The notes below the pieces were generated by a model, which had not been told where the DNA came from, made no database searches, and saw nothing but the letters and a program-made list of their open reading frames with translations. A program made the position numbers and the translations under genes. Shown here in pieces: positions 1 to 64,000 of a stretch of DNA of 64,000 bases. The stretch comes from Aromatoleum buckelii (GTDB taxonomy: Bacteria > Pseudomonadota > Gammaproteobacteria > Burkholderiales > Rhodocyclaceae), in contig NZ_WTVH02000010.1 in NCBI RefSeq assembly GCF_012910785.2, positions 1,302,001-1,366,000 on the forward strand, given 5' to 3'. How positions within the stretch are numbered: the stretch's first letter is position 1; each line of letters starts with the position of its first letter.

Positions 1-65
1 GCGCTGTGAGTGGTTGGCATTTGCCACTGTCTACGCAAGAGACTCCACGAACAAGGAAACACACG

Positions 66-293
66 ATGGCTACCATCACAGAGCGGTTGTTGGAAACCGC
101 TCGTTCCCTGCCGGAGCCACTGTTGGCCGAAGTGCTCGATTTCGCCGAGTTCTTGCGGGCCAGGCACGCCAGTATCGAGGCTCAGACGGTGGGTCACGAT
201 TTGCTCGACCTGTGCGGCGGGCTGGAGAATTCGACGACGTTCAGTGAGGCCCCCGACGTTATTCAGCAGCGGTTGCGCGATGAGTGGCGTTAA
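66..293 (+). CDS. VapB-type antitoxin (DUF2281-like)
   Basis: This 75-residue acidic protein begins MATITERLLETARSLPEPLL and continues into a predicted helix (EVLDFAEFLRAR), the pattern of DUF2281 antitoxins that pair with PIN-domain VapC toxins. The ATG at 66 follows a weak AAGGAA. An upstream in-frame start at 6 would add 20 residues that do not look like the family. The stop overlaps the start at 280 of what should be the toxin, as expected for an antitoxin-toxin pair, but the toxin is destroyed. The antitoxin is therefore probably an orphan. Family assignment is by motif memory and is moderately sure. Confidence 0.7.
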   Translation: MATITERLLETARSLPEPLLAEVLDFAEFLRARHASIEAQTVGHDLLDLCGGLENSTTFSEAPDVIQQRLRDEWR

Positions 294-454
294 GTATCCT
301 GCTGGATACCAGCTTCATCCTGAGGAAGGGCGACCACATAAAGTTCAAGCATCCCGGCAAGCCCGGCCACGTGGTGGTGCCACACCCGCGCAAGGACGTG
401 GCGATCGGCACGCTGCGCAACATCTACCGGCAGGCCGGATGGGATTGGAGGTGA
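280..454 (+). pseudogene. Chimeric remnant: vapC 5' end fused to hicA 3' end
   Basis: The ATG at 280 opens MSGVKY. Removing one C near 298-299 lets the reading continue as LLDTSFIL, the classic first beta-strand of a PIN-domain VapC toxin with its first acidic residue. From about 323 the same frame switches without a break to RKGDHIKFKHPGKPGH and then VVVPHPRKD, ending QAGWDWR at the TGA at 452-454. That second part is the C-terminal two thirds of a HicA mRNA interferase, including the His of its G-x-H motif. The remnant looks like a deletion that joined two TA operons, plus a one-base insertion. Neither toxin should be active. Confidence 0.7.
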
Positions 455-459
455 GGAAC

Positions 460-573
460 ATGTTGTATCCCGTGTACGTGCATAAGGACGAGGGCAGCGC
501 CTACTGCAGCACTCCACTGGAAAGATGGCTTCTCCGCTCCGGAAGATACAGCTGGGCGATATTGCCGGAATGA
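460..573 (+). pseudogene. Truncated HicB antitoxin
   Basis: Six bases after the hicA stop, an ATG preceded by GGAGGTGAGG opens MLYPVYVHKDEGSAY, which matches the first strand of HicB antitoxins (typically MxYPVxxHKDxGSAYG). After residue 15 the similarity stops and the frame ends after 38 residues at a TGA. The spacing to hicA is normal for hicAB, so this is a hicAB operon whose antitoxin lost its body. A second frame (start 525) overlaps the 3' part. Confidence 0.65.
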
Positions 574-866
574 CGCCTGACGAGCGCGAGACGGTCTCCG
601 CCTTCACGACCCGATTTGCCACCTATCAGGAGCAGATCGGCAAGACCATGCGAAGCATCGCAATTGAAGAGGAAAGCGCTACCACCCCGTTCGGGGGGAT
701 TACCATCAGCCGCCGCATGGTCAGCTACTACCGCACGGCGCACAAAGCCATCCCGCGTGCGATCTGGCTGGCCTGCCTCGGCTGGGAAGCGACACGACCA
801 AATACCAAGACGCTTCCGCGTGCTTTGCCCACCAGGGTGGTGCGGGGAAGGATGGGCGTGGCGTAG
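525..866 (+). CDS. Hypothetical protein with HTH-like segment
   Basis: This 113-residue frame starts inside the hicB remnant. I do not recognise the N-terminal half (MASPLRKIQLGDIAGMTPDE). Residues about 55-85 contain ISRRMVSYYRTAHKAIPRA followed by IWLACLGWEA, which resembles the second half of an XRE-like helix-turn-helix in which a Tyr-rich recognition helix is followed by a Lys-Pro-Ile-Pro turn. The C-terminal 25 residues are Arg-rich and look like out-of-frame read-through, so the gene may be a decayed regulator fused to TA debris. Confidence that it is expressed is low. Confidence 0.4.
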   Translation: MASPLRKIQLGDIAGMTPDERETVSAFTTRFATYQEQIGKTMRSIAIEEESATTPFGGITISRRMVSYYRTAHKAIPRAIWLACLGWEATRPNTKTLPRALPTRVVRGRMGVA

Positions 867-906
867 CGGCTACAATCGGAGCTTCGCTGTTCCGGAGCCG
901 GCCCTC

Positions 907-2466
907 ATGTCCCGCAAGAAGCTGCCCATCGGTATTCAGACTTTCGCGCGCATTCGCGAGGATGGCTGTTATTACGTCGACAAGACGGGCTTCGCGCTGC
1001 AGCTGATCGAGGAAGGCAACTATTACTTCCTGTCGCGTCCGCGGCGCTTTGGCAAGAGCTTGCTGCTCGACACGCTGGCCGAGCTGTTCGAGGGGAATGA
1101 GCCGCTGTTTCGCGGGCTGGCGGCGCATGGGAAATGGGACTGGACCCGGCGGTTTCCGGTGCTGCGGATCAGCTTTGGCGATGGGATGTTGCAAAGCCGC
1201 GCGGCGCTGGATGAGCGGATCGACGAGCTCTTGACGGAAAACGAGCAGCGACTGGGTTTGACCGTCGAGCGCGCCAGCGTTGCCGGCCGCTTCGGGGCGC
1301 TGATTCGCCAGGCCGAGCAGGTGCATGGCCAGCGGGTGGTGGTGCTGGTCGATGAGTACGACAAGCCGATCCTGGACAATCTGACCCGGCCCGAGATCGC
1401 GCGCGAGATGCGCGACGGGTTGCGCAACCTGTATTCGGTGATCAAGGGCCAGGATGCCCACATCCGCTTCGCGATGCTCACCGGGGTGTCGAAGTTCAGC
1501 AAGGTGAGTTTGTTCTCGGGGCTGAACAACCTCAACGACATCACCCTGGATGAACGCTACTCGGCCCTCTGTGGCTATACCGACGAGGACGTCGACACGG
1601 TGTTCGCCCCCGAGCTGCCCGGGTTGGATCGGGACGAGATCCGTGCCTGGTACAACGGCTACAACTGGACGGGGACATCGGTCTATAACCCGTTCGATCT
1701 GTTGTTGCTGTTCCAGAAGCGGCAGTTCCGGCCGTTCTGGTTCGAGACGGGGACGCCGACTTTTCTGGTCGATTTGCTGACGGTGCGGCGTACCTTTACG
1801 CCGGACTTGGAAAGGGTGGTGGCGCTCGAGTCGCTGCTGTCGAGCTTCGATGTCGACCGGATTCCGACCGAGGCGCTGATGTTCCAAGCGGGCTATCTGA
1901 CCATCGATTCGGTGCGCTATCTGCCCGGCCTGATGCAGCTGACGCTGCGCTACCCGAACCTGGAGGTGCGCAGCAGCCTCAACAATGCCTTGCTGGAGGT
2001 GCTCTCCGACGACCCGGCGCGACACGGCGTGCACCTGCCCCAGCTCTACGACCTGTTAACGGCAAACGATTTCCCCGGCCTGCAGCAGCTGTTTACCGCC
2101 TTCTTTGCCACCATTCCGCACGACTGGTACCGCAACAACCCGATCGCCCAGTACGAGGGCTACTACGCCAGCGTGTTCTACAGCCACTTCGCCGCGCTGG
2201 GGCTGGATATTCGGCTGGAGGATGTGACGAATCGCGGTCGGATCGACATGGCGGTGCTGTTCAACCGCAACGTCTATCTGTTCGAGTTCAAGGTGGTGGA
2301 GCTGGTGCCCGAAGGCAAGGCGCTGCAGAAGCTGCGCGACCGCGCCTACGCCGACAAGTACCGCGCCCGCGGTGAGCCGATCCACCTGATTGGGGTGGAG
2401 TTCAGTCGCGACAGCCGCAGTGTGGTGGGGTTCGAGGTCGAGCGGGTCGATGCGGCCTCCTCGTAG
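907..2466 (+). CDS. AAA-ATPase-like protein with PD-(D/E)XK nuclease-type C-terminus
   Basis: This 519-residue protein starts MSRKKLPIGIQTFARIRED, followed by CYYVDKT, the standard opening of the AAA-ATPase-like (PF09820) family. A Walker A variant (RPRRFGKSLLLDTL) lies near residues 41-54 and a Walker B (VVLVDEYDKPI) near 145-155. The C-terminus carries RIDMAVLFN...VYLFEFKV, the D...E-x-K core of the PD-(D/E)XK superfamily domain often fused to this ATPase. I chose the start at 907 because the longer frame from 616 adds Arg-rich residues with no family match. The biological role of these abundant, often multicopy proteins is unknown; a mobile or defence role is only inferred. Confidence 0.85.
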   Translation: MSRKKLPIGIQTFARIREDGCYYVDKTGFALQLIEEGNYYFLSRPRRFGKSLLLDTLAELFEGNEPLFRGLAAHGKWDWTRRFPVLRISFGDGMLQSRAALDERIDELLTENEQRLGLTVERASVAGRFGALIRQAEQVHGQRVVVLVDEYDKPILDNLTRPEIAREMRDGLRNLYSVIKGQDAHIRFAMLTGVSKFSKVSLFSGLNNLNDITLDERYSALCGYTDEDVDTVFAPELPGLDRDEIRAWYNGYNWTGTSVYNPFDLLLLFQKRQFRPFWFETGTPTFLVDLLTVRRTFTPDLERVVALESLLSSFDVDRIPTEALMFQAGYLTIDSVRYLPGLMQLTLRYPNLEVRSSLNNALLEVLSDDPARHGVHLPQLYDLLTANDFPGLQQLFTAFFATIPHDWYRNNPIAQYEGYYASVFYSHFAALGLDIRLEDVTNRGRIDMAVLFNRNVYLFEFKVVELVPEGKALQKLRDRAYADKYRARGEPIHLIGVEFSRDSRSVVGFEVERVDAASS

Positions 2467-2472
2467 GATGTT

Positions 2473-2608
2473 CTAGTAATCCGTTCCAGAAAAATCATTC
2501 CAATGAATCCGTTCGGCCTGAGCTTGTCGAAGGCCAGTTGCGGCAAGGCAATTGCGGTTCGACAGGCTCACCGCGAACGGTAACTGGTTTGCTGGAACGG
2601 ACTACTAG
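2473..2608 (+). repeat. Nested REP-like inverted repeat
   Basis: Outer arms CTAGTAATCCGTTCCAG (2473-2489) and CTGGAACGGACTACTAG (2592-2608) are complementary at 16 of 17 positions. Inner arms 2509-2531 and 2558-2580, with core CCGTTCG..CTGAGC.TGTCGAA, pair at about 20 of 23. The inner core is the same dispersed element seen at 28404-28464. The whole 136-bp unit could form one long cruciform, or a terminator-like RNA hairpin after the ATPase gene. Confidence 0.75.
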
Positions 2609-3020
2609 TCGCGCTCGGCGGGTACCTGTTGGTTTTCTGGATGAGCGAGGCTATGCTGGGTGGCAACAGCGCCCAAACCTCTGATGTCGGCTCGTCCGGC
2701 ATTATGTTTGGGCCTTCTTTTGTCGCTCTTGTGCGACGTTCCATGACAATTTCAACTCGCGGAGGACCCCCCGATGCAGCGCGCCATCGCGACAGAAGAA
2801 CTCAGGCTGAGCGGGTCGAAAACTTGAGAGCAACATGAATGGAGCAGGCGGCCAGTTGTTTTTGGTTAAGGTGAGCGACTTCCATCTTGGTCTCCTTCCG
2901 AATGAGTTGGCAGGAGTCATGAAGGCGCTGTTCCGCCCACGAGCCAAGGCGCAACGCGCCCTGGCGGCGGAATGGGTGTAAATGGGCGTCCTTTTGATTG
3001 CCAGCCAAGCAAGGCAATCC
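2609..3020. other. Intergenic stretch without a supported gene
   Basis: About 410 bases between the nested repeat and the promoter of the PIN-toxin operon. Frames on both strands are short, lack ribosome sites and show no family motif. The stretch contains one copy of a 41-base diverged repeat (2811-2851) and otherwise looks like decayed accessory DNA. Confidence 0.5.
2811..2851 (+). repeat. Diverged 41-bp repeat, copy 1
   Basis: GCGGGTCGAAAACTTGAGAG and the following bases to 2851 align without gaps to 5101-5141 with 33 of 41 identities, including a perfect ten-base start and a nearly perfect GGAGCAGG block. The two copies bracket the intact PIN TA pair and the tacAT remnant. Confidence 0.5.
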
Positions 3021-3025
3021 CGTTT

Positions 3026-3061
3026 CGAATATTGCGATTATTCGTTTATTTCGATTATAAT
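3026..3061 (+). promoter_or_regulatory. Promoter and operator of the HTH-antitoxin/PIN operon
   Basis: A consensus -10 box TATAAT lies at 3056-3061, with a 4/6 -35 box TTGCGA at 3032-3037 and an 18-base spacer. The inverted repeat CGAATA (3026-3031) - 7 bases - TATTCG (3039-3044) overlaps the -35 box, where an autorepressing antitoxin would bind. The start codon at 3101 follows about 40 bases downstream, with a strong GAGGAGG ribosome site. Confidence 0.65.
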
Positions 3062-3100
3062 CCCTCCCATGATGCTGTTTGAAGCTCCGAGGAGGCTGCC

Positions 3101-3565
3101 ATGACCACACTCTTTCCCACCCATTCGTTGCCGACGGCCGAAGAAGTTGCCATCGCCCGCGAGAGCGGCCGGGCGCTGTCCGCCTTCCTGCAGACCCGTG
3201 CGGAAACCCAGCAGATCGAGATCTTCGACGACAAGGGCGCGTCGCACCCGGTGCGCGTCCCGGTGTCGGCGCTGCGGCTGCTCGTCGACGTCCTGACCGA
3301 AATCGGTGAGGGCAACGCGGTCAGCATCATCCCCATCCACGCCGAACTGACGACTCAGGACGCAGCAGACGTACTCAACGTCTCGCGGCCGTTCCTCGTG
3401 CAGTTACTGGAGCGCGGCGAGATCCCGTTCCACAAGATCGGCACGCACCGTCGTGTCCGCTACCAGGACGTGATCGCGTACAAGGAGCGGATCGACGCTG
3501 AGCGCAGCAAGGCCCTCGATGCACTGGCCGAGCAAGCCCAGGCGCTCAAGATGGGATACGAATGA
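3101..3565 (+). CDS. HTH (excisionase-type) antitoxin of a PIN toxin
   Basis: This 154-residue protein has a predicted DNA-binding segment at about residues 87-130: LTTQDAADVLNVSRPFLVQLL, GEIPFHKIGTHRRVRYQDV. That is the excisionase/MerR-like winged helix also used by antitoxins of larger PIN toxins. A Lys/Glu/Ala-rich C-terminal tail probably contacts the toxin. It starts at an ATG with a clear GAGGAGG site and ends exactly one base before the start of the PIN gene, giving a two-gene operon. Autoregulation through the inverted repeat at 3026-3044 is likely. The N-terminal 80 residues are not a domain I recognise. Confidence 0.8.
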   Translation: MTTLFPTHSLPTAEEVAIARESGRALSAFLQTRAETQQIEIFDDKGASHPVRVPVSALRLLVDVLTEIGEGNAVSIIPIHAELTTQDAADVLNVSRPFLVQLLERGEIPFHKIGTHRRVRYQDVIAYKERIDAERSKALDALAEQAQALKMGYE

Positions 3566-4138
3566 ATGAGTTCGAACTTCACCGTCATCTACGACGCGTG
3601 CGTGCTCTATCCGGCACCGTTGCGCGACCTGCTGATGCGCCTGGCGCTGACCGATCTGTACCGGGCGCGTTGGACGGACATGATCCACGACGAGTGGACG
3701 CGTAACGTTCTGAAGCAACGGCCAGACCTGAAGGCAGAAGACCTGGAGCGGACGCGGTCGCTGATGAATGCCCACATCCGCGACAGCCTGGTCACTGGCT
3801 TCGAGCATCTGATCCCGTCTGTCGAACTCCCGGATCCCGATGACCGGCATGTAGTTGCCGCCGCCATTCACGGTGGCGCCAGCCTGATCGTGACCTTCAA
3901 CCTGAAGGACTTCCCGCCGGAACGGCTCAAACCCTACAACCTGAGCGCCCAGCACCCGGACGACTTCATCTTTGATCTACTGGATCTGCACGCCGCCCGA
4001 GTGTGCGAGGCTGCTGCCAACCATCGCCGATCGCTGAAGAACCCGCCCAAGACAGCCGACGAATACCTGGACACGCTGCTCAAGCAGGGATTGACACAGA
4101 CCGTCGGTCAGTTGCGCGAGTGGAAGGTAGCGATCTGA
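3566..4138 (+). CDS. PIN-domain ribonuclease toxin
   Basis: This 190-residue protein has PIN features: TVIYDACVLYP at the N-terminus (first catalytic Asp), DEWTRNVLK in the middle (Glu), and PDPDDRHVVAAAIHGGASL followed by IVTFNLKDFP (the C-terminal acidic pair and the TxN/xDF strand). It fits the larger PIN_3-type toxins, which cleave RNA with divalent metal ions. All expected acidic residues are present and the frame is open throughout, so unlike its neighbours this toxin looks functional. It directly abuts its antitoxin (3101-3565) and is probably co-translated with it. Confidence 0.82.
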   Translation: MSSNFTVIYDACVLYPAPLRDLLMRLALTDLYRARWTDMIHDEWTRNVLKQRPDLKAEDLERTRSLMNAHIRDSLVTGFEHLIPSVELPDPDDRHVVAAAIHGGASLIVTFNLKDFPPERLKPYNLSAQHPDDFIFDLLDLHAARVCEAAANHRRSLKNPPKTADEYLDTLLKQGLTQTVGQLREWKVAI

Positions 4139-4466
4139 GGGACGCGCGTTCGATTCCCGTTTCAGGAATTGAACTGGCCCCGGAAAGCAGACGAGGTTGA
4201 GGCCGCATATCGGCGACCAATCAGGGCGAAAAACCTGCTTGATCATCCACCCAAGGGCGTACCGGCAGGCTTTTCGATCGAGTTCGCACCGGTTCGCAGC
4301 AGCGCGCAGCGCTTCGATTCCGCACTTTCAATAGTCGTTTGATGCGGGGTACCACCCCACTAGGAAGCGACAGGGGATAATGCGATTCCGCAAACATTGG
4401 CTGCGGTGTGCGCCGCGATTTTTCAGGGACGGGTAGATACGGAAATCGTCCAATCCGACCAGGTCG

Positions 4467-4749
4467 GTGCTGGTCAATGCAGGTCGCAACCCGGCGCTTG
4501 TGCCCGGCAAAAAGTTTGTGTGGCTGATCAAGGAGCGGTTTGACGAGGAATTCACAAAGGTCTTCGGCTTCGAGCCAGACGCCCTCACGGCCAACGAGGC
4601 AGAGTACCTGGTTGGCTTCAAATCGATTGACGCCATCCGAAATCGCCTTGCTGCAGCAGAGCAAGAAATCGATTGCCGACTACGTTCAAAAGGAATTACC
4701 CGAGCGTCTGAAGCAACGGCATCTTGAGCACATGTTGACAAAGGTGTGA
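4467..4749 (+). pseudogene. Degenerate unrecognised ORF
   Basis: Between the PIN toxin and the tacA remnant (4139-4837) there is no convincing intact gene. One stretch reads MLVNAGRNPALVPGKKFVWL and then KERFDEEFTKVFGFEPDALT up to about 4655, with protein-like composition. The adjacent frame then continues as SKKSIADYVQKELPERLKQR to a stop at 4749, suggesting a frameshifted remnant. I do not recognise the family. The remaining bases (4139-4466 and 4750-4837) hold nothing I can name. Confidence 0.3.
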
Positions 4750-4837
4750 CGCCTTCCGAACCCGGGGCTGATGGTACGGCCCGATAACCGCGTCATGTCG
4801 TGGAGCGTGGTGCGGTTTTTATTTTTTGCAGGTGAAG

Positions 4838-5059
4838 ATGAAAAAGCTGACGTTATTCAGGGGCAAGAACCGCACCGACTTCATCCTGGACGCGGCACGC
4901 AATGCAGCCGAAGAGGCCGTGCTGGATCAGGCTTCGTTCCTGGTCAGTGAAGAGACCTATGCGGACTTTGTCGAGCGTCTGGATCGATCCCCTGCACTCA
5001 ATCCTCGACTGAAAAAGACTTTGCAGACACCGGCGCCATGGGACAAGCGGTCAGCCTGA
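4838..5059 (+). pseudogene. TacA-like (DUF1778) antitoxin lacking its DNA-binding N-terminus
   Basis: The frame from the ATG at 4838 encodes about 73 residues: TDFILDAARNAAEEAVLDQ, SFLVSEETYADFVERLD and NPRLKKTLQTPAPWD. These match the second half of DUF1778 antitoxins, which neutralise GNAT-type TacT acetyltransferase toxins. The ribbon-helix-helix half expected before this (about 35 residues) is replaced by a short Lys-rich segment (MKKLTLFRGKNR). It could still bind toxin but should not repress. A toxin remnant overlaps its end. Confidence 0.6.
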
Positions 5060-5172
5060 CCGCGCCAGAACCCTTGGCTGTCATGGTGGGATATGCTCGC
5101 GCGGGTCGAAAATTCGAGAACAAGACAAACGGAGCAGGTGGAATGGGCACGTATCAGGAAATCCTGCAATGA
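5038..5172 (+). pseudogene. TacT-like acetyltransferase toxin remnant
   Basis: The ATG at 5038 overlaps the end of the tacA-like gene, as usual for tacAT, and opens MGQAVSLTAPEPLAVM. The L-x-x-P-E-P-L motif is the conserved start of TacT GNAT toxins. After about 16 residues similarity stops and the frame terminates at 5170-5172. The acetyltransferase core is missing, so the toxin is dead. The junction lies just before the 41-base repeat copy at 5101. Confidence 0.55.
5101..5141 (+). repeat. Diverged 41-bp repeat, copy 2
   Basis: This partner of 2811-2851 has 33 of 41 identities. It lies inside the tacT remnant, immediately after the point where toxin similarity is lost, and may mark a recombination or deletion end point. 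Confidence 0.5.
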
Positions 5173-5558
5173 AACCCGGAGCCGGGACTTCGGGGAGGGC
5201 AGCCGCGGGCGGGGAACTGGTATGGAGGTTCGTCGCCCTGGCGATTGTGGTCGCGCTCTTCGCCGGGGGCAGGCACACCCCTGCGGTCGCCGGGCTGATC
5301 GCATTGCCGTGGGACAAGCTGATGCATGCGACAACCTTCGGCGTGCTGGCGCTGTCGCTGGTGCGCGGCTTTTCGCTGCCGCTCGTCTGGGTGGGCCTCA
5401 CGGCGGCGCTGTTCGGGGTCGCCGACGAACTGCATCAGACCACCTTGCCGGGACGCGATCCGAGCGTCGGGGATTGGGTGGCGGACTTGGTCGGGGTGGC
5501 GCTGGTGCTGACATGGTTGTGGTGGCGCCATCGGGCGAGCTGTACAAATCGAAGTTGA
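5169..5558 (+). CDS. VanZ-like family membrane protein
   Basis: This 129-residue protein has three to four hydrophobic segments (FVALAIVVALFAG, FGVLALSLVRGF, LVWVGLTAALFGVAD, LVGVALVLTWLWW). It carries the VanZ-like signatures DKLMHATTFGVLAL and ADELHQTTLPGRDPSVGDW. VanZ relatives are short inner-membrane proteins of unclear activity. The start at 5169 is the first ATG before the hydrophobic region and overlaps the tacT remnant by four bases. An 8-base inverted repeat (5543-5550 with 5566-5573) spans the stop codon and may act as a weak hairpin. The gene lies upstream of an O-antigen-ligase-like gene, so an envelope role is plausible. Confidence 0.8.
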   Translation: MKPGAGTSGRAAAGGELVWRFVALAIVVALFAGGRHTPAVAGLIALPWDKLMHATTFGVLALSLVRGFSLPLVWVGLTAALFGVADELHQTTLPGRDPSVGDWVADLVGVALVLTWLWWRHRASCTNRS

Positions 5559-5736
5559 AAGTTTGGATTTGTAAAAATGATGCCGAGCCGAGCTCTTGCA
5601 ACCCTTCATCCGCTCCTCGCTGAGGGGATCTGGTGCAGCAGGCAGGTGCGTCCGGCAACGAATGACGTGTGGAAGGTTGTGATCGGATGAATGGTTTGAC
5701 GATGGACGGGGCGGGGAGCGGTCGGCGGGCTGGGGT

Positions 5737-7233
5737 GTGGGTCGCGGGGCTGATGCTGGTGTTCGCGCCGCTGGTGCGCAGGCGAGCCGGCCGCTCGCGT
5801 TGCTGGCGCTGGAACTGCTGGCGCTGTTGCTGCTCGCGGGCGCGGTGGCGCAGCCGGTGTTCGTCGAGCGGCTGTCGCAGCCGTTGCTGCTGGCGCTGGC
5901 GATGATGGTCGCGGTGCCGTTGCTGCAGCTCGCGCCGCTGCCGTTCGAACTCGGGGCGACGCTGCCGGGGCACGGAGCGTATGCCGTCGCGCAACTGGAA
6001 GCGGGGGCGGCGCCGGAGTGGCTGGCGCTGTCGACGGTGCCTTATCTCACCGAGCAGGCGCTGTGGGCGCTGCTGCCGCCGCTGGCGGTGTTCCTGGTCG
6101 TGGTCGGGCTCGACGACACGCGGGTGCGGCGGCTGGTGATGGTGTTTGTCTCGGTCGCGGTGTTCCAGGCGGTGATGGGCCTGATGCAATACGGCGCGGG
6201 GCCGGAGTCGGCGCTGCGCTTCGGTTACGAATCGTCCGGCGACAGCGCGATCGGCACCTATGCGAACCGCGGCCACCTCGCGGGTCTGCTGCTGATGGCG
6301 CTGCCGATCGGCCTGGCGCTGCTCGCATCGACGATCTTTTCGCTGGACGAATCGGCGAGCCGTCGCCAGCGGCGGGGCGGGGCGCTGCACCGGCTGAAGG
6401 CGCTCGTCGCCGGCGAGGGTGAGATGAACCGCACGGCCGTGTATGCGGCGGTGTGCGTCGCGCTCCTGCTCGGCATCGTGTTCGCACGCTCGCGCAGCGG
6501 GATCGCGCTCGGCATGGTCGGCGTGGTGTTGTCGGCGGTCGTGCTGATGCGCAATTTCGGCGCCGGTTTTGCGACGCGCATGGTCGGGGCAGTGTCGGCG
6601 CTGGGGGTCGCGCTGGCGGTGGCGGTCGGGCTCGCTCCAGTGTTCGCGCGTTTCGCGCAGGACGCGACGGCGGATGCGCGCTGGCCGATCCTCGATGCGA
6701 CGCTGGAAGCGGCATCGGCGTTCTTCCCGTTCGGCAGCGGCATCGGGACGTTCCCGGCGGTGATCCGCGCGTTCCATCCGGCCGAAATCGGCGGCGAAGC
6801 CTACATCAACCACGCGCACAACGATTTCGCCGAGTGGTGGATGGAAGGCGGTGTGCCGGCGCTGGTGCTGATGCTGATGCTGGCGGCGATCTACCTGCTG
6901 CGCTGGCGCGCAGTGTGGGCGGTGCGCAACTGGCGGCCGTTGCACATGATGCAGGTCGGCGCGGGGCTGGGCGTGCTGCTGATCCTGCTGTTCGGGCTCA
7001 CCGACTACAACCTGCGCATCCCCGCGAATGCGATGTACTTCGCGTTCCTCGCCGCAGTGTTCTTCCACCCCGGCGAGCGGGAACGGGAACGTCGTCGCCG
7101 GGAGGAGCGTCGTCGGCCGGCAGCGGTTGCGGAACCTGTGGCGGCGCAGGCGAGAGCGGACCCGGTCGTGCCGCCGGAAACCCGGGCGGGGGAGGCCAGC
7201 GCGGGAGTGGGGCGTAATCCGTTTGCGGATTGA
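5737..7233 (+). CDS. O-antigen ligase / Wzy_C family membrane protein, apparent N-terminal frameshift
   Basis: This large polytopic protein has about ten hydrophobic segments. It contains the O-antigen-ligase hallmarks RSRSGIALGMVG and, after a long periplasmic loop, HAHNDFAEWWMEGGVPALVL. Proteins of this type join or polymerise lipid-carrier-linked glycans at the outer face of the inner membrane. The open frame begins at a GTG at 5737, but the natural N-terminus appears to be an ATG at 5687 in another frame (MNGLTMDGAGSGRRAG, then VWVAGLMLVFAPLVR). Adding one G near 5776-5781 would join the two into a 515-residue protein continuing ASRPLALLALELL. The frameshift may be real or a sequencing error. 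Confidence 0.78.
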   Translation: MGRGADAGVRAAGAQASRPLALLALELLALLLLAGAVAQPVFVERLSQPLLLALAMMVAVPLLQLAPLPFELGATLPGHGAYAVAQLEAGAAPEWLALSTVPYLTEQALWALLPPLAVFLVVVGLDDTRVRRLVMVFVSVAVFQAVMGLMQYGAGPESALRFGYESSGDSAIGTYANRGHLAGLLLMALPIGLALLASTIFSLDESASRRQRRGGALHRLKALVAGEGEMNRTAVYAAVCVALLLGIVFARSRSGIALGMVGVVLSAVVLMRNFGAGFATRMVGAVSALGVALAVAVGLAPVFARFAQDATADARWPILDATLEAASAFFPFGSGIGTFPAVIRAFHPAEIGGEAYINHAHNDFAEWWMEGGVPALVLMLMLAAIYLLRWRAVWAVRNWRPLHMMQVGAGLGVLLILLFGLTDYNLRIPANAMYFAFLAAVFFHPGERERERRRREERRRPAAVAEPVAAQARADPVVPPETRAGEASAGVGRNPFAD

Positions 7234-7272
7234 GCGTCGAACTGAGTCTCACCGCCAACTCGGTGAAATCTA

Positions 7273-7316
7273 TTTCTCATTGTTGACAAAACAGGCGGAT
7301 TGATAACAATGAGAAA
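7273..7316 (+). promoter_or_regulatory. Operator palindrome of the AbiE-like operon
   Basis: TTTCTCATTGTT (7273-7284) and AACAATGAGAAA (7305-7316) form a perfect 12-base inverted repeat 20 bases apart. A consensus -35 hexamer TTGACA lies between them at 7283-7288, with a 4/6 -10 (AACAAT, 7305-7310) inside the right arm. The right arm also contains the proposed start codon at 7309, so bound antitoxin would block both transcription and initiation. Confidence 0.7.
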
Positions 7317-7815
7317 CACTATGCCTGCAAAACCCCCTGCACCCTCAATCGTTGCGGCCGAGAGGCTCAGGCGAGTTGGTCAAAAGATTCGCGAACATCG
7401 CAAGTCGATACGCGTGAGCGCCACCGCCGCTGCGGAGGCGGCCGGAATGTCTCGCGTGACATTGCACAGGATTGAAAAGGGCGAACCGTCGGTAACCATG
7501 GGGGCCTACATGAACGCGCTGTCGGCCCTCGGTCTTGATGTCGATATCGTGACGCCCACGAACGCTGCCGTGCTTGCGGAGCAGACGACGGGCGGCAAAG
7601 GGTGGTTGCCAGCACGTGTCTGTCTTGACGACTACCCGCAGTTGAAGCAAGTTGCCTGGCAGGTGCACGGGACGGACTACCTGACGCCAAGCGAAGCATT
7701 CGGGATCTACGAGCGTAATCGGCGCCATCTGGACTTCGCGCGCATGGCGCAACGCGAGCGGGATCTGATCGATTCGCTTCGTGTCGCGTTCACCGAAGGG
7801 AGGGCCGTCGAGTGA
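7309..7815 (+). CDS. HTH transcriptional regulator / antitoxin paired with nucleotidyltransferase toxin
   Basis: The protein is 168 residues from the ATG at 7309 (164 from the ATG at 7321). An XRE-type helix-turn-helix lies at about residues 20-75: VGQKIREHRKSIRVSATAAA, EAAGMSRVTLHRIEKGEPSV and GAYMNALSALGLDVDI. The C-terminal part, with YLTPSEAFGIYERNRRHLDF, is typical of HTH proteins encoded next to AbiEii-like nucleotidyltransferases. GGCGGA nine bases before 7309 favours the first start. The stop overlaps the next gene (TGATG). It is probably the antitoxin and repressor of the operon, acting at the flanking palindrome. Confidence 0.75.
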   Translation: MRNTMPAKPPAPSIVAAERLRRVGQKIREHRKSIRVSATAAAEAAGMSRVTLHRIEKGEPSVTMGAYMNALSALGLDVDIVTPTNAAVLAEQTTGGKGWLPARVCLDDYPQLKQVAWQVHGTDYLTPSEAFGIYERNRRHLDFARMAQRERDLIDSLRVAFTEGRAVE

Positions 7816-8519
7816 TGTTTGAACGCCTTCACCATCGACATATCGCGCAGGTCCTTGAATCGCTCGACGGGCCGCTTCTCAAGGAAAACCAATGTCTGTT
7901 CGGGGGTGGCACGGCGATTGCACTGCGCTATGGTGAGTTCCGTGAATCGGTCGACATCGACTTTCTCGTTTCGGATCTCCCGGGCTATCGCAACCTGCGA
8001 TCATTGCTGACCGGTCCCCGCGGTGTTCTGGCGCTCGCACCAGAGGGGGCGGTTGCCTTCGAGCAGGTCGGGGATGTGAGAGCTGACCAGTATGGGATAC
8101 GAACTCAGCTTGCCGTGGCCGATCAGCGGATCAAGTTTGAGATCGTGCTGGAAGGGCGCATCTTGTTGGCGGCGCCCGGCGTGGACGATGAAGTCTGCGG
8201 TATCGCCCTATTGACGCCGCTCGACATGATGACAAGCAAATTGCTCGCAAACTCCGACAGATGGATGGATGACGGAGTTTTTAGCCGGGATCTGATCGAT
8301 CTGGCCATGATGACCCCCGCTCTTGGATTGCTCCGACAGGCCATCACCAAGGCCGAAGGAGCTTATGGCGAATCGATCTTGCTCGATCTGGAGAAGGCAA
8401 TCGACCGCATGCAGACTCGACGGGGATGGCTGGAGCGCTGTATGGAGGCAATGGCGATGACGATGCCGAAAGCAGAGTTGTGGCAGAAAATCCGTAGACT
8501 GCGACGCGTGCTGCCTTGA
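7815..8519 (+). CDS. AbiEii-like nucleotidyltransferase toxin
   Basis: This 234-residue protein shows the minimal nucleotidyltransferase core: FGGGTAIALRYGEFRESVDI followed by DFLVSD, that is G-G-G-T and S-x-D-x-D. A later Asp-containing strand reads IKFEIVLEGRI. Typical of AbiEii relatives is LLTPLDMMTSKLLANSDRW, followed by FSRDLIDLAMM. Such toxins transfer nucleotides to tRNA or other targets and give phage abortive infection when unpaired. The ATG at 7815 overlaps the regulator's TGA by one base; a GTG one codon earlier is also possible. All catalytic residues are present, so the pair looks intact. Confidence 0.78.
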   Translation: MFERLHHRHIAQVLESLDGPLLKENQCLFGGGTAIALRYGEFRESVDIDFLVSDLPGYRNLRSLLTGPRGVLALAPEGAVAFEQVGDVRADQYGIRTQLAVADQRIKFEIVLEGRILLAAPGVDDEVCGIALLTPLDMMTSKLLANSDRWMDDGVFSRDLIDLAMMTPALGLLRQAITKAEGAYGESILLDLEKAIDRMQTRRGWLERCMEAMAMTMPKAELWQKIRRLRRVLP

Positions 8520-8620
8520 TCCGCCCTTCCGGGGCGCCTCTATGCAAAGCGGTATCCGCGCCGCCTCGCGAAGCCGCGGGCTGCTAAAATTTGCTGCCCT
8601 GGTCTTTCGCGAGTGAATGC

Positions 8621-9127
8621 ATGAAACGCCTCGAATCGGCCTTCGAACACTTCCTCTTCGGCAGCCGCTGGCTGATGGCGCCGGTATATGCCGGATTGAT
8701 CTTCGCGCTGCTTGCGCTGCTCGTGAAGTTCGGCAAGGAAGTCTGGCAGCTGTCGAGCCATGTCATGACGGCGAGCGGCAGCGAGGTGATCATCGGCGTG
8801 CTGTCGCTGGTGGATATCTCGCTGATCATGAGCCTGCTGATCATCATCATGCTGAGCGGCTACGAGAACTTCGTCTCGAAGATGGAGGATCTGCACGCCC
8901 ACACCGATCGGCCGGAATGGATGGGGCATATCGGCTTTTCCGACCTGAAGATCAAGCTGATCGGGTCGATCGTCGCGATCTCGGGGATCGAGCTGCTGAA
9001 GGCGTTCATGAACGTCGGCAACCTTTCGGACCGCCACCTGGCGTGGATGGTCGGCATCCACCTGACTTTCGTGCTGTCGGGCCTGCTGTATGCGCTGATG
9101 GACCGGCTGCAGGGCAAGGGGCACTGA
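8621..9127 (+). CDS. YqhA/UPF0114 family inner-membrane protein
   Basis: This 168-residue protein starts MKRLESAFEHFLFGSRWLMA and has four hydrophobic segments. The family-typical segments are VDISLIMSLLIIIMLSGYEN followed by FVSK, and DLKIKLIGSIVAISGIELLK. The pattern and length match the UPF0114/TIGR00645 family represented by E. coli YqhA, whose function is not established. The gene stands alone between the AbiE-like operon and the convergent glnD gene. No clear terminator is visible in the 54 bases before glnD. Confidence 0.85.
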   Translation: MKRLESAFEHFLFGSRWLMAPVYAGLIFALLALLVKFGKEVWQLSSHVMTASGSEVIIGVLSLVDISLIMSLLIIIMLSGYENFVSKMEDLHAHTDRPEWMGHIGFSDLKIKLIGSIVAISGIELLKAFMNVGNLSDRHLAWMVGIHLTFVLSGLLYALMDRLQGKGH

Positions 9128-9181
9128 CAGTCGTAACGCTCGGGGGATCCGGCGCGAACGCCTTGCGGCTCGTCTGCGCTG

Positions 9182-11770
9182 CTAGATGTGCAGCCGCTGC
9201 AGCAGTTCGCGTTCGATCTTGACGACCCGGGCATCCTGCGACAGCCCGTTTCCGCTGAGTAGGAACGTGTCTTCGACGCGTTCGCCGAGCGTCGCGATCT
9301 TCGCGGTGTGCAGCACGATGCCGTTCTGCGCGAGCACTTCGGCGACTGCGAACAGCAGCCCGCGGCGGTCGGCCGCGGTCAGCGACAGGATGTAGTGCTT
9401 GCCGGACTCGTCCGGCAGGATGCTGACGCGCGGCGTGATCGGGAAATGCTTCACCTGGCGTGACAGCCGGCCCGCGGACGGGCGATCGGGCGGGGCGGAT
9501 TTTTTCAGGCGTTCGGTGAGCTCGTGCTCGATCAGCGTGATGACGTCGCGGTAGTGCTCGGCGTTGCCCGGGTCCTGCAGCATGAAGCTGTCGAGCGCGT
9601 AGCCGTGGCGCGTGGTGTGCACCTTGGCGTCGACGATCGAGAAGCCGAGGCGGCCGAAAAACCCCGTCAGGCGGACGAAAAGATCCTTCTGGTCGCGCGT
9701 GAACACCATCACCTGCACGCCTTGGTCGGGATCGGAGACGCGTGCCTTGACGACCGGCTCGAGCGTGGCCGGGCGGTAATACAGCGTGCGGCTGTGCCAC
9801 GCGATCTCTTCGGCCGAATGGCGCATGAAATACACGGGGTCGAGCTGGGCCCACAGCGCGTCTTCGACACCGGGCCGCAGTCCGTGATAGCGCAGCACGG
9901 CGCGCGCGTCCTGCTGGCGGTCGTCGAGCCCGAGCGCCTCCTGCGGCGTCGCGCCGCGCAGCAGGCGGCGGGTGGCGAAGAAGAGGTCTTCGAGGAGCTT
10001 GCCTTTCCAGCCGTTCCAGACTTTCGGGCTGGTGCCGCGGATGTCGGCGTGAGTGAGCAGATACAGCGCGCTCAGCCGCCGCTCGGTGCCGACGATGTCG
10101 GCGAAGCGCCCGATGACGGCGGGGTCGGAGGTGTCTTCCTTCTGCGCGAAGTGGGACATCGTCAGGTGATGGCCGACGAGCCACACGACGAGATCCGCGT
10201 CTTCGCGGGCGAGGTGGTGATGCTCGCAGAATTCGCGCGCGTCGGCCGTGCCGAGCTTCGAATGGTCGCCGCCGCGGCCCTTCGCGATGTCGTGGAACAG
10301 CGCAGCGACGTACAGCAGCCAGTGCCGGTCGAAAGCCATGATGAGCTGCGTCATCAGCGGGTATTCGTGCGCGTGCTCGCCCATCGTGAAGCGGCGCACG
10401 TTGCGCAGCACCATCATGATGTGCTGGTCGACGGTGTAGACGTGGAACAGGTCGTGCTGCATCTGCCCGACGATGCGCCGCCACGCGGGCAGGTAGCCGC
10501 TGAGGATGCCGTACTGGTTCATGCGGCGGAACTCATGCACGATGCCGCGCTTTTGCTGCAGCATCGTGACGAAAAGCTCGCGGTTGTGCGGATCGGCGCG
10601 AAATGCGGCGTTGATGCGCTTGCGGTTGAGCCACAGGGCGCGCAGCGTGCGGGCCGTCATGCCCTTGAGCTCGGAGCGCTGCTGGAGGATCAGGAAACAC
10701 TCGAGCAGCGCCGACGGGTGCCGGGCGAAGGTGTCGTCTTCGCGCATGTCGAGCAGCTCGCGCACCGCCTGGAAGCGGTCGTTGATGACGATCGCCGCGC
10801 CGGCGCGCCGCGGAAAGATCTCGACGCCGTAGTTCTGCAGCAGGATCGTGTTGGTCTGAGTGACCTTCTTCGCGTTGACGTAGTAACGCTGCATGAACAC
10901 TTCGGAGGCGCGCTTGGCGGTGGTCGCTTCGATGCCGAGGGCGCTGGCGAGCCTTTCCTGGTAGTCGAACAGCAGCCGGTCTTCGCCGCGTCCGGTGAGG
11001 TAGTGCAGGCGGATGCGTACGTGCTGGAGGAAACGCTCGATGCTGCGCAGGTCGCGCGCTTCGGCGCCGGTGATCAGCCGCCGCCGCGCGAGGTCGCGCC
11101 AGTTGCGCCCGAGCCCGGCAGCCCGAGCGATCCAGCCGAGCATCTGCAGGTCGCGCAGCCCGCCGGGGCTCTCCTTGCAGTTCGGTTCGAGCGCGTAAGG
11201 GGTGTCGTTGTAGCGCGCGTAGCGCTTTTCCTGTTCGAGCTGCTTGGCCTTGAAGAACACGCGCACGTCGAGCAGCGCGCGATAGCGCCGGCAGAATTCC
11301 TCGAACAGCGGTCGGCTGCCTTCGAGCAGGCGCGATTCGAGCAGGTTCGTCTGGACGGTGATGTCCTGTTCGGCGGCGTCGATCGCTTCAGCGACGGTGC
11401 GCGCGCTGTGACCGATCTCGAGCCCGACATCCCACAGCGCGCCGAGCAGCACGGACAGGCGCGCCTGCATCGCGTCGTCGGCGGTGTCGGGCAGCAGCAC
11501 CATCAGGTCGACGTCGGAGCACGGGAAGAGCTCGCCGCGGCCGTAGCCGCCGACTGCCACCAACGCCACGTCGGCAGGCATTGCGCAGCCGCGCCACAAG
11601 CGGTGGATCGTCTCGTCGACGAGGTGCGCGCGGCCCTTCAGTACAGTGGAAGTCGCCGGATGGGCCTCGTAGGCCATGCGGATGCGCATGCTGCCGTCGG
11701 CGAGGCGGGCACGGGCGTCGACAATCGCGGCCTGAACCGCTGCGTCCGTGGGGATCGCCGCGGTGCTCAT
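9182..11770 (-). CDS. glnD: Bifunctional uridylyltransferase/uridylyl-removing enzyme GlnD
   Basis: This 862-residue protein adds UMP to, or removes it from, PII proteins in response to glutamine, and so controls nitrogen assimilation. The nucleotidyltransferase motif VGGYGRGELFPCSDVDLMVL lies near residue 70. The HD hydrolase domain carries HWLLYVAALFHDIAKGRGGD around residues 450-470. Two ACT domains follow at the C-terminus, the last containing DRRGLLFAVAEVLAQNGIVL. Length and domain order are those of a full GlnD. It lies six bases downstream of map, indicating a map-glnD operon. Confidence 0.97.
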   Translation of the reverse strand: MSTAAIPTDAAVQAAIVDARARLADGSMRIRMAYEAHPATSTVLKGRAHLVDETIHRLWRGCAMPADVALVAVGGYGRGELFPCSDVDLMVLLPDTADDAMQARLSVLLGALWDVGLEIGHSARTVAEAIDAAEQDITVQTNLLESRLLEGSRPLFEEFCRRYRALLDVRVFFKAKQLEQEKRYARYNDTPYALEPNCKESPGGLRDLQMLGWIARAAGLGRNWRDLARRRLITGAEARDLRSIERFLQHVRIRLHYLTGRGEDRLLFDYQERLASALGIEATTAKRASEVFMQRYYVNAKKVTQTNTILLQNYGVEIFPRRAGAAIVINDRFQAVRELLDMREDDTFARHPSALLECFLILQQRSELKGMTARTLRALWLNRKRINAAFRADPHNRELFVTMLQQKRGIVHEFRRMNQYGILSGYLPAWRRIVGQMQHDLFHVYTVDQHIMMVLRNVRRFTMGEHAHEYPLMTQLIMAFDRHWLLYVAALFHDIAKGRGGDHSKLGTADAREFCEHHHLAREDADLVVWLVGHHLTMSHFAQKEDTSDPAVIGRFADIVGTERRLSALYLLTHADIRGTSPKVWNGWKGKLLEDLFFATRRLLRGATPQEALGLDDRQQDARAVLRYHGLRPGVEDALWAQLDPVYFMRHSAEEIAWHSRTLYYRPATLEPVVKARVSDPDQGVQVMVFTRDQKDLFVRLTGFFGRLGFSIVDAKVHTTRHGYALDSFMLQDPGNAEHYRDVITLIEHELTERLKKSAPPDRPSAGRLSRQVKHFPITPRVSILPDESGKHYILSLTAADRRGLLFAVAEVLAQNGIVLHTAKIATLGERVEDTFLLSGNGLSQDARVVKIERELLQRLHI

Positions 11771-11776
11771 CGCGCC

Positions 11777-12601
11777 TCAGGCAAGCGCCGGAAACAGCGG
11801 CGCGACGAGCGCCGGCGGTGGCGGACAGCCCGCCGAGAGCGTCAGCACTTCGACGCCGGTGTCGGTGACCAGCACCATGTGCTCCCACTGCGCGGACAGG
11901 CTGCGGTCTTTCGTGACGATCGTCCAGCCGTCGGGAAGCTCGGAGATCGCGGCCTTGCCGGCGTTGATCATCGGCTCGATCGTGAAAGTCATGCCGGGGC
12001 GCAGCTCGACGCCGGTGCCGGCCTTGCCGTAGTGCAGCACCTGCGGTTCTTCATGGAACTTCAGGCCGATGCCGTGACCGCAGAATTCGCGCACCACCGA
12101 AAAGCCGTTGCTCTCGGCGTGCTTCTGGATGATGTGGCCGATGTCGCCGAGCCGCGCGCCGGGGCGCACGACGGAGATGCCGAGCCACAGGCATTCGAGC
12201 GTCACCTGGCACAGGCGCTTGGCGAGGATCGACCCCTCGCCGCCGACGATGAACATCCGGCTCGTGTCGCCATGGTAGCCGTCCTTGATGACGGTAATGT
12301 CGAGGTTGACGATGTCGCCTTTCTTCAGTGCCTTGTCTCCCGGCACGCCGTGGCAGATCTGGTGATTGACCGACGTGCAGATCGACTTGGGGTAGGGCGG
12401 GTAGCCGGGCGGCGCGTAGTTGAGCGGTGCGGGGATCGTGTGCTGCACGTTGACCATGTAGTCGTGGCACAGGCGGTCGAGCTCTCCGGTCGTCACGCCC
12501 GGCTGGACGTAGGGCGTGATGTAGTCCAGGACTTCCGCGCCGAGCCGGCCGGCGACGCGCATTTTCCCGATTTCTTCCGGCGTCTTTATTGTGATGCTCA
12601 T
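11777..12601 (-). CDS. map: Methionine aminopeptidase type I
   Basis: This 274-residue M24 peptidase removes initiator methionine from nascent proteins. All five metal ligands are present: Asp in NLDITV, Asp in GDTSRMF, His in GHGIG, Glu in FTIEPMI and Glu in WEHMVLV. The N-terminal MSITIKTPEEIGKMRVAGRL is standard. The C-terminus has a short Pro/Ala-rich tail (PPPPALVAPLFPALA), a few residues longer than in E. coli. It is divergent from rpsB and cotranscribed with glnD. Confidence 0.97.
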   Translation of the reverse strand: MSITIKTPEEIGKMRVAGRLGAEVLDYITPYVQPGVTTGELDRLCHDYMVNVQHTIPAPLNYAPPGYPPYPKSICTSVNHQICHGVPGDKALKKGDIVNLDITVIKDGYHGDTSRMFIVGGEGSILAKRLCQVTLECLWLGISVVRPGARLGDIGHIIQKHAESNGFSVVREFCGHGIGLKFHEEPQVLHYGKAGTGVELRPGMTFTIEPMINAGKAAISELPDGWTIVTKDRSLSAQWEHMVLVTDTGVEVLTLSAGCPPPPALVAPLFPALA

Positions 12602-12710
12602 TTCCGTGGGGTCGCGTGCAAATGAGAAAGGCTAGCGCATGCGCGAACGCGCGGCAAATTCATGCTGCCCTGCCGGAGGAGCGCGGGCGCGAGGCAAGCG
12701 CGAAGTCACC

Positions 12711-12740
12711 TTGAGTGGAGAATGGCATAGCTGCTATCAT
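12711..12740 (+). promoter_or_regulatory. Putative promoter of the rpsB-tsf operon
   Basis: TTGAGT (12711-12716) and TATCAT (12735-12740) are separated by 18 bases, a good sigma-70-type pair in front of the structured rpsB leader. Transcription would start near 12747, leaving a leader of about 190 bases. Confidence 0.55.
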
Positions 12741-12803
12741 CTTGGGCTTGTCTGCCGACCGAGGCTGGCAAAATCCACACGCCCGGTATCGTACCGAAAG
12801 GGT

Positions 12804-12939
12804 CCGCCGGATCGGGGCAAATGCCCCGTGGCGGTTTTAGGTTGCCGAAAGATCGCGGAGAAGTCCGCGAATGCTTGCGAATATTGTGAGCGGCGACCGT
12901 GCCGGGCGGCGGTTCAACCCTGAAAATCCGGAGTTTCAA
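12804..12939 (+). promoter_or_regulatory. Structured 5' leader of rpsB
   Basis: The leader contains a stem formed by CCGCC (12804-12808) and GGCGG (12830-12834), enclosing a hairpin GGGGC-AAAT-GCCCC (12814-12827). A second hairpin CGCGGA/TCCGCG follows at 12854-12869. In E. coli, ribosomal protein S2 represses its own mRNA through a leader structure. A similar autoregulatory role here is inferred from position and folding only. Confidence 0.5.
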
Positions 12940-13695
12940 ATGACTGTCACGATGCGTCAGATGCTCGAAGCGGGCGTCCACTTTGGCCACCAGACCCGAT
13001 TCTGGAATCCGCGCATGGCCCCGTACATCTTCGGCCAGCGCAACAAGATCCACATCGTCAACCTCGAGAAGACGATGGGCAAGTACAACGAAGCGATGAA
13101 CTACGTGCGCAAGCTCGCGGCCAATCGCGGCACGATCCTGCTCGTCGGCACCAAGCGCCAGGCGCGCGAGATCGTCTCCGAGGAAGCCCGCCGCGCCGGC
13201 ATGCCGTTCGTCGACGAGCGCTGGCTCGGCGGCATGCTGACCAACTTCAAGACGGTCAAGCAGTCGATCAAGCGCCTCAAGGAAATGGAAGCGATGGTCG
13301 AGGACGGCTCGATCGAGCGCCTGTCCAAGAAGGAAGCGCTGATGGCGACGCGCGAAATGGACAAGCTGAAGAAGAGCATCGGCGGCATCAAGGACATGGG
13401 CGGCCTGCCCGACGCGCTGTTCGTTATCGACGTCGGCTACCACAAGATCGCGATCACCGAAGCGCAGAAGCTCGGCATCCCGGTCGTCGCCGTCGTCGAT
13501 ACCAACCATTCGCCGGACGGAATCGACTACGTGATCCCCGGCAACGACGACTCCTCGCGCGCGATCCGCCTGTACGCCCGTGGCGTTGCTGACGCGGTGC
13601 TCGAAGGCCGCAGCCAGGCGCTGCAGGACGTCGTCGCAGCGGGCTCGGACGAGTTCGTCGAAGTCGAGGAAGACGGCTCGGACGAGCAGGCCTGA
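12940..13695 (+). CDS. rpsB: 30S ribosomal protein S2
   Basis: This 251-residue protein has the S2 hallmarks: [20 protein letters not shown] near the start, then [22 protein letters not shown], and [14 protein letters not shown]...[11 protein letters not shown]. The C-terminus is acidic ([13 protein letters not shown]). The ATG at 12940 gives the standard MTVTMRQML start; an upstream in-frame start at 12871 lies inside the structured leader and is not family-like. It is the first gene of the translation/envelope run, and tsf follows after 52 bases. Confidence 0.98.
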
Positions 13696-13747
13696 GCCCT
13701 GCCGGCCTTTGATCGCGTCGAATTGAATACGGAATACAGGAGTTAGC

Positions 13748-14638
13748 ATGGCGGAAATTACCGCAAGCATGGTCAAGGAACTGCGCGAGAAGACCGACGC
13801 GCCGATGATGGAGTGCAAGAAGGCGCTGACCGAAGCCGCAGGCGACATGGCCAAGGCCGAGGAAATCCTGCGCGTCAAGCTCGGCAGCAAGGCGAGCAAG
13901 GCAGCGTCGCGCGTGACCGCCGAAGGCATCGTCGCGACGTGGCAGTCGGCCGACGGCAAGCTGGCCGCGCTGGTCGAAGTGAACTGCGAGACCGACTTCG
14001 TCGCGAAGAACGACGACTTCCTCGCGTTCGCCGCTGCGGTGGCTGAACTGGTCGCGACGCGCAATCCGGCCGATGTGACCGCGATCGGCGCGCTCGACCT
14101 CGACGGCCAGACGGTCGAGCAGGTGCGCACTGCGCTCGTCGGCAAGATCGGCGAGAACATCACGATCCGCCGCTTCACGCGGATCGACGCGCAGGGCGCA
14201 GTGGCGAGCTACATCCACGCCGGCGCCAAGATCGGCGTGCTGGTCGACCTCGTCGGCGGCGACGAAGCACTCGGCAAGGACCTCGCGATGCACATCGCCG
14301 CGGCCAAGCCGAAGGCGCTGATGGCGTCCGAAATCCCGGCCGAGCTGATCGACACCGAGCGCCGCATCGCGATCGAGAAAGCGCGCGAAGCCGGCAAGCC
14401 GGAAGCGATGCTCGACAAGATCGCCGAAGGGACGGTGCAGAAGTTCCTCAAGGAAGTCACGCTGCTCGGTCAGCCGTTCGTCAAGGACGACAAGCTGACG
14501 ATCGAAGCGCTGCTGAAGTCGCGCAACGCGTCGGTGGCGAGCTTCGTGCTGTACGTCGTCGGCGAAGGCATCGAGAAGAAAGTGTCCGACTTCGCTGCCG
14601 AAGTGGCTGCGCAAGCCGCCGCCGCGGCACAGAAGTAA
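13748..14638 (+). CDS. tsf: Translation elongation factor Ts
   Basis: This 296-residue nucleotide exchange factor for EF-Tu begins [20 protein letters not shown] with the signature [10 protein letters not shown] in its N-terminal UBA-like domain. [11 protein letters not shown] follows near residues 78-90 and is the core region contacting EF-Tu. Length is typical of proteobacterial EF-Ts. An AGGAGTTAGC ribosome site lies directly before the ATG. The rpsB-tsf pairing is nearly universal. Confidence 0.98.
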
Positions 14639-14648
14639 GGGCTGCAAG

Positions 14649-15365
14649 ATGAGTGTCGCCGCCTACAAGCGCATCATGTTGAAGCTGTCCGGCGAGGCCC
14701 TGATGGGGGACGACTCGTATGGCATCAACGAGGATGTGGTCAGCCGCATCGTTGCCGAGATCGCCGAGGTCAGTCGCCTCGGCGTGCAGATCGGCGTGGT
14801 GATCGGCGGCGGCAACATCTTTCGCGGCATGAAGGGCGCCGCTTCCGGCATGGACCGCGCGACCGCGGACTACATGGGCATGCTGGCGACGGTGATGAAC
14901 GCGATGGCGCTCGCCGACGCGTTCCGTCGCGCCGGGGTCGAGGCGCGCGTGCAGTCGGCGCTGCGCATCGACCAGGTCGTCGAGCCGTACATCCGCGGCC
15001 GGGCGATCCGCCACATGGAAGAAGGCCGCGTCGTGATCTTCGCGGCCGGCACCGGCAACCCTTTCTTCACGACCGACACCGCGGCGGCGCTGCGCGGGTC
15101 GGAGATGGCCGCGCAGATCGTGTTGAAGGCAACGAAAGTGGACGGCGTGTATACCGCCGACCCGAAGAAGGACCCGCAGGCGCAGCGCTATCACCGCATC
15201 AGCTTCGACGAGGCAATCGGCCGCAATCTGGCCGTTCTCGACGCCACCGCGTTTGCGTTGTGCCGCGACCAGAAACTGCCGATCAACGTGTTCTCGATCT
15301 TCAAGCCAGGCGCGCTCAAGCGCGTCGTGCTCGGCGAGGACGAAGGCACGCTGGTCCATTCGTGA
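14649..15365 (+). CDS. pyrH: UMP kinase
   Basis: This 238-residue amino-acid-kinase-fold enzyme phosphorylates UMP to UDP. It shows [20 protein letters not shown] at the N-terminus, [20 protein letters not shown]-type segment [33 protein letters not shown], and [13 protein letters not shown]. These are the phosphate- and nucleotide-binding motifs of bacterial PyrH. It starts ten bases after tsf and ends ten bases before frr. Confidence 0.97.
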
Positions 15366-15375
15366 GGACTCGACG

Positions 15376-15933
15376 ATGATCCCCGAACTCAAGAAGACGA
15401 CCGAGCAGAAGATGCAGAAGTCGATCGAGGTGCTCAAGGCCGACCTGGCGAAGGTGCGTACCGGCCGCGCCCACACCGGGTTGCTCGACCACGTCATGGT
15501 CGAGTACTACGGCAGCATGGTGCCGATCAACCAGGTGTCGAACGTGACGCTGATCGACGCACGGACGATCGGCGTGCAGGTGTGGGAAAAGCCGATGGTG
15601 CAGAAGGTCGAGCGGGCGATCCGCGACTCCGACCTCGGTCTCAATCCCGCGAACCAGGGCGACATCATCCGCGTGCCGATGCCGGCGCTGACCGAAGAGC
15701 GCCGCCGCGACCTGACGAAAGTCGTCCGCCACGAGGGCGAGGCGGCGAAGGTCGCGATCCGCAACCTGCGTCGCGACGCCAACCAGCACCTCAAGGATGC
15801 GGTCAAGGACAAGACGATCTCGGAAGACGACGATCGCCGCGCCCAGGAAGACATCCAGAAGCTCACCGACCGAAACATCGCCGAAATCGACAAGCTGCTC
15901 GCGCAAAAAGAGCAGGAACTGATGCAGCTCTGA
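15376..15933 (+). CDS. frr: Ribosome recycling factor
   Basis: This 185-residue protein splits post-termination ribosomes together with EF-G. It has the RRF features [39 protein letters not shown] and [20 protein letters not shown], followed by a long helical C-terminus. The ATG at 15376 gives [14 protein letters not shown] short hairpin TGATCC-TCCC-GGATCA (15931-15946) spans the stop codon, with uppS starting 46 bases further on. Confidence 0.97.
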
Positions 15934-15979
15934 TCCTCCCGGATCATCTCCAGTCCGGACGAACCGCGGGAGACGCATC

Positions 15980-16771
15980 ATGACGGAATCATCCTTCATC
16001 AGTTCGACTCGCGACGTCCCCGCGGTGTCGGGCATTCCCCGGCACATCGCGATCATCATGGACGGCAATGGCCGCTGGGCGCGCAAGCGGTTCATGCCGC
16101 GCGTCGCCGGCCACAGCCGCGGCGTCGAATCGGTGCGCAGCGTGATCCGCGCGTGCATGGAACGCGGCGTGTCCTACCTCACGCTGTTCGCGTTCAGTTC
16201 CGAGAACTGGCGCCGGCCGGCCGACGAGGTGTCGTTCCTGATGCAGCTGTTCATGCGTTCGCTGCAGAAGGAAGTCGACCGGCTCCACGACAACGGCATC
16301 CGTTTTCGCGTCATCGGCGACCTGTCGCGCTTCGACCCGAAGCTCGTCGACATGATCCGCCGTGCCGAAGCCCGCACCGCCGCCAATGAAAAGCTGACCC
16401 TGACGATCGCCGCGAACTACGGCGGCCGCTGGGACATCCTGCAGGCGATGACGCGGATGCTGGCGAAGCACCCCGAGCGGCGCGAAGGCTTCACCGAAGA
16501 GGATCTGTCCGGCGAGCTGTCGCTGAACTACGGCCCGGAGCCGGACCTCTTCATCCGCACCGGCGGCGAGCAGCGCATCAGCAATTTCCTGCTGTGGCAG
16601 CTCGCCTATTCCGAACTTTATTTCACCGATACGTTATGGCCCGATTTCGACGTCGCGGCGCTGGACGAGGCAATCCGCTCGTACCAGGCACGGGAGCGAC
16701 GTTTCGGGCGGACCAGCGAGCAGCTTAAACAGGTCGAAGGCGCGGTCTCTCCGTCCGGCGGCCATGCTTAG
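15980..16771 (+). CDS. uppS: Undecaprenyl diphosphate synthase (isoprenyl transferase)
   Basis: This 263-residue cis-prenyltransferase makes the C55 carrier lipid for peptidoglycan and O-antigen. Motifs are [20 protein letters not shown] with the catalytic Asp, [23 protein letters not shown], and the C-terminal [33 protein letters not shown] ribosome site precedes the ATG. The stop overlaps cdsA by eight bases. Confidence 0.97.
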
Positions 16772-17591
16772 AACGCGCGTCATCACGGCGCTGGTGTTGC
16801 TGGCGGGCCTGCTGGCGGGGATTTTCCTGCTGCCGCCGTGGGGCTGGCTCACGCTTGCCGCGATCATCTGCGCGGCGGCGGCGTGGGAGTGGGGCGGCCT
16901 CGGCGGCTTTGCCGTCGGCCCGCGCGGCGTGTTCGCGGCGCTGATGGGCATCGCCTGCCTGCTGACCGGCGCGATGAGCGGGCTCGCGGGAGACGGCGTC
17001 TCGCCGCCGGCCGGGCTCGCGGCGCTGTACCTCGCGAGCGGCATGTTCTGGGTTGCCGTCGTGCCGCTGTGGCTGGCGAGAAAATGGCGCATCACCGGCG
17101 CGGCCGGCACTGTCCTCGTCGGCCTCGTCGTGCTGCTGCCGCCGGCGCTCGCGCTGGCGCACCTGCGGATGCTCGGTCCGTGGCTGCTCCTCGCGGTGAT
17201 GGCGGCGACATTCGTGTCGGACATCGCGGCGTATTTCACCGGGCGCGCGTTCGGTCGCCACAAGCTGGCGCCGGCGATCAGCCCGGGCAAGACCTGGGAA
17301 GGCGCCGGCGGCGCGGTCGCCGGCGTGCTCGTGTTCGCGCTGATCGTTCTGGCTTCGAGGGCGCCGTCGCTGCTCGACGCGCCGACCGTGCTGCTGGTGG
17401 TTCCGCTGCTTGCCGCATTCACGGCGGTCGGCGTCCTCGGCGATCTTTTCGAGTCGCTTCTCAAACGTCAGGCCGGCGTCAAGGACAGCGGCAGCATGCT
17501 GCCCGGGCACGGTGGCATCCTCGACCGCATCGACAGCCTGACTTCAACTCTTCCGCTGGCCGGTCTGGCGGCTTTATGGCTGGCCCTTTGA
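16764..17591 (+). CDS. cdsA: Phosphatidate cytidylyltransferase
   Basis: This 275-residue polytopic enzyme makes CDP-diacylglycerol for phospholipid synthesis. The C-terminal family signature is present as [20 protein letters not shown] followed by [10 protein letters not shown], and the upstream [28 protein letters not shown] is conserved. About seven membrane helices can be read. It overlaps uppS by 8 bases and dxr by 16 bases. Confidence 0.96.
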
Positions 17592-18805
17592 TCGTGCCTG
17601 ACCCGACTCCCCCCCGTCTGCAACGCGTCACGGTGCTCGGCGCGACCGGTTCCATCGGCATGAGCACGCTCGATGTGCTCGCCCGGCATCCGGACCGCTT
17701 CGAGGCGTTCGCGCTGACCGCGCAGATCCAGGTCGAGCGTCTGTTCGAGCTGTGCCTGCGCTTTTCGCCGCGCTTCGCGGTGCTCGTCGATTCGGCTGCG
17801 GCGTCCGATCTGCGGCAGCGCCTGAAAGCCGCCGGTTCGCAGACGGAAGTGCTCGCCGGCGCAGCAGCGCTCGTCGATGTCGCGGCGCACCCCGACGCGG
17901 ACGCGGTGATGGCGGCGATCGTCGGCGCTGCGGGCCTTGCGCCGGCGCTCGCCGCGGCGCGCGCCGGCAAGCGCGTGCTGCTCGCGAACAAGGAAGCGCT
18001 GGTGCTGTCCGGGCGGCTCTTCATGCAGGCGGTGGCGGCGAGCGGGGCGCAGCTGCTGCCGATCGACAGTGAACACAACGCCGTCTTCCAGGCCTTGCCG
18101 CAGGGCTACGGGCGCGACCCGCAGCGTTGCGGCGTGCGACGCATCCTGCTGACCGCATCGGGCGGCCCGTTTCGCGAGCGCTCGCTCGAGAGCCTCGCAG
18201 ACGTCACGCCGGACGAAGCCTGCGCCCATCCGAACTGGGTGATGGGGCGAAAAATCTCGGTCGATTCGGCGACGATGATGAACAAGGGGCTCGAAGTCAT
18301 CGAGGCCCACTGGCTGTTCGCGGTGCCGCCGGAGGCGATCGAAGTCGTCGTGCATCCGCAGAGCGTCATCCATTCGATGGTCGAATATGCCGACGGCTCG
18401 GTGCTCGCGCAGCTCGGCAACCCGGACATGCGCACGCCGATCGCGCACGCGCTCGCCTATCCCGAACGCATCGACGCCGGCGTGCGCCCGCTCGATTTGT
18501 TCGAGATCGGCCGGCTGAACTTCGAGCGCCCGGACTTCGTCCGGTTTCCGTGCCTGGCGCTCGCATACGACGCGTTGCGCGAAGGCGGGGCGGCGGCGGC
18601 CGTGCTCAACGCCGCGAACGAGGAAGCCGTCGCCGCGTTCCTCGAGCGGCGCGTGGGATTCACGCGCATCCCCGACATCATCGCGGCGACGCTCGAACGC
18701 GCGCGCGATCTGTCGGTCGATTGCATCGAGGCAATCCTCGATGCCGATGCGCGCGCACGTGAAGTCGCGCGAAGTGAAATCCTCGCCCGACAGACGACTC
18801 CATGA
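17576..18805 (+). CDS. dxr: 1-deoxy-D-xylulose 5-phosphate reductoisomerase
   Basis: This enzyme makes MEP, the second step of the non-mevalonate isoprenoid pathway, using NADPH. Motifs are the Rossmann start [20 protein letters not shown], the substrate region [15 protein letters not shown] and the metal site [20 protein letters not shown]. The ATG at 17576 gives 409 residues; a GTG at 17593 in another frame is excluded. The start lies within the end of cdsA, so translation may be coupled. Its stop overlaps the rseP start by four bases (ATGA). Confidence 0.96.
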
Positions 18806-20166
18806 ACATTCTCGAATACCTGATCCCGTTCGTTCTCGCGCTCGGCCTGCTGATCCTCGCTCACGAGCTGGGCCATTACCTGATCGCGCGCGCGTGCGGC
18901 GTGAAAGTGCTGCGTTTCTCGATCGGCTTCGGACGCCCGCTGCTGCGCTGGACGGCCGGCGCCGACCGGACCGAATGGGTGATCGCGGTGTTCCCGCTCG
19001 GCGGCTACGTCAAGATGCTCGACGAGCGCGAAGGCGAAGTCCCGCCGGCCGAGCTGCACCGCTCGTTCAACCGGCAGTCGGTATGGCGGCGCTTCGCGAT
19101 CGTCGCAGCCGGGCCGCTCGCCAACTTCCTGCTTGCGATCGTGCTCTACTGGGGGCTGTTCGCGACCGGCACCGAGGAGCTCAAGCCGCGGCTCGCGCTG
19201 ACCGACGGGCCGAGCATCGCCGCGTCGGCGGGCGTGCGCGAGGGCGATCTCGTCGCCGCGGTCGATGACGAACCGGTGCGCAGCTGGCCGGAGCTGCGTT
19301 GGGTGCTGTTGCGCCACGCGCTCGACGCGCGCGAAGTGACGTTGCAGGTCCGCACTGCCGAAGGTGGCGACGCGTTGCGCACGCTCGACCTGTCCGGCGT
19401 CGAGGTCGACGACGGCGAGAGCGACCTGATCGCCGAAATCGGCCTGCGCCCGTGGCGCCCGCTGATTCCGCCGGTGGTCGGGCGGATCATCCCGGACGGT
19501 GCTGCGGCGGCGGCAGGCATCAGGGAAGGCGACCGTTTCGTGTCGCTCGCCGGCGAGCCGGTCACGTCGTGGGTGGACTTCGTCGAGCGGGTACGCAGCT
19601 CGCCCGGTGAATCGCTGCCGGTGCGGCTGATGCGCGGCGACACACCGGTCGACACGACGCTCGTGCCCGAGGTGTCGGAGGACAGGGGCGAGCGCGTCGG
19701 GAAGATCGGTGTGGCGGTGGCCGAACCGCCGGGCGGACGCGAGGAGATGTTCGCGGTCGTGCGCTACGGCCTGGTCGACGGATTGTCGAAGGCGATGGCC
19801 CAGACCTGGGAAACCAGCGTGTTGAGCCTCAAGATGATGGGCCGCATGCTGACCGGCGAAGTGTCGTGGAAAAACCTGTCGGGACCGGTGACGATCGCGG
19901 ACTATGCCGGGCAGTCGGCGAAGCTTGGATGGAACCATTACCTGAAGTTCATCGCGCTGATCAGCATCAGCCTGGGGGTGCTGAACCTGCTGCCCATCCC
20001 GGTGCTGGATGGGGGGCATTTGCTGTATTATGTGATCGAAATTATCAAGGGCGGCCCAATTCCCGAGCGCGTGATGGAGATCGGCCAGCAAATCGGCCTG
20101 GTTGCGCTTGCAATGCTGATGGCATTCGCCTTTTACAACGACATAACTCGTCTCATTTCTGGCTGA
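18802..20166 (+). CDS. rseP: RIP metalloprotease RseP
   Basis: This 454-residue site-2 protease cleaves the anti-sigma factor RseA in the envelope stress response and clears signal peptides. The zinc motif HELGH is at residues 21-25 in the first membrane helix, and the second motif LDGGHLLYY lies near the C-terminus. Two PDZ domains lie between ([16 protein letters not shown] and [16 protein letters not shown]). It precedes bamA by seven bases, as in many proteobacteria. Confidence 0.96.
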
Positions 20167-20173
20167 ATCCCTA

Positions 20174-22474
20174 ATGAAACACAAGTTTCTCACCGGGCTG
20201 CTGACGGCCCTGTTCGCCGTTGCGCCGGTGCATGCGTTCGAGCCTTTCGTCGTCAAGGACATCCGGGTCGAAGGCATCCAGCGAACCGAAGCCGGAACCG
20301 TATTCAACTACCTTCCGGTGCGGGTCGGAGAGACCTTCACCGAGGCGCAGGCCGCCGAGGCGATTCGCGGCCTGTTCGCCACCGGGTTTTTCAAGGACGT
20401 GCGGATCGAGGTCGAAGGGGACGTGCTGGTGGTGCTCGTCGATGAGCGTCCGGCGATCGCCCAGATCGACTTCGTCGGGGTCAAGGAGTTCGACAAGGAA
20501 GCGCTGAAGAAGGGGCTGCGCGAAGTCGGTCTCGCCGAATCGCGGATCTTCGACCGCTCGCTGCTCGAACGCGCGGAGCAGGAGCTCAAGCGGCAGTACC
20601 TGAGCCGCGGCAAATATGCCGCAGTGATCGAGACGACGGTCACGCCGCTCGAGCGCAACCGCGTCGGGCTGAACTTCAAGGTCGATGAGGGCGAGGTGGC
20701 GAAAATCCGCCAGATCGAGATCATCGGCAACAAGGCGTTCAAGGATTCCGAGCTGCTCGGCCTTTTCCAGCTGACCACCCCGGGGTGGCTCACCTGGTAC
20801 ACGAAGAACGACCAGTATTCGCGCCAGAAGCTCGCCGCCGACCTCGAGAACTTGCGTTCGTATTATCTCAATCGCGGCTATCTCGACTTCAACATCGATT
20901 CCACGCAGGTTTCGATCACGCCCGACAAGAAGGACATCTACATCTCGGTGAGCGTCACCGAAGGCGAGCGCTACACCGTCTCGGCGGTGCGCTTCGCCGG
21001 CGACCTGATCCTGCCCGAAGAGGAATACCGCAAGCTGGCGGCGATCAAGCCGGGCGAGATCTTTTCGCGCGAAAAGCTGACGGAGACGACGAAAGCGGTC
21101 GCGGACCGCCTCGGCAACGAAGGCTACGCTTTTGCCAACGTCAATGCCTCGCCGGAAGTCGACAAGGAAAAGCGCGAAGTCGCGTTCACGATCTTTGTCG
21201 ATCCGGGCCGTCGCGTGTATGTCCGGCGCATCAACGTCGGCGGCAACACCAAGACTCGCGACGAAGTGGTGCGGCGCGAGATGCGCCAGATGGAAGGGTC
21301 CTGGTACGACGCCGAAGAGATCAACCGTTCGCGCACCCGCATCGACCGCCTCGGGCATTTCGAGGAGGTGACCGTCGAGACGCCGGCGGTGACCGGGACG
21401 ACCGACCAGGTCGACGTGAATTTCAACGTCAAGGAGCGCCCGACCGGCAACCTGACACTCGGCGTCGGCTTCTCGAGCTCGGAAAACGTCGTGCTCTCCG
21501 CGTCGGTGTCGCAGCAGAACCTTTTCGGCAGCGGCAACGCGTTGACGCTCGCGCTCAATACCAGCGAATCGAGCCGCACCTACGCGCTGTCCTTCACGAA
21601 CCCGTATTTCACGCAGGACGGCCTGAGCCTCGGCTGGGACGTCTATCACCGCACTTACGATCCGTCCGAATCGCTGTCGGTGGCGCCGTACAAGACCGTG
21701 TCGTCCGGCGCCGGCCTACGCATGGGCTATCCGATCGCGGAAGACGACTCGATCAACTTCGGCCTCGCCGTCGATCGCACCGTCATCACGACGTTCGACG
21801 AGAGCCCGCAGCAGTACCTCGACTTCTGCGATCCGAACAAGGACGACTTCGACTGCGACTCGGTGACCAGCCTGGTCGCCACGGCCGGCTGGTCCCGCGA
21901 CACGCGCGACAGCACGTTCTATCCGCGCATGGGCAGTTATCAGCGCGTCTTCGGCGAGCTGAGCATCCCGCCTGGTGCGCTCCGCTACTACAAGCTCAAT
22001 TACCAGTACCAGCACTGGTTCCCGTTCGGTCGCGACTACGCGCTGATGCTCAACACCGATCTGGGCTGGGGCAAGGGGTACGGCGGCAAGCCGCTGCCGT
22101 TCTACAAGAACTTCTACGCAGGCGGCATCGGCTCGGTGCGCGGCTTCGACCAGAGTTCGATCGGGCCGAAGGATCCGATCAGCGAAGACGCCCTCGGCGG
22201 CAACCGGCGCGTGATCGGCAACGCGGAATTCTATTTCCCGCTGCCGGGCACCGGCAGGGACCGCTCGTTCCGCATGTCGGCCTTCTTCGATGTCGGCTCG
22301 GTGTGGAGCGAGGGCGACAAGGTGAAGACCGCCGACCTGCGCTACAGTACGGGGCTGGCGTTCTCATGGAGTTCGCCGATCGGCCCGCTCAAGTTCAGTT
22401 TCGGTCTTCCGCTGAAGAAGAAGGAAACGGACGAACTGCAGAAATTCCAGTTCCAGTTGGGTTCGGTCTTCTGA
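20174..22474 (+). CDS. bamA: Outer membrane protein assembly factor BamA
   Basis: This 766-residue Omp85 protein folds beta-barrel proteins into the outer membrane. A cleavable signal peptide ends VAPVHA at about residue 22. Five POTRA domains follow; the second includes RPAIAQIDFVGVKEF. The C-terminal barrel carries the loop-6 motif GSVRGFD and ends in Phe (QFQLGSVF), as expected for a barrel. One barrel loop has two Cys residues (FCDPNKDDFDCDS) that could form a disulfide. Confidence 0.97.
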   Translation: MKHKFLTGLLTALFAVAPVHAFEPFVVKDIRVEGIQRTEAGTVFNYLPVRVGETFTEAQAAEAIRGLFATGFFKDVRIEVEGDVLVVLVDERPAIAQIDFVGVKEFDKEALKKGLREVGLAESRIFDRSLLERAEQELKRQYLSRGKYAAVIETTVTPLERNRVGLNFKVDEGEVAKIRQIEIIGNKAFKDSELLGLFQLTTPGWLTWYTKNDQYSRQKLAADLENLRSYYLNRGYLDFNIDSTQVSITPDKKDIYISVSVTEGERYTVSAVRFAGDLILPEEEYRKLAAIKPGEIFSREKLTETTKAVADRLGNEGYAFANVNASPEVDKEKREVAFTIFVDPGRRVYVRRINVGGNTKTRDEVVRREMRQMEGSWYDAEEINRSRTRIDRLGHFEEVTVETPAVTGTTDQVDVNFNVKERPTGNLTLGVGFSSSENVVLSASVSQQNLFGSGNALTLALNTSESSRTYALSFTNPYFTQDGLSLGWDVYHRTYDPSESLSVAPYKTVSSGAGLRMGYPIAEDDSINFGLAVDRTVITTFDESPQQYLDFCDPNKDDFDCDSVTSLVATAGWSRDTRDSTFYPRMGSYQRVFGELSIPPGALRYYKLNYQYQHWFPFGRDYALMLNTDLGWGKGYGGKPLPFYKNFYAGGIGSVRGFDQSSIGPKDPISEDALGGNRRVIGNAEFYFPLPGTGRDRSFRMSAFFDVGSVWSEGDKVKTADLRYSTGLAFSWSSPIGPLKFSFGLPLKKKETDELQKFQFQLGSVF

Positions 22475-22485
22475 GCGCCCCCGGG

Positions 22486-22501
22486 AAACGGCTTGCCGTT
22501 T
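22486..22501 (+). terminator. Small hairpin between bamA and skp
   Basis: AAACGG-CTTG-CCGTTT gives a six-base stem followed by T and C, just after bamA. Surrounding CCCCGGG/CCCGGGG runs could form a larger alternative fold. It may act as an attenuator setting lower skp expression, but it is too weak to call a full terminator. Confidence 0.35.
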
Positions 22502-22586
22502 TCGCCCCCAAGGGGACAGGAAAACCCGGGGCGGCCCGGCGTTTTCTCGAGAGAAACCGATCTACCGGATTGCGTTGGAGAAAGAT

Positions 22587-23090
22587 GTGAAAGTTACGAC
22601 CCTGACCGTTCTTGCTGCTGCGCTGCTGAGCGTTGCCGCGCCCGCCGCCCTGGCCGAGTCCAGGCTCGGTTTCGTCAATTCCGATCGGGTGATGCGCGAG
22701 GCCGCGCCGGCAGTGCGGGCGCAGCAGCGTCTCGAGAAGGAGTTCGAGAAGCGTGACCAGGAGCTTCAACGTCTCGGCAAGGAACTGCAGGCGCTGCAGG
22801 AGGATCTCGAACGCAACGGCGTGACGATGGCCGAGGCCGACCGGCGCAACAAGGAACGATCGTTCAACGACCTGAACCGCGACTTCCAGCGCAAGCAGCG
22901 CGAGTTCCGCGAAGACCTGAACCAGCGCCGCAACGAGGAGCTCGCGTCGGTGCTCGACCGCGCCAACCGCGCCGTCAAACAGATCGCCGAAGCCGAGAAA
23001 TACGACGTGATCCTGCAGGAAGCCGTGTACGCGAGCCCGCGCATCGACATCACCGACAAGGTGATCAAGGCGCTGGCGGACAGTAAGTAA
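22587..23090 (+). CDS. skp: Periplasmic chaperone Skp (OmpH)
   Basis: This 167-residue protein holds unfolded outer-membrane proteins in the periplasm. A signal peptide (VKVTTLTVLAAALLSVAAPA, cleaved after ALA near residue 23) is followed by RLGFVNSDRVMREA, the conserved start of mature Skp. Next comes a long charged coiled-coil arm (EFEKRDQELQRLGKELQALQ). The GTG at 22587 is preferred because GGAGAAA sits seven bases before it; an in-frame TTG at 22575 would overlap that site. Confidence 0.93.
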   Translation: MKVTTLTVLAAALLSVAAPAALAESRLGFVNSDRVMREAAPAVRAQQRLEKEFEKRDQELQRLGKELQALQEDLERNGVTMAEADRRNKERSFNDLNRDFQRKQREFREDLNQRRNEELASVLDRANRAVKQIAEAEKYDVILQEAVYASPRIDITDKVIKALADSK

Positions 23091-23102
23091 CCGCAGCGTT
23101 CC

Positions 23103-24122
23103 ATGTTCCGCCTGGATGAACTCGTCGAGCGCCTCGGCGGTGAACTGCTGGGTGACCCGGCAACGGCGGTGCGCCGCGTCGCGACACTCGAGCAGGCCGG
23201 CGAAGGCGATCTCGCGTTCCTCGCGAATCCGAAATACCAGTCGCGCCTCGCCGCGTGCGGCGCGTCCGCGGTCATTCTCGCGCCCGCTGCGCGCGACCTG
23301 ACCGTCCTGCCGCGCATCGTCACCGCCGATCCGTACATCTATTTCGCGCGCGTCGCACAGCTGTTCAATCCGCCTGAAGCGTTCGTGCCGGGCGTGCATC
23401 CCGCCGCGAGCGTCGCGAGTCCCATTCCGGCTTCGGTGACCGTCGCGGCCGGGGCGTCGATCGACGTCGACGTCGAGCTCGGCGAACGCGTCGTCATTGG
23501 CCCGGGCTGCCGCATCGGGCGCGGCGCCCGCATCGGCGCGGGCTCGCGGCTCAATGCCAATGTCACGATCTATCATGACTGCGTAGTCGGGCGGGACTGC
23601 ATCGTGCATGCCGGCGCAGTCATCGGCGCGGACGGGTTCGGCTTCGCGCGCGAGCGCGACGGCAGCTGGGTCAAGATTCCGCAGGTTGGCCGCGTCGTCA
23701 TCGGCGATGACGTCGAGATCGGTGCCAACACGACGATCGACCGCGGCGCGCTCGACGACACGGTCATCGGCGACGGCGTCAAGCTCGACAACCAGATCCA
23801 GATCGGTCACAACGTGAAGATCGGCGAGCGCACCGCGATCGCGGGCTGCGTCGGCATCGCCGGCAGCACGACGATCGGCGCGCGCTGCATGATCGGCGGC
23901 CAGGCCGGCATCATCGGCCACCTCGAGATCGTCGATGACGTCGTGGTGTCCGCGGGCACGCTGGTGACCAAATCCATCCGCCGGCGCGGTGTCTACACGG
24001 CGAACCTGCCGGTGCAGGGCCACGCCGAATGGGTGAAAAACTTCGCCCACCTGCGCCATCTGGATGCGCTGGTCGATAGAATACGCGCCCTCGAAGAACG
24101 CAAAGAACGCAAAGCCCGGTGA
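23103..24122 (+). CDS. lpxD: UDP-3-O-(3-hydroxyacyl)glucosamine N-acyltransferase
   Basis: This 339-residue enzyme performs the third step of lipid A synthesis. A uridine-binding N-terminal domain ([19 protein letters not shown]) is followed by a left-handed beta-helix of hexapeptide repeats. The catalytic region is [20 protein letters not shown], where the His of GHN is catalytic in the family. It starts 12 bases after skp, and its stop overlaps the fabZ start region. Confidence 0.96.
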
Positions 24123-24127
24123 GCGCC

Positions 24128-24565
24128 ATGGATATCAACGAAATTCTCCAGTACCTTCCGCACCGCTATCCTTTTCTGCTCGTGGACCGCGTGCTGGAGA
24201 TCGAAGAAGGCAAGCGCATCCTCGCGTTGAAGAACGTGACGATGAACGAGCCGTTCTTTCCCGGCCACTTCCCGCATCACCCGGTGATGCCGGGCGTCTT
24301 GATCGTCGAGGCGATGGCGCAGGCCGCCGCGCTGCTGTCGTTCAAGAGCATGGGCGTCAAGCCCGACGAGAACTCGGTGGTCTATTTCGCCGGCATCGAC
24401 AACGTGCGCTTCAAGCGCCCGGTGGTCCCCGGCGACCAGCTGCTGTTCGATGTCGTCATCACGCAGAGCAAGCGCAACATCTACAAGTACAAAGGCGTCG
24501 CCCGCGTCGGCGGCGAGCTCGCGACCGAAGCCGAGCTGACCTGCGCGCTCAAGACGCTGTCATGA
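24128..24565 (+). CDS. fabZ: 3-hydroxyacyl-ACP dehydratase FabZ
   Basis: This 145-residue hot-dog-fold dehydratase supplies unsaturated acyl-ACP for fatty acid elongation. It contains [14 protein letters not shown] and the catalytic His/Glu segment [20 protein letters not shown]. The ATG at 24128 gives [15 protein letters not shown], the usual start; a GTG at 24119 would add three residues and overlap lpxD. The stop overlaps the lpxA start by four bases (ATGA). Confidence 0.96.
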
Positions 24566-25332
24566 TCCATCCGACCGCCATCGTCCACCCGGGCGCTGTG
24601 CTCGGAGCCAACGTCACTGTCGGCGCGTATTCGATCATCGGCGAGCACGTCGAGATCGGTGACAACACGCGCATCGGGCCGCACGTCGTCATCGAAGGCC
24701 GTACGCGGATCGGGCGCGACAACGAGATCTTCCAGTTCTGCTCGATCGGTGCGGCGCCGCAGGACAAGAAATACGACGACGAACCGACTCGGCTCGAGAT
24801 CGGCGACCGCAACATGATCCGCGAGTTCTGTTCGTTCAATGTCGGCACCAGTCAGGACGCCGGCGTGACCCGCGTCGGCAGCAACAACTGGGTCATGGCG
24901 TACGTCCATGTTGCGCACGACTGCGTGGTCGGCGACCACACGATCTTCGCCAACAACGCGACGCTCGCCGGACATGTGCACGTCGGCGACTGGGCGATCC
25001 TCGGCGGCTTCACCGGCGTGCATCAGTTCGTGCGCGTCGGCGCGCACAGTTTCTGTGGCGTCGGCACCGTGCTGCTGCAGGATCTGCCGCCGTTCGTGAC
25101 CGTCGCCGGCAATCCGGCGAAGCCGCACGGCATCAACAGCGAAGGCCTGCGGCGGCGCGGTTTTTCGGCCGAAGGCATCGCGGCGATCAAGCGCGCGTAC
25201 CGCGCCCTGTACCGCTCCGGACTGAGCTTCGACGAAGCCCGCACGCGCATTGCCGAGATCGCAGCCGACCACTCCGAAGTCGCTCCGTTCGGCGCCTTCC
25301 TTTCGGCTTCCCCGCGCGGCGTCGTGCGCTGA
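24562..25332 (+). CDS. lpxA: UDP-N-acetylglucosamine acyltransferase
   Basis: This 256-residue hexapeptide-repeat enzyme is the first enzyme of lipid A synthesis. It begins [20 protein letters not shown]. It contains the catalytic-His region [20 protein letters not shown] and the substrate-binding [17 protein letters not shown]. The start is fixed by the four-base overlap with fabZ, and length matches the family. Confidence 0.97.
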
Positions 25333-25336
25333 ACCG

Positions 25337-26512
25337 ATGGCGACGCGCATCGCGATGGTCGCGGGCGAGGCCTCGGGGGATCTGCTCGCGAGCCACCTGA
25401 TCCGCGCGATCCGCCAGGAAATCCCCGAGGCCAAGTTCTACGGCATCGGCGGGCCAAAGATGCAGGCCGAGGGCTTCGATGCGCTGTGGCCGTGCGAGCG
25501 CCTCGCCGTGCATGGTTATGTCGATGCGCTGAAGCGCTATCGCGAGCTGGCCGGCATTCGCAAGGCGCTGCTGCGGCGCGTGCGCGCCGATCGGCCGGAC
25601 GCGTTCATCGGCGTCGACGCGCCCGACTTCAACCTGTGGCTCGAAGGCAGGATCCGTTCGTCGGGCATTCCGGCGATCCATTTCGTCAGCCCGTCGATCT
25701 GGGCGTGGCGCGGCGGGCGCATCAAGGGCATCGCGCGCTCGGTGTCGCACATGCTGTGCCTGTTTCCGTTCGAGCCGGCGCTGTACGAAAAAGCCGGCAT
25801 CCCGGTGAGCTACGTCGGCCATCCGCTCGCCGACGTGTTCCCGCTCGCGCCGGACCGCGCCGCGGCGCGCGAACTCCTGAACCTCCCGACCGACTGCCGG
25901 ATCGTCGCGCTGCTGCCGGGAAGCCGCCAGTCCGAAGTGCGCAATCTCGCCGCGACCTACATCGAGACGGCGCGCCTCCTCGCCGAGCGCCACCCGGACA
26001 TCGGCTTCGTCGTTCCGCTGGCGACGCGCGAGACGCGCGCGCTGTTCGAGCAGGCGCTGCACGCGGCCGACGCCGGTGAGCTGCCGATCCGCCTGCTGTT
26101 CGGCCACGCGGTCGAGGCGATGACGGCAGCCGACGTCGTGCTCGTCGCGAGCGGCACCGCGAGCCTCGAAGCGGCGCTGCTGAAGCGCCCGATGGTGATC
26201 AGCTACCGCATCGGCAAGTGGCAGTACCGGCTAATGAAACGCATGGCCTACCTGCCGTGGGTCGGCTTGCCGAACATCCTGTGCAACGACAGCGTCGTGC
26301 CCGAGCTGCTGCAGGACGACGCGACGCCGCAGGCACTGGCCGACGCGCTCGACCGCTGGCTCAACGACCCGGACGCGTGTGCCGAGCTCGCGCTGCGCTT
26401 CGACGCGCTGCACCGCGAGTTGCGCCAGGACACTGCCGGGCGCGCCGCCGCCGCGATCCTTCCTTACCTGAACCGGAGTTCCGAATGGAAGCCATCCCGG
26501 CAACCGGCCTGA
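25337..26512 (+). CDS. lpxB: Lipid-A-disaccharide synthase
   Basis: This 391-residue GT19 glycosyltransferase joins lipid X and UDP-2,3-diacylglucosamine. Signatures are [20 protein letters not shown] at the N-terminus, [34 protein letters not shown], and the donor-site loop [20 protein letters not shown]. The ATG at 25337 lies four bases after lpxA. The 3' end overlaps rnhB by 28 bases. Confidence 0.96.
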
Positions 26513-27099
26513 TCTGCGGCGTCGACGAAGCCGGGCGCGGACCGCTCGCGGGTTCGGTCGTTGCCGCCGCGGTGATCCTCGACCCGGCCCGCCCGATCGA
26601 CGGCCTGAACGACTCGAAGAAGCTCACAGAGCGGACGCGCGAACGGCTCGCGCCGCTGATCCGTGAGCGGGCGATCGCGTGGGCGGTCGCCGAAGCGAGC
26701 GTCGAGGAGATCGACCGCCTGAACATCCTGCACGCGACGATGCTGGCGATGCAGCGCGCGGTGGCCGCGCTCGGCTGCGTGCCGGACCTCGTGCGGATTG
26801 ACGGCAACCGCTGCCCGCCGCTCGCAGTGCCGGCCGAAGGGGTCGTCCAGGGCGATGCAAAGGTGCCGGCGATCGCCGCGGCGTCGATCCTCGCGAAGAC
26901 GGTGCGCGACGGGCAGATGGTCGCGCTCGACGGTGAGTATCCCGCATACGGTTTCGCGAGCCACAAGGGTTACCCGACGCCCGAACATTTCCTCGCGCTG
27001 CGCCGCCACGGCGTCGTCGCGTGCCACCGCCGCAGTTTCGCGCCGGTGCGCGAGCTGCTCGACAATCCCGAACTCTGGCCTGCGGGGACGCTGACATGA
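26485..27099 (+). CDS. rnhB: Ribonuclease HII
   Basis: This 204-residue enzyme removes RNA from RNA-DNA hybrids, including single ribonucleotides. Type 2 RNase H motifs are [20 protein letters not shown] (the D-E-x-G-R-G catalytic start), [11 protein letters not shown], and [20 protein letters not shown]. It overlaps the end of lpxB in another frame and the start of the CopD-like gene by four bases, continuing the coupled run. Confidence 0.96.
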
Positions 27100-27551
27100 C
27101 GTTTTCTCACCTGATGCTGTTCCTGCACCTCGTCGGCGTCGTCGTTTGGGTCGGGGGGATGGCGTTTGCGTACCTGTGCCTGCGCCCCGCCGCGACCGCG
27201 CTGCCTCCGGCGCAGCGGCTGCCGTTGTGGGCCGGGGTGTTCGCGCGCTTTTTCCCGCTGGTGTGGGCGAGCGTCGCGCTGATCGCCGCGAGCGGCGTCG
27301 TGAGGCTGGTCGACACCGGTTTCGCGCGGGCGCCGGTTGCGTGGCACCTGATGCTCGCCACCGGCTTCGTAATGATCGCAGTGTTCGTGTGGATCTGGGC
27401 AGGGCCATGGCGCGCGCTGCAGTCGGCGGTGGCGGGCGAGAACTGGGCGGGCGGCGCGGTCGCGCTGAACCGCATCCGCCAGCGCGTCGCGTTCAATCTC
27501 GCGCTCGGCTTCGTCACGATCGCGATCGCGACGCTGGGGCTCGGGCTGTAA
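27096..27551 (+). CDS. CopD-like integral membrane protein
   Basis: This 151-residue protein has four hydrophobic helices: [57 protein letters not shown] and [20 protein letters not shown] conserved His in the first helix and the G-G-M-A turn match the small CopD-superfamily membrane proteins. The role (copper or haem related) is not established from sequence alone. It overlaps rnhB by four bases. Confidence 0.75.
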
Positions 27552-27572
27552 GAGTCGGGCGCGCCGTTCGCC

Positions 27573-28358
27573 GTGAAAACGATCACTTCCCGCGACAACC
27601 CAGCCGTCAAGCGCCTGCACGCGCTCGCGCGTTCGGCGCGCGAGCGACGCAGCGAAGGCCGCACGCTGCTCGACGGCGCGCATCTCGTGCGGGCAGCGCT
27701 CGACGCCGGCTGGGCGCTCCGCGAACTCGTCGCGAGCGACCAGGGGCTCGGCCGCGCCGAGATTGCGGACCTGCTCGATCGCTGCGCTGGCGTGCCGGCG
27801 ATCCACCTCACTGATGCGCTGTTCGCGCACGTGAGCCCGGTCGACACGCCGTCGGGCCTGCTCGCCATCATCGACCTGCCGGCACCCCCGTCGACACAGG
27901 TATTCACCGAATCGCTGCTGGTGCTCGACGGCGTGCAGGACGCCGGCAACCTCGGCACGATCCTGCGCACTGCGGCGGCCGCGGGCGTGCGCGACGTGCT
28001 GCTGACGCCGGGCTGCGCGCAGGCGTGGTCGCCCCGCGTGTTGCGCGCCGGCATGGGCGGGCACTTCTGCCTGCGGCTCCACGAGCATGCCGACGTCGCG
28101 GAGCTGCTGCAGGGCTACCCGGGACAGATCCTCGCGACGGGGCTTGGCGCCGAAGCGTGCGGGCTGTACGAAATGGACTTGCGCGGAGCGGTCGCGTGGC
28201 TGTTCGGCGCGGAAGGCCGGGGGCTGTCCATGGCCGTTGCGGCGCTCGCGACCGACACGGTCGTCATTCCGATGCCGGGGGCGGTCGAGTCGCTGAACGT
28301 CGCAGCAGCGGCCGCAGTGTGCCTGTTCGAGCAGGTGCGCCAGCGCCGCGCGGGATAG
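27573..28358 (+). CDS. TrmH/SpoU-family RNA 2'-O-methyltransferase
   Basis: This 261-residue SPOUT enzyme has an N-terminal L30-like RNA-binding segment (TSRDNPAVKRLHALARSA). The three SpoU motifs follow: LDGVQDAGNLGTILRTAAAA, WLFGAEGRGLS, and IPMPGAVESLNVAAAAAVCL, which forms the trefoil knot that binds S-adenosylmethionine. The likely target is an rRNA ribose, but which nucleotide cannot be told. The start is a GTG at 27573, 21 bases after the CopD-like gene. Confidence 0.9.
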   Translation: MKTITSRDNPAVKRLHALARSARERRSEGRTLLDGAHLVRAALDAGWALRELVASDQGLGRAEIADLLDRCAGVPAIHLTDALFAHVSPVDTPSGLLAIIDLPAPPSTQVFTESLLVLDGVQDAGNLGTILRTAAAAGVRDVLLTPGCAQAWSPRVLRAGMGGHFCLRLHEHADVAELLQGYPGQILATGLGAEACGLYEMDLRGAVAWLFGAEGRGLSMAVAALATDTVVIPMPGAVESLNVAAAAAVCLFEQVRQRRAG

Positions 28359-28403
28359 CGCGACGCCGGAGCGCGGCAAAGTTATTAACCCGGCAGCCAA
28401 ATA

Positions 28404-28464
28404 CCGTTCGGGCTGAGCCCGTCGAAGCCCTGCCAATCCCCTTCGACAAGCTCAGGGCGAACGG
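28404..28464 (+). repeat. REP-like inverted repeat between convergent genes
   Basis: Arms CCGTTCGGGCTGAGCCCGTC... (28404-28427) and CTTCGACAAGCTCAGGGCGA... (28441-28464) are complementary at 20 of 24 positions. The core is the same as in the repeat at 2509-2580. It sits between the converging methyltransferase and bioD genes and could serve as a bidirectional terminator. Confidence 0.75.
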
Positions 28465-28482
28465 TTGTATTTGATTGGCGCC

Positions 28483-29163
28483 TTAGCAGGAGGGCAGTCG
28501 CAGCGCCGCGGCGACCTGCGCCGGGTCGGCGCCCGCGACGTGCGGGACGACGCCGAGCAGCGGCGCATCGATACGGTTTCGCAGCGCTTCGATGTTCTCG
28601 TCCGCCCGCAGCATCGCCGGGTCGATGCGGTTCGCGATCCAGCCGGCGAGCGTCAGGCCGCGCGCCGCGATCGCCTCGACGGTCAGCAGCGCGTGGTTGA
28701 TGCAGCCCAGCCGCATGCCGACGACGAGGATCACCGGCAGCCCGAGTTCGCGTGCCAGGTCCGCCGTGTCGTAACGGTCGCCGAGCGGCACGCGGAACCC
28801 GCCGACGCCTTCGACGATGACGACATCCGCCTGCGCGCGCAGGCTCTCGAACGCTGCGCGGATGCGCGCAGGATCGATTTCGACGCCTTCCTCGGCGGCG
28901 GCGATGTGCGGCGCGATCGGCATCTTCAGGCAGTACGGGTTCAGCCGGTCGAGGCCGGGGTCGAAGCTCGAAGCCGCGCGCAACTGCGCGGCGTCCTCGT
29001 TGAGCCATTCGCCGGCGACGCGCTCGGCGCCGGCCGCAACCGGCTTCATGCCGAGCGCGCGGTGGCCGTTGCCCCGTGCCGCGTGCAGCAGCGCGCAGGC
29101 GACGAAAGTCTTGCCGATCTCGGTATCGGTTCCGGCGAGGAACCAGGCGCGGGGTTCAGTCAT
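28483..29163 (-). CDS. bioD: Dethiobiotin synthetase
   Basis: This 226-residue ATP-dependent carboxylase closes the ureido ring of dethiobiotin. The P-loop reads [19 protein letters not shown], a GTDTxxGKT match, followed by [10 protein letters not shown]. The later Glu-Gly-x-Gly-Gly motif ([18 protein letters not shown]) is also present. It is the last gene of the biotin operon and overlaps bioC by eight bases. Confidence 0.95.
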
Positions 29164-30022
29164 TTGTCGTTCCTTCAGGGGCCGCCGCGCTGCCCGCGCC
29201 GCAACTCGCCGCTTGCGCGGGTTTTTTCAGCGCAAGCAGGATCAGGTCGTAGGTCGCGGGCAGCAGGCCGTCGTCGCGGCGATGCGTCTCGTAGCGGGTT
29301 TCGAGCACTTTCCAGGCGGCGCGGCCGAGCGGCTCGCGGCGCCGCTGCGCGCCGACGCTGTGCGCGCCGATCGACTTGATGTCGCGCAGCAGCTGGCGCA
29401 GGTCGGGGGCGACGGCGAAGATGGGAAAATTGTCGGCGGCAATCGGCTCGAAGCCGGCCCCGACGGCTTCTGCAAGCCAGCGTTCGCGCGGGTGAAAGCG
29501 GATCGCGTGTTCGGCATCGTCGACGGCGGTGAATGCGTCGCGCAGTTCCCACAGCGTGCGCGGGCCGAGCGTCGCGATCCACGCTTCGCCGCCGGGGCGC
29601 AGGACGCGCGCAAACTCGCCGAGCGCGAGCGCCGGCTCGCACCACTGCAGCGCGAGGCTCGACCAGACGGCGTCGATCGAGCCGCCGGCGAGCGGCAGCG
29701 CTTCGAGGTCGGCGCAAAGCGGCACCGGCTGCGGGTGGCCCGGCCCGGCGATAGCGAGCCGCGCGAGCATCGCCGGTGCGAAATCGAGCGCGATCAGCGT
29801 CGCTTGCGGACAGAGCCGGGCGAGGAGATCGAGGCCGTAGCCGGTGCCGCAACCGGCATCGACGATGCGCTGCAGCGGCGGTGCCGACGCCAGCCGGGGT
29901 GCGACGAACTCCGCGAGCCGGTCGCCGATCTCGCGCTGCACCGCGGCGGCGCTGTCATAAGTCGCCGCGGCGCGATCGAACGCGCGTCGCACCACGTGTT
30001 TCGGCACGGTGCGGCTAACCAC
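29156..30022 (-). CDS. bioC: Malonyl-ACP O-methyltransferase BioC
   Basis: This 288-residue SAM-dependent methyltransferase masks the malonyl carboxyl group so that fatty acid synthesis can build pimeloyl-ACP. SAM motif I reads [40 protein letters not shown] and [20 protein letters not shown] are typical of BioC. The proposed start is a GTG at 30022 ([20 protein letters not shown]), giving an eight-base overlap with bioH. The longer frame to 30085 adds Arg/Ser-rich residues from the bioH shadow. Confidence 0.9.
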
Positions 30023-30767
30023 GGACGAGGTCCTCGATGAGCGCGGCGCAGTCTTCCGGGCGCGACAGGAAAGGCGCGTGGCCACAATCGTCGAATCGTG
30101 CGAGGCGGGCGTCGGGCAGTCGCGTCGCGAGCCATTCGGCGGCGGTGAGCGGCATCAGCGCGTCGCCGGCACCGTGGATCAGCTGCACCGGCTGGCGGAC
30201 GTCGTCGAGCGCGGCGCGCCGATCGGTGTCCGCGAGCAGTTCGAGGCCGCTGGCGAGCATGTTGCGATCGCACTGTTCGAGATTCACGAGCGCGGCGTTC
30301 AACGCGTTCGAGACCGTGCGCCGCCGTGCGTCGCCGAGTGCCTGCAGGGCGACGAAGCGGCGCAGCGTCGCGGCCGGATCGTGCGCGAAATCGTCGATGA
30401 AGCCGGTGACGGTCAAGGCGGCGAGCCCGTGCGGCCAAGGCGCGGCGATATTTTCCGGGCGGGTGACGAAACACGGGGAAGTGTCGATCAGCACCAGCCG
30501 CGCGACCTTGCGCGGATAACGCTGCGCGAGATCGAGCGCGATGAGGCCGCCGAGCGACCAGCCGCATACGACCGCGCCGTCGGGCAGTTCGGGCAGCAGC
30601 GCGTCGCCCCAGGCTTCGAGGGTCGGGCTGCACGCGAGCGTGCCGCCGTGACCGGGCAGCGCCGGCGTGCGGACGCACAGTCCGGCCGGCAGGTGCGGCA
30701 TCAGCGGAGCCCATACCTGCGGCCCGAGTCCCCAGCCATGCAGCAGGACGAGAACCCGGCCCTTCAT
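30015..30767 (-). CDS. bioH: Pimeloyl-ACP methyl ester carboxylesterase BioH
   Basis: This 250-residue alpha/beta hydrolase removes the methyl ester from pimeloyl-ACP. The N-terminal LVLLHGWGLGPQVWAPLMPH contains the oxyanion region. The nucleophile elbow is VCGWSLGGLIALDLA (G-W-S-L-G), and the acid and base are in HGAGDALMP and DDCGHAPFLS. It lies between bioF (four-base overlap) and bioC, so this genome keeps the bioC/bioH route inside the operon rather than as a distant gene. Confidence 0.93.
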   Translation of the reverse strand: MKGRVLVLLHGWGLGPQVWAPLMPHLPAGLCVRTPALPGHGGTLACSPTLEAWGDALLPELPDGAVVCGWSLGGLIALDLAQRYPRKVARLVLIDTSPCFVTRPENIAAPWPHGLAALTVTGFIDDFAHDPAATLRRFVALQALGDARRRTVSNALNAALVNLEQCDRNMLASGLELLADTDRRAALDDVRQPVQLIHGAGDALMPLTAAEWLATRLPDARLARFDDCGHAPFLSRPEDCAALIEDLVRG

Positions 30768-31924
30768 TGCCGCGCCTCGAGCCGGTTGAGCGCGTGCGCG
30801 AGACAGCGTACGTCGTCGGCGCAATGCGCAGCGGTCAGCGAGATGCGCAGGCGCGCGGTGCCCTGTGGCACCGTCGGCGGGCGGATCGCCGGCACCCACA
30901 GGCCTTCGTCCCACAGCGCGCGGGCGACGGCGAGCGCCTCGGCGTTGTCGCCGATCAGCACCGGCTGGATCGGCGTGCGCGACGGCAGCAGCTGCCAGCG
31001 GGCGAGGGCGAGTTCGCGCCGCAGCAGCGCGACCAGTGCGGCGAGGTGCTCCCGGCGCTCGTCGCCGTGCTCGATCAGGCCGAGGCTCGCGAGCAGCGCT
31101 TCGGCGAGCGCGGGCGGGGCGCCGGTCGTGAAGATGTAGGTGCGGGCTTTTTGCATCAGCCACTCGACGACGTCGGCATTGCCGGCGACGAACGCCCCCG
31201 ACACCCCGGCGGCCTTGCCGAGCGTGCCGACGTAGATCAGCCGCCACGACGCGAGACCGGCTTCGGCAACCGCGCCGCGCCCGCCCGCGCCGAGCACGCC
31301 GAAGCCGTGCGCGTCATCAATCATCAGCCACGCGTCGAAGCGTTCGGCCAGTTCCAGCAAGGTCGCGAGCGGCGCGACGTCGCCGTCCATGCTGAAGACT
31401 GCGTCCGTGACGATCAGCTTGCGCTTGGCCGAACTCGTTGCCAGCGCACGCTCGAGCGCCGCCGGATCGCCGTGCGCATAACGGTGCAGCTCGGCGCGCG
31501 ACAGCAGCGCGCCATCGACGAGCGACGCGTGGTTCAGGCGGTCGGCGAAGATCGCGTCGCCGCGTCCGACGAGCGCCGGAATCGTCCCCGTGTTCGCCAT
31601 GTAGCCGGTCGAGAAATACAGGGCGCGTTCGCAGCCGACGAACGTCGCGAGCCGCGCTTCGAGCTCATCATGAACGGCGTAGTGGCCGCTCACGAGGTGC
31701 GACGCGCCCGACCCTGCGCCCCAGTACGCGGCGCCGACCTGCAGCGCGTGCGCGAGGGCAGGGTCGGCGGCAAGTCCGAGATAGTCGTTGCTGCAGAACG
31801 CAAGCATGTCGCGCCCGTCGACGCGGACATGCGGGGCGCACGGGGTCGCGACGCTGCGGCGCGTGCGGCGGAGCGCGCGGGTATCGAGTTCGGCGAGATC
31901 GGCCTTGAGGCGGTCAAGCAGCAT
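30764..31924 (-). CDS. bioF: 8-amino-7-oxononanoate synthase
   Basis: This 386-residue PLP enzyme condenses pimeloyl-ACP with alanine. Motifs are FCSNDYLGLAADPALAHALQ, GSGASHLVSGHYAVHDELEA, VTDAVFSMDGDVAPL, IDDAHGFGVLGAGGRG, and the PLP-lysine strand YVGTLGKAAGVSGAFVAG. The ATG at 31924 lies five bases after bioA. Confidence 0.95.
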   Translation of the reverse strand: MLLDRLKADLAELDTRALRRTRRSVATPCAPHVRVDGRDMLAFCSNDYLGLAADPALAHALQVGAAYWGAGSGASHLVSGHYAVHDELEARLATFVGCERALYFSTGYMANTGTIPALVGRGDAIFADRLNHASLVDGALLSRAELHRYAHGDPAALERALATSSAKRKLIVTDAVFSMDGDVAPLATLLELAERFDAWLMIDDAHGFGVLGAGGRGAVAEAGLASWRLIYVGTLGKAAGVSGAFVAGNADVVEWLMQKARTYIFTTGAPPALAEALLASLGLIEHGDERREHLAALVALLRRELALARWQLLPSRTPIQPVLIGDNAEALAVARALWDEGLWVPAIRPPTVPQGTARLRISLTAAHCADDVRCLAHALNRLEARQ

Positions 31925-31929
31925 CGCGG

Positions 31930-33261
31930 TCAGTTCGATGCCGGATCCAGCGCTTCGGCGAGCGCCGCAGCGGCGCCGTCGACGAGATGCGCAACGTGAC
32001 CGGCATCGAGGATGTACGGCGGCATGAAATACACGGTGTTGCCGATCGGGCGCAGCAGCACGCCATGATCGAGCCCCGTGCGGAAGAAGTTGCGCGCGAA
32101 GTCGGGGCACTCGGTCGCCACGTCGAACGCGACGATCATGCCGCGCTGGCGCAGCTGCCGCACCGCCGGATGCGCGCCGAAACGCGCCCGGACGGCGTCG
32201 CCGAGTTGCCCGGCGAGCACGCGGTTCATGGCCAGCACGTCGTCCTGTTCGAAGATGTCCAGCGTCGCCAGCGCGGCGCGGCACGCGAGCGGGTTGCCGG
32301 TGTACGAGTGCGAATGGAGGAACGCGCGGGTCGCGGAGTCGTCGTAGAACGCCGCATAGACGGTGTCGGTCGCGAGCACCAGCGACAGCGGCAGGTAGCC
32401 GCCCGAAATGCCTTTCGACAGGCACAGAAAATCGGGCCAGATGCCGGCCTGCTCGCATGCGAAAAAGCTGCCGGTGCGCCCACACCCGACCGCGATCTCG
32501 TCGGCGATGAGATGCACCCGGTAGCGGTCGCACAACGCGCGGGCGAGGCGCAGGTATTCCGGGTCGTACATGACCATGCCGGAGGCGCCCTGCACGAGCG
32601 GCTCGACGATCAGCGCGGCGGTCTGCGCGTGGTGCTCGGCGAGATGCGCTTCGAGCGCGGCGGCGGCGCGGCGCGCAACGTCGGCGGCCGATTCACCGGG
32701 CAGGGCGAGGCGGGCATCGGGCGTCGGCACGGTCGTGCCGGCGCGGACGAGCGGCGCGTACGCGTCGCGGAAAATCGCGACGTCGGTGACCGCCAGCGCG
32801 CCGACGGTTTCGCCGTGATAGCTGCCGGCGAGGCTGACGAAGCGGGATTTTTCCACGAGGCCGACGTTGCGCCAGTAATGCGCGCTCATCTTCAGTGCGA
32901 TCTCGGTCGCGGACGCGCCGTCGGACGCGTAGAACGCATGCCCGAGGCGATGGCCGGTCAGCGCCGCGAGCCGTTCGGAGAGCTCGACCACCGGCTCGTG
33001 CGTGAAGCCGGCGAGCATGACGTGTTCGAGCGTGTCGAGCTGCGCGCGCAGCGCGGCGTTGATGCGCGGGTTGCAGTGCCCGAACAGATTCACCCACCAC
33101 GAACTGATGCCGTCGAGCAGCCGCCGCCCTTCGGCATCGATGAGCCACGGGCCTTCGCCGCGCACGATCGGCACCAGCGGCAGCGCTTCGTGCTGCTTCA
33201 TCTGCGTGCAGGGGTGCCAGACGCTCCTGAGGGATCGTTCGAGCAGTGATGGGGCGTGCAT
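31930..33261 (-). CDS. bioA: Adenosylmethionine-8-amino-7-oxononanoate aminotransferase
   Basis: This 443-residue class III aminotransferase uses S-adenosylmethionine as amino donor. Evidence is [20 protein letters not shown] near the start, [60 protein letters not shown], and the PLP-lysine segment [21 protein letters not shown] chose the ATG at 33261 because it puts 13 residues before VWHP, as in E. coli BioA. An ATG at 33315 would add 18 residues and is possible. It is the first gene of the bio operon, divergent from yaaA. Confidence 0.93.
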
Positions 33262-33408
33262 CGGGGGATTCCGGCCGGGTGGGACCGGGGAATGTCGCGC
33301 AATCGGGCTGTTCATGTCAAACGCCCCGCCACGCCTCGCCCCCGCGCGACGCGAGGCATGGCGTTTTGTTACCATGCGTCGGCCCGGCAACGACAACAAG
33401 CGCAATCC

Positions 33409-34194
33409 ATGATTTTCGTGATCTCTCCGGCCAAGGCGCTGGATTTCGAAACCCCGCCGGTCACCGCTGCGGCCAGCCAGCCGGATTATCTGCGCGAAGC
33501 CGAGGAACTGATCGGCATCCTGCGGCAGAAGACCCCGGCCGAGGTCGCGGAGCTGATGCACCTGTCGGACCCGCTCGCGGCGCTGAACGTCGCGCGCTTC
33601 GAGAGCTGGCATCGACCTTTCACCCGCGACAACGCGAAGCAGGCGCTGCTCGCGTTCAATGGCGACGTGTACGGCGGGCTCGACGCGCCGACCCTGTCGG
33701 AAGACGACTTCGCCTGGGCGCAGCAGCACCTGCGCATCCTGTCCGGGTTGTACGGGATGTTGCGCCCGCTCGACCTGATGCAGCCGTACCGGCTGGAAAT
33801 GGGCACCCGGCTCGGGAATCCGCGCGGGGCGAACCTCTACGCTTACTGGGGCGACACGCTCGCCGAAGCGCTGAACCGGCTGCTCGCCGCCGAGCGCGAC
33901 ACCGGCGGCAGCGCGGTGCTCGTGAACCTCGCGTCGCAGGAGTACTTCAAGGCAGCCGCGCGGGCGAAGCTCGCCGCGCAGGTGATCACGCCGGTGTTCG
34001 AGGACTGGAAAGGCGGGCGCTACCGCATCATCACTTTCTACGCGAAGCGAGCACGCGGCCTGATGAGCCGCTACGCGATCCGCAACCGGGTCGAGGACGT
34101 CGAAGGGCTCAAGGGCTTCGACGCCGAAGGCTACGGCTTCGCGCCGGAAGTTTCGGACGCCGACACGCTCGTGTTCCGGCGCCGCACCGACTGA
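33409..34194 (+). CDS. yaaA: Peroxide stress protein YaaA
   Basis: This 261-residue DUF328/UPF0246 protein starts [20 protein letters not shown]. It contains [20 protein letters not shown] and [20 protein letters not shown], the most conserved block of the family. E. coli YaaA lowers free iron during hydrogen peroxide stress and binds DNA. The gene is divergent from bioA across about 150 bases that probably hold both promoters. Confidence 0.93.
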
Positions 34195-34226
34195 CGCTCA
34201 CCACACCGCGATTCGTGGGGGACAGC

Positions 34227-35351
34227 ATGAAAATCAGTCACAACTTTGACGCCGGGGCGATCGAGGTCGTCAGCATCGCCAACCCGCAGGACATCCGCCT
34301 GCGCCTGCGCGCCGACAATGCCGCGGACCTGCACCAGTGGTTCTATTTCCGTCTGCACGGCGCCGCGGGCCTGCCCCTTCGCATGACGTTCGAGAACGCG
34401 GCCGGCGCGGCATTCGCCGAAGGCTGGCCGGGCTATCGCTGCGTCGCGTCGTACGACCGGCGCAACTGGTTCCGCGTCGCAGGCACGTCGTACGAAAACG
34501 GCCAGCTGATGGTCGAGCACACGCCCGAGCGCAACAGCATTTACTACGCGTATTTCGAGCCGTACTCGCTCGAACGCCACCTCGATCTGCTCGGCTGGGC
34601 CGAGATGTCCGCGTTCGCGCAGGTCGACACGCTCGGCACGACCGTCGAAGGGCGCGACATCGACCGCGTCGTCGTCGGGCGCCCGAGCCCCGGACACCGG
34701 CCGGTGTGGATCATCGCCAGGCAGCATCCCGGGGAGACGATGGCCGAATGGTTCGTCGAAGGCCTGCTCGAACGCCTGCTCGACGCCGCCGACCCGGTCG
34801 CGCGCAGGATCCGCGAACAGGCCGTACTGCACGTCGTCCCCAACATGAATCCGGATGGTGCCGTCCACGGCAACCTGCGTACCAACGCCGCCGGGCGCAA
34901 CCTGAACCGCGAATGGCGCGCTCCCGACCCGGTCGCGAGTCCCGAAGTGTTCTGCGTGCGCGAAGCGATGGAAGCGAGCGGTTGCGACCTGTTCCTCGAC
35001 ATCCACGGCGACGAGTCGCTGCCCTATGTGTTCTTCTCGACCGCCGAGGAAGTGCCCGGCTTCACCGCCGAGATGGCGCAGCAGCAGGCGCGCCTCATTG
35101 CCGCGCTGGCCGCGGCGAGCCCGGATTTCCAGACGCGGCACGGCTACAAGTCCGGCCGGTTCGGCGACGAACTGCTGACGCTCGCAAGCAAGTGGGTCGC
35201 GCACCGCTTCGGCTGCGTGTCGCTGACGCTCGAGATGCCGTTCAAGGACAACGCCAACGTCCCCGACGGCCTCACCGGCTGGAGCGGCGCGCGCAGCAAG
35301 CGACTGGGCGGCGCGATGCTGAACGCGATCCTTGCGCATCTGGAGGGCTGA
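34227..35351 (+). CDS. M14 family metallocarboxypeptidase (cytosolic CCP-like)
   Basis: This 374-residue protein has an N-terminal beta-sandwich typical of cytosolic carboxypeptidases (LHQWFYFRLHGAAG) followed by a zinc peptidase domain. Zinc ligands are RQHPGETMAEWFVEG (H-x-x-E) and FLDIHGDESLPYVFF (His). Substrate residues lie in VPNMNPDGAVHGNLRTNAAG and RNLNREW. A Glu in SLTLEMPFKDN is the likely catalytic base. No signal peptide is seen, so it acts in the cytoplasm; the substrate is unknown. It lies 32 bases after yaaA and may be cotranscribed. Confidence 0.88.
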   Translation: MKISHNFDAGAIEVVSIANPQDIRLRLRADNAADLHQWFYFRLHGAAGLPLRMTFENAAGAAFAEGWPGYRCVASYDRRNWFRVAGTSYENGQLMVEHTPERNSIYYAYFEPYSLERHLDLLGWAEMSAFAQVDTLGTTVEGRDIDRVVVGRPSPGHRPVWIIARQHPGETMAEWFVEGLLERLLDAADPVARRIREQAVLHVVPNMNPDGAVHGNLRTNAAGRNLNREWRAPDPVASPEVFCVREAMEASGCDLFLDIHGDESLPYVFFSTAEEVPGFTAEMAQQQARLIAALAAASPDFQTRHGYKSGRFGDELLTLASKWVAHRFGCVSLTLEMPFKDNANVPDGLTGWSGARSKRLGGAMLNAILAHLEG

Positions 35352-35599
35352 CCGAGGTGATCGAATCGATTGCGACCCAGGTTTTGTCGTTCTCTTGAAT
35401 GGTTCAAGACATTTTTGAACTGACATCAAGCAGAGGCTTCGTCAGGCGGCAGAATGGGCCGAAAGACGCGAGGTCATGCCGGCCTCCGCATGAAGCTACG
35501 CGTGAATATGAATCTGTCGCCGCTCCGGACCCGGGTTGCCGGAGGAAGCAGGAATCATTCCCTTACACATAACGCAAACGTCCTTGCGTAAGCTCCAGA

Positions 35600-36164
35600 T
35601 ATTTCCAATTTGACGATACCGGATGTCGTCGCTTCGAGGGTCCGTGCCGCGACCGGGACTGTTCGGCCGACAGGCTGTTGCGTCGGAAGCACGACTGCGC
35701 GCTGCCCGGCGGCGACAACCTGCGGCCCCGCGTTGGGCCTCGGAGCCGCCCCGTGAAATCCGCTTCCCGATCCCTTCTCGCACCGGACAGAAGGCGCGGG
35801 CGGCGCGACAGCAGTGCGGGTCGGCACGTGACGTTGAACGGGGGGCGAGACCGCCGCGGGCGAGCCGTGTCATACTTTGAACGGCGCACCTCACGTCTGA
35901 CTGAATAAGTGGCGGCTGCTGAGCAGTCGCGTACCCGCCCCGAACTGGAAGCTGGGTTGCTGCCGGAACGCGACGAGCCGGAGACGGCCTCCATCTTCAG
36001 AACGCTCCGGCCGCCCGAGACCCCGACGCTCAACACAGCAATCCGGATGGCTGGCAGTGATGCTCGGCGGTTTTCTCGCGTGCAAGGGCGATCGCGAGCG
36101 CACCGTGAAGACGATCCGGACTGACCTTCAGTACGTCATGGACCTCACGGCAGGATTCAAATAA
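35600..36164 (+). pseudogene. Degenerate IS4-family transposase
   Basis: Fragments in shifting frames add up to an IS4-type transposase. LLRRKHDCALPGGDNLRP is followed in another frame by REIRFPIPSRTGQKARAARQ, then RHVTLNGGRDRRG. Near the end RTLRPPETPTLNTAIRM (to about 36050) shifts to MLGGFLACKGDRERTVKTIR and DLQYVMDLTAGFK, stopping at 36162-36164. The last part matches the conserved IS4 C-terminus GGFLxRKGDxEPGVKTIWxG. Several frameshifts and an internal deletion make it dead. The region 35352-35599 holds only a small hairpin (CTCCGG/CCGGAG, 35523-35544) and no gene I can support. Confidence 0.6.
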
Positions 36165-36341
36165 GCGGGACGATCACCACCCGAGTTGCGTGACGAAACG
36201 GTTTTAGGGGCGGAACTTTGTGAGAAGAGGGCGCCAACAATAGGACAAAGAGGGTGACGTGCCTCCAGCGGACTAAATAAACAGATTTTTCGCCACCACG
36301 GCTGGTGCTCGCCGTGACATAAGTATTCGGAGAAATCGACT

Positions 36342-37367
36342 ATGACTTTCTTTCCTGTCTTTCTGTCGGTTGTGTTTGTCGTGCGCAACCAAGGCTCCCA
36401 ATTAGAAGGGATCCTTAGAAATGCATCTTCACAGATATCTTCCTACGTCAGTGATTATGAGCTGATCATTGTCGATAACGCCTCTAATGATGATAGCGTC
36501 AAGGTTCTGAAGACGCTCACCGCCCCAAACGGCCTACCTAATCTTCAAATATATGCGCTTACAAAAGAGGTTGGCGGCGACACGGCGGCATGGGCCGGCC
36601 TTGAAAATGCCTTAGGCGATTTTGTTGTTGTCATCGATCCCCTTGTCGACGACATTGCCTTCCTGTCACAAATGCTCGATAAGGCGGTAAACGGGGCAGA
36701 TGTTGTTTTCGCCAACAATGAGCAGAAACCCCAACAAAGCTATGCCTATCGAGTGGCGGGCGGAGTTTTTAATTACATTTATAAGATATTTAACGGAATT
36801 CACCTTGCGAAGGATGCGCCGAGTTACAGGCTACTTAGCAAGCGCGTAATTAACTTCATCCTTCACCATCCGCAACCCTCGATAACCTATCGGCACTTAC
36901 CCGCAACGGGCGGATTTGCTCGTGTGAACATGGAATACAGCGCTACGCCAACTGCAGAAAATGTCAAAAAACTGGGAGAAAGCATCGATCGGGGGATGCG
37001 CCTTCTTGTTTCCACAACTCAAGCACCGATGCGAGTGGTTACCAGTCTGTCGTTGTTCGGGGCTGCAGCGAACTTGCTTTATTCGATCTACGTGGTAGCC
37101 GTTGGAATATTCAAGTCCGATGTCGCACCGGGCTGGGTAAGCATGTCACTCCAGCAGTCAGGAATGTTTTTCCTCATCTCGCTCGTGCTCTTGGTGCTCG
37201 GTGAGTACATCTTGCACATGGCCAGCTTGACAAATGAGGGTCCGCTTTACCACGTCGGTCAAGAGTTTACGAGCGCGCGCATGATCCGAAAAGAAAAACT
37301 GAACATTGAGGTTGTCACCTCTCAATCCGAGAGGGTCTCCAATATCTCTGAGCGAATCAATGCATGA
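36342..37367 (+). CDS. Membrane-anchored family-2 glycosyltransferase (GtrB-like)
   Basis: This 341-residue protein has a GT-A domain: LSVVFVVRNQGSQLEGILRN, YELIIVDNASNDDSVKVL and a DxD-like acidic patch (VVVIDPLVDD). Two C-terminal membrane helices follow (LFGAAANLLYSIYVVAVGIF and MFFLISLVLLVLGEYILHMA). This layout is that of GtrB/dolichyl-phosphate sugar synthases, which move a sugar from a nucleotide donor to a polyprenyl phosphate. It is the first gene of a seven-gene operon with markedly AT-rich codons. A GGAG site lies ten bases before the ATG, and its stop overlaps the next start by four bases. Confidence 0.82.
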   Translation: MTFFPVFLSVVFVVRNQGSQLEGILRNASSQISSYVSDYELIIVDNASNDDSVKVLKTLTAPNGLPNLQIYALTKEVGGDTAAWAGLENALGDFVVVIDPLVDDIAFLSQMLDKAVNGADVVFANNEQKPQQSYAYRVAGGVFNYIYKIFNGIHLAKDAPSYRLLSKRVINFILHHPQPSITYRHLPATGGFARVNMEYSATPTAENVKKLGESIDRGMRLLVSTTQAPMRVVTSLSLFGAAANLLYSIYVVAVGIFKSDVAPGWVSMSLQQSGMFFLISLVLLVLGEYILHMASLTNEGPLYHVGQEFTSARMIRKEKLNIEVVTSQSERVSNISERINA

Positions 37368-38503
37368 CCGGGAGTAATGATGTCGTAGATGCACTAATCA
37401 TCGGCGGCGGCTTCTACGGGGCGACCATAGCCATCTATTTGGCCAAGCAGCGCGGATTACGCCGAATCACCCTTGTTGAAAGAGAGCCCAAACTTCTCCG
37501 TCGCGCTTCATATCACAACCAGGCGCGTGTGCATAACGGCTATCACTACCCTCGAAGCTTCACCACCGCCTTTCGTAGTCGAGTCAACTTGCCGAAGTTC
37601 CTGCGTGACTGGCCGCAGGCAGTCACGCAGGATTTCATGAAACTCTATGCGATTGCAAAACGAAATTCAAAAGTGACTGCGAGGCAGTTTGAACGTTTTT
37701 GTCACGACATCGGGGCAAGGGTCAATCCAGCAGAAACAGGCTTAAAGAGACTGTTTGACCCCGGGCTGATCGAAGATGTATTTTTAGTCGAGGAATATGT
37801 ATTTGATGCGACGCGGCTCGCCCAATGGGCGGAAGAAGAGCTGCGTGACAACGGCGTTGTACTGCGGGTTTCAACTAGGGCAACGGCAATCTCACGATCA
37901 CTCAGAAATGAATTGCTTGTGACAGTTATGGATCAGAACGGGCATACGGAATCATTAAACTGCCGCTATGTTTTCAATTGCACCTATAGCGGACTTAATC
38001 AGTTTTTGGGTGAATTTCCCGGCACTCAGACCGGACTTAAGCAGGAAGTGACCGAGATGGCCTTAATGCGAATGCCGGAAGCACTTCAAGACGTTGGGGT
38101 TACGGTCATGGATGGTCCATTCTTTTCGATTATGCCGTTTCCCGCGCGCGACTTGCATACTCTTTCACACGTCCGTTATACGCCACACTTTAGCTGGAAG
38201 GACGAACCGGGGACCGACCCATACAGAAAGCTGAGCGAATACGACCGGGCAAGCCGGGCAGATCGTATGGTTAGAGACGTAGCGCGATACCTTCCCTCTG
38301 TTCTTGAGGCCAACTATATTGAATCACTCTTCGAGGTTAAAACTGTGCTAGTCAAGAACGAGGGAGACGATGGACGTCCTATCCTGTTCGAGAAGCATGC
38401 CGAGTTGCCTGGGTGCTATTCCATACTGGGCGGGAAAATCGACAACATATACGATGTTCTTGAAAAACTCGAAACTGAAGAGTTCAGGAGTACGTTGGAG
38501 TAA
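37364..38503 (+). CDS. FAD-dependent oxidoreductase (DAO fold) in a glycan operon
   Basis: This 379-residue protein has an N-terminal FAD-binding motif (DALIIGGGFYGATIAIYLAK) followed by ITLVEREPKLLRRASYHNQA and RVHNGYHYPRS, the loop next to the isoalloxazine in the D-amino-acid-oxidase superfamily. A C-terminal FAD segment (CYSILGGKIDNIYDVLEKLE) closes the fold. No membrane segment is seen. Such flavoproteins are unusual among sugar genes. It could oxidise a sugar hydroxyl or an amine in making the sugar donor, but the substrate is not predictable. It overlaps both neighbours by 1-4 bases. Confidence 0.8.
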   Translation: MTGSNDVVDALIIGGGFYGATIAIYLAKQRGLRRITLVEREPKLLRRASYHNQARVHNGYHYPRSFTTAFRSRVNLPKFLRDWPQAVTQDFMKLYAIAKRNSKVTARQFERFCHDIGARVNPAETGLKRLFDPGLIEDVFLVEEYVFDATRLAQWAEEELRDNGVVLRVSTRATAISRSLRNELLVTVMDQNGHTESLNCRYVFNCTYSGLNQFLGEFPGTQTGLKQEVTEMALMRMPEALQDVGVTVMDGPFFSIMPFPARDLHTLSHVRYTPHFSWKDEPGTDPYRKLSEYDRASRADRMVRDVARYLPSVLEANYIESLFEVKTVLVKNEGDDGRPILFEKHAELPGCYSILGGKIDNIYDVLEKLETEEFRSTLE

Positions 38504-39300
38504 TGATGGAAAACGCACTGATTGGATTTTCAGGTTTCGTGGGTAGCACCCTTCTCAAGCAAACCCGTTTTAATGCACTTTTCCGCTCGACCAACATCCA
38601 TGAAATTGATAACCGCGAGTTCGATCTCGTTGTTTGCGCGGGGGCCCCGGCGCAGAAGTGGATCGCCAATCGTAATCCTGGTGATGATCGGCAAAAGATA
38701 GATCGACTTGTCGAGCACCTGAAAACCATCCGGTGCAGGACGTTCATATTGATAAGCACGGTCGATGTTTTCAAGACACCAATCGGGGTAGACGAAGCGA
38801 CGCCAGTCGATGAGGCTGGCCTTCATCCCTACGGATTTCATCGGAGACTTCTCGAAAAGTTTGTCCAGGATAAAATTTCCGACCACCTGATTGTTCGTTT
38901 GCCAGGACTGGTCGGCCCGGGTTTACGCAAGAACGTGATCTTCGATTTTCATAACTCAAATAACGTTCACGCAATCGAGAGTCGAGGGATATTCCAATTT
39001 TACCCGATGGTGAATTTTTGGTACGACATCCAGACGGCTGTGCAGGAAAAACTTCGACTAGTACATCTTACTGCCGAACCCATCAGTGTTGCAGATGTCT
39101 CTCTTCGCGGTTTCGGAAGGCCTTTCACGCAAGTAATTGCGAATGAGCATCCTCATTACGATATGCAGACACGTTACGCCGAATATTTCGGGTCTCAAGG
39201 TCGGCATCAATATAGTGCGCGTGAAACAATCCAGGCGATTCGGGCATATGCTCAGTCGGAACCGGTTACTTTGAAGCCCGAGTCGGGAGCGGTGCCGTGA
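38503..39300 (+). CDS. NAD-dependent epimerase/reductase-like protein (SDR) with altered active site
   Basis: This 265-residue extended-SDR-like protein has a Rossmann motif IGFSGFVGSTLLKQT (G-x-x-G-x-x-G) and a catalytic-site strand FILISTVDVF. An unusual active site PYGFHRRLLEKFV has Arg where the Y-x-x-x-K lysine is normally found. RLPGLVGPGLRKNVI follows as in dTDP-sugar reductases. It is shorter than sugar epimerases (300 or more). It probably reduces or epimerises a nucleotide sugar in the same pathway as the neighbouring flavoprotein. The start ATG overlaps the preceding TAA by one base. Confidence 0.75.
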   Translation: MMENALIGFSGFVGSTLLKQTRFNALFRSTNIHEIDNREFDLVVCAGAPAQKWIANRNPGDDRQKIDRLVEHLKTIRCRTFILISTVDVFKTPIGVDEATPVDEAGLHPYGFHRRLLEKFVQDKISDHLIVRLPGLVGPGLRKNVIFDFHNSNNVHAIESRGIFQFYPMVNFWYDIQTAVQEKLRLVHLTAEPISVADVSLRGFGRPFTQVIANEHPHYDMQTRYAEYFGSQGRHQYSARETIQAIRAYAQSEPVTLKPESGAVP

Positions 39301-40130
39301 GGCTTGCCATATCGAACATCGCTTGGGACGTTTCAGAGAACGAAGATGTCGTAAAGCTGCTGAACAGATTTCATATCGATGCGATCGATATTGCTCCGGG
39401 CAAGTACTTTCCAGATCCCGGAAAGGCTACTGAGGCGGAAATAGTAACAGTGAAGCGCTGGTGGGCCGAGCGCGGGATCGAAATTACCGGGATGCAGGCA
39501 CTGCTGTTCGGGCGGGCCGGGCTGAACGTATTCGGCGCCCCTGAGGTTAAAGACGCCCTGCTCGAACATCTGGCGGCAGTTTGCCGTATTGCCGCGGGCC
39601 TTGGGGCTAGTCGATTAGTATTTGGGTCACCGAAAAACCGTGATCGTTCAGGCTTAAGCGATGAGCAGGCGCTAGACGAAGCAGTAGGCTTCTTCCAACG
39701 TTTGGGTGATGTTGCTCTGGCACAAGGGGTTGTTATGTGCTTGGAGCCTAACCCTCCGTGCTATGGAGCCAACTTCATGACGTCGAGTACGGAAACAGCT
39801 CACGTTGTTAATTCCGTTGGCCACGGAGCTATTCGTATGCAATTAGATACCGGAGCATTAACGATAAACCGAGAATCGGCTGAGGCTGTGCTGGCTGACA
39901 GCGCGCATCTCATAGGTCATGTCCATGCGAGTGAGCCAGACCTCGTTCCCCTCGGTGATTGTGGAACGGACCATCGACTGCTACATGAGGCACTGTTGAG
40001 GTACGTTCCACATCATGTGGTCTCTATCGAAATGGTGGCAACAAAAAACGAACCGCACCTTGCTTCCATCGAGCGAGCTCTTTCCCGCGCGGTTAAGTAT
40101 TACCGCTCGATACCTGGGGCCGCGGAATGA
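39297..40130 (+). CDS. Sugar phosphate isomerase/epimerase-like TIM-barrel protein
   Basis: This 277-residue protein belongs to the xylose-isomerase-like/AP-endonuclease-2 TIM-barrel superfamily. Metal-ligand candidates are MCLEPNPPCYGANFM (Glu), RMQLDTGALTI (Asp), HVHASEPDLVPLG (His/Glu) and VSIEMVATKN (Glu). It starts with GTG at 39297 inside the end of the previous gene. With the SDR and flavoprotein it would give a three-enzyme sugar-converting set. The exact sugar is unknown. Confidence 0.78.
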   Translation: MRLAISNIAWDVSENEDVVKLLNRFHIDAIDIAPGKYFPDPGKATEAEIVTVKRWWAERGIEITGMQALLFGRAGLNVFGAPEVKDALLEHLAAVCRIAAGLGASRLVFGSPKNRDRSGLSDEQALDEAVGFFQRLGDVALAQGVVMCLEPNPPCYGANFMTSSTETAHVVNSVGHGAIRMQLDTGALTINRESAEAVLADSAHLIGHVHASEPDLVPLGDCGTDHRLLHEALLRYVPHHVVSIEMVATKNEPHLASIERALSRAVKYYRSIPGAAE

Positions 40131-40483
40131 AGTGGCTCATCTTGATACTTGGTATCGCTGCCAACGCCTCCGCCAGCGTTCTGGTCAAGATCTCGATGAT
40201 CCCGCCTAGGAAGTTTCCGTCCCTTGCTGATCCACTGACAGCGCTTGTCAATTGGCCTTTTTGGCTTGGGCTGGGATTGTATGGGATGGCGTTTCTACTC
40301 TATGCCGCCGCACTCGCGCGATTGCCCTTGAACGTCGCACACCCGATTTTGACCTCCGGGGCGGTCGCCACTGTCGCACTATTTTCAATTTTCATTTTTC
40401 GTGAACCATTCCACTGGACAACAATCGCCGGCATATCGCTTGTAATTGCCGGGGTAGTCCTCATCACAGCGCGCGTTGCGTGA
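40127..40483 (+). CDS. SMR/EamA-like small transporter (lipid-linked sugar flippase candidate)
   Basis: This 118-residue protein has four hydrophobic helices: LILILGIAANASASVLVKIS, WPFWLGLGLYGMAFLLYAAA, VAHPILTSGAVATVALFSIF and TIAGISLVIAGVVLITARVA. The segment FLLYAAALARLPLNVAHPIL is like ArnE/ArnF and small multidrug resistance proteins. Between two polyprenyl-type glycosyltransferases, a role in flipping the lipid-linked sugar is the simplest inference. It overlaps both neighbours by four bases. Confidence 0.78.
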   Translation: MKWLILILGIAANASASVLVKISMIPPRKFPSLADPLTALVNWPFWLGLGLYGMAFLLYAAALARLPLNVAHPILTSGAVATVALFSIFIFREPFHWTTIAGISLVIAGVVLITARVA

Positions 40484-41301
40484 ATCAGATGAAAACAACC
40501 GAAAAAAAATGCCCGATAGACCGGGCGGAGTGGCAAGTTCCTGACATGGAGGCGCCGTTGTGGCAGGGAAAACAGCATCCGTACTGCGTTGTGATTCCTG
40601 TTATAAACGAAGGTGAGCGAATCGGGAATTTGCTCCAGCGTATGGAGGCAAACAGGATATCAGCAATAGCTGACATTATCATCGTCGATGGTGGGAGTAC
40701 AGACGGTTCGCTAGCGACTGAGGCGCTTAAACAGATGAACGTGCGAGGCCTTATCGTAAAGACAGCCCCTGGGAAGCTGAGCGCTCAGCTTAGGTGTGCT
40801 TATGCGTTTGCTCTTGACCAAGGTTATCAGGGAATCGTCACCATTGATGGAAATGACAAGGACGATCCTGAAGCTATACCGCGATTCATCGAAGCACTAA
40901 ACGAAGGAACCGATTTCGTGCAAGCGTCGCGGTTCCTTCCGGGTGGGATTGCGGAAAACACCCCGAAGTCTCGAGATTTTGCCATTCGGTACATTCATGC
41001 GCCCTGCCTTAGTCTTGCATCGGGATTTAAGTGGACAGATACGACACAGGGCTTCAGAGCTTATAGCCGGAAAATGTTGCTTGATCCGAGAATTGCACCA
41101 TTCAGGGATGTGTTCGTCACTTATGAACTGCTTGCTTATTTATCATGTCGTGCACCTCAATTAGGCTATGTATGTAAAGAATTGCCAACAATAAGACGGT
41201 ATCCGGTGGGTGAGGTGCCGACAAAAATCAGCGGTCTAAAAGGAAATTTTTCCGTGCTGGCGACCTTGCTGCGAGCTTGCGCAGGAAAATACAATGGTTA
41301 A
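40480..41301 (+). CDS. Family-2 glycosyltransferase (DPM1-like, soluble)
   Basis: This 273-residue GT-A protein shows YCVVIPVINEGERIGNLLQR, IIIVDGGSTDGS, the acceptor/donor loop KTAPGKLSAQLRCAYAFALD, and GIVTIDGNDKDDPEAIPRFI. It resembles dolichyl-phosphate mannosyltransferases without C-terminal membrane helices. The GTG at 40480 overlaps the transporter gene by four bases; an ATG at 40489 would remove three residues. A second polyprenyl-type synthase in the same operon suggests two lipid-linked donors or a disaccharide. Confidence 0.8.
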   Translation: MNQMKTTEKKCPIDRAEWQVPDMEAPLWQGKQHPYCVVIPVINEGERIGNLLQRMEANRISAIADIIIVDGGSTDGSLATEALKQMNVRGLIVKTAPGKLSAQLRCAYAFALDQGYQGIVTIDGNDKDDPEAIPRFIEALNEGTDFVQASRFLPGGIAENTPKSRDFAIRYIHAPCLSLASGFKWTDTTQGFRAYSRKMLLDPRIAPFRDVFVTYELLAYLSCRAPQLGYVCKELPTIRRYPVGEVPTKISGLKGNFSVLATLLRACAGKYNG

Positions 41302-43225
41302 GCAGATTAATAGGGGAAATGAAGAGGTTGTCACGGTGCAAGATCGGTTTTTGAACTACGCGATTTACGCACTGTTCTTTATTTTTGCCTTGCTGGGCTT
41401 CCGCTATCAAGCTTTGCTCCTAAGCTACAGAGAGTGGGGTGACGAATCCGAAACAATTGTTGCCGCCAAAATGATGGCAGCAGGGATGAGGCTCTATTCT
41501 GAGGTCTTCAATCATCATGGACCTCTAACATTTCTTCCGGGAATAATAGTCGAGAAAATTGGAAATTACGGGGTAAATGGGCATCGGGTCCCGATCGCCT
41601 TGCTTCAGATAATTGCCGTAATTTCAATATATAAAACACCGATAATAAGCACGACTGTGCGCAGAATTGTTGTTTCTGTTGCTGCTGCAACCATGATACT
41701 GGTATTCATGCCGGATTTGTTCGGGCATATGTACAAATACCAGACGATTGCCGGGCTTTTACTGGTGATAATATTGTCCCAGTATGCGCTCCCGGCGATT
41801 TTTAGCCCGGAAGTCTTGACTTCTTCCAGGGTTGCTTTCTGCAATGCTTTAATCGCATCTCTTCCGTTCTTGGCTGTAACTTACTTGCCAATTACAGTTC
41901 TACTGTTTTTTTGCTCTCTGAGGGCCAGATATTTCAGGTTTGCGGTTATCGGGAGTTTCTTGGGTCTTGCATTAAATTCTATTTTCCTTGGTGTTTATGG
42001 CTCGTTTCCTGGGTTCTTTGCTTTCCATATATACCTTAACGCTACAATTCTCCCTCTATATGTAGGTTTGCAGCCCGGTGGAGAGTTAATTATCAATGCA
42101 TTGAAAGTAGCTACATCGGATGTCGCGCACTTTTTTTCCTTGATAATTCTGTTCCTGAGCGCAGCTGTTCTGGCTGTGAAAGAGAAGGGTTTGCCGTGGA
42201 GAACGTTGCTGCTGGTGGCGGGGATCTGTAGCCTGCTCATGCGTGGCGCGGGTTTTCAGGGCATGCCGTATTTTTATTCTGTTTTTGCATTATTTATTCC
42301 TGCTTTTATCGGGATTGAGACGCTATTATCGCAATCAAAATACGTAGCGATGGGTTTTGTTTTGCTTTCAATTCTCAAGATATCCTTGCTCATTCCTGGG
42401 GATAAGCAGAAAATATTGTCGCAAACGATACCTAATGAAACGGAGTTTTCTCGGTTTGTCCAGGAGTTTACAACCAAAGACGACAGAATTATTGCCTTTT
42501 CATTTCAGAATTTCCAGTATTTAGCTTCTAATAGATTGCCTGCTTCTGGTCATTTCTTCTATCTTCCTTGGCAGGAAAAATACAATAAGAATCCAAAATT
42601 TGGCGTGGTTATTGATGCATGCGAGCAAATAAGAGAATCGAAACCAAAAGTCATGCTCATCGATAAATGGATGGTCTGGGATAGATATTCTTGGGATAGT
42701 TATGCTGGATGCGTGCAGGGCCTCGTTGATGATAATTACTTCCAGGTTCCGGGAAGGCCTTATTATGTTCGCAAAGATCTGGTTGATCGTTCGGAGGATT
42801 TTCTTAAAGATTATCCTGATAGGAAAATGATTCCCAGCTTGCCGCTCGACAAGGAGGATTCCATTAGCTTGAGGTTTTCCGAGGCTCCGCAAGGCCGTGA
42901 ATCTTATGGTAAGAAATTGGTGGGTCTGGGAGTCATGTTCGGGACGCACGTTCGTGTTAATCCAGGAACTGCAGGGCTATTGCTCAGACGGGCCAACGGC
43001 CCGGATTTGAAGCTTGACTTTTCTTTGCCTGAATTGGTGGACAATAGCTACAAAAAATTCGACCTTCCCGAAGATTCCTATGTTTCAGGAGAAATTGTTT
43101 CTCTGACGGGAGGTGGGATTAGTGTTTGGAGAAGCCATAGTGAAGATGGCGAAGTTTCTACTTGCCTGAAGTACTTCTATTCGGATGGAAGCCGGGGTTT
43201 TACACCCGGGTGTCCAGTGTTCTGA
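41294..43225 (+). CDS. Large GT-C-like membrane glycosyltransferase candidate
   Basis: This 643-residue protein has about ten hydrophobic helices in its first 380 residues and a soluble C-terminal half. After the first helix it reads REWGDESETIVAAKMMAAGM, then RLYSEVFNHHGPL. An acidic pair in the first periplasmic loop is the hallmark of GT-C transferases using polyprenyl-phosphate sugars. I do not recognise a named family. Its place at the end of the operon suggests it transfers the finished sugar to O-antigen, another glycan or a protein. Codons are the most AT-rich of the window. The IS5 element begins six bases after its stop. Confidence 0.7.
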   Translation: MVKQINRGNEEVVTVQDRFLNYAIYALFFIFALLGFRYQALLLSYREWGDESETIVAAKMMAAGMRLYSEVFNHHGPLTFLPGIIVEKIGNYGVNGHRVPIALLQIIAVISIYKTPIISTTVRRIVVSVAAATMILVFMPDLFGHMYKYQTIAGLLLVIILSQYALPAIFSPEVLTSSRVAFCNALIASLPFLAVTYLPITVLLFFCSLRARYFRFAVIGSFLGLALNSIFLGVYGSFPGFFAFHIYLNATILPLYVGLQPGGELIINALKVATSDVAHFFSLIILFLSAAVLAVKEKGLPWRTLLLVAGICSLLMRGAGFQGMPYFYSVFALFIPAFIGIETLLSQSKYVAMGFVLLSILKISLLIPGDKQKILSQTIPNETEFSRFVQEFTTKDDRIIAFSFQNFQYLASNRLPASGHFFYLPWQEKYNKNPKFGVVIDACEQIRESKPKVMLIDKWMVWDRYSWDSYAGCVQGLVDDNYFQVPGRPYYVRKDLVDRSEDFLKDYPDRKMIPSLPLDKEDSISLRFSEAPQGRESYGKKLVGLGVMFGTHVRVNPGTAGLLLRRANGPDLKLDFSLPELVDNSYKKFDLPEDSYVSGEIVSLTGGGISVWRSHSEDGEVSTCLKYFYSDGSRGFTPGCPVF

Positions 43226-43231
43226 GTCTAG

Positions 43232-44510
43232 GGCGCCTCGAAAAACCTCGACTCGCCCACCCTTGGTAAAATTACAGCGTCCTCAATCTCGCCACAGCCG
43301 ACATCGATGAAACCGCGCAGCGCCATCAAGACCGACCTGTTTGCCTTTGATGCCCACTGCAAGAAGATCGACACGCTGGGTGACCCGCTGGTCGAGATCG
43401 AATCGCATATCGATTTTCCCGCGCTGGCGGCCGAGGTCGATATGATTGCGCCGCGACTCGTGAGTGCGCAGGGCGGGCGCCCGCCATACCCGACCGAGAC
43501 GATGGTGCGCATCCTGGTGTTGAAGCGTCTGTACAACCTGTCCGATGAGCAGATGGAGTACCAGTTGCTCGACCGCATGAGCTACAAGCGCTTCTGCGGA
43601 CTGGCGAATGCGACGAACGTTCCGGATCGCACCACGGTGTGGACCTTCGAGAACCGGATTGGTGAAGCGGGGGCGAAGGCCTTGTTCGACGGGGTCTCGA
43701 CGCAGCTGCTCAAGAAGGGGTTCATCGCGCGCGGCGGTCAGATCATCGACGCGACGCTGGTGCCGGCGCCCAAGCAGCACAACCGCCGCGGCGAGAAGGA
43801 ACTGATCGAGCAAGGCGCAATGCCCGCCTCGTGGCGCCCGGCGAAGCGGCGCCAGAAGGATACTGAGGCGACCTGGACCAGGAAGCACGGCAAGAGCTAC
43901 TTCGGCTACAAGCTGTCGATCAACATCGACAAGAAGTACAAGATCATCCGCCGAATCGAGACCGATACTGCCAGCACGCACGACAGCCAGCACTTTGACA
44001 ACGTCTTCGACACGCGCAACACGAGCCGCGATGTCTATGCCGATCGGGGCTACCCGTCCGAGCAGCGTGAAGCCAGGCTCAAGGAGAACGGCTTTCGCAA
44101 CCAGATCCAGCGGAAGGGCAAGCGCAACAAGCCGCTGTCCGAGTGCCAGCAGCGACGCAACAAACGCATCGCCAAGACGCGTGCGCGGGTCGAGCACGTG
44201 TTCGGGGCCATCGAGCAGATGGGCGGCAAGCTGCTGCGCACCATCGGTCAGGCGCGGGCGAACTTTGCGATGACGATGATGGCTGCCTGCTACAACCTGA
44301 AGCGGCTGGTCTATTTCAGGAAGGCCGGAATCGAGGCCTTCTGACGCCCGAAATGGGCCGCATCGCCGATGTCCGAGGCGATTCGAGGCAAAAACTGAGC
44401 GACACCGCGGGAAGAAGCGGTGATTTGCCGAAGGAACTGAACCGAATTCGGTCGCGGTCATCGTGTCGCACCGGGGTTCATTGAAAACCTCGGGTTATTC
44501 GAGGTGCCCT
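43232..44510 (+). mobile_element. IS5-family insertion sequence with CTAG target duplications
   Basis: The element is about 1,279 bp, bounded by imperfect terminal inverted repeats. The left end reads GGCGCCTCGAAAAACC and the right end, read inward, AGGGCACCTCGAATAACC. CTAG occurs directly outside both ends (43228-43231 and 44511-44514), matching the YTAR target duplication of the IS5 group. One full transposase gene is inside. It is GC-rich, unlike the gene cluster it follows. Confidence 0.85.
43307..44344 (+). CDS. IS5-family transposase
   Basis: This 345-residue DDE transposase has an N-terminal DUF772-like region (RPPYPTETMVRILVLKRLYN, LSDEQMEYQLLDRMSYKRFC). The catalytic acids are in GQIIDATLVPAPKQHNRRGE (Asp), DVYADRGYPSEQREARLKEN (Asp) and RARVEHVFGAIEQMGGKLLR (Glu). 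The frame is open throughout and the element ends look intact, so it may still be active. It lies inside the element at 43232-44510. Confidence 0.92.
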   Translation: MKPRSAIKTDLFAFDAHCKKIDTLGDPLVEIESHIDFPALAAEVDMIAPRLVSAQGGRPPYPTETMVRILVLKRLYNLSDEQMEYQLLDRMSYKRFCGLANATNVPDRTTVWTFENRIGEAGAKALFDGVSTQLLKKGFIARGGQIIDATLVPAPKQHNRRGEKELIEQGAMPASWRPAKRRQKDTEATWTRKHGKSYFGYKLSINIDKKYKIIRRIETDTASTHDSQHFDNVFDTRNTSRDVYADRGYPSEQREARLKENGFRNQIQRKGKRNKPLSECQQRRNKRIAKTRARVEHVFGAIEQMGGKLLRTIGQARANFAMTMMAACYNLKRLVYFRKAGIEAF

Positions 44511-44647
44511 CTAGTAGCCGGCAATCGAATGGATTTGGACATGAGTTGCGCATGGGAAAAAATCGTTACCGTAGAGCTTCTCCGGGAAGGGATCAGGCAT
44601 CTTCATCAGCAAACGTTTGTTCTTCGCCCTCGGCGGCCCCGTCGGCC

Positions 44648-45478
44648 TTACGCAAAGAGGTTCAGCAGCCCGTCCAGCCCAACGTGATCAAGGCGGCAGT
44701 CGGCGACGGTGCGCAGCACGGGTTTTGCACGGTAGGCGACGGCGAAGCCCGCTTCGGTCAGCATCGGGATGTCGTTGGCGCCGTCGCCGGCGGCGATGAC
44801 CTGGTCGGCTTTCAGGCCGAGGCGCTCGCGCGCGTGACGCAGATGGGCGGCTTTCGCGGCGCCGTCGACGATCGGGCCGCGGACCCGGCCTGTCAGGTGA
44901 CCGTCGTGCGTTTCCAGTTCGTTCGCGTGGGCTTCGTCGAAGCTGAGCCTCGCCTTGAGGCGCTCGGTGAAATACGTGAAACCGCCCGATACCAGCACGG
45001 TGTGGAGGCCCGCGGCCTTCAGCCCGCGCATCAGGCGTTCGGCGCCCGGATTCAACTGCAGCCGCTGCTCGTAGACTTCGGCGAGCGCCGCTTCGGGCAG
45101 GCCGGCGAGGAGGCTCACGCGGCGGGTCAGGGATTCGCGGAAGTCGATTTCGCCGCGCATCGCCGCTTCGGTGATTGCTGAGACTTGCGGCTTCAGGCCC
45201 TGCATGTCGGCGATTTCGTCGATGCACTCGATGTTGATCAGCGTCGAGTCCATGTCGGTGACGAACAGGCCGAAGTCGGCGAGTTTGCGCCCGGTCGGCA
45301 CCCAAGCCCAATCGAGCCCGGCCTCGGCGCACAGGCGGTCGACGTCTTCGCGGTCGTGCCCCCCCACGAGCCGGAAAGCCTGGGGAGTGATCTGCTCGAT
45401 GGCGCTCGCGCCGGTGATTTTGGCGAGATTCTTCAGGGCGACCGAATCGACATCCTCGCCCTGCAGGACAAGATTCAT
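44648..45478 (-). CDS. serB: Phosphoserine phosphatase
   Basis: This 276-residue HAD-family enzyme performs the last step of serine synthesis. The nucleophile motif is LFVTDMDSTLINIECIDEIA (D-M-D-S-T). Motif II is TVLVSGGFTYFTERL, and motifs III/IV are LKADQVIAAGDGANDIPMLT. An ACT-like N-terminal domain of about 75 residues precedes the HAD domain, as in E. coli SerB. The ATG at 45478 overlaps the aroG stop by four bases. Confidence 0.95.
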   Translation of the reverse strand: MNLVLQGEDVDSVALKNLAKITGASAIEQITPQAFRLVGGHDREDVDRLCAEAGLDWAWVPTGRKLADFGLFVTDMDSTLINIECIDEIADMQGLKPQVSAITEAAMRGEIDFRESLTRRVSLLAGLPEAALAEVYEQRLQLNPGAERLMRGLKAAGLHTVLVSGGFTYFTERLKARLSFDEAHANELETHDGHLTGRVRGPIVDGAAKAAHLRHARERLGLKADQVIAAGDGANDIPMLTEAGFAVAYRAKPVLRTVADCRLDHVGLDGLLNLFA

Positions 45479-46554
45479 GCGGCCTCGCTCCGCTGCTGCA
45501 ATGCTTCGCGCAGCACGCTGTCGGCCTTGCGGATCGTGTCCTCGGTGCTCGCCCAGTCGATGCACGCATCGGTGACCGAACAGCCGTATTTCAGTTGCGA
45601 CAGGTCGGCCGGAATCGGCTGGTTACCGGCTTCGAGGAAGCTCTCGATCATCAGCCCGACCACCGAGCGGTTGCCCTCGCGGATCTGATGCACCACGTCT
45701 TTCATGACCAGCGGCTGGAGCTCGGGTTTTTTCCACGAGTTCGCGTGCGAGCAGTCGACGACGATGTTCAGCGGCAGCTTCGTCTTCGCGAGTGCCTGTT
45801 CGGCGAGCGAGATCGACACCGTGTCGTAGTTCGGCCGTCCGCCGCCGCCGCGCAGCACGACGTGGCCGTAGCGGTTGCCGCGCGTGCGCAGGATGGCGGA
45901 CTGTCCTTTGCCGTTGATGCCGAGGAAGCTGTGCGGATGCGATGCGGAGACGATCGCGTTGATCGCGACGTCGAGGTCGCCGTCGGTGGCGTTCTTGAAG
46001 CCGACCGGCGTCGACAGGCCTGACGACATCTCGCGGTGCGTCTGCGACTCGGACGTGCGCGCGCCGATCGCCGTCCACGCGATGAGGTCGCCGTAGTACT
46101 GCGGGGCGATCGGGTCGAGCGCTTCGGTCGCGGCCGGCAGGCCGATTTCGTTCACGTCGAGCAGGAAGCGCCGGGCTTTCTCCATGCCTTCCTCGATGTG
46201 GAACGAGTCGTCCATGTACGGATCGTTGATGAAGCCTTTCCAGCCGGTGGAGGTGCGCGGCTTCTCGAAATACACGCGCATTACCAGCACCATCGTCCCG
46301 GCCACTTCGTCGGCCAGCGCCTTCAGGCGCTTCGCATAATCGAGGCCGGCGACCGGGTCGTGGATCGAACAGGGGCCGACGACGATGAAGAGGCGCCTGT
46401 CCTTGCGGTCGAGGATGTCGTGGAGCGCGCGGCGGCCGGCGACGACGGACGTCGCGGCGCGCTCGGTCAGCGGCACGCGGGCCTTGATCTCCTCGGGCGA
46501 GGGCATCGGGTCGACGGCGACGATATTGAGGTTTTCGGTTTGAGCCAGTGGCAT
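45475..46554 (-). CDS. aroG: 3-deoxy-7-phosphoheptulonate (DAHP) synthase, AroG type
   Basis: This 359-residue type I DAHP synthase commits carbon to aromatic amino acids. Motifs are IVVGPCSIHDPVAGLDYAKR, MRVYFEKPRTSTGWKGFIND, WTAIGARTSESQTHREMSSG, GHVVLRGGGGRPNYDTVSIS, and VVDCSHANSWKKP with the metal ligands. The N-terminal segment is of the feedback-regulated AroF/G/H class, but which amino acid inhibits it cannot be told. The ATG at 46554 is preferred over a longer in-frame start at 46590. Confidence 0.93.
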   Translation of the reverse strand: MPLAQTENLNIVAVDPMPSPEEIKARVPLTERAATSVVAGRRALHDILDRKDRRLFIVVGPCSIHDPVAGLDYAKRLKALADEVAGTMVLVMRVYFEKPRTSTGWKGFINDPYMDDSFHIEEGMEKARRFLLDVNEIGLPAATEALDPIAPQYYGDLIAWTAIGARTSESQTHREMSSGLSTPVGFKNATDGDLDVAINAIVSASHPHSFLGINGKGQSAILRTRGNRYGHVVLRGGGGRPNYDTVSISLAEQALAKTKLPLNIVVDCSHANSWKKPELQPLVMKDVVHQIREGNRSVVGLMIESFLEAGNQPIPADLSQLKYGCSVTDACIDWASTEDTIRKADSVLREALQQRSEAA

Positions 46555-46699
46555 TACGCGCTTCTCCGCAGTGCAGCAGGGAGGGCGCATTGTAACGCTG
46601 CGCGCGGCGGGCGGGTGAGCGCTTCCGGCGTCCTCCGGACGAGGGTGGGGCGGGGCCGCGGCGAGCCGGAAACCGCCGCCGCCGCGGCCTTCCGCGGAT

Positions 46700-47860
46700 T
46701 CAGCCGAGCGTCGCGGGCGCGCGGCTGGCGAGCGCCTGCTTGCGCGCCGTCGCGCCGCCGAGCAGGACGAAGCCGAGGAGTTTGTCGTTTGCGTCGAGAC
46801 ACTGCGCCTCGATGCCGCCGCCGGCCTCGTCGCTGGCGACGATCTGCCAGCTGCCCTGCGCGTCGATCGCCGGCGGGCAGACGACCGCGGGGCAGGCCGG
46901 CGTCTTGACGACGACCGGCATCGCCGGATAGCTGACCGCGGTTGGCGTGCCGGCGAGCGTCGCCGCCAGCGCGCGCGCCTGGTGCATGATCGGCATCACG
47001 TACGGCAGCGTCAGGCCGTCGACTTCGGCGCAGTCGCCAAGCGCGTGGATATTCGGATCGGAGCTTGTCAGCCGGCGGTCCGTCAGCACGCCGCGGTTGA
47101 CGGCAAGCCCCGCTGCGGCGGCGAGCGCAGTGCGCGGTCGCAGGCCGACTGCCGACAGCACGACGTTGGCGTCGAGCGTCGAGCCGTCGCTGAGCGCGAG
47201 TCGGTAGCCGCCGGCGTGGCGCGATACCGACGCGGCGGAGACGCCGAGGTGAAAGCTCACGCCGGCCGCTTCGAGCCGCTGCCGGAACCACTGTCCGGCG
47301 TCTTCCGGCAACAGCCTGCCGAGCGGCCAGCGGGCGATGTCGATGACTGTCGGGGTGATGCCGCGGGCGAGCAGGTCGTTGGCGAATTCGCAGCCGATCA
47401 GCCCGCCGCCGAGCACCGCGACGCGCTTCGCGCCGTCGAGCCGCGTGGCGAAGCGGGCGAAGTCGTCGAGGTCATTGACCGACAGCACGTCGTGGGCCGC
47501 GTCCCCGCCGAGCGGCAGGCGGATCGGATCGGCGCCGGGCGCGAGCACGAGGTCGCGATAGGGGATCTCTTCGCCGCCGGCGAGTTCGACGACGCGGCGG
47601 GCCGGGTGGAGCGCGGCGACTTCGACGTGGGCGCGGATCGTCGCAGCGAGTTCGGCGGCCATTTGTTCCGCCGGCTTCATCACCAGGCTCGCGGCGCTGC
47701 GGTTCGCCGAAAACGCGTTCGACAGCATCGGCTTCGAATAGAAGCCGGCCGCGTCGCGGCTCAGGATGACGAGTGGCGCGTCGCGGTCGAGCTTGCGCAG
47801 TTCACGTGCCAGCGTGTAGCCGGCGAGACCGCTGCCGATGATGACGAGGGGTGGAGTCAT
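46700..47860 (-). CDS. Rubredoxin-NAD(+) reductase-type flavoprotein
   Basis: This 386-residue FAD/NAD(P)H enzyme shows PLVIIGSGLAGYTLARELRK (FAD motif), FYSKPMLSNAFSANR, KRVAVLGGGLIGCEFANDLL (NAD motif) and HALGDCAEVDG (FAD ribityl contact). It resembles AlkT/rubredoxin reductases. It follows a rubredoxin and a rubrerythrin on the same strand, so it most likely passes NAD(P)H electrons through rubredoxin to rubrerythrin for peroxide removal. An 11-base hairpin (47919-47942) precedes it in the operon. Confidence 0.88.
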   Translation of the reverse strand: MTPPLVIIGSGLAGYTLARELRKLDRDAPLVILSRDAAGFYSKPMLSNAFSANRSAASLVMKPAEQMAAELAATIRAHVEVAALHPARRVVELAGGEEIPYRDLVLAPGADPIRLPLGGDAAHDVLSVNDLDDFARFATRLDGAKRVAVLGGGLIGCEFANDLLARGITPTVIDIARWPLGRLLPEDAGQWFRQRLEAAGVSFHLGVSAASVSRHAGGYRLALSDGSTLDANVVLSAVGLRPRTALAAAAGLAVNRGVLTDRRLTSSDPNIHALGDCAEVDGLTLPYVMPIMHQARALAATLAGTPTAVSYPAMPVVVKTPACPAVVCPPAIDAQGSWQIVASDEAGGGIEAQCLDANDKLLGFVLLGGATARKQALASRAPATLG

Positions 47861-47918
47861 GGGTTGCCTCTCTGTTGTTCGTCTTGTCGGCGGGGGGCGG
47901 GGTCGCCGAACGGGTAGC

Positions 47919-47942
47919 CTGCTCCCGGGGCCGGGAGCAGGC
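47919..47942 (-). promoter_or_regulatory. Intercistronic hairpin between rubredoxin and reductase
   Basis: CCTGCTCCCGG and CCGGGAGCAGG form a perfect 11-base stem separated by two G bases, so the true loop is larger. It lies between the rubredoxin stop (47952) and the reductase start (47860). It may stabilise or partly terminate the transcript and so give more rubredoxin than reductase. Confidence 0.6.
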
Positions 47943-47951
47943 GATACGGCG

Positions 47952-48116
47952 TCAGATCATGACCATCTCGAAGTCGGCTTTCGCGACGCCGCAGTCGGGG
48001 CAGGACCAGTCGTCGGGAATATCTTCCCAGCGGGTGCCGGGGGCGACGCCCTCATCCGGCATTCCGGCCGCTTCGTCGTAGGTGAAACCACAGACAACAC
48101 ATTGCCAAGTCTTCAT
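47952..48116 (-). CDS. Rubredoxin
   Basis: This 54-residue iron protein has the two C-x-x-C knuckles: [15 protein letters not shown] (Cys6, Cys9) and [15 protein letters not shown] (Cys39, Cys42), with the conserved aromatic residues and [11 protein letters not shown]. It is a one-electron carrier. It lies 47 bases after rubrerythrin and before the reductase. This rubrerythrin lacks its own rubredoxin domain, so this separate protein should be its electron donor. Confidence 0.96.
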
Positions 48117-48163
48117 GATGTTCTTCCTTTCAAGCTTGATTTGTCGATTCGGCGCGACCGGGC

Positions 48164-48649
48164 TCAGGCAGAGATCCGGTCGAGCGCTTCCTGGTAGTGA
48201 TTGGCGTGACGCTCTTCGACCTTGGCAAGCGCGGCAAAGCGTTTCGCGGCGCGTTCGAGCACTGCCTTGAACTGTTCGGCGTGTTCCTTCGACTCGACGA
48301 TCTGCTCGTCGATCTCCTTGACCGCGTCGGCATGGCCTTCCTCGACGGCCGCGTGGCGAAAGCCCGGGTACATCTCGGTGTATTCGTAGGTCTCGCCTTC
48401 GATCGCGAACTGCAGCGCGCGTGCCGGCGTCATCTTCGCTTTCGGATAGAGCAGATCGAGGTGGCCGAACGCGTGCATCACTTCCTGGTCGGCAGTCGCC
48501 TCGAAAACCTTCGCGGTTTCCTCGTCGCCCATTTCGCGGCACAGCTTCGCGAAGTAGCGGTACTTGATGTGCGCCATCGACTCGCCGGCGAACGCCGCTT
48601 CGAGGTTCTGGATCGTGATCGATTGCGGGTTGTGGAAGGGGTTTGTCAT
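48164..48649 (-). CDS. Rubrerythrin (diiron domain only)
   Basis: This 161-residue protein is a ferritin-like diiron protein that reduces hydrogen peroxide. Diiron ligands are in [20 protein letters not shown] (Glu23), [17 protein letters not shown], and the C-terminal helices [18 protein letters not shown] and [17 protein letters not shown]. It ends where classical rubrerythrins continue into a rubredoxin domain. It is the first gene of the operon, with an AGAAAGAAG-like ribosome site. A possible OxyR-type site lies 88 bases upstream. Confidence 0.9.
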
Positions 48650-48736
48650 CTTCTTTCTCCTTTCTTCGCTGGTTGCGTTGAAGTCATCTTACGCAGCGCG
48701 GGACGATTGGAGAAATTGAATGTGAGAATGTAATCG

Positions 48737-48751
48737 ATAGGTTTGTTCTAT
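48737..48751 (-). promoter_or_regulatory. OxyR-like binding motif upstream of the rubrerythrin operon
   Basis: ATAG (48737-48740), seven bases, CTAT (48748-48751), with T at the sixth position, fits one half of the OxyR consensus ATAGnTnnnAnCTAT except for one base. The rubrerythrin start is 88 bases away on the minus strand. Peroxide-responsive control would fit the operon's function but is inferred from this motif only. Confidence 0.4.
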
Positions 48752-48793
48752 TTGCAGGCCAAGCCGATGCAGTTCGCCTGAGGCCCGTCGTTC

Positions 48794-48840
48794 TCCGAAA
48801 ACATCACGGCCGCATCCTGTGCGGCCGTGATGTTTTCGGA
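48794..48840 (-). terminator. 21-bp perfect hairpin downstream of dodecin
   Basis: CCGAAAACATCACGGCCGCA (48795-48814) pairs perfectly with 48820-48839 around a five-base loop; one more T-A pair (48794/48840) makes a 21-base stem. Read on the minus strand it lies 46 bases after the dodecin stop. It contains TGATGTTTTCGG rather than a long T run. It most likely ends dodecin transcription and insulates the rubrerythrin operon. Confidence 0.65.
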
Positions 48841-48885
48841 ATGATCCGGGATCGCCAGGCCGCACGTGGCGCGGCCGTACGCGGT

Positions 48886-49101
48886 TCAGGATTCGAAGCG
48901 GAACCCGACTTTCAGCTTTACCTGGAAGTGCGCGATCTTGCCGTCGGCGATGTGCCCCCGTATCTCGGTGGTTTCGAACCAGTCGAGGTGCCGCAACGAC
49001 TGGCTCGCCTGCTCGATCGCGTTGCGGATCGCATCGTCGACGCCGACGGGCGATGTACCGACGAGTTCAACGAGTTTGTAGACGTGGTTCTGATCTGGCA
49101 T
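48886..49101 (-). CDS. Dodecin family protein
   Basis: This 71-residue protein reads HVYKLVELVGTSPVGVDDAI followed by RNAIEQASQSLRHLDWFETT, EIRGHIADGKIAHFQVKLKV. This is the single helix wrapped by a three-stranded sheet typical of dodecins. The Trp of LDWFE is the residue that stacks on flavin in the family. Dodecins form dodecamers that store or buffer FMN, riboflavin or CoA. A strong AGGAGGAG site precedes the ATG. The gene is monocistronic and followed by a perfect hairpin. Confidence 0.93.
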   Translation of the reverse strand: MPDQNHVYKLVELVGTSPVGVDDAIRNAIEQASQSLRHLDWFETTEIRGHIADGKIAHFQVKLKVGFRFES

Positions 49102-49212
49102 CGTCTTCTCCTCCTGGAATGAATGGGCAGGTTTTCCAGTATAGGAGCATGTCGCGGAGTTGCCCGGCGAGCCGCGCGGAGGGTGCAGGGGGGAAGTTCG
49201 TCAGTCTACGGG

Positions 49213-51975
49213 TCAGGAATGCACTTCCTGCGTCCGCGCTTCGCGCAGGAAAGCCCCGAGCGTGGCCGTATCGAGCGGCCGGGAGAAATAGTGACCTTGC
49301 GCGAAATCGCATCCGATCCGACGCAGGAAATCGGCTTGTTCGGCGTGCTCGACGCCTTCGGCGACGACAGCCAGCCCGAGGCTTTTCGCAAGCGCCACGA
49401 CCGCGCGGGTCAGTGATCGGTCGTTGCGGTCGGCGGGCAGGCCGCTGACGAACGAGCGGTCGATCTTGAGGCTGTGGACGGGGAAGCGCTTGAGATAGGC
49501 GAGCGAGGAGTAGCCGGTGCCGAAATCGTCGATGCTGATGCTCACCCCGGCTGCGACGAGTTCGGTAAGCACGACGACCGCGCGCTCGGGATGTTCCATG
49601 ATCATCCCTTCGGTGACCTCGAGTTCGAGGTCACGGGGCGCGAGACCGGCTTCGCCCAGCATCGCGAGCAGCCGGCTCGCAAGATCGCTGCGACGGAACT
49701 GCCGCGGCGACAGGTTCACCGCGACCCTGCCGGCGAAGATTCCCGCGTTCTTCCATTCGCGCACGCGGCGCGCCGCTTCCCGCAGCACCCATTCGCCGAT
49801 CGGCTCGATGAGCCCGGACTCTTCGGCGAGCGAGATGAAGCGCGACGGCAGAATCGTCCCTTTTTGCGGATGCTCCCAGCGCACCAGCGCTTCGACGCCG
49901 GCGACTTCGAGCGTCGCGAGGTCCATGCAGGGCTGGAACACCAGCTTGAGTTCGTCGCGGTCGAGCGCCGTGCGCAGACTGTTGGCCATGAACAGCCGTT
50001 CGCTCGCTTGGGCGTTGATTTCTGGCGCAAAGAAGCGGTAACGGTTCTTGCCTTCCTGTTTGGCGCGGTACATCGCCATGTCGGCTTGCCGCAGCAGCGT
50101 TTCCGCGTCGAGGCTGTCAGACGGATAACAGCCGATGCCGATGCTCGCCGAGATGTACTGGCACTGCGGTTGCCCGGCCAGGATGTAGGGCCGCTCGAGG
50201 GCATCGAGGATGTTGCGGGCGATGATGCCGGCCTCCTCGGGGGAGCGCAGCTCGTCGAGCAGGACGGCGAATTCGTCGCCACCGAGGCGGGCCGTCGTGT
50301 CGCTCGCGCGCACGCAGCCGCCGAGGCGTTCCGCCACGCGCCGCAACAGTTCGTCTCCAGCCTCGTGCCCGAGAGTGTCGTTGATCGGCTTGAAGCCGTC
50401 GAGGTCGATGAACAGCAGCGCGAGCATGTTCCCGTGCCGCTCGGCGCGGACCAGCATGTCGGCGAGGCGCTCGCGAAACAGCAGGCGGTTCGGCAGTTCC
50501 GTCAGCGCGTCGTAATGCGCGAGGTGCTGCAGGCGGGCCTCGTACTGCTTCGCGGCCGAGATGTCGGAAAAAACGCAGACGAGGATCATCTCGCTCGACC
50601 CGTATGCGGCCCTGCTGATGCTGCTCCACGCCGGATACATCTCGCCGTTTTTCCGCCGGCCGCGGACTTCGCCCTGCCACTGCCCGGTTTCGCACATCGC
50701 GCGGCGCCGGTCGTTGCGGTGCGTCTTTTCGGCTTCCGCGAGGAGTATCGCGAGCGGCTGGCCGATCACTTCCGCGGACCGATACCCGGTGATCGACGTG
50801 AACGCGCGATTGACAGTCGCAATTCGCCCGCCGCGCGCGATCACCACGCCCTCCACCGCAGAGTCGAGCGCCGTCGCGGCGAGGGCGAGCTTCTCCTCCG
50901 CTTGCGCGCGGTCTGCTTCGCGCTGGTGCAGCAGTTCCTGCGCCTGGGCCAGCGCGCGGCCCACTTCGTCGGCTTCTTCGAGCGCGAGCGGCGGGACTGA
51001 AACCGGTTCGCCCCTGCCGATCGCCAGCGCCGGAGCGACGAGGGCCTGCATCGGGCGGGCGATCCTGCGGCCGAGAAGACCCGCGAGCGCAAGTCCGCCG
51101 AGCAGCAGCACGAGCGCGCCCACGGCGTACTGGCGCAGCGATTCTCCCAGCCCCGCCGTCAGCGCGCTCTGCCGAACGCCGACCGCGGCGGTCCACCCAT
51201 AAGGGGTGGAACGCGAGAAGAAGCTCACGAAAGGTATGCCCAGCCGCGAGACCGCCTCGATCGAGCCTTCCGTTTGACGCTGGCTCGCCTCGAGCAGGGC
51301 CGGAAACGTCTTCTGCCCGATCACTTTCTCGTCCGCGGGGCTTCGCGCGAGTCGCCGGCCTTCGCTGTCGAGGAGGACTGCCACCCGTCCGGGGGGCAGT
51401 CCCTGCTGCTGCATAAGCTCCCCGAGATGTTTCAGCTCGATGCGCAGGCCCAGGCTGTAGAGAACTTTCTCGTCGCGGATGACCGGGACTTCCAGGCTCA
51501 CGACAGGCGTTTGCGTTACCCTGCTGACATAGACGCCCGACACCATGGGCATGCCGGTTTCGAAGACGCGGCGCAGCAATGCCGGATTGGCATGCTGCGG
51601 CAACGGCGAACCCAGAGGCTGCAGGAGGTTCAGGAGCTGCCGTCCCGAAGCGTCCGTCAACACGATCGTGAACCCGGCGGTGTGGCGAAGAACCTCCTTT
51701 GCCTGGCGGTAGAACTCGGTGTGGTCGCTGCGGTCGATGTCCTCGGACGCCGCGAGGGTTTCCAGGGCAGCCTGGTTTGCCGCGATGTCCCGTTCGACGA
51801 GCCGCAGCAGGGTGTGGGTGGCCTCGCGCGTCTGGTCGAGAACGGCGGCTCGTTCCCGTTCGTAGGACAGGTAGATGACGATTGCAGCGAGCAGCCAGGC
51901 CGGCAGGATGCAGGCGACGACGAGGAGTACGACCGTCGAACGGATCGTGCGGCGGCGCGGAGCCTGAGGGCGCAT
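49213..51975 (-). CDS. Membrane sensor with Cache-like, HAMP, PAS, GGDEF and EAL domains
   Basis: This 920-residue c-di-GMP protein has a first membrane helix at residues 14-37, a periplasmic Cache-like sensor to about 280 and a second helix at 284-302. A HAMP-like linker leads to a PAS domain (about 360-480). The GGDEF motif at 565-569 is intact, with an R-x-x-D inhibitory site at 556-559. The EAL domain has E-A-L at 695-697 and DDFGTGYSSLAYLKRF further on, both intact. The protein could therefore make and degrade c-di-GMP. GGAGG precedes the ATG. It lies divergent from the flavoprotein gene at 52291. Confidence 0.92.
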   Translation of the reverse strand: MRPQAPRRRTIRSTVVLLVVACILPAWLLAAIVIYLSYERERAAVLDQTREATHTLLRLVERDIAANQAALETLAASEDIDRSDHTEFYRQAKEVLRHTAGFTIVLTDASGRQLLNLLQPLGSPLPQHANPALLRRVFETGMPMVSGVYVSRVTQTPVVSLEVPVIRDEKVLYSLGLRIELKHLGELMQQQGLPPGRVAVLLDSEGRRLARSPADEKVIGQKTFPALLEASQRQTEGSIEAVSRLGIPFVSFFSRSTPYGWTAAVGVRQSALTAGLGESLRQYAVGALVLLLGGLALAGLLGRRIARPMQALVAPALAIGRGEPVSVPPLALEEADEVGRALAQAQELLHQREADRAQAEEKLALAATALDSAVEGVVIARGGRIATVNRAFTSITGYRSAEVIGQPLAILLAEAEKTHRNDRRRAMCETGQWQGEVRGRRKNGEMYPAWSSISRAAYGSSEMILVCVFSDISAAKQYEARLQHLAHYDALTELPNRLLFRERLADMLVRAERHGNMLALLFIDLDGFKPINDTLGHEAGDELLRRVAERLGGCVRASDTTARLGGDEFAVLLDELRSPEEAGIIARNILDALERPYILAGQPQCQYISASIGIGCYPSDSLDAETLLRQADMAMYRAKQEGKNRYRFFAPEINAQASERLFMANSLRTALDRDELKLVFQPCMDLATLEVAGVEALVRWEHPQKGTILPSRFISLAEESGLIEPIGEWVLREAARRVREWKNAGIFAGRVAVNLSPRQFRRSDLASRLLAMLGEAGLAPRDLELEVTEGMIMEHPERAVVVLTELVAAGVSISIDDFGTGYSSLAYLKRFPVHSLKIDRSFVSGLPADRNDRSLTRAVVALAKSLGLAVVAEGVEHAEQADFLRRIGCDFAQGHYFSRPLDTATLGAFLREARTQEVHS

Positions 51976-52290
51976 CTCGTAACCTCCACGACACGACTGC
52001 GACAGAGCGGGCAGACGTCGTCATCACTGTAGTCCGGGGGCGCCAAGCCGGCAGAAACCATGTGACTAAAGTGGTAGGTGCCCCGACCGCGCACTGTATG
52101 CCAAACCTGCCGTGTTCGCCAATCCCGAGAGCAGCGAATGCGCATGGGAGGGTGCTGCTCGGTCTGGCTGGAACACGCGACGTTCTGGCCCGCAGCGATC
52201 CCGTTTAGAATCGCTCCCTCCCGGCGACCCCCCGCGTGGTGATCCCGGCTCCTTCACCGGCCCGATACAACCTGGACACTGGAATCCCCG
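51976..52290. other. Divergent intergenic region
   Basis: This 315-base region between the GGDEF-EAL gene and the COG2509-like gene must hold promoters for both. I see no convincing -10/-35 pair, no RNA gene and no protein-like frame in it. Confidence 0.4.
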
Positions 52291-53904
52291 ATGCTGCGAC
52301 TCACCGAACTCAGGCTGCCGCTCGATCATCCGCCCGAGGCGCTGGGCGCTGCGATCGTCGAGCGCCTCGGCATCGCCGCGGACGACCTCGGCCAGGTTGC
52401 AGTCTTCAGGCGCAGCTACGACGCCCGCAAGGCTGCAATGATGACGATGATCTATACCGTCGATGTCGTCGTGCGCGACGAGGCCGCGCTGCTGCGCAAG
52501 TTCGCCGGCGACCGCCATGTCGTGCCGACGCCGGACACGAACTACCGTTTCGTCGGCCGCGCGCCGGAAGGCTTCGCGAACCGGCCGGTCGTCGTCGGCT
52601 TCGGCCCGTGCGGCATCTTCGCCGGGCTGATCCTTGCGCAGATGGGTTTGCGGCCGATCATCCTCGAGCGCGGCAAGGCGGTGCGCGAACGCACGAAGGA
52701 CACCTGGGGGCTGTGGCGCAACAACGTGCTGAACCCCGAATCGAACGTCCAGTTCGGCGAGGGCGGCGCGGGGACGTTCTCGGACGGCAAGCTCTACAGC
52801 CAAATCAAGGACCCGAAGCATTACGGTCGCAAGGTGCTGACCGAGTTCGTCAAGGCTGGCGCGCCGGAAGAGATCCTGTACGTCGCGAAGCCGCACATCG
52901 GCACGTTCCGGCTCGTCGGCATGGTCGAGGCGATGCGCCATGACATCGAGGCGCTCGGCGGCGAGATCCGCTTCCAGCAGCGCGTCGCCGACGTGCTGAT
53001 CGAAGACGGCCACGTGCGCGGACTGACGCTCGCGTCCGGTGAGGAGATCAGTTGCGACCACGTCGTGCTCGCGCTCGGCCACAGCGCGCGCGACACGTTC
53101 GAGATGCTGCATGCGCGCGGCGTGTTCATGGAGCCGAAGCCGTTCTCGATCGGCTTTCGCATCGAGCATCCGCAGTCGCTGATCGACCGCGCGCGCTTCG
53201 GTCCGAACGCCGGCCATCCGCTGCTCGGCGCCGCCGACTACAAGCTCGTGCATCACGCAAAGAACGGCCGCAGCGTCTACAGCTTCTGCATGTGCCCGGG
53301 GGGCACTGTGGTCGCGGCGACCTCCGAGCCGGAGCGCGTCGTCACCAACGGCATGAGCCAGTATTCGCGCAACGAGCGCAACGCCAACGCCGGCATCGTC
53401 GTCGGCATCACGCCGGCCGACTATCCGGGCGGGCCGCTCGCCGGCGTCGAGTTCCAGCGTCGCTGGGAATCGCGCGCGTTCGAGCTCGGCGGCGGCGGCT
53501 ACGTCGCCCCGGCGCAGCTCGTCGGCGACTTCATTGCGCGCCAGCCGTCGGCGGTGCTCGGTTCGGTCGAGCCGTCGTACAAGCCGGGCGTGAAGCTCGG
53601 CGACCTCGCGACCAGTCTGCCGGACTACGCGATCGACGCGGTGCGCGAAGCGCTGCCGGCTTTCGAGCGCCAGATCAAGGGGTTCTCGATGCGCGACGCG
53701 GTGCTGACCGGCGTCGAGACGCGCACTTCGTCGCCGCTGCGCATCACGCGCGGCGCCGACTGCCAAAGCCTGAACGTGAAAGGTCTTTATCCGGCGGGCG
53801 AAGGGGCGGGCTACGCGGGCGGCATCCTGTCGGCCGGCGTCGACGGCATCCGCGTCGCCGAAGCGCTCGCCACTGCGCTGCTCGGCGCGCCGGTCGGGGT
53901 GTGA
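52291..53904 (+). CDS. COG2509-type FAD-dependent dehydrogenase
   Basis: This 537-residue protein has an N-terminal ferredoxin-like domain of about 85 residues (RLTELRLPLDHPPEALGAAI, VFRRSYDARK). A FAD motif follows, RPVVVGFGPCGIFAGLILAQ, and then VQFGEGGAGTFSDGKLYS and DCQSLNVKGLYPAGEGAGYA-GGILSAGVDGIRVAEA. This is the layout of the conserved but functionally uncharacterised COG2509 flavoproteins. It is followed closely by a histidine-phosphatase remnant and slyX. Confidence 0.88.
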   Translation: MLRLTELRLPLDHPPEALGAAIVERLGIAADDLGQVAVFRRSYDARKAAMMTMIYTVDVVVRDEAALLRKFAGDRHVVPTPDTNYRFVGRAPEGFANRPVVVGFGPCGIFAGLILAQMGLRPIILERGKAVRERTKDTWGLWRNNVLNPESNVQFGEGGAGTFSDGKLYSQIKDPKHYGRKVLTEFVKAGAPEEILYVAKPHIGTFRLVGMVEAMRHDIEALGGEIRFQQRVADVLIEDGHVRGLTLASGEEISCDHVVLALGHSARDTFEMLHARGVFMEPKPFSIGFRIEHPQSLIDRARFGPNAGHPLLGAADYKLVHHAKNGRSVYSFCMCPGGTVVAATSEPERVVTNGMSQYSRNERNANAGIVVGITPADYPGGPLAGVEFQRRWESRAFELGGGGYVAPAQLVGDFIARQPSAVLGSVEPSYKPGVKLGDLATSLPDYAIDAVREALPAFERQIKGFSMRDAVLTGVETRTSSPLRITRGADCQSLNVKGLYPAGEGAGYAGGILSAGVDGIRVAEALATALLGAPVGV

Positions 53905-53972
53905 GCGCCGCCGCGCCGCTTGATGCGCACCGATTCATCCTGCTGCGGCATGCCGCGACGCAGCGCAACTGA
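53901..53972 (+). pseudogene. Histidine phosphatase N-terminal remnant
   Basis: A 23-codon frame starts at a GTG overlapping the previous stop. It reads LDAHRFILLRHAATQRN and then stops. LLRH is the phospho-histidine loop of the histidine phosphatase (phosphoglycerate mutase) superfamily, normally FILLRHGET. Only the first strand is left, so this looks like the stump of a deleted gene, with slyX starting ten bases later. Confidence 0.5.
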
Positions 53973-53982
53973 AGGAACACGC

Positions 53983-54186
53983 ATGGAAGAACGCCTGACG
54001 AAGATCGAGACCAAGATCGCGCTGTCCGAAGACCTGCTCGAAGAGCTCAATCTCGCCGTCTATCGCCAGCAGCAGCAGATCGACCGGCTGCAGCAGCAGA
54101 TCCTCGAACTGCACCGCCAACTCGCCGCGGCAACGCCGGGCGATCGCCCGCGCGACCTGCGCGACGAAATCCCGCCGCACTACTGA
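53983..54186 (+). CDS. slyX: SlyX family protein
   Basis: This 67-residue protein is nearly all coiled coil (RLTKIETKIALSEDLLEELN, LAVYRQQQQIDRLQQQILEL) and ends RDEIPPHY, the C-terminal signature P-P-H-Y of SlyX. Function is unknown in the family. GAAGGAAC precedes the ATG. Confidence 0.92.
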   Translation: MEERLTKIETKIALSEDLLEELNLAVYRQQQQIDRLQQQILELHRQLAAATPGDRPRDLRDEIPPHY

Positions 54187-54204
54187 CGGGTCGCGGAGGC
54201 AGGA

Positions 54205-54426
54205 TCAGGGCGCTGGCTCGGCGGCTTCGAGTTCGGCCCACATTACCCACTGGCCGCAGGCATTGCGCGGGCCGCGCAGCGAGCCGTGCCACGGTCCTTC
54301 GATGCACGGCCCCTTGTCGTCGTTCTCGTCGTATTCGACGCTACTGGGCTCGCTCCCGGGACGGCGCCTGCCGCCCCAGCGTTTGCAGGACAGGCAGCGT
54401 TTGCGGTCGAGCGGCTGGCTGGTCAT
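54205..54426 (-). CDS. Small Cys-rich hypothetical protein
   Basis: This 73-residue protein starts MTSQPLDRKRCLSCKRWGGR and later has GPCIEGPWHG and NACGQWVMWAEL. Four Cys residues in C-x-x-C and C...C arrangement could bind zinc or an iron-sulfur cluster. I do not recognise a named family. It lies 19 bases downstream of the thioredoxin-like gene on the same strand, so the two may act together in thiol or metal chemistry, which is a guess. Confidence 0.55.
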   Translation of the reverse strand: MTSQPLDRKRCLSCKRWGGRRRPGSEPSSVEYDENDDKGPCIEGPWHGSLRGPRNACGQWVMWAELEAAEPAP

Positions 54427-54445
54427 CGGTTTGCGGCGCCGCGTG

Positions 54446-54844
54446 TCACGCGTCGTGCCCGGCGCTGCGGCGCTGCAGCGCTGCGCGGAAGTTGCAGTCA
54501 CGCTGCCACGCGCGACGCTCTTCGTTCGCGAATGCATACGCACGCGCTTCGTCGTCGTCGAAGGCTACGAGAGTTTCGAGGGTGCGCTGCAGGAATACGT
54601 GCTGTGGCAGCATCGTGCCGAAGAACAGCACCAGCTCGCCGCGCTGGATCAGCAGCGTCGGGAAGTTCTCGACGTCCAGGTCGCCGAGCCAGTCGGCGTC
54701 GTCCTCGATGTCGACCCAGTGGAACCCGGCCTGCGGCCACTCGCGCGCGAGGGCTTCGAAGCCGGCGCGATAGTCGCGGCAGGTGCCGCACCAGTCGGCA
54801 CACAGGCAGGCGACGAGGAGTTCGGGAAGCGGTTGGTCGTTCAT
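54446..54844 (-). CDS. Thioredoxin-like protein
   Basis: This 132-residue thioredoxin-fold protein has a redox motif W-C-G-T-C in LLVACLCADWCGTCRDYRAG, and a cis-Pro strand VENFPTLLIQRGELVLFFGT. An extra Cys lies two residues before the active site (CLCADWCGTC). There is no signal peptide, so it is cytoplasmic. The C-terminal 40 residues are charged and not part of the thioredoxin fold. Confidence 0.88.
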   Translation of the reverse strand: MNDQPLPELLVACLCADWCGTCRDYRAGFEALAREWPQAGFHWVDIEDDADWLGDLDVENFPTLLIQRGELVLFFGTMLPQHVFLQRTLETLVAFDDDEARAYAFANEERRAWQRDCNFRAALQRRSAGHDA

Positions 54845-54972
54845 CGGGAAGAGGGCCAGTCGATCATCGCGCGAGGGCGCGTACCGGCCGAGGCTAGCAT
54901 ATTCCGCGCACGCCGGCCGCCGTCATCGCGCAGACTTCACGGATGGCATCTCCGTGCGCAGCGGGCGGCCGA

Positions 54973-55884
54973 TCAGCGGTCCCAGTATGCCGGCGTACCG
55001 ATCTGCTCGCGGTAGAAGTCGACGAACGCACGCACTTTCAGCGGGATGTAACGGCTCGGCAGATAGACCGCGTAGATGTTGCTCGCCGAGCCACCGCGCG
55101 GTTCGTATTGCGGCAGCACCTGTCGCAGCGCCCCCGCCTGCAGGTCGCGCCACACGACGAAGCGCGGCAGCAGCGCGATGCCATGATGTGCGAGCGCCGC
55201 CTCGCGGATCGCTTCCCCGTTGTTGACGCGGAAGTCGCCGCTGACGGCGATTTTCACCTCGCCGTGTTCGTCCTGCAGATGCCACGCATCGTCATGGCCT
55301 TCGAAGGCGTACGAGAGGCAATTGTGGCTCGTGAGATCCGACGGATGGGCAGGTTCGCCCCTGCGCTCAAGATACTGCCGCGTCGCGCACACCACCCAGC
55401 GCAGCGGTGCGAGCGCACGGGCGATGACGCCCGGCGCCGGTGCCCGGGTGATGAGAATCGCCAAATCCATCCCTTCCTCGACGAGGTCCACCGGCCGGTC
55501 GGTGAACGTGAGATCGACCTTCAGATCGTGGTGGCGTGCGAGAAACGCGGGGATCGCCGGGGCAATGTGCAGATGGCCGAACGCGGCCGGGCACGACACG
55601 CGCAGCTGCCCGCGAGGTGCGGCGCGCAGCTGGCCGACGATCTGCTCGGCACTTTCCGCCTCGGCGAGCATGCGCGCGCAATGGACATAGAACGCTTCGC
55701 CGACTTCGGTGAGGCTCATCTGCCGCGTCGTGCGGTTCAGCAACCGAGCGCCGAGTGTCGCCTCGAGACGCGCAACCTGCTTGCTGACCGCGGACTTCGA
55801 CATGCCCAGACGCACGGCGGCGGCCGAAAAGCTCTTTGCTTCGACGACGCGGGCGAACACGGCCATGCTGACAAGATGTTCCAT
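54973..55884 (-). CDS. LysR-family transcriptional regulator
   Basis: This 303-residue regulator has an N-terminal winged HTH (MAVFARVVEAKSFSAAAVRL, GMSKSAVSKQVARLEATLGA, RLLNRTTRQMSLTEVG). A periplasmic-binding-like effector domain follows (PRGQLRVSCPAAFGHLHIAP, GMDLAILITR). It belongs to the CrgA/DsdC-like broad group, but the inducer is unknown. It is divergent from the DGC-domain gene, and an 8-base palindrome just upstream of its start is a likely operator. Confidence 0.92.
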   Translation of the reverse strand: MEHLVSMAVFARVVEAKSFSAAAVRLGMSKSAVSKQVARLEATLGARLLNRTTRQMSLTEVGEAFYVHCARMLAEAESAEQIVGQLRAAPRGQLRVSCPAAFGHLHIAPAIPAFLARHHDLKVDLTFTDRPVDLVEEGMDLAILITRAPAPGVIARALAPLRWVVCATRQYLERRGEPAHPSDLTSHNCLSYAFEGHDDAWHLQDEHGEVKIAVSGDFRVNNGEAIREAALAHHGIALLPRFVVWRDLQAGALRQVLPQYEPRGGSASNIYAVYLPSRYIPLKVRAFVDFYREQIGTPAYWDR

Positions 55885-55887
55885 GGG

Positions 55888-55916
55888 AAGATTGTAGCGC
55901 CAGTGGAAACAATCTT
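55888..55916 (-). promoter_or_regulatory. LysR-type operator candidate
   Basis: AAGATTGT (55888-55895) and ACAATCTT (55909-55916) form a perfect inverted repeat 13 bases apart, three bases before the lysR start codon on the minus strand. Its position suits autorepression and control of the divergent gene at 55998. Confidence 0.55.
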
Positions 55917-55997
55917 GTTCTGCTTCAGTGAATTGTGCTTTTCGGCCAGAGGGTTACACTCGATTCGTCGTCATTGCAGAGTTTCAGGAGTATTCCC

Positions 55998-56417
55998 ATG
56001 AGCCGTCGCGATCCGCATCTTCCGCTCGTTTATTCATGTTCGGGCTGCTCGAGCGCAGCCCAGATGGCGAACTACATCGCCGTCAAGCTGGACCGGCGCG
56101 ACGAGGCCGAAATGTCGTGCATCGCCGGCGTCGGCGGGGATGTCGGGCCGCTGGTCCGCACCGCCCGCTCGGGTCGCCCGATCCTCGCGCTCGACGGCTG
56201 CGCGCTGCAATGCGTGAAGAACAGCCTCGCGCAGCGCGGCGTCGTGCCGACGCGCCACGTGCTGCTTCACGAGCACGGCGTGAAAAAGCGCTATCGCAGC
56301 GATTTCGACGTCGAGGAAGCCGACCGGGTGCTGGCGCAGGCGATTCACATCGTCCGCGACATGCGTGCCGAGCTCGAGTCGGCCGACGCGCAGCCGGCGG
56401 ACCCGCTCGCCGCGTAA
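55998..56417 (+). CDS. DGC-domain putative zinc-binding protein
   Basis: This 139-residue protein has the DGC-domain Cys pattern: LPLVYSCSGCSSAAQMANYI (Cys14, Cys17), DEAEMSCIAGVGGD, and the name-giving ILALDGCALQCVKNSLAQRG. These Cys residues are thought to bind zinc. The cellular role is unknown. The ATG at 55998 follows CAGGAGT. It is divergent from the LysR gene, which may control it. Confidence 0.82.
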   Translation: MSRRDPHLPLVYSCSGCSSAAQMANYIAVKLDRRDEAEMSCIAGVGGDVGPLVRTARSGRPILALDGCALQCVKNSLAQRGVVPTRHVLLHEHGVKKRYRSDFDVEEADRVLAQAIHIVRDMRAELESADAQPADPLAA

Positions 56418-56480
56418 CATGAACCCGCGGCAGCCGTCCCGCCGGGTGCGGGGAAGGCGGCCGCATCGAGGAAGAGCGCG

Positions 56481-57248
56481 ATGAAAATACAGATCCTGTC
56501 CGACCTGCATCTGAACGTTGCCGAAATGGCGCCGCCGCTCACCGATGCCGACATCGTGATCCTCGCGGGCGACATCGCACGCCCGGAGCGGGCGATCGCG
56601 TGGGCGCGGCAATTTCCGCAGCCGGTCGTCTATATCCCCGGCAACCACGAGTACTACGGCGGTAGCCTGTCGGGCGTCGGGCAAAAGCTGCGGGCCGCGG
56701 CCGAAGGGAGCAACGTCCGCATCCTCGACTGCAGCGGCGGGGTGTTCGGCCGAGTGCGCATTCTCGGCTGCACCCTGTGGAGCGATTTCCGGCTGTTCGC
56801 GGAGGCCGAACGGCAGCAGCAATCGAGAGCCGAAGCGACGCGGCTGATGTACGATTTTTCGCGCGTCCGCATCGATGACGACGCGCCCGATCTGTTCACG
56901 CCGGCACTGTCCGCGGAGCTGTTCGATCGCGCGTCCGCGTGGCTGCGCACCACGCTGCAGGCGCCCCACGACGGAACGACCGTCGTCGTCACCCATCACG
57001 CGCCGTGCACGCGCAGCGTGCACCCCAAATACGCCGATTCGCCGATCACGCCGGCGTTCGTCTCCGATCTCGACGAACTCGTCGCCGCCTCGGGCGCGGC
57101 GCTGTGGATCCACGGTCATGTCCATGATTCGCACGACTACCGCATCGGTGTGACGCGCGTGCTGTGCAACCCGCGTGGCTACGGCAAGGACGGCGTGAAC
57201 GAGAACCCGCGGTTCGATCCGGCGCTGACGGTGATCGTCGACGGGTGA
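56481..57248 (+). CDS. Calcineurin-like metallophosphoesterase
   Basis: This 255-residue protein contains the full metallophosphoesterase set: MKIQILSDLHLNVAEM (D-x-H), VILAGDIARPER (G-D), VYIPGNHEYYGGSL (G-N-H-E), VVVTHHAPCTRSVHP (H) and ALWIHGHVHDSHDYRI (G-H-x-H). No signal peptide is seen. The substrate is not predictable. GAGGAAGAGCGCG precedes the ATG. Confidence 0.9.
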   Translation: MKIQILSDLHLNVAEMAPPLTDADIVILAGDIARPERAIAWARQFPQPVVYIPGNHEYYGGSLSGVGQKLRAAAEGSNVRILDCSGGVFGRVRILGCTLWSDFRLFAEAERQQQSRAEATRLMYDFSRVRIDDDAPDLFTPALSAELFDRASAWLRTTLQAPHDGTTVVVTHHAPCTRSVHPKYADSPITPAFVSDLDELVAASGAALWIHGHVHDSHDYRIGVTRVLCNPRGYGKDGVNENPRFDPALTVIVDG

Positions 57249-57356
57249 CTCTGCCCACCGTTCGGCGACTCGCAGTTCAGCAGGAATTCCGTCACGGGTT
57301 TTCCGGGCAGGACACCCGCGCCGGCCTCCATGGGAAGTCGGCCGCTGCCCGAAAGC

Positions 57357-57971
57357 TTATGCCGACGAAGGACGGATGCGGAACACCTCCGGATCGTTGC
57401 CGTGATCGAGCAGGATGCGGCGCACGCGGTCCTGCCACAATAAGCCGAACTGCCGCTGCTCGTCCGCATCCGCTTCGCCCATCAAGCAGCGCGCCATTAG
57501 CGACGGCATCGCCGGATCGGCCGGAACCGTCGACAGGTCTGCTTCGGCGTCGACAGCCGCGCCGGTGTCGAGGCGCGTGAAACGCAGTGCGAGCGGCAGG
57601 TCGACGGCGAACTGCTGCAGCCCGCGACGTACATGGCGCCCGGCGAGGCCCTTGAAACCGCCGTCCTGCGCCGCACCGCTCAGCAGCGTCACGACGCTCG
57701 CGATCACGCCGGTGACGCCGTCTTCGAGGCGGTTGCGGAACTCGACGCGCACTCCGCCGCGTTCGGGTAGTCCGTCGGGGTACAGCGCAGTGAGCGCATG
57801 GCGGGTGAGGAGATAGGCCGAGCCGACCGTCGGGCACGAGTGCCCGGCGAGCTTCACGGCGTCCTCGTAACCGTATTCGATGACGCCGTCTTCGGCAGCG
57901 CCGAGGAAAGCGGCCAGCGCGTCGCGCACCTTGAGTCGCGGCACGGCGCGGTAAAAATCGGGGAATTGCAT
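57357..57971 (-). CDS. FmdE-like (Cys-containing) hypothetical protein
   Basis: This 204-residue protein contains LAGHSCPTVGSAYLLTRHAL, LYPDGLPERGGVRVEFRN and EDGVTGVIASVVTLLSG. This resembles the FmdE domain (GHxCPG...), which in methanogens is linked to molybdenum formylmethanofuran dehydrogenase and in bacteria has no fixed role. The start MQFPDFYRAVPRLKVRDALA at 57971 is favoured over a longer frame. It may form an operon with the cupin and SDR genes on the same strand, 91 bases upstream. Confidence 0.6.
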   Translation of the reverse strand: MQFPDFYRAVPRLKVRDALAAFLGAAEDGVIEYGYEDAVKLAGHSCPTVGSAYLLTRHALTALYPDGLPERGGVRVEFRNRLEDGVTGVIASVVTLLSGAAQDGGFKGLAGRHVRRGLQQFAVDLPLALRFTRLDTGAAVDAEADLSTVPADPAMPSLMARCLMGEADADEQRQFGLLWQDRVRRILLDHGNDPEVFRIRPSSA

Positions 57972-58062
57972 TGCTGCTCCAGGGAATCGTGGGTTCGAGA
58001 AAAATGGCGTCGGCGGCACGGCTCGGCCGGCCGCCGACGGGTGGGGCATCATGGGTGGCGCG

Positions 58063-58395
58063 TCAAGCGCGATGCAGCAGCATCGTGATCAGCAGCGAGG
58101 CGTCCTCGAGCGCGGTCACCGCGTGTGGCTCGGCATCGGCGAGATAGACCAGCGTGCCGGGGGTGAGCGTTTGCGCCTGGCCGTGCGCGTCGAGTTCGAC
58201 GACACCTTCGAGGCACTGGATCGTGATAAGGCCGGCGGCCCGGTGTTCCTGCGTCGACTTGCCGGCGGGCAGCACCAGCCGGAAGACCTCGAAGTGCTCG
58301 GCCCTGATGAGCGTCGACGAGACCGTGTCGCGGACGCGTTCGCCGAGGGGCGCGATGTCGATCAGTTCGCCGGAAGCGGCGTGCGGAATTGCCAT
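58063..58395 (-). CDS. Small cupin-domain protein
   Basis: This 110-residue single-cupin protein contains EHFEVFRLVLPAGKSTQEHR, ITIQCLEGVVELDAHGQAQT and TLVYLADAEPHAVTALEDAS, the two short cupin motifs (G-x-x-x-x-x-H and P-x-x-x-H). A metal site is possible through His residues. It lies eight bases after the SDR gene and is probably cotranscribed with it. Confidence 0.8.
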   Translation of the reverse strand: MAIPHAASGELIDIAPLGERVRDTVSSTLIRAEHFEVFRLVLPAGKSTQEHRAAGLITIQCLEGVVELDAHGQAQTLTPGTLVYLADAEPHAVTALEDASLLITMLLHRA

Positions 58396-58403
58396 GACGT
58401 CTC

Positions 58404-59156
58404 CTAACCGATGGTGTAGCCGCCGTCGACGACAATGTCCTGGCCGTAGATGTTCTTCGCGCCGTCCGACGCGAGGAACACCGAGGTCTCGGCAATGTCC
58501 TCCGGCTTGCCGAACTCGCCCGTCATCAGTCGCGAGTTGATCTGCCCGGCGACTGCGCCGAGCACGTCCGGCGGCAGGCCGACGGTGCCCCACAGCGGCG
58601 TGGCGATCGGTCCCGGCGCGATCGAGTTGACGCGTATCCCTTTCGGCGCCAGCTCCGCCGCGAGCGTCTGGGCGAACGATTTCAGCGCTGCCTTGCTCGC
58701 GCTGTAGATCGCGAGGCCGGGGAAACCGACCTGCGTCAGGAAAGTGGTGATGAACTGCACCGAACCGCCGCGGCGGGTATGCGGCAGGAAGAGGCGCACT
58801 GTTTCGGCTGCGGCGAAGAGGTTCACCGAGAACTGCGTCTCGAACGCTTCGCGCGTGCTGTTCTCGAACGACACGACCCGGGCGATGCCGGCGTTCGGCA
58901 CGACGATATCGACGCCGCCGAACGCCTTGAGCGTCTCGTCGACGAGGCGCTGCAGGTCCTCGGCGCACGTGGCGTCACCGTTGACGGTGACGACTTTCCC
59001 CGGGTGCGCGGCCGCGAGCGCGTCGAGCGCATCGGTGTTGCGGCCGAACGCGGCCACTTTCGCCCCTTCGGCGACGTAGCGCTCGACGATCGCGCGACCA
59101 ATGCCGCTGCTCGCCCCGGTCACGACCGCGACCTTGTCTTCCAGACGTCCTTTCAT
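58404..59156 (-). CDS. Short-chain dehydrogenase/reductase
   Basis: This 250-residue classical SDR has cofactor motif VAVVTGASSGIGRAIVERYV, VPNAGIARV, the catalytic Tyr-Lys in AIYSASKAALKSFAQTLAAE, and IRVNSIAPGPIATPL. The final VFLASDGAKNIYGQDIVVDG and GYTIG are typical of 3-oxoacyl-ACP-reductase-like enzymes. The substrate is unknown. The ATG at 59156 is chosen because the frame to 59228 adds non-family residues. It is the first gene of the SDR-cupin pair, divergent from the sugar dehydrogenase. Confidence 0.9.
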   Translation of the reverse strand: MKGRLEDKVAVVTGASSGIGRAIVERYVAEGAKVAAFGRNTDALDALAAAHPGKVVTVNGDATCAEDLQRLVDETLKAFGGVDIVVPNAGIARVVSFENSTREAFETQFSVNLFAAAETVRLFLPHTRRGGSVQFITTFLTQVGFPGLAIYSASKAALKSFAQTLAAELAPKGIRVNSIAPGPIATPLWGTVGLPPDVLGAVAGQINSRLMTGEFGKPEDIAETSVFLASDGAKNIYGQDIVVDGGYTIG

Positions 59157-59450
59157 GTTCGCATCCTCACCGGTTTTTCCGCCTTTGTGGAGTTGGGCAA
59201 GCATCACTGTCCGCGCTGCTGCCCTCATTGATATGCATCAATCGTCGCCATCCGACTGTTGCTTCGATCAAATAACATGACAAGTACGCGCCCGTCGCGT
59301 TCCCACCGCCACGGCGATCGGACCGCCGCGTACGCACGGATTTCTGAACTCGCCCGAGCTCGACGATGTCATTTATCGAGCCAGCGCCCTTTCCGATCCG
59401 ATGGAAACCCCCACGCGGGGCGTTGTCCGGCCAGCCACGAGGAGAATCCG

Positions 59451-60608
59451 ATGCTTCCGATCCGTCGCCTGCTCGTCATTTCCGCGTCCGTGTCGTCGTT
59501 CGTCGCGTTCGTCGGCCTCGCGGCGAACTTCCATGCCGCGCTGGCGCAGGAAACTGTCCGCAGCGAAGCCGGACCGGTGAAAATCGTCGAGGTTGCGCGC
59601 GGGCTGGAGCTCCCGTGGAGCCTGGCGTTCCTGCCAGACGGCCGGATGCTCGTGACGGAGCGGCCCGGGCGCATGCGCGTCGTATCCCCGGACGGCAAGC
59701 TGTCGGCGCCGCTGAAGAACGTGCCCGAAGTCCAGGCCGGCGGGCAGGGCGGCCTGCTCGATGTCGTGCTGAGTCCGCGCTTCGCCGACGACCGCACGAT
59801 CTTCTTCTCGTACGCCGAACCGACGCGGCGCGCGGCCCGTACCGCGGTAGCCCGTGCCGAGCTCGATGTCGAAGGTCTGAGCCTTTCCCGGGTGAAAGTG
59901 ATCTTTGCGCAGAACGACGACCCTTCGGGGCGCAATCACTGGGGGTCGCGGCTGGTGTTCGACCGCGACGGGCTGCTCTACGTCACGCTCGGCGAACGCT
60001 TTTCGTATCGCGACAAGGCGCAGGATCTCGACAGCCATCTCGGCAAGATCGTACGCATCCGGCCCGATGGCAGCGTGCCGCCAGACAACCCTTTCGTTGG
60101 CAAGCCGGGCGCGCAGCCCGAGATCTGGTCGTACGGCCATCGCAACGTGCAGGGCGCGGCACTGCATCCGGAAACCGGCGTGCTGTGGGCGCACGAGCAT
60201 GGTCCGCAGGGCGGCGACGAAGTGAACGTCATCCAGCCGGGACGCAACTACGGCTGGCCGGTGATCACTTATGGCCGCAACTACGGTACCGGCACGAAGA
60301 TCGGCGAAGGCAGCGAGCGTGCCGACATCGAACCTCCGGTGCATTACTGGATCCCGTCGATCGCGCCGTCGGGGATGGCCTTTTACACCGGGGACGCTTT
60401 TCCCGCGTGGAAAGGGAGTCTGTTCGTCGGCGCCCTGCGCGCGCAGCTGTTGGCACGACTGGAATTGGACGGCGCTCGCATCACGCACGAGGAACGCTTG
60501 CTGACCGGACTGGGCAAGCGCATCCGGGACGTGCGGCAGGGGCCGGACGGTAAGCTATATCTGCTCGACGAAAGCGACGGACGGATTCTTCGGCTCGATC
60601 CGGGCTGA
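59451..60608 (+). CDS. PQQ-dependent sugar dehydrogenase (Gdh/sorbosone dehydrogenase family)
   Basis: This 385-residue exported beta-propeller has a signal peptide (MLPIRRLLVISASVSSFVAF, ending AALA near residue 32). Family motifs are LELPWSLAFLPDGRMLVTER, GGQGGLLDVVLSPRFADDRT, RNHWGSRLVFDRDGLLYVTL, WSYGHRNVQGAALHPETGVL and GRNYGWPVITYGRNY. The His of RNHWG is the catalytic base position in soluble glucose dehydrogenase. It would oxidise a sugar in the periplasm with PQQ; the substrate is unknown. A GAGGAGAA site precedes the ATG. Confidence 0.9.
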   Translation: MLPIRRLLVISASVSSFVAFVGLAANFHAALAQETVRSEAGPVKIVEVARGLELPWSLAFLPDGRMLVTERPGRMRVVSPDGKLSAPLKNVPEVQAGGQGGLLDVVLSPRFADDRTIFFSYAEPTRRAARTAVARAELDVEGLSLSRVKVIFAQNDDPSGRNHWGSRLVFDRDGLLYVTLGERFSYRDKAQDLDSHLGKIVRIRPDGSVPPDNPFVGKPGAQPEIWSYGHRNVQGAALHPETGVLWAHEHGPQGGDEVNVIQPGRNYGWPVITYGRNYGTGTKIGEGSERADIEPPVHYWIPSIAPSGMAFYTGDAFPAWKGSLFVGALRAQLLARLELDGARITHEERLLTGLGKRIRDVRQGPDGKLYLLDESDGRILRLDPG

Positions 60609-60614
60609 CCCCGC

Positions 60615-60657
60615 TTGATATCACTTTGATGTTGCAAACACATCAAAGTGATATCAA
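60615..60657 (+). promoter_or_regulatory. Operator palindrome of the RES-Xre operon
   Basis: TTGATATCACTTTGATGT (60615-60632) and its exact complement at 60640-60657 form an 18-base perfect inverted repeat around seven bases. TTGCAA (60632-60637) and CAAAAT (60655-60660), 17 bases apart, could be the -35 and -10, so a repressor bound here would block RNA polymerase. The antitoxin starts at 60693. Confidence 0.75.
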
Positions 60658-60692
60658 AATGAGCTTACGCACCTTGTTGAGGATCACCAGCC

Positions 60693-61052
60693 ATGAGCGT
60701 TGCCACCCTTCGCAAACCTGATGCGACGCAGGTCGTCACCAAGGCCCTGCTCAACGCCGGCAAGGAAATGGGGCTGACGCAGGCGGCGGTGGGCGTGGTC
60801 ATCGGCAAGGACCGGACCGCGATCAGCCGCAACGGCGTCGACCCCGACAGCAAGGCCGGAGAACTCGCGCTGCTGCTGATCCGGGCGTATCGCGCGCTGT
60901 TCGCGCTCGTCGGCGGCGACGCCGCGCAGATGAAGCACTGGATGCACACCGACAACCTCCACGTCGGCGGCATCCCGGCCGAGCAGATTCGCACCGTCCA
61001 GGGTTTGCTGCGCGTCGTCGAATACCTCGACGCGATCCGCGGCCGGCTGTGA
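60693..61052 (+). CDS. Xre/MbcA/ParS-type (DUF2384) antitoxin
   Basis: This 119-residue protein has a short HTH (MGLTQAAVGVVIGKDRTAIS) followed by the toxin-binding DUF2384 domain: LLLIRAYRALFALVGGDAAQ, MKHWMHTDNLHVGGIPAEQI and GLLRVVEYLDAIRGRL. The last segment fits into the RES toxin active site in known complexes. It overlaps the toxin gene by four bases and probably represses through the palindrome at 60615-60657. Confidence 0.88.
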   Translation: MSVATLRKPDATQVVTKALLNAGKEMGLTQAAVGVVIGKDRTAISRNGVDPDSKAGELALLLIRAYRALFALVGGDAAQMKHWMHTDNLHVGGIPAEQIRTVQGLLRVVEYLDAIRGRL

Positions 61053-61801
61053 CGGACATCTGGGCGGCGGTCGGTGCAGAGGCGCCGGTCGTCGAGCTCG
61101 CCGGCGACTTCGTGCGGCTCGTCGAGAGCCAGGAGCAGATCGCGACGAACCGCCTCGTCGATACGCTCGAGGAACAGGCGCTCCTCGAATCCCTGCTGGA
61201 AAGCTCGAAGCCCCCGCTGCCGCAAGCGGCCCGCGGCCTGCACTACCTGCTCGCGACCCCGTTCCGTTATCCGCCGCTGCGTCACGGCTCGCGTTTCGGC
61301 GGGCACTTCGAGCCGGGCCTGTTCTACGCGGCGTTCGACACGGCAACGGTGCTGGCCGAATCGGCCTATTACCGCTTCGTCTTCTGGCATGGCATGGCGG
61401 TCGCGCCGGCGTCGCCGCTGGCGTCCCAGCACACGCTGTTCGGCGCGCCGTGGCGCTGCGCCCGCGGCGTGCAACTGCAGTCCCCGCCGTTCGACCACTG
61501 GCGCGAGCAGCTCACCGACCGCGTGGATTACACCGCGACCCAGCGACTCGGCACGGCGATGCGGCAAGCCGGCGTCGAAGCTTTCGAATACGTCTCGGCG
61601 CGCGACCCCGCCGGCGGCCTCAACGTCGCGCTATTCACCCCGATGGCGCTGGCCGCCCGGCGGCCGGACTTCATGCAGGCGTGGCTCGCCGAGACGGATG
61701 CCGACGAGGTGCGCTTCTACTGCCAGGAAGAGCGGCTCGTGCATCGCTTCCCGCTCGGGCAGTTCCTCGTCGCGGGCGGGCTGCCGATGCCGGCGGTATA
61801 G
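61049..61801 (+). CDS. RES-domain toxin (NAD+-degrading family)
   Basis: This 250-residue protein contains the RES core: FRYPPLRHGSRFGGHFEPGL followed by FYAAFDTATVLAESAYYRF, giving the Arg, Tyr and Glu/Ser positions of the family. ARDPAGGLNVALFTPMALAA follows near the C-terminus. Known RES toxins deplete cellular NAD+. It starts with GTG overlapping its antitoxin and is intact. Its last 138 bases are repeated at 62491-62628. Confidence 0.88.
   Translation: MTDIWAAVGAEAPVVELAGDFVRLVESQEQIATNRLVDTLEEQALLESLLESSKPPLPQAARGLHYLLATPFRYPPLRHGSRFGGHFEPGLFYAAFDTATVLAESAYYRFVFWHGMAVAPASPLASQHTLFGAPWRCARGVQLQSPPFDHWREQLTDRVDYTATQRLGTAMRQAGVEAFEYVSARDPAGGLNVALFTPMALAARRPDFMQAWLAETDADEVRFYCQEERLVHRFPLGQFLVAGGLPMPAV
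61664..61801 (+). repeat. Direct repeat copy A (3' end of the RES gene)
   Basis: The last 138 bases of the RES gene, from CCGGACTTCATGCAGG to the TAG, recur at 62491-62628 with 12 mismatches (about 91% identity). The two copies bracket the YefM-YoeB-like pair. Confidence 0.85.
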
Positions 61802-61913
61802 CGTTTGAATTGAGCGGCCGGGGCGACTTTTCGCGTAGGTTCGCTCGAATGATGGGTGGGCTGTCGCAGGCTAGCCACTTGACAGGGCCGGTGGAATGGC
61901 TGGGTTGGGCCGC

Positions 61914-62180
61914 TCATTCGTAGTGCGTCCACATGCGCAGAACGCGAACCGTTTTCTCGTTGGCAAAGACTTCGTACACGATGCGGTGTTGAATATTGAT
62001 GCGACGAGAGTATGCGCCGGCAAGATCACCGACCAATTTTTCAAAGGGAGGTGGATTTTTAAATGGGTCGTCAACAAGAATCGCGAGCAGTTCTAGCGCC
62101 TTTGGTTTAAGACCGCTTGCAGCAAGTTTCTTTGCGTCCTTCAGTGCTTGCCTGGCATAAACGACTTCCCAACTTACCAC
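61914..62180 (-). CDS. Txe/YoeB-family mRNA endonuclease toxin
   Basis: This 88-residue RelE-fold toxin reads WEVVYARQALKDAKKLAASG, PPFEKLVGDLAGAYSRRINI and QHRIVYEVFANEKTVRVLRM, ending WTHYE. The Glu of FEKL, the Arg of QHRIVYEV and the terminal His-Tyr match the catalytic set of YoeB, which cuts mRNA at the ribosome. It overlaps its antitoxin by seven bases and looks intact. Antitoxin first, toxin second is the normal order. Confidence 0.9.
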   Translation of the reverse strand: MVSWEVVYARQALKDAKKLAASGLKPKALELLAILVDDPFKNPPPFEKLVGDLAGAYSRRINIQHRIVYEVFANEKTVRVLRMWTHYE

Positions 62181-62416
62181 TTAAGCTCCTTCGAGCTTTT
62201 TGCGAGAGGTTCGGCCATGCCAGCCTTGATGGACCCACGCATGCCAGGTACGGCTAGCAGGTACAGAGTTTCCTGAATCGCGCTCCAGTCTTCTGCGGAG
62301 AGAAGCACGGCACTGTTGCGTTTTCCGGTAATGATGATTGGCTCATGAGACTCAACTGTTTGATCAATGAGCCGGTAAAGATTTGCCCGGGCTTCGCTGG
62401 CGGTAAGTGTGTTCAT
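62174..62416 (-). CDS. Phd/YefM-family antitoxin
   Basis: This 80-residue protein starts MNTLTASEARANLYRLIDQT and continues EPIIITGKRNSAVLLSAEDW, the DNA-binding fold of YefM. The C-terminal tail (MAEPLAKSSKELKW) binds and blocks YoeB. GGAGGT eight bases before the ATG at 62416 fixes the start. A palindrome at 62444-62459 is the likely operator. Confidence 0.9.
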   Translation of the reverse strand: MNTLTASEARANLYRLIDQTVESHEPIIITGKRNSAVLLSAEDWSAIQETLYLLAVPGMRGSIKAGMAEPLAKSSKELKW

Positions 62417-62443
62417 TTCGCGCACCTCCAAAGAGGCTTTATG

Positions 62444-62459
62444 GTACGCGATGGCGTAC
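62444..62459 (-). promoter_or_regulatory. Operator candidate of yefM-yoeB-like operon
   Basis: GTACGC-GATG-GCGTAC is a perfect six-base inverted repeat 28 bases upstream of the antitoxin start on the minus strand. Its GTAC-containing arms resemble the core that YefM-YoeB recognises (TGTACA). Confidence 0.5.
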
Positions 62460-62490
62460 GTGTGTCAAGTGACTCTGACCTGCCTGGCGA

Positions 62491-62628
62491 CCGGACTTCA
62501 TGCAGGCATGGCTCGCGGAAACGGACGCCGCCGAAGTGCGCTTCTACTGCCACGAAGAGTGGTTCGTGCATCGCTTCCCGCTCGGACACTTCCTCGTCGC
62601 GGGCGGGCTGCCGATGCTGGCGGTATAG
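62491..62628 (+). pseudogene. Duplicated 3' end of a RES-domain gene (direct repeat copy B)
   Basis: This stretch encodes RPDFMQAWLAETDAAEVRFY and onward to GGLPMLAV and TAG, matching the last 45 codons of the RES gene at 61049-61801. It has 12 base differences, about half changing an amino acid. There is no start or upstream part. It is a diverged copy, not a sequence-perfect duplication. Confidence 0.8.
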
Positions 62629-62697
62629 CGTGGATTTTCAGCCGTCGGCAAAGAGCGTAGCAGTTTGACGGTCAGCTACAAGCGTTTGTTAGGTTTC

Positions 62698-63399
62698 TCA
62701 CACCAGACGTGGCTGCAACTCTGTATTTTCAGAGGCATTATTGACAGGCCCCGATGAAATAATGTCCATATATGCCTCTCGGTTTGCTGTGGCCTCGCGA
62801 ATAAGATTGTGTGCCTCAAGTGAGCGATAGAGCGCAACCGAATAGGCTTGGCAGTTGATCGACTTCTCGGGGTTGAATTCAATATCTGTAAATGCATCAT
62901 AATCGGACAACTGCTCTACCGCCCATTTGTTCTTATGAAGTGCATTAATATAGAGCCAATCATAGAAGGCAGTGCGCGGTTCTAGGGGCCAAGTTTCGCC
63001 AAAAAATTCGAAATACCTCAAAGAGCCTGATTCCCTAATTCTTGGATCTTTCTTTGCTGCCCTAGATGTCCCATATAGAAGATCTTTATAAGGTCCTCCA
63101 TTGGCAAACACCTTACTTGATTGATACGCCGTTTCAACGGTAAAAATTTTTTGCAGCTTTTGAGTTGTAACCTTGAGGTTGAACGCGCTGAGCGCGACAC
63201 CAAGCTCAACCTCAGATTTACTAGAAATTTCTAATGGACTACCACAGAGATGTTTGGCAACAGCGGCTTCGTGAAGTGATCGAATTGATTTCTGCTTTTG
63301 CATCACTGCCATGCCAGAATGCCAATTAAATTCGACGGATTCAGTTCGTACTAATATTTTTCCCGAGCTGTTTGGTATATAAACTGGGCGTTTAGCCAA
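62698..63399 (-). CDS. NADAR-domain partner of DarT (DarT1-associated antitoxin type)
   Basis: This protein of about 233 residues reads KRPVYIPNSSGKILVRTESV, EFNWHSGMAVMQKQKSIRSL, SSKVFANGGPYKDLLYGTSR, TAFYDWLYINALHKNKWAVE and YDAFTDIEFNPEKSINCQAY. These segments match the NADAR family found beside DarT1 toxins, which hydrolyses ADP-ribose from DNA and so acts as antitoxin. The start is uncertain: a TTG at 63399 has GGCGAGG eight bases before it and overlaps darT by eight bases, while an ATG at 63438 would add 13 residues. AT-rich codons mark it as imported. Confidence 0.78.
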   Translation of the reverse strand: MAKRPVYIPNSSGKILVRTESVEFNWHSGMAVMQKQKSIRSLHEAAVAKHLCGSPLEISSKSEVELGVALSAFNLKVTTQKLQKIFTVETAYQSSKVFANGGPYKDLLYGTSRAAKKDPRIRESGSLRYFEFFGETWPLEPRTAFYDWLYINALHKNKWAVEQLSDYDAFTDIEFNPEKSINCQAYSVALYRSLEAHNLIREATANREAYMDIISSGPVNNASENTELQPRLV

Positions 63400-64000
63400 T
63401 TTGAGTACCTCGCCAATATACGTAATCCATTCGAGCATCGAAATACGACTTATCGTAGCAGAATTCCTTGCCGCCAACACAATCGTGTACGATTTTGGAC
63501 AACCGTTTGTGATCCCGGATACGTTCCTTTTGATCCACTAGCACGTCCAAAATCATGTCCGGCTCAATTTTGTCCATAATTAGAACCTCAGCCTGAGGGT
63601 GCGTGGGGTAGAAATCAGGTATCCGTAGCTCTGAGCGTGGCGGCGCGGTGTCGATATCCGAAAACAAACGCTGAAGCGCATCCAACCCAATACGTTGTTG
63701 TAGAGGAGTCTGCGCCACCGCTCGTGTTGCGGCGTTCTCGACACAAAAGACGCAGTTCTTTTCCCAGAGCACTTGTGGTTTTACACGCAAGACCACCCAA
63801 TCTGTACCAGGATTTTCTTGACGAAGCCGATAGAACATTTTGTAGTTCGGGAAAGATATGGAACAACAAATGGCATCAGGCAAATAATCAAACCTGTAGT
63901 AGTCGTTGACGGCCGTTTGAATACCTGCTGTTTTCAATGAGTTGCGTCCATATAGCCCATGCTGAAGAATTGAGGGTAAGTTCTCAGCGCGAGTAAAGTG
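63392..64000 (-). CDS. darT: DarT-like ssDNA ADP-ribosyltransferase toxin (5' end outside window)
   Basis: The frame is open to the window edge and gives 202 residues: HFTRAENLPSILQHGLYGRN, SLKTAGIQTAVNDYYRFDYL, CCSISFPNYKMFYRLRQENP, LWEKNCVFCVENAATRAVA, DFYPTHPQAEVLIMDKIEPD. The HFT...N..SIL..GL start, the FPNYKM block and the PQAEVL Glu are DarT (DUF4433) hallmarks. DarT uses NAD+ to modify thymidine in single-stranded DNA and protects against phage. A start at 63937 would cut off the conserved N-terminus, so the true start lies beyond 64000. Confidence 0.82.
   Translation of the reverse strand, partial: HFTRAENLPSILQHGLYGRNSLKTAGIQTAVNDYYRFDYLPDAICCSISFPNYKMFYRLRQENPGTDWVVLRVKPQVLWEKNCVFCVENAATRAVAQTPLQQRIGLDALQRLFSDIDTAPPRSELRIPDFYPTHPQAEVLIMDKIEPDMILDVLVDQKERIRDHKRLSKIVHDCVGGKEFCYDKSYFDARMDYVYWRGTQIG

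Follow-up and report, generated by a model that had tools for sequence, protein, structure and literature searches.

The scheme in which a sugar is loaded onto a carrier lipid, flipped across the membrane and attached at the surface is already known. Examples include the Gtr systems (GtrA, GtrB and a serotype-specific Gtr), which glucosylate O-antigen, the ArnC, ArnE–ArnF and ArnT route of lipid A modification, and mycobacterial DprE1/DprE2, which stand alongside Rv3789 and GT-C arabinosyltransferases; DprE1 is a VAO-type flavoprotein. Related logic is found in the pentofuranose three-component systems of Citrobacter youngae O1 and O2. These combine a lipid-linked donor, an auxiliary epimerase (in O2) and a GT-C enzyme with a C-terminal CBM-like domain; they start from PRPP, employ a synthase and a phosphatase for polyprenyl phosphoribose, flip with a MATE protein and have one SDR as epimerase (PMC11127046). 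Kelly and co-workers state that they are unaware of O-polysaccharide side-chain epimerases beyond theirs and the DprE1/E2 type (PMC11127046). The original prediction for the locus described here was that no described system has its set of genes. We likewise found no description of one, but lipid-linked epimerisation ahead of a GT-C enzyme is published, for pentofuranoses and with other enzymes (PMC11127046), and only the enzyme set appears to be undescribed.

A seven-gene operon in Aromatoleum buckelii

The window analysed is a 64,000-nucleotide stretch of the A. buckelii genome (contig NZ_WTVH02000010.1). Seven open reading frames occupy positions 36342–43225 on its + strand and overlap at successive junctions by 4, 1, 4, 4, 4 and 8 bases, which bears out the predicted operon with overlaps of 1–8 bases. 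The features are:

35352..44647, no strand: insert between an M14-peptidase-like gene and serB
36342..37367, + strand: gene 1, GtrB/ArnC-like protein, 341 aa (Pfam Glycos_transf_2)
37364..38503, + strand: gene 2, FAD oxidoreductase, 379 aa (Pfam DAO, 3e-21)
38503..39300, + strand: gene 3, extended-SDR reductase, 265 aa (Epimerase/SDR, slightly below the Pfam cut-off)
39297..40130, + strand: gene 4, ketose-3-epimerase-like TIM barrel, 277 aa (Pfam AP_endonuc_2)
40127..40483, + strand: gene 5, four-TM SMR/EamA-type protein (Pfam EamA/SMR/TMEM234)
40480..41301, + strand: gene 6, GT2 protein, 273 aa (Pfam Glycos_transf_2)
41294..43225, + strand: gene 7, polytopic protein, 643 aa (without a Pfam match)
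42824..43189, + strand: C-terminal beta-sandwich of gene 7, residues 511–632, CBM-like
43231..44509, + strand: IS element with a DDE transposase (43307–44344), outside the module

The seven genes have a G+C content of 44–54% and a GC3 of 46–61%, compared with a GC3 of 83–89% in five neighbouring native genes, so the AT-rich codons first noticed are confirmed. In 12 of 16 congeners the slot is short and empty, with serB within about 1 kb. Base composition and the state of this slot together uphold the proposed acquisition by transfer. The flanking transposases once cited for it hold up on one side: an intact IS lies on the right, whereas a transposase was looked for on the left of the cassette and none was confirmed. 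The genome carries seven full-length copies of the right-hand IS, counting the one here, at 100% identity among the matches listed; this IS is a resident element and is by itself no evidence of acquisition.

A recurrent and mobile module

We fetched loci by homology to gene 2 alone and analysed the best 80 of 466 relatives. All six core genes (genes 1–6) were present in 61 of these 80 loci and five core genes in 68. Because gene 2 was the sole query, this arrangement is not due to chance: the six genes form a recurrent module, in much the same order, in many unrelated bacteria, and the genome-neighbourhood search thus overturns the notion of one odd operon. Gene 1 lies immediately 5' of gene 2, with a gap or overlap of less than 100 bases, in 70 of the 80 loci; in nine more the called open reading frames overlap by 190–778 bases, and in L067 the contig begins close to gene 2. 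In five of the 80 loci, a GT2, an aldo/keto reductase and GtrA come after genes 1 and 2, and the aldo/keto reductase takes the place of both the SDR and the barrel (assigned by Pfam in L047 and by similarity in the other four). A ketone produced by gene 2 would have to be resolved by some reductase, and the swap fits that expectation. GtrA also replaces gene 5 in five alphaproteobacterial sets. Settings of the cassette include a polysaccharide locus (L021), a plasmid of 10.8 kb and a tailed prophage (L101); in the prophage, genes for a tail sheath, a tape measure, a tail protein and a CI-like repressor adjoin the six genes. Azotobacter chroococcum DSM 2286 carries the cassette as well (loci L048 and L056).

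Two GT2 proteins with different active sites

Gene 1 matches phrog_841 GtrB-like (8e-32), sll0501/GtrB (7e-24) and ArnC (3e-23), and two C-terminal TM helices are predicted for it. In place of the DADLQ motif it has D99-P-L-V-D-D (36636–36653). Among 88 aligned relatives, none has Asp at both aligned DxD positions, while D99 is conserved in 76, D103 in 81 and D104 in 79; four alphaproteobacterial counterparts lack the whole site. Gene 6, which matches DPM synthase 5mlz (3e-13), carries the conserved motifs P-V-x-NEG, DGGS and D123-G-N-x-K-D, with NE and DGN retained in at least 77 of 79 relatives, and has no TM helices by prediction. The DxD-containing DADLQ motif and C-terminal TM helices that define GtrB are therefore not united in either protein. 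Genes 1 and 6 are naturally fused in Psychrobacter plasmid pA22P4, and gene 6 is naturally fused to a ten-segment membrane protein in Cereibacter.

From these features, gene 6 is probably a working polyprenyl-phosphate sugar transferase, and gene 1 may be a membrane-anchored pseudo-transferase. The label GtrB-like is right for the fold and membrane anchor of gene 1 but not for the GtrB/ArnC DADLQ motif. The cassette does contain two GT2 proteins, as predicted; given the absence of DADLQ from all 88 relatives, however, the idea that gene 6 was the second transferase added may reverse their roles, gene 6 being active and gene 1 the changed partner.

Probable enzymes of oxidation, epimerisation and reduction

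The FAD enzyme (gene 2) carries the motif RAS-x2-NQARVH-x-GYHYPR. Its nearest PDB match is glycerol-3-phosphate oxidase 4x9m (4e-9), a secondary-alcohol oxidase, and no VAO-type FAD-binding family was found among the nine Pfam matches listed. Gene 3 has S85, Y110 and R114, confirming the predicted Arg in place of the Lys of classical SDRs; YxxxR, rather than Tyr-x3-Lys, is kept in 87 of 87 relatives. Its nearest relative by both sequence (8g22, 2e-5) and fold is the 4-keto reductase RmlD: in a search with the predicted structure (pLDDT 86), RmlD-type 1vl0 ranked first with a TM-score of 0.65, and GalE and GDP-mannose dehydratase were also fold neighbours. Gene 4 is nearest to ketose 3-epimerases, with matches to L-ribulose 3-epimerase 3vyl (2.5e-14) and 3-keto-D-glucoside 4-epimerase 6wn6 (2e-6). 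It has the ketose-3-epimerase metal-ligand set, E150, D184, H210 and E245, conserved in 85 of 85 relatives, which we take to be metal ligands after D-tagatose 3-epimerase.

A probable flippase and an exchangeable polytopic protein

Gene 5 is probably a lipid-sugar flippase. In Pfam it matches EamA/SMR/TMEM234 and not GtrA (PF04138), and it matches ArnF at 6e-7, with 30 bits where the cut-off is 99. Gene 7 has nine hydrophobic segments, the invariant motifs DESET and FNHHGPLTFL near its N terminus and a structure model of low confidence in the membrane part; it is probably a GT-C transferase. Relatives of gene 7 occur in three of the 80 loci (the best 80 of 466), and the one in L068 lacks the CBM-like domain. 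A same-strand polytopic open reading frame nevertheless lies inside the module or within 3 kb of it in 62 of the 68 five-core loci, and several loci have two or more such proteins. In the congener L021, the place of gene 7 is taken by a different protein with a GtrII match (PF14264, 6e-8). These comparisons indicate exchange of the polytopic protein from locus to locus, as with gtrC.

A proposed pathway and its alternatives

We reason, at about even confidence, that this is a mobile cassette for extracytoplasmic glycosylation whose donor sugar is remodelled, likely while on its carrier lipid. The sequences show the gene set and its order, conservation, enzyme families, key residues, swaps and mobile settings; from these we infer the individual catalytic steps, redox chemistry on a lipid-linked sugar, and the sugar and acceptor themselves. 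The order of steps proposed here follows the precedent of ketose 3-epimerases and DprE1/E2. Gene 6 would move a sugar from a nucleotide donor onto polyprenyl (undecaprenyl) phosphate, aided by gene 1 as a GtrB-like, membrane-anchored platform that has lost the donor/metal motif. Gene 2 would then turn a secondary hydroxyl into a ketone, gene 4 would invert the adjacent carbon or shift the ketone via an enediolate, and gene 3 would reduce the ketone. Gene 5 would flip the lipid-sugar over the membrane, and gene 7 would join the sugar to an outer acceptor, likeliest O-antigen or another surface glycan. The predicted Gtr-like system with a sugar of its own making survives broadly, with Gtr/Arn-type logic and dedicated redox and isomerase enzymes, although the role given to gene 1 may need to change.

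The FAD enzyme, barrel and SDR of the same cassette could instead work in the cytoplasm and produce a rare nucleotide sugar or sugar phosphate; the GT2 proteins would then load the finished sugar. The SDR fold neighbours act on nucleotide sugars, and FAD–SDR–TIM trios exist without recognised transferases of this kind (L102–L104). By contrast, genes 1 and 2 are neighbours in the beta- and gammaproteobacterial sets that were fetched, and remain so in the five loci with the SDR and barrel replaced, which indicates that oxidation is tied to the membrane protein. Given also that no nucleotidyltransferase was found among the Pfam matches of the seven proteins, and that FAD oxidases with nucleotide-sugar substrates are, to our knowledge, few, we regard this route as unlikely. 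It is less probable again that gene 1 remains active as a GtrB-type synthase whose metal site has been rewritten, and that genes 1 and 6 each make a different lipid-linked sugar, yielding either a disaccharide side branch or a pair of modifications. The conserved D99, D103 and D104 do point to a site rewritten rather than decayed, and loci with several polytopic proteins would fit, but the aligned DxD is absent from all 88 relatives, the four alphaproteobacterial counterparts lack the site and the gene 1–gene 6 fusion suggests a single enzyme complex.

An unrelated catabolic or detoxification operon, with transferases and transporter acting on a small molecule rather than a surface glycan, seems very improbable. 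SMR proteins also export small cations, and sugar catabolism commonly involves DAO oxidases and AP_endonuc_2 barrels; however, two polyprenyl-type GT2 proteins are found in 68 of 80 loci, and the nearby polytopic protein, the polysaccharide and prophage settings and the GtrA/SMR exchange all argue for a surface glycan. Our preferred reading in its fullest form, held more tentatively than the outline above, is of an undescribed, widespread pathway. A lipid-bound, GT2-loaded sugar would be rebuilt by oxidation, epimerisation or ketone shift, and reduction (by a YxxxR SDR or an aldo/keto reductase) on a membrane platform formed by a GtrB-derived pseudo-glycosyltransferase. Prophages, plasmids and islands would spread the genes as a surface-coat cassette open to exchange.

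If true, this adds another lipid-linked epimerisation route that uses unrelated enzymes and starts from a GT2 product, together with a further example of glycosyltransferase reuse in a non-catalytic partner role. The cassette would be present in perhaps hundreds of genomes (466 gene 2 relatives, with the full set checked in the best 80), predicting unusual sugars in coats still to be analysed and explaining part of surface (and phage-receptor) variation. The NQARVH–GYHYPR FAD enzyme and the YxxxR SDR would serve as marker families for locating such glycans from genomes.

Comparison with known systems

The cassette resembles Gtr systems in its polyprenyl-phosphate GT2, small flippase, variable polytopic protein (a probable transferase) and prophage carriage (L101), and its alphaproteobacterial version has GtrA itself. 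It differs in having a GtrB-like protein without DxD, an extra soluble GT2, the added FAD enzyme, SDR and TIM-barrel epimerase and, in the window, an SMR-type flippase. With Arn modification it shares the ArnC-like GT2 fold, an SMR-type flippase and GT-C logic, although the ArnF and ArnE matches are far under cut-off and Ara4N-forming enzymes are absent from the seven.

DprE1/DprE2 provide a parallel to the proposed oxidation–reduction epimerisation of a lipid-linked sugar, with oxidase, reductase, small flippase and GT-C, the last being probable in the cassette. Unlike them, the cassette has a DAO-family gene 2, an extra ketose-epimerase barrel and no phosphoribose synthase; no UbiA-like synthase for a PRPP-derived donor was found among the Pfam matches of the seven proteins. 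The C. youngae systems pair a lipid-linked donor and (in O2) an epimerase with a GT-C enzyme bearing a CBM-like C-terminal domain, a combination that is also proposed for the cassette, whereas the cassette has GT2 loading and the FAD/TIM/SDR trio (PMC11127046). No polyprenyl phosphoribose synthase or phosphatase and no MATE flippase of that GT136 system appeared among the seven proteins' Pfam matches. Finally, gene 4 has the TIM barrel, the E/D/H/E metal set and probably the ketone-adjacent chemistry of ketose 3-epimerases and 3-keto-D-glucoside 4-epimerase, but forms a subfamily of its own.

A conserved six-gene module within the operon

The operon and other features of the window discussed here are as follows (window positions):

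36342–43225 (+), seven-gene operon: GtrB-like protein (gene 1), FAD enzyme (2), SDR (3), TIM barrel (4), probable SMR-type flippase (5), GT2 (6) and polytopic GT-C-like protein (7)
35352–44647, slot holding the operon, between an M14-peptidase-like gene and serB
61049–61801, presumably a RES-domain-like protein (by eye, from motifs); possible toxin–antitoxin gene
62698–64000, low-G+C stretch at the window end, taken by eye from motifs to encode a DarT-like protein; possible toxin–antitoxin gene

All seven overlapping ORFs of the original prediction are present as described; successive genes overlap by 4, 1, 4, 4, 4 and 8 bases. Family searches assigned gene 1 to Glycos_transf_2 and the GtrB-like PHROG 841, gene 2 to DAO, gene 4 to AP_endonuc_2, gene 5 to EamA/SMR and gene 6 to Glycos_transf_2; gene 3 gave only a weak Epimerase match, and gene 7 gave none. 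Per-kilobase G+C is 44–53% at 36–43 kb, against 64–72% at 25–36 kb and 59–71% at 44–62 kb, and GC3 drops to 46–61% in the operon.

With the FAD protein as sole bait, genome contigs yielded at least 466 relatives, and gene counts were made on the best 80 of these loci. Gene-1 types occur in 79 of the 80, SDRs in 72, TIM barrels in 71, SMR proteins in 63 and gene-6 types in 69. The neighbourhood search proposed for the seven-gene set recovered genes 1–6 together in 61 loci and the five other than SMR in 68, but gene-7 relatives in only three (L028, L068 and L085). The six-gene module is conserved. Its commonest gene order is that of the window (55 of 99 rows), and in a further three rows, including the window, this order runs on into a gene-7 relative; four alphaproteobacterial sets read SDR–TIM–gene 1–FAD–GtrA–gene 6. 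Two loci whose titles name Anaerolineae and Roseilinea (L069 and L071), which we take to be Chloroflexota, carry the five core genes other than SMR, with 70% identity in the FAD protein.

Exchangeable parts

The flippase is exchanged between SMR and GtrA across sets. A polytopic ORF (same strand, 400 aa or longer with six or more hydrophobic segments, in the module or within 3 kb) accompanies 62 of the 68 five-core loci among the best 80 of at least 466, lying 3′ of the module in 43, within it in 14 and 5′ in 9, some loci having more than one. The congener Azoarcus sp. Aa7 retains the six core genes (identity 76% for FAD, 74% for SDR), and its seventh protein is unlike gene 7 and matches GtrII. 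In five loci (L035, L043, L045, L047 and L053), what comes after genes 1 and 2 is a further GT2 (whose L047 member bears a DLD motif), then an aldo/keto reductase and GtrA, which stand in place of the SDR, TIM barrel, SMR protein and gene 6; these loci are a second version of the pathway. Fusions also occur: on the 10.8-kb Psychrobacter plasmid pA22P4, where the module is cargo, genes 1 and 6 form one in-frame 592-aa ORF (L013, 5410–7188), and on a Cereibacter plasmid gene 6 is fused to a membrane protein of ten segments. Separately, one Pseudomonas genome (L099, 3465–14381) has two SDR–TIM–SMR–GT2 copies flanking a single GtrB-like/FAD pair.

Genomic settings

Module-type sets lie on seven of the eight plasmid records inspected (Azospirillum, Sagittula, Cereibacter, Roseobacter, Sphingomonas, Psychrobacter and Ruegeria); the eighth, from Mesorhizobium, has a distant FAD–SDR pair. 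In IMGVR_UViG_2903814385_000001 (L101, 1085–15384), the six genes sit inside a contractile-tail prophage, flanked by tail sheath, tape measure, tail protein and CI-like repressor genes; phage gtr genes are known from such places. A congener polysaccharide locus (L021) is surrounded by glycosyltransferases and epimerases.

The M14-like gene is present in 17 of 17 genomes of the window's genus. In 12 of the 16 other congeners the distance to serB is no more than about 1 kb; in three close relatives it is 3.6–8.3 kb, and the intervening sequence is partly low in G+C; in another congener serB was not found within 9.5 kb downstream. Searches with tblastn gave no match to any of the seven proteins in the slot of the three close relatives, of the congener in which serB was not found or of one 1-kb case (G007). 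From this spacing and these negatives, the operon was seen in the slot of none of the 16 congeners. The content of the slot varies across the genus, the three close relatives having other sequence there. Among the 16, only Azoarcus sp. Aa7 has the SDR, at another genome position. The flanking transposases had been read as a sign of acquisition; the adjoining IS occurs in seven full-length copies listed at 100% identity, which marks it as a resident element, so that its presence does not prove import.

Which protein is the transferase

The gene 1 profile aligns with GtrB (sll0501) and ArnC across nearly the full length, with D-P-L-x-D-D where those proteins carry DADLQ. In none of 88 aligned gene-1 sequences are the two DxD positions both Asp, the N-terminal 'NE' motif is N-Q (Q in 72 of 88), and the DxD-site region is absent from four alphaproteobacterial counterparts. 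Gene 6, with no predicted TM helices, keeps N-E (in 78 and 79 of 79 sequences, respectively) and D-G-N-x-K-D (in 77 of them), although its DGN itself departs from the textbook DxD. From these motifs we infer that gene 6 would be the transferase and gene 1 its membrane-anchored partner. This division is unproven, since gene 1 keeps D99, D103 and D104 in 76, 81 and 79 of 88 sequences, and these residues might serve an altered site.

A putative redox trio and gene 7

By sequence, the closest solved relative of the FAD protein is glycerol-3-phosphate oxidase, with which its N-x4-H-x-G region aligns. Those of the TIM barrel are ketose 3-epimerases, with 3-keto-D-glucoside 4-epimerase and IolI lower down; its four metal-site residues, presumably the metal ligands, are invariant (85 of 85). 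The SDR is closest to RmlD by sequence and by fold, and its Ser, Tyr and Arg are unchanged in 87 of 87 sequences. Together, these likenesses suit a scheme in which the FAD enzyme would oxidise a sugar to a ketone, the barrel would exchange the adjacent proton and the SDR would reduce the ketone. Because genes 1 and 2 adjoin, and remain paired where the SDR and barrel are replaced, oxidation may take place at the membrane, on a lipid-linked sugar; against this placement stand distant FAD–SDR–TIM trios on viral contigs (L102–L104) that lack recognised relatives of genes 1, 5 and 6. More broadly, distant FAD–SDR pairs or FAD–SDR–TIM trios occur without recognised module-type transferases on those contigs and on the Mesorhizobium plasmid (L015).

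Gene 7 has nine hydrophobic segments, and its DESET stretch and FNHHGPLTFL are identical in all four aligned relatives; DESET holds an acidic pair of a kind found in many GT-C enzymes. AlphaFold models gene 7 poorly (pLDDT 52.7), apart from a C-terminal beta-sandwich; AftD and CBM29 are among the structural matches of that domain, alongside unrelated sandwiches. A Citrobacter GT-C has a CBM at residues 503–652, according to Kelly et al. (PMC11127046).

Comparison with known systems

Tested for membership of known systems, the cassette lacked defining parts of them. The original prediction knew of no described system with this enzyme set, and we likewise found no description of it in the open-licence papers searched. 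Gtr and Arn systems share the cassette's overall logic, and the DprE1/E2 and pentofuranose three-component systems (PMC11127046) resemble it in the logic of the redox step; the enzymes differ from those of all four.
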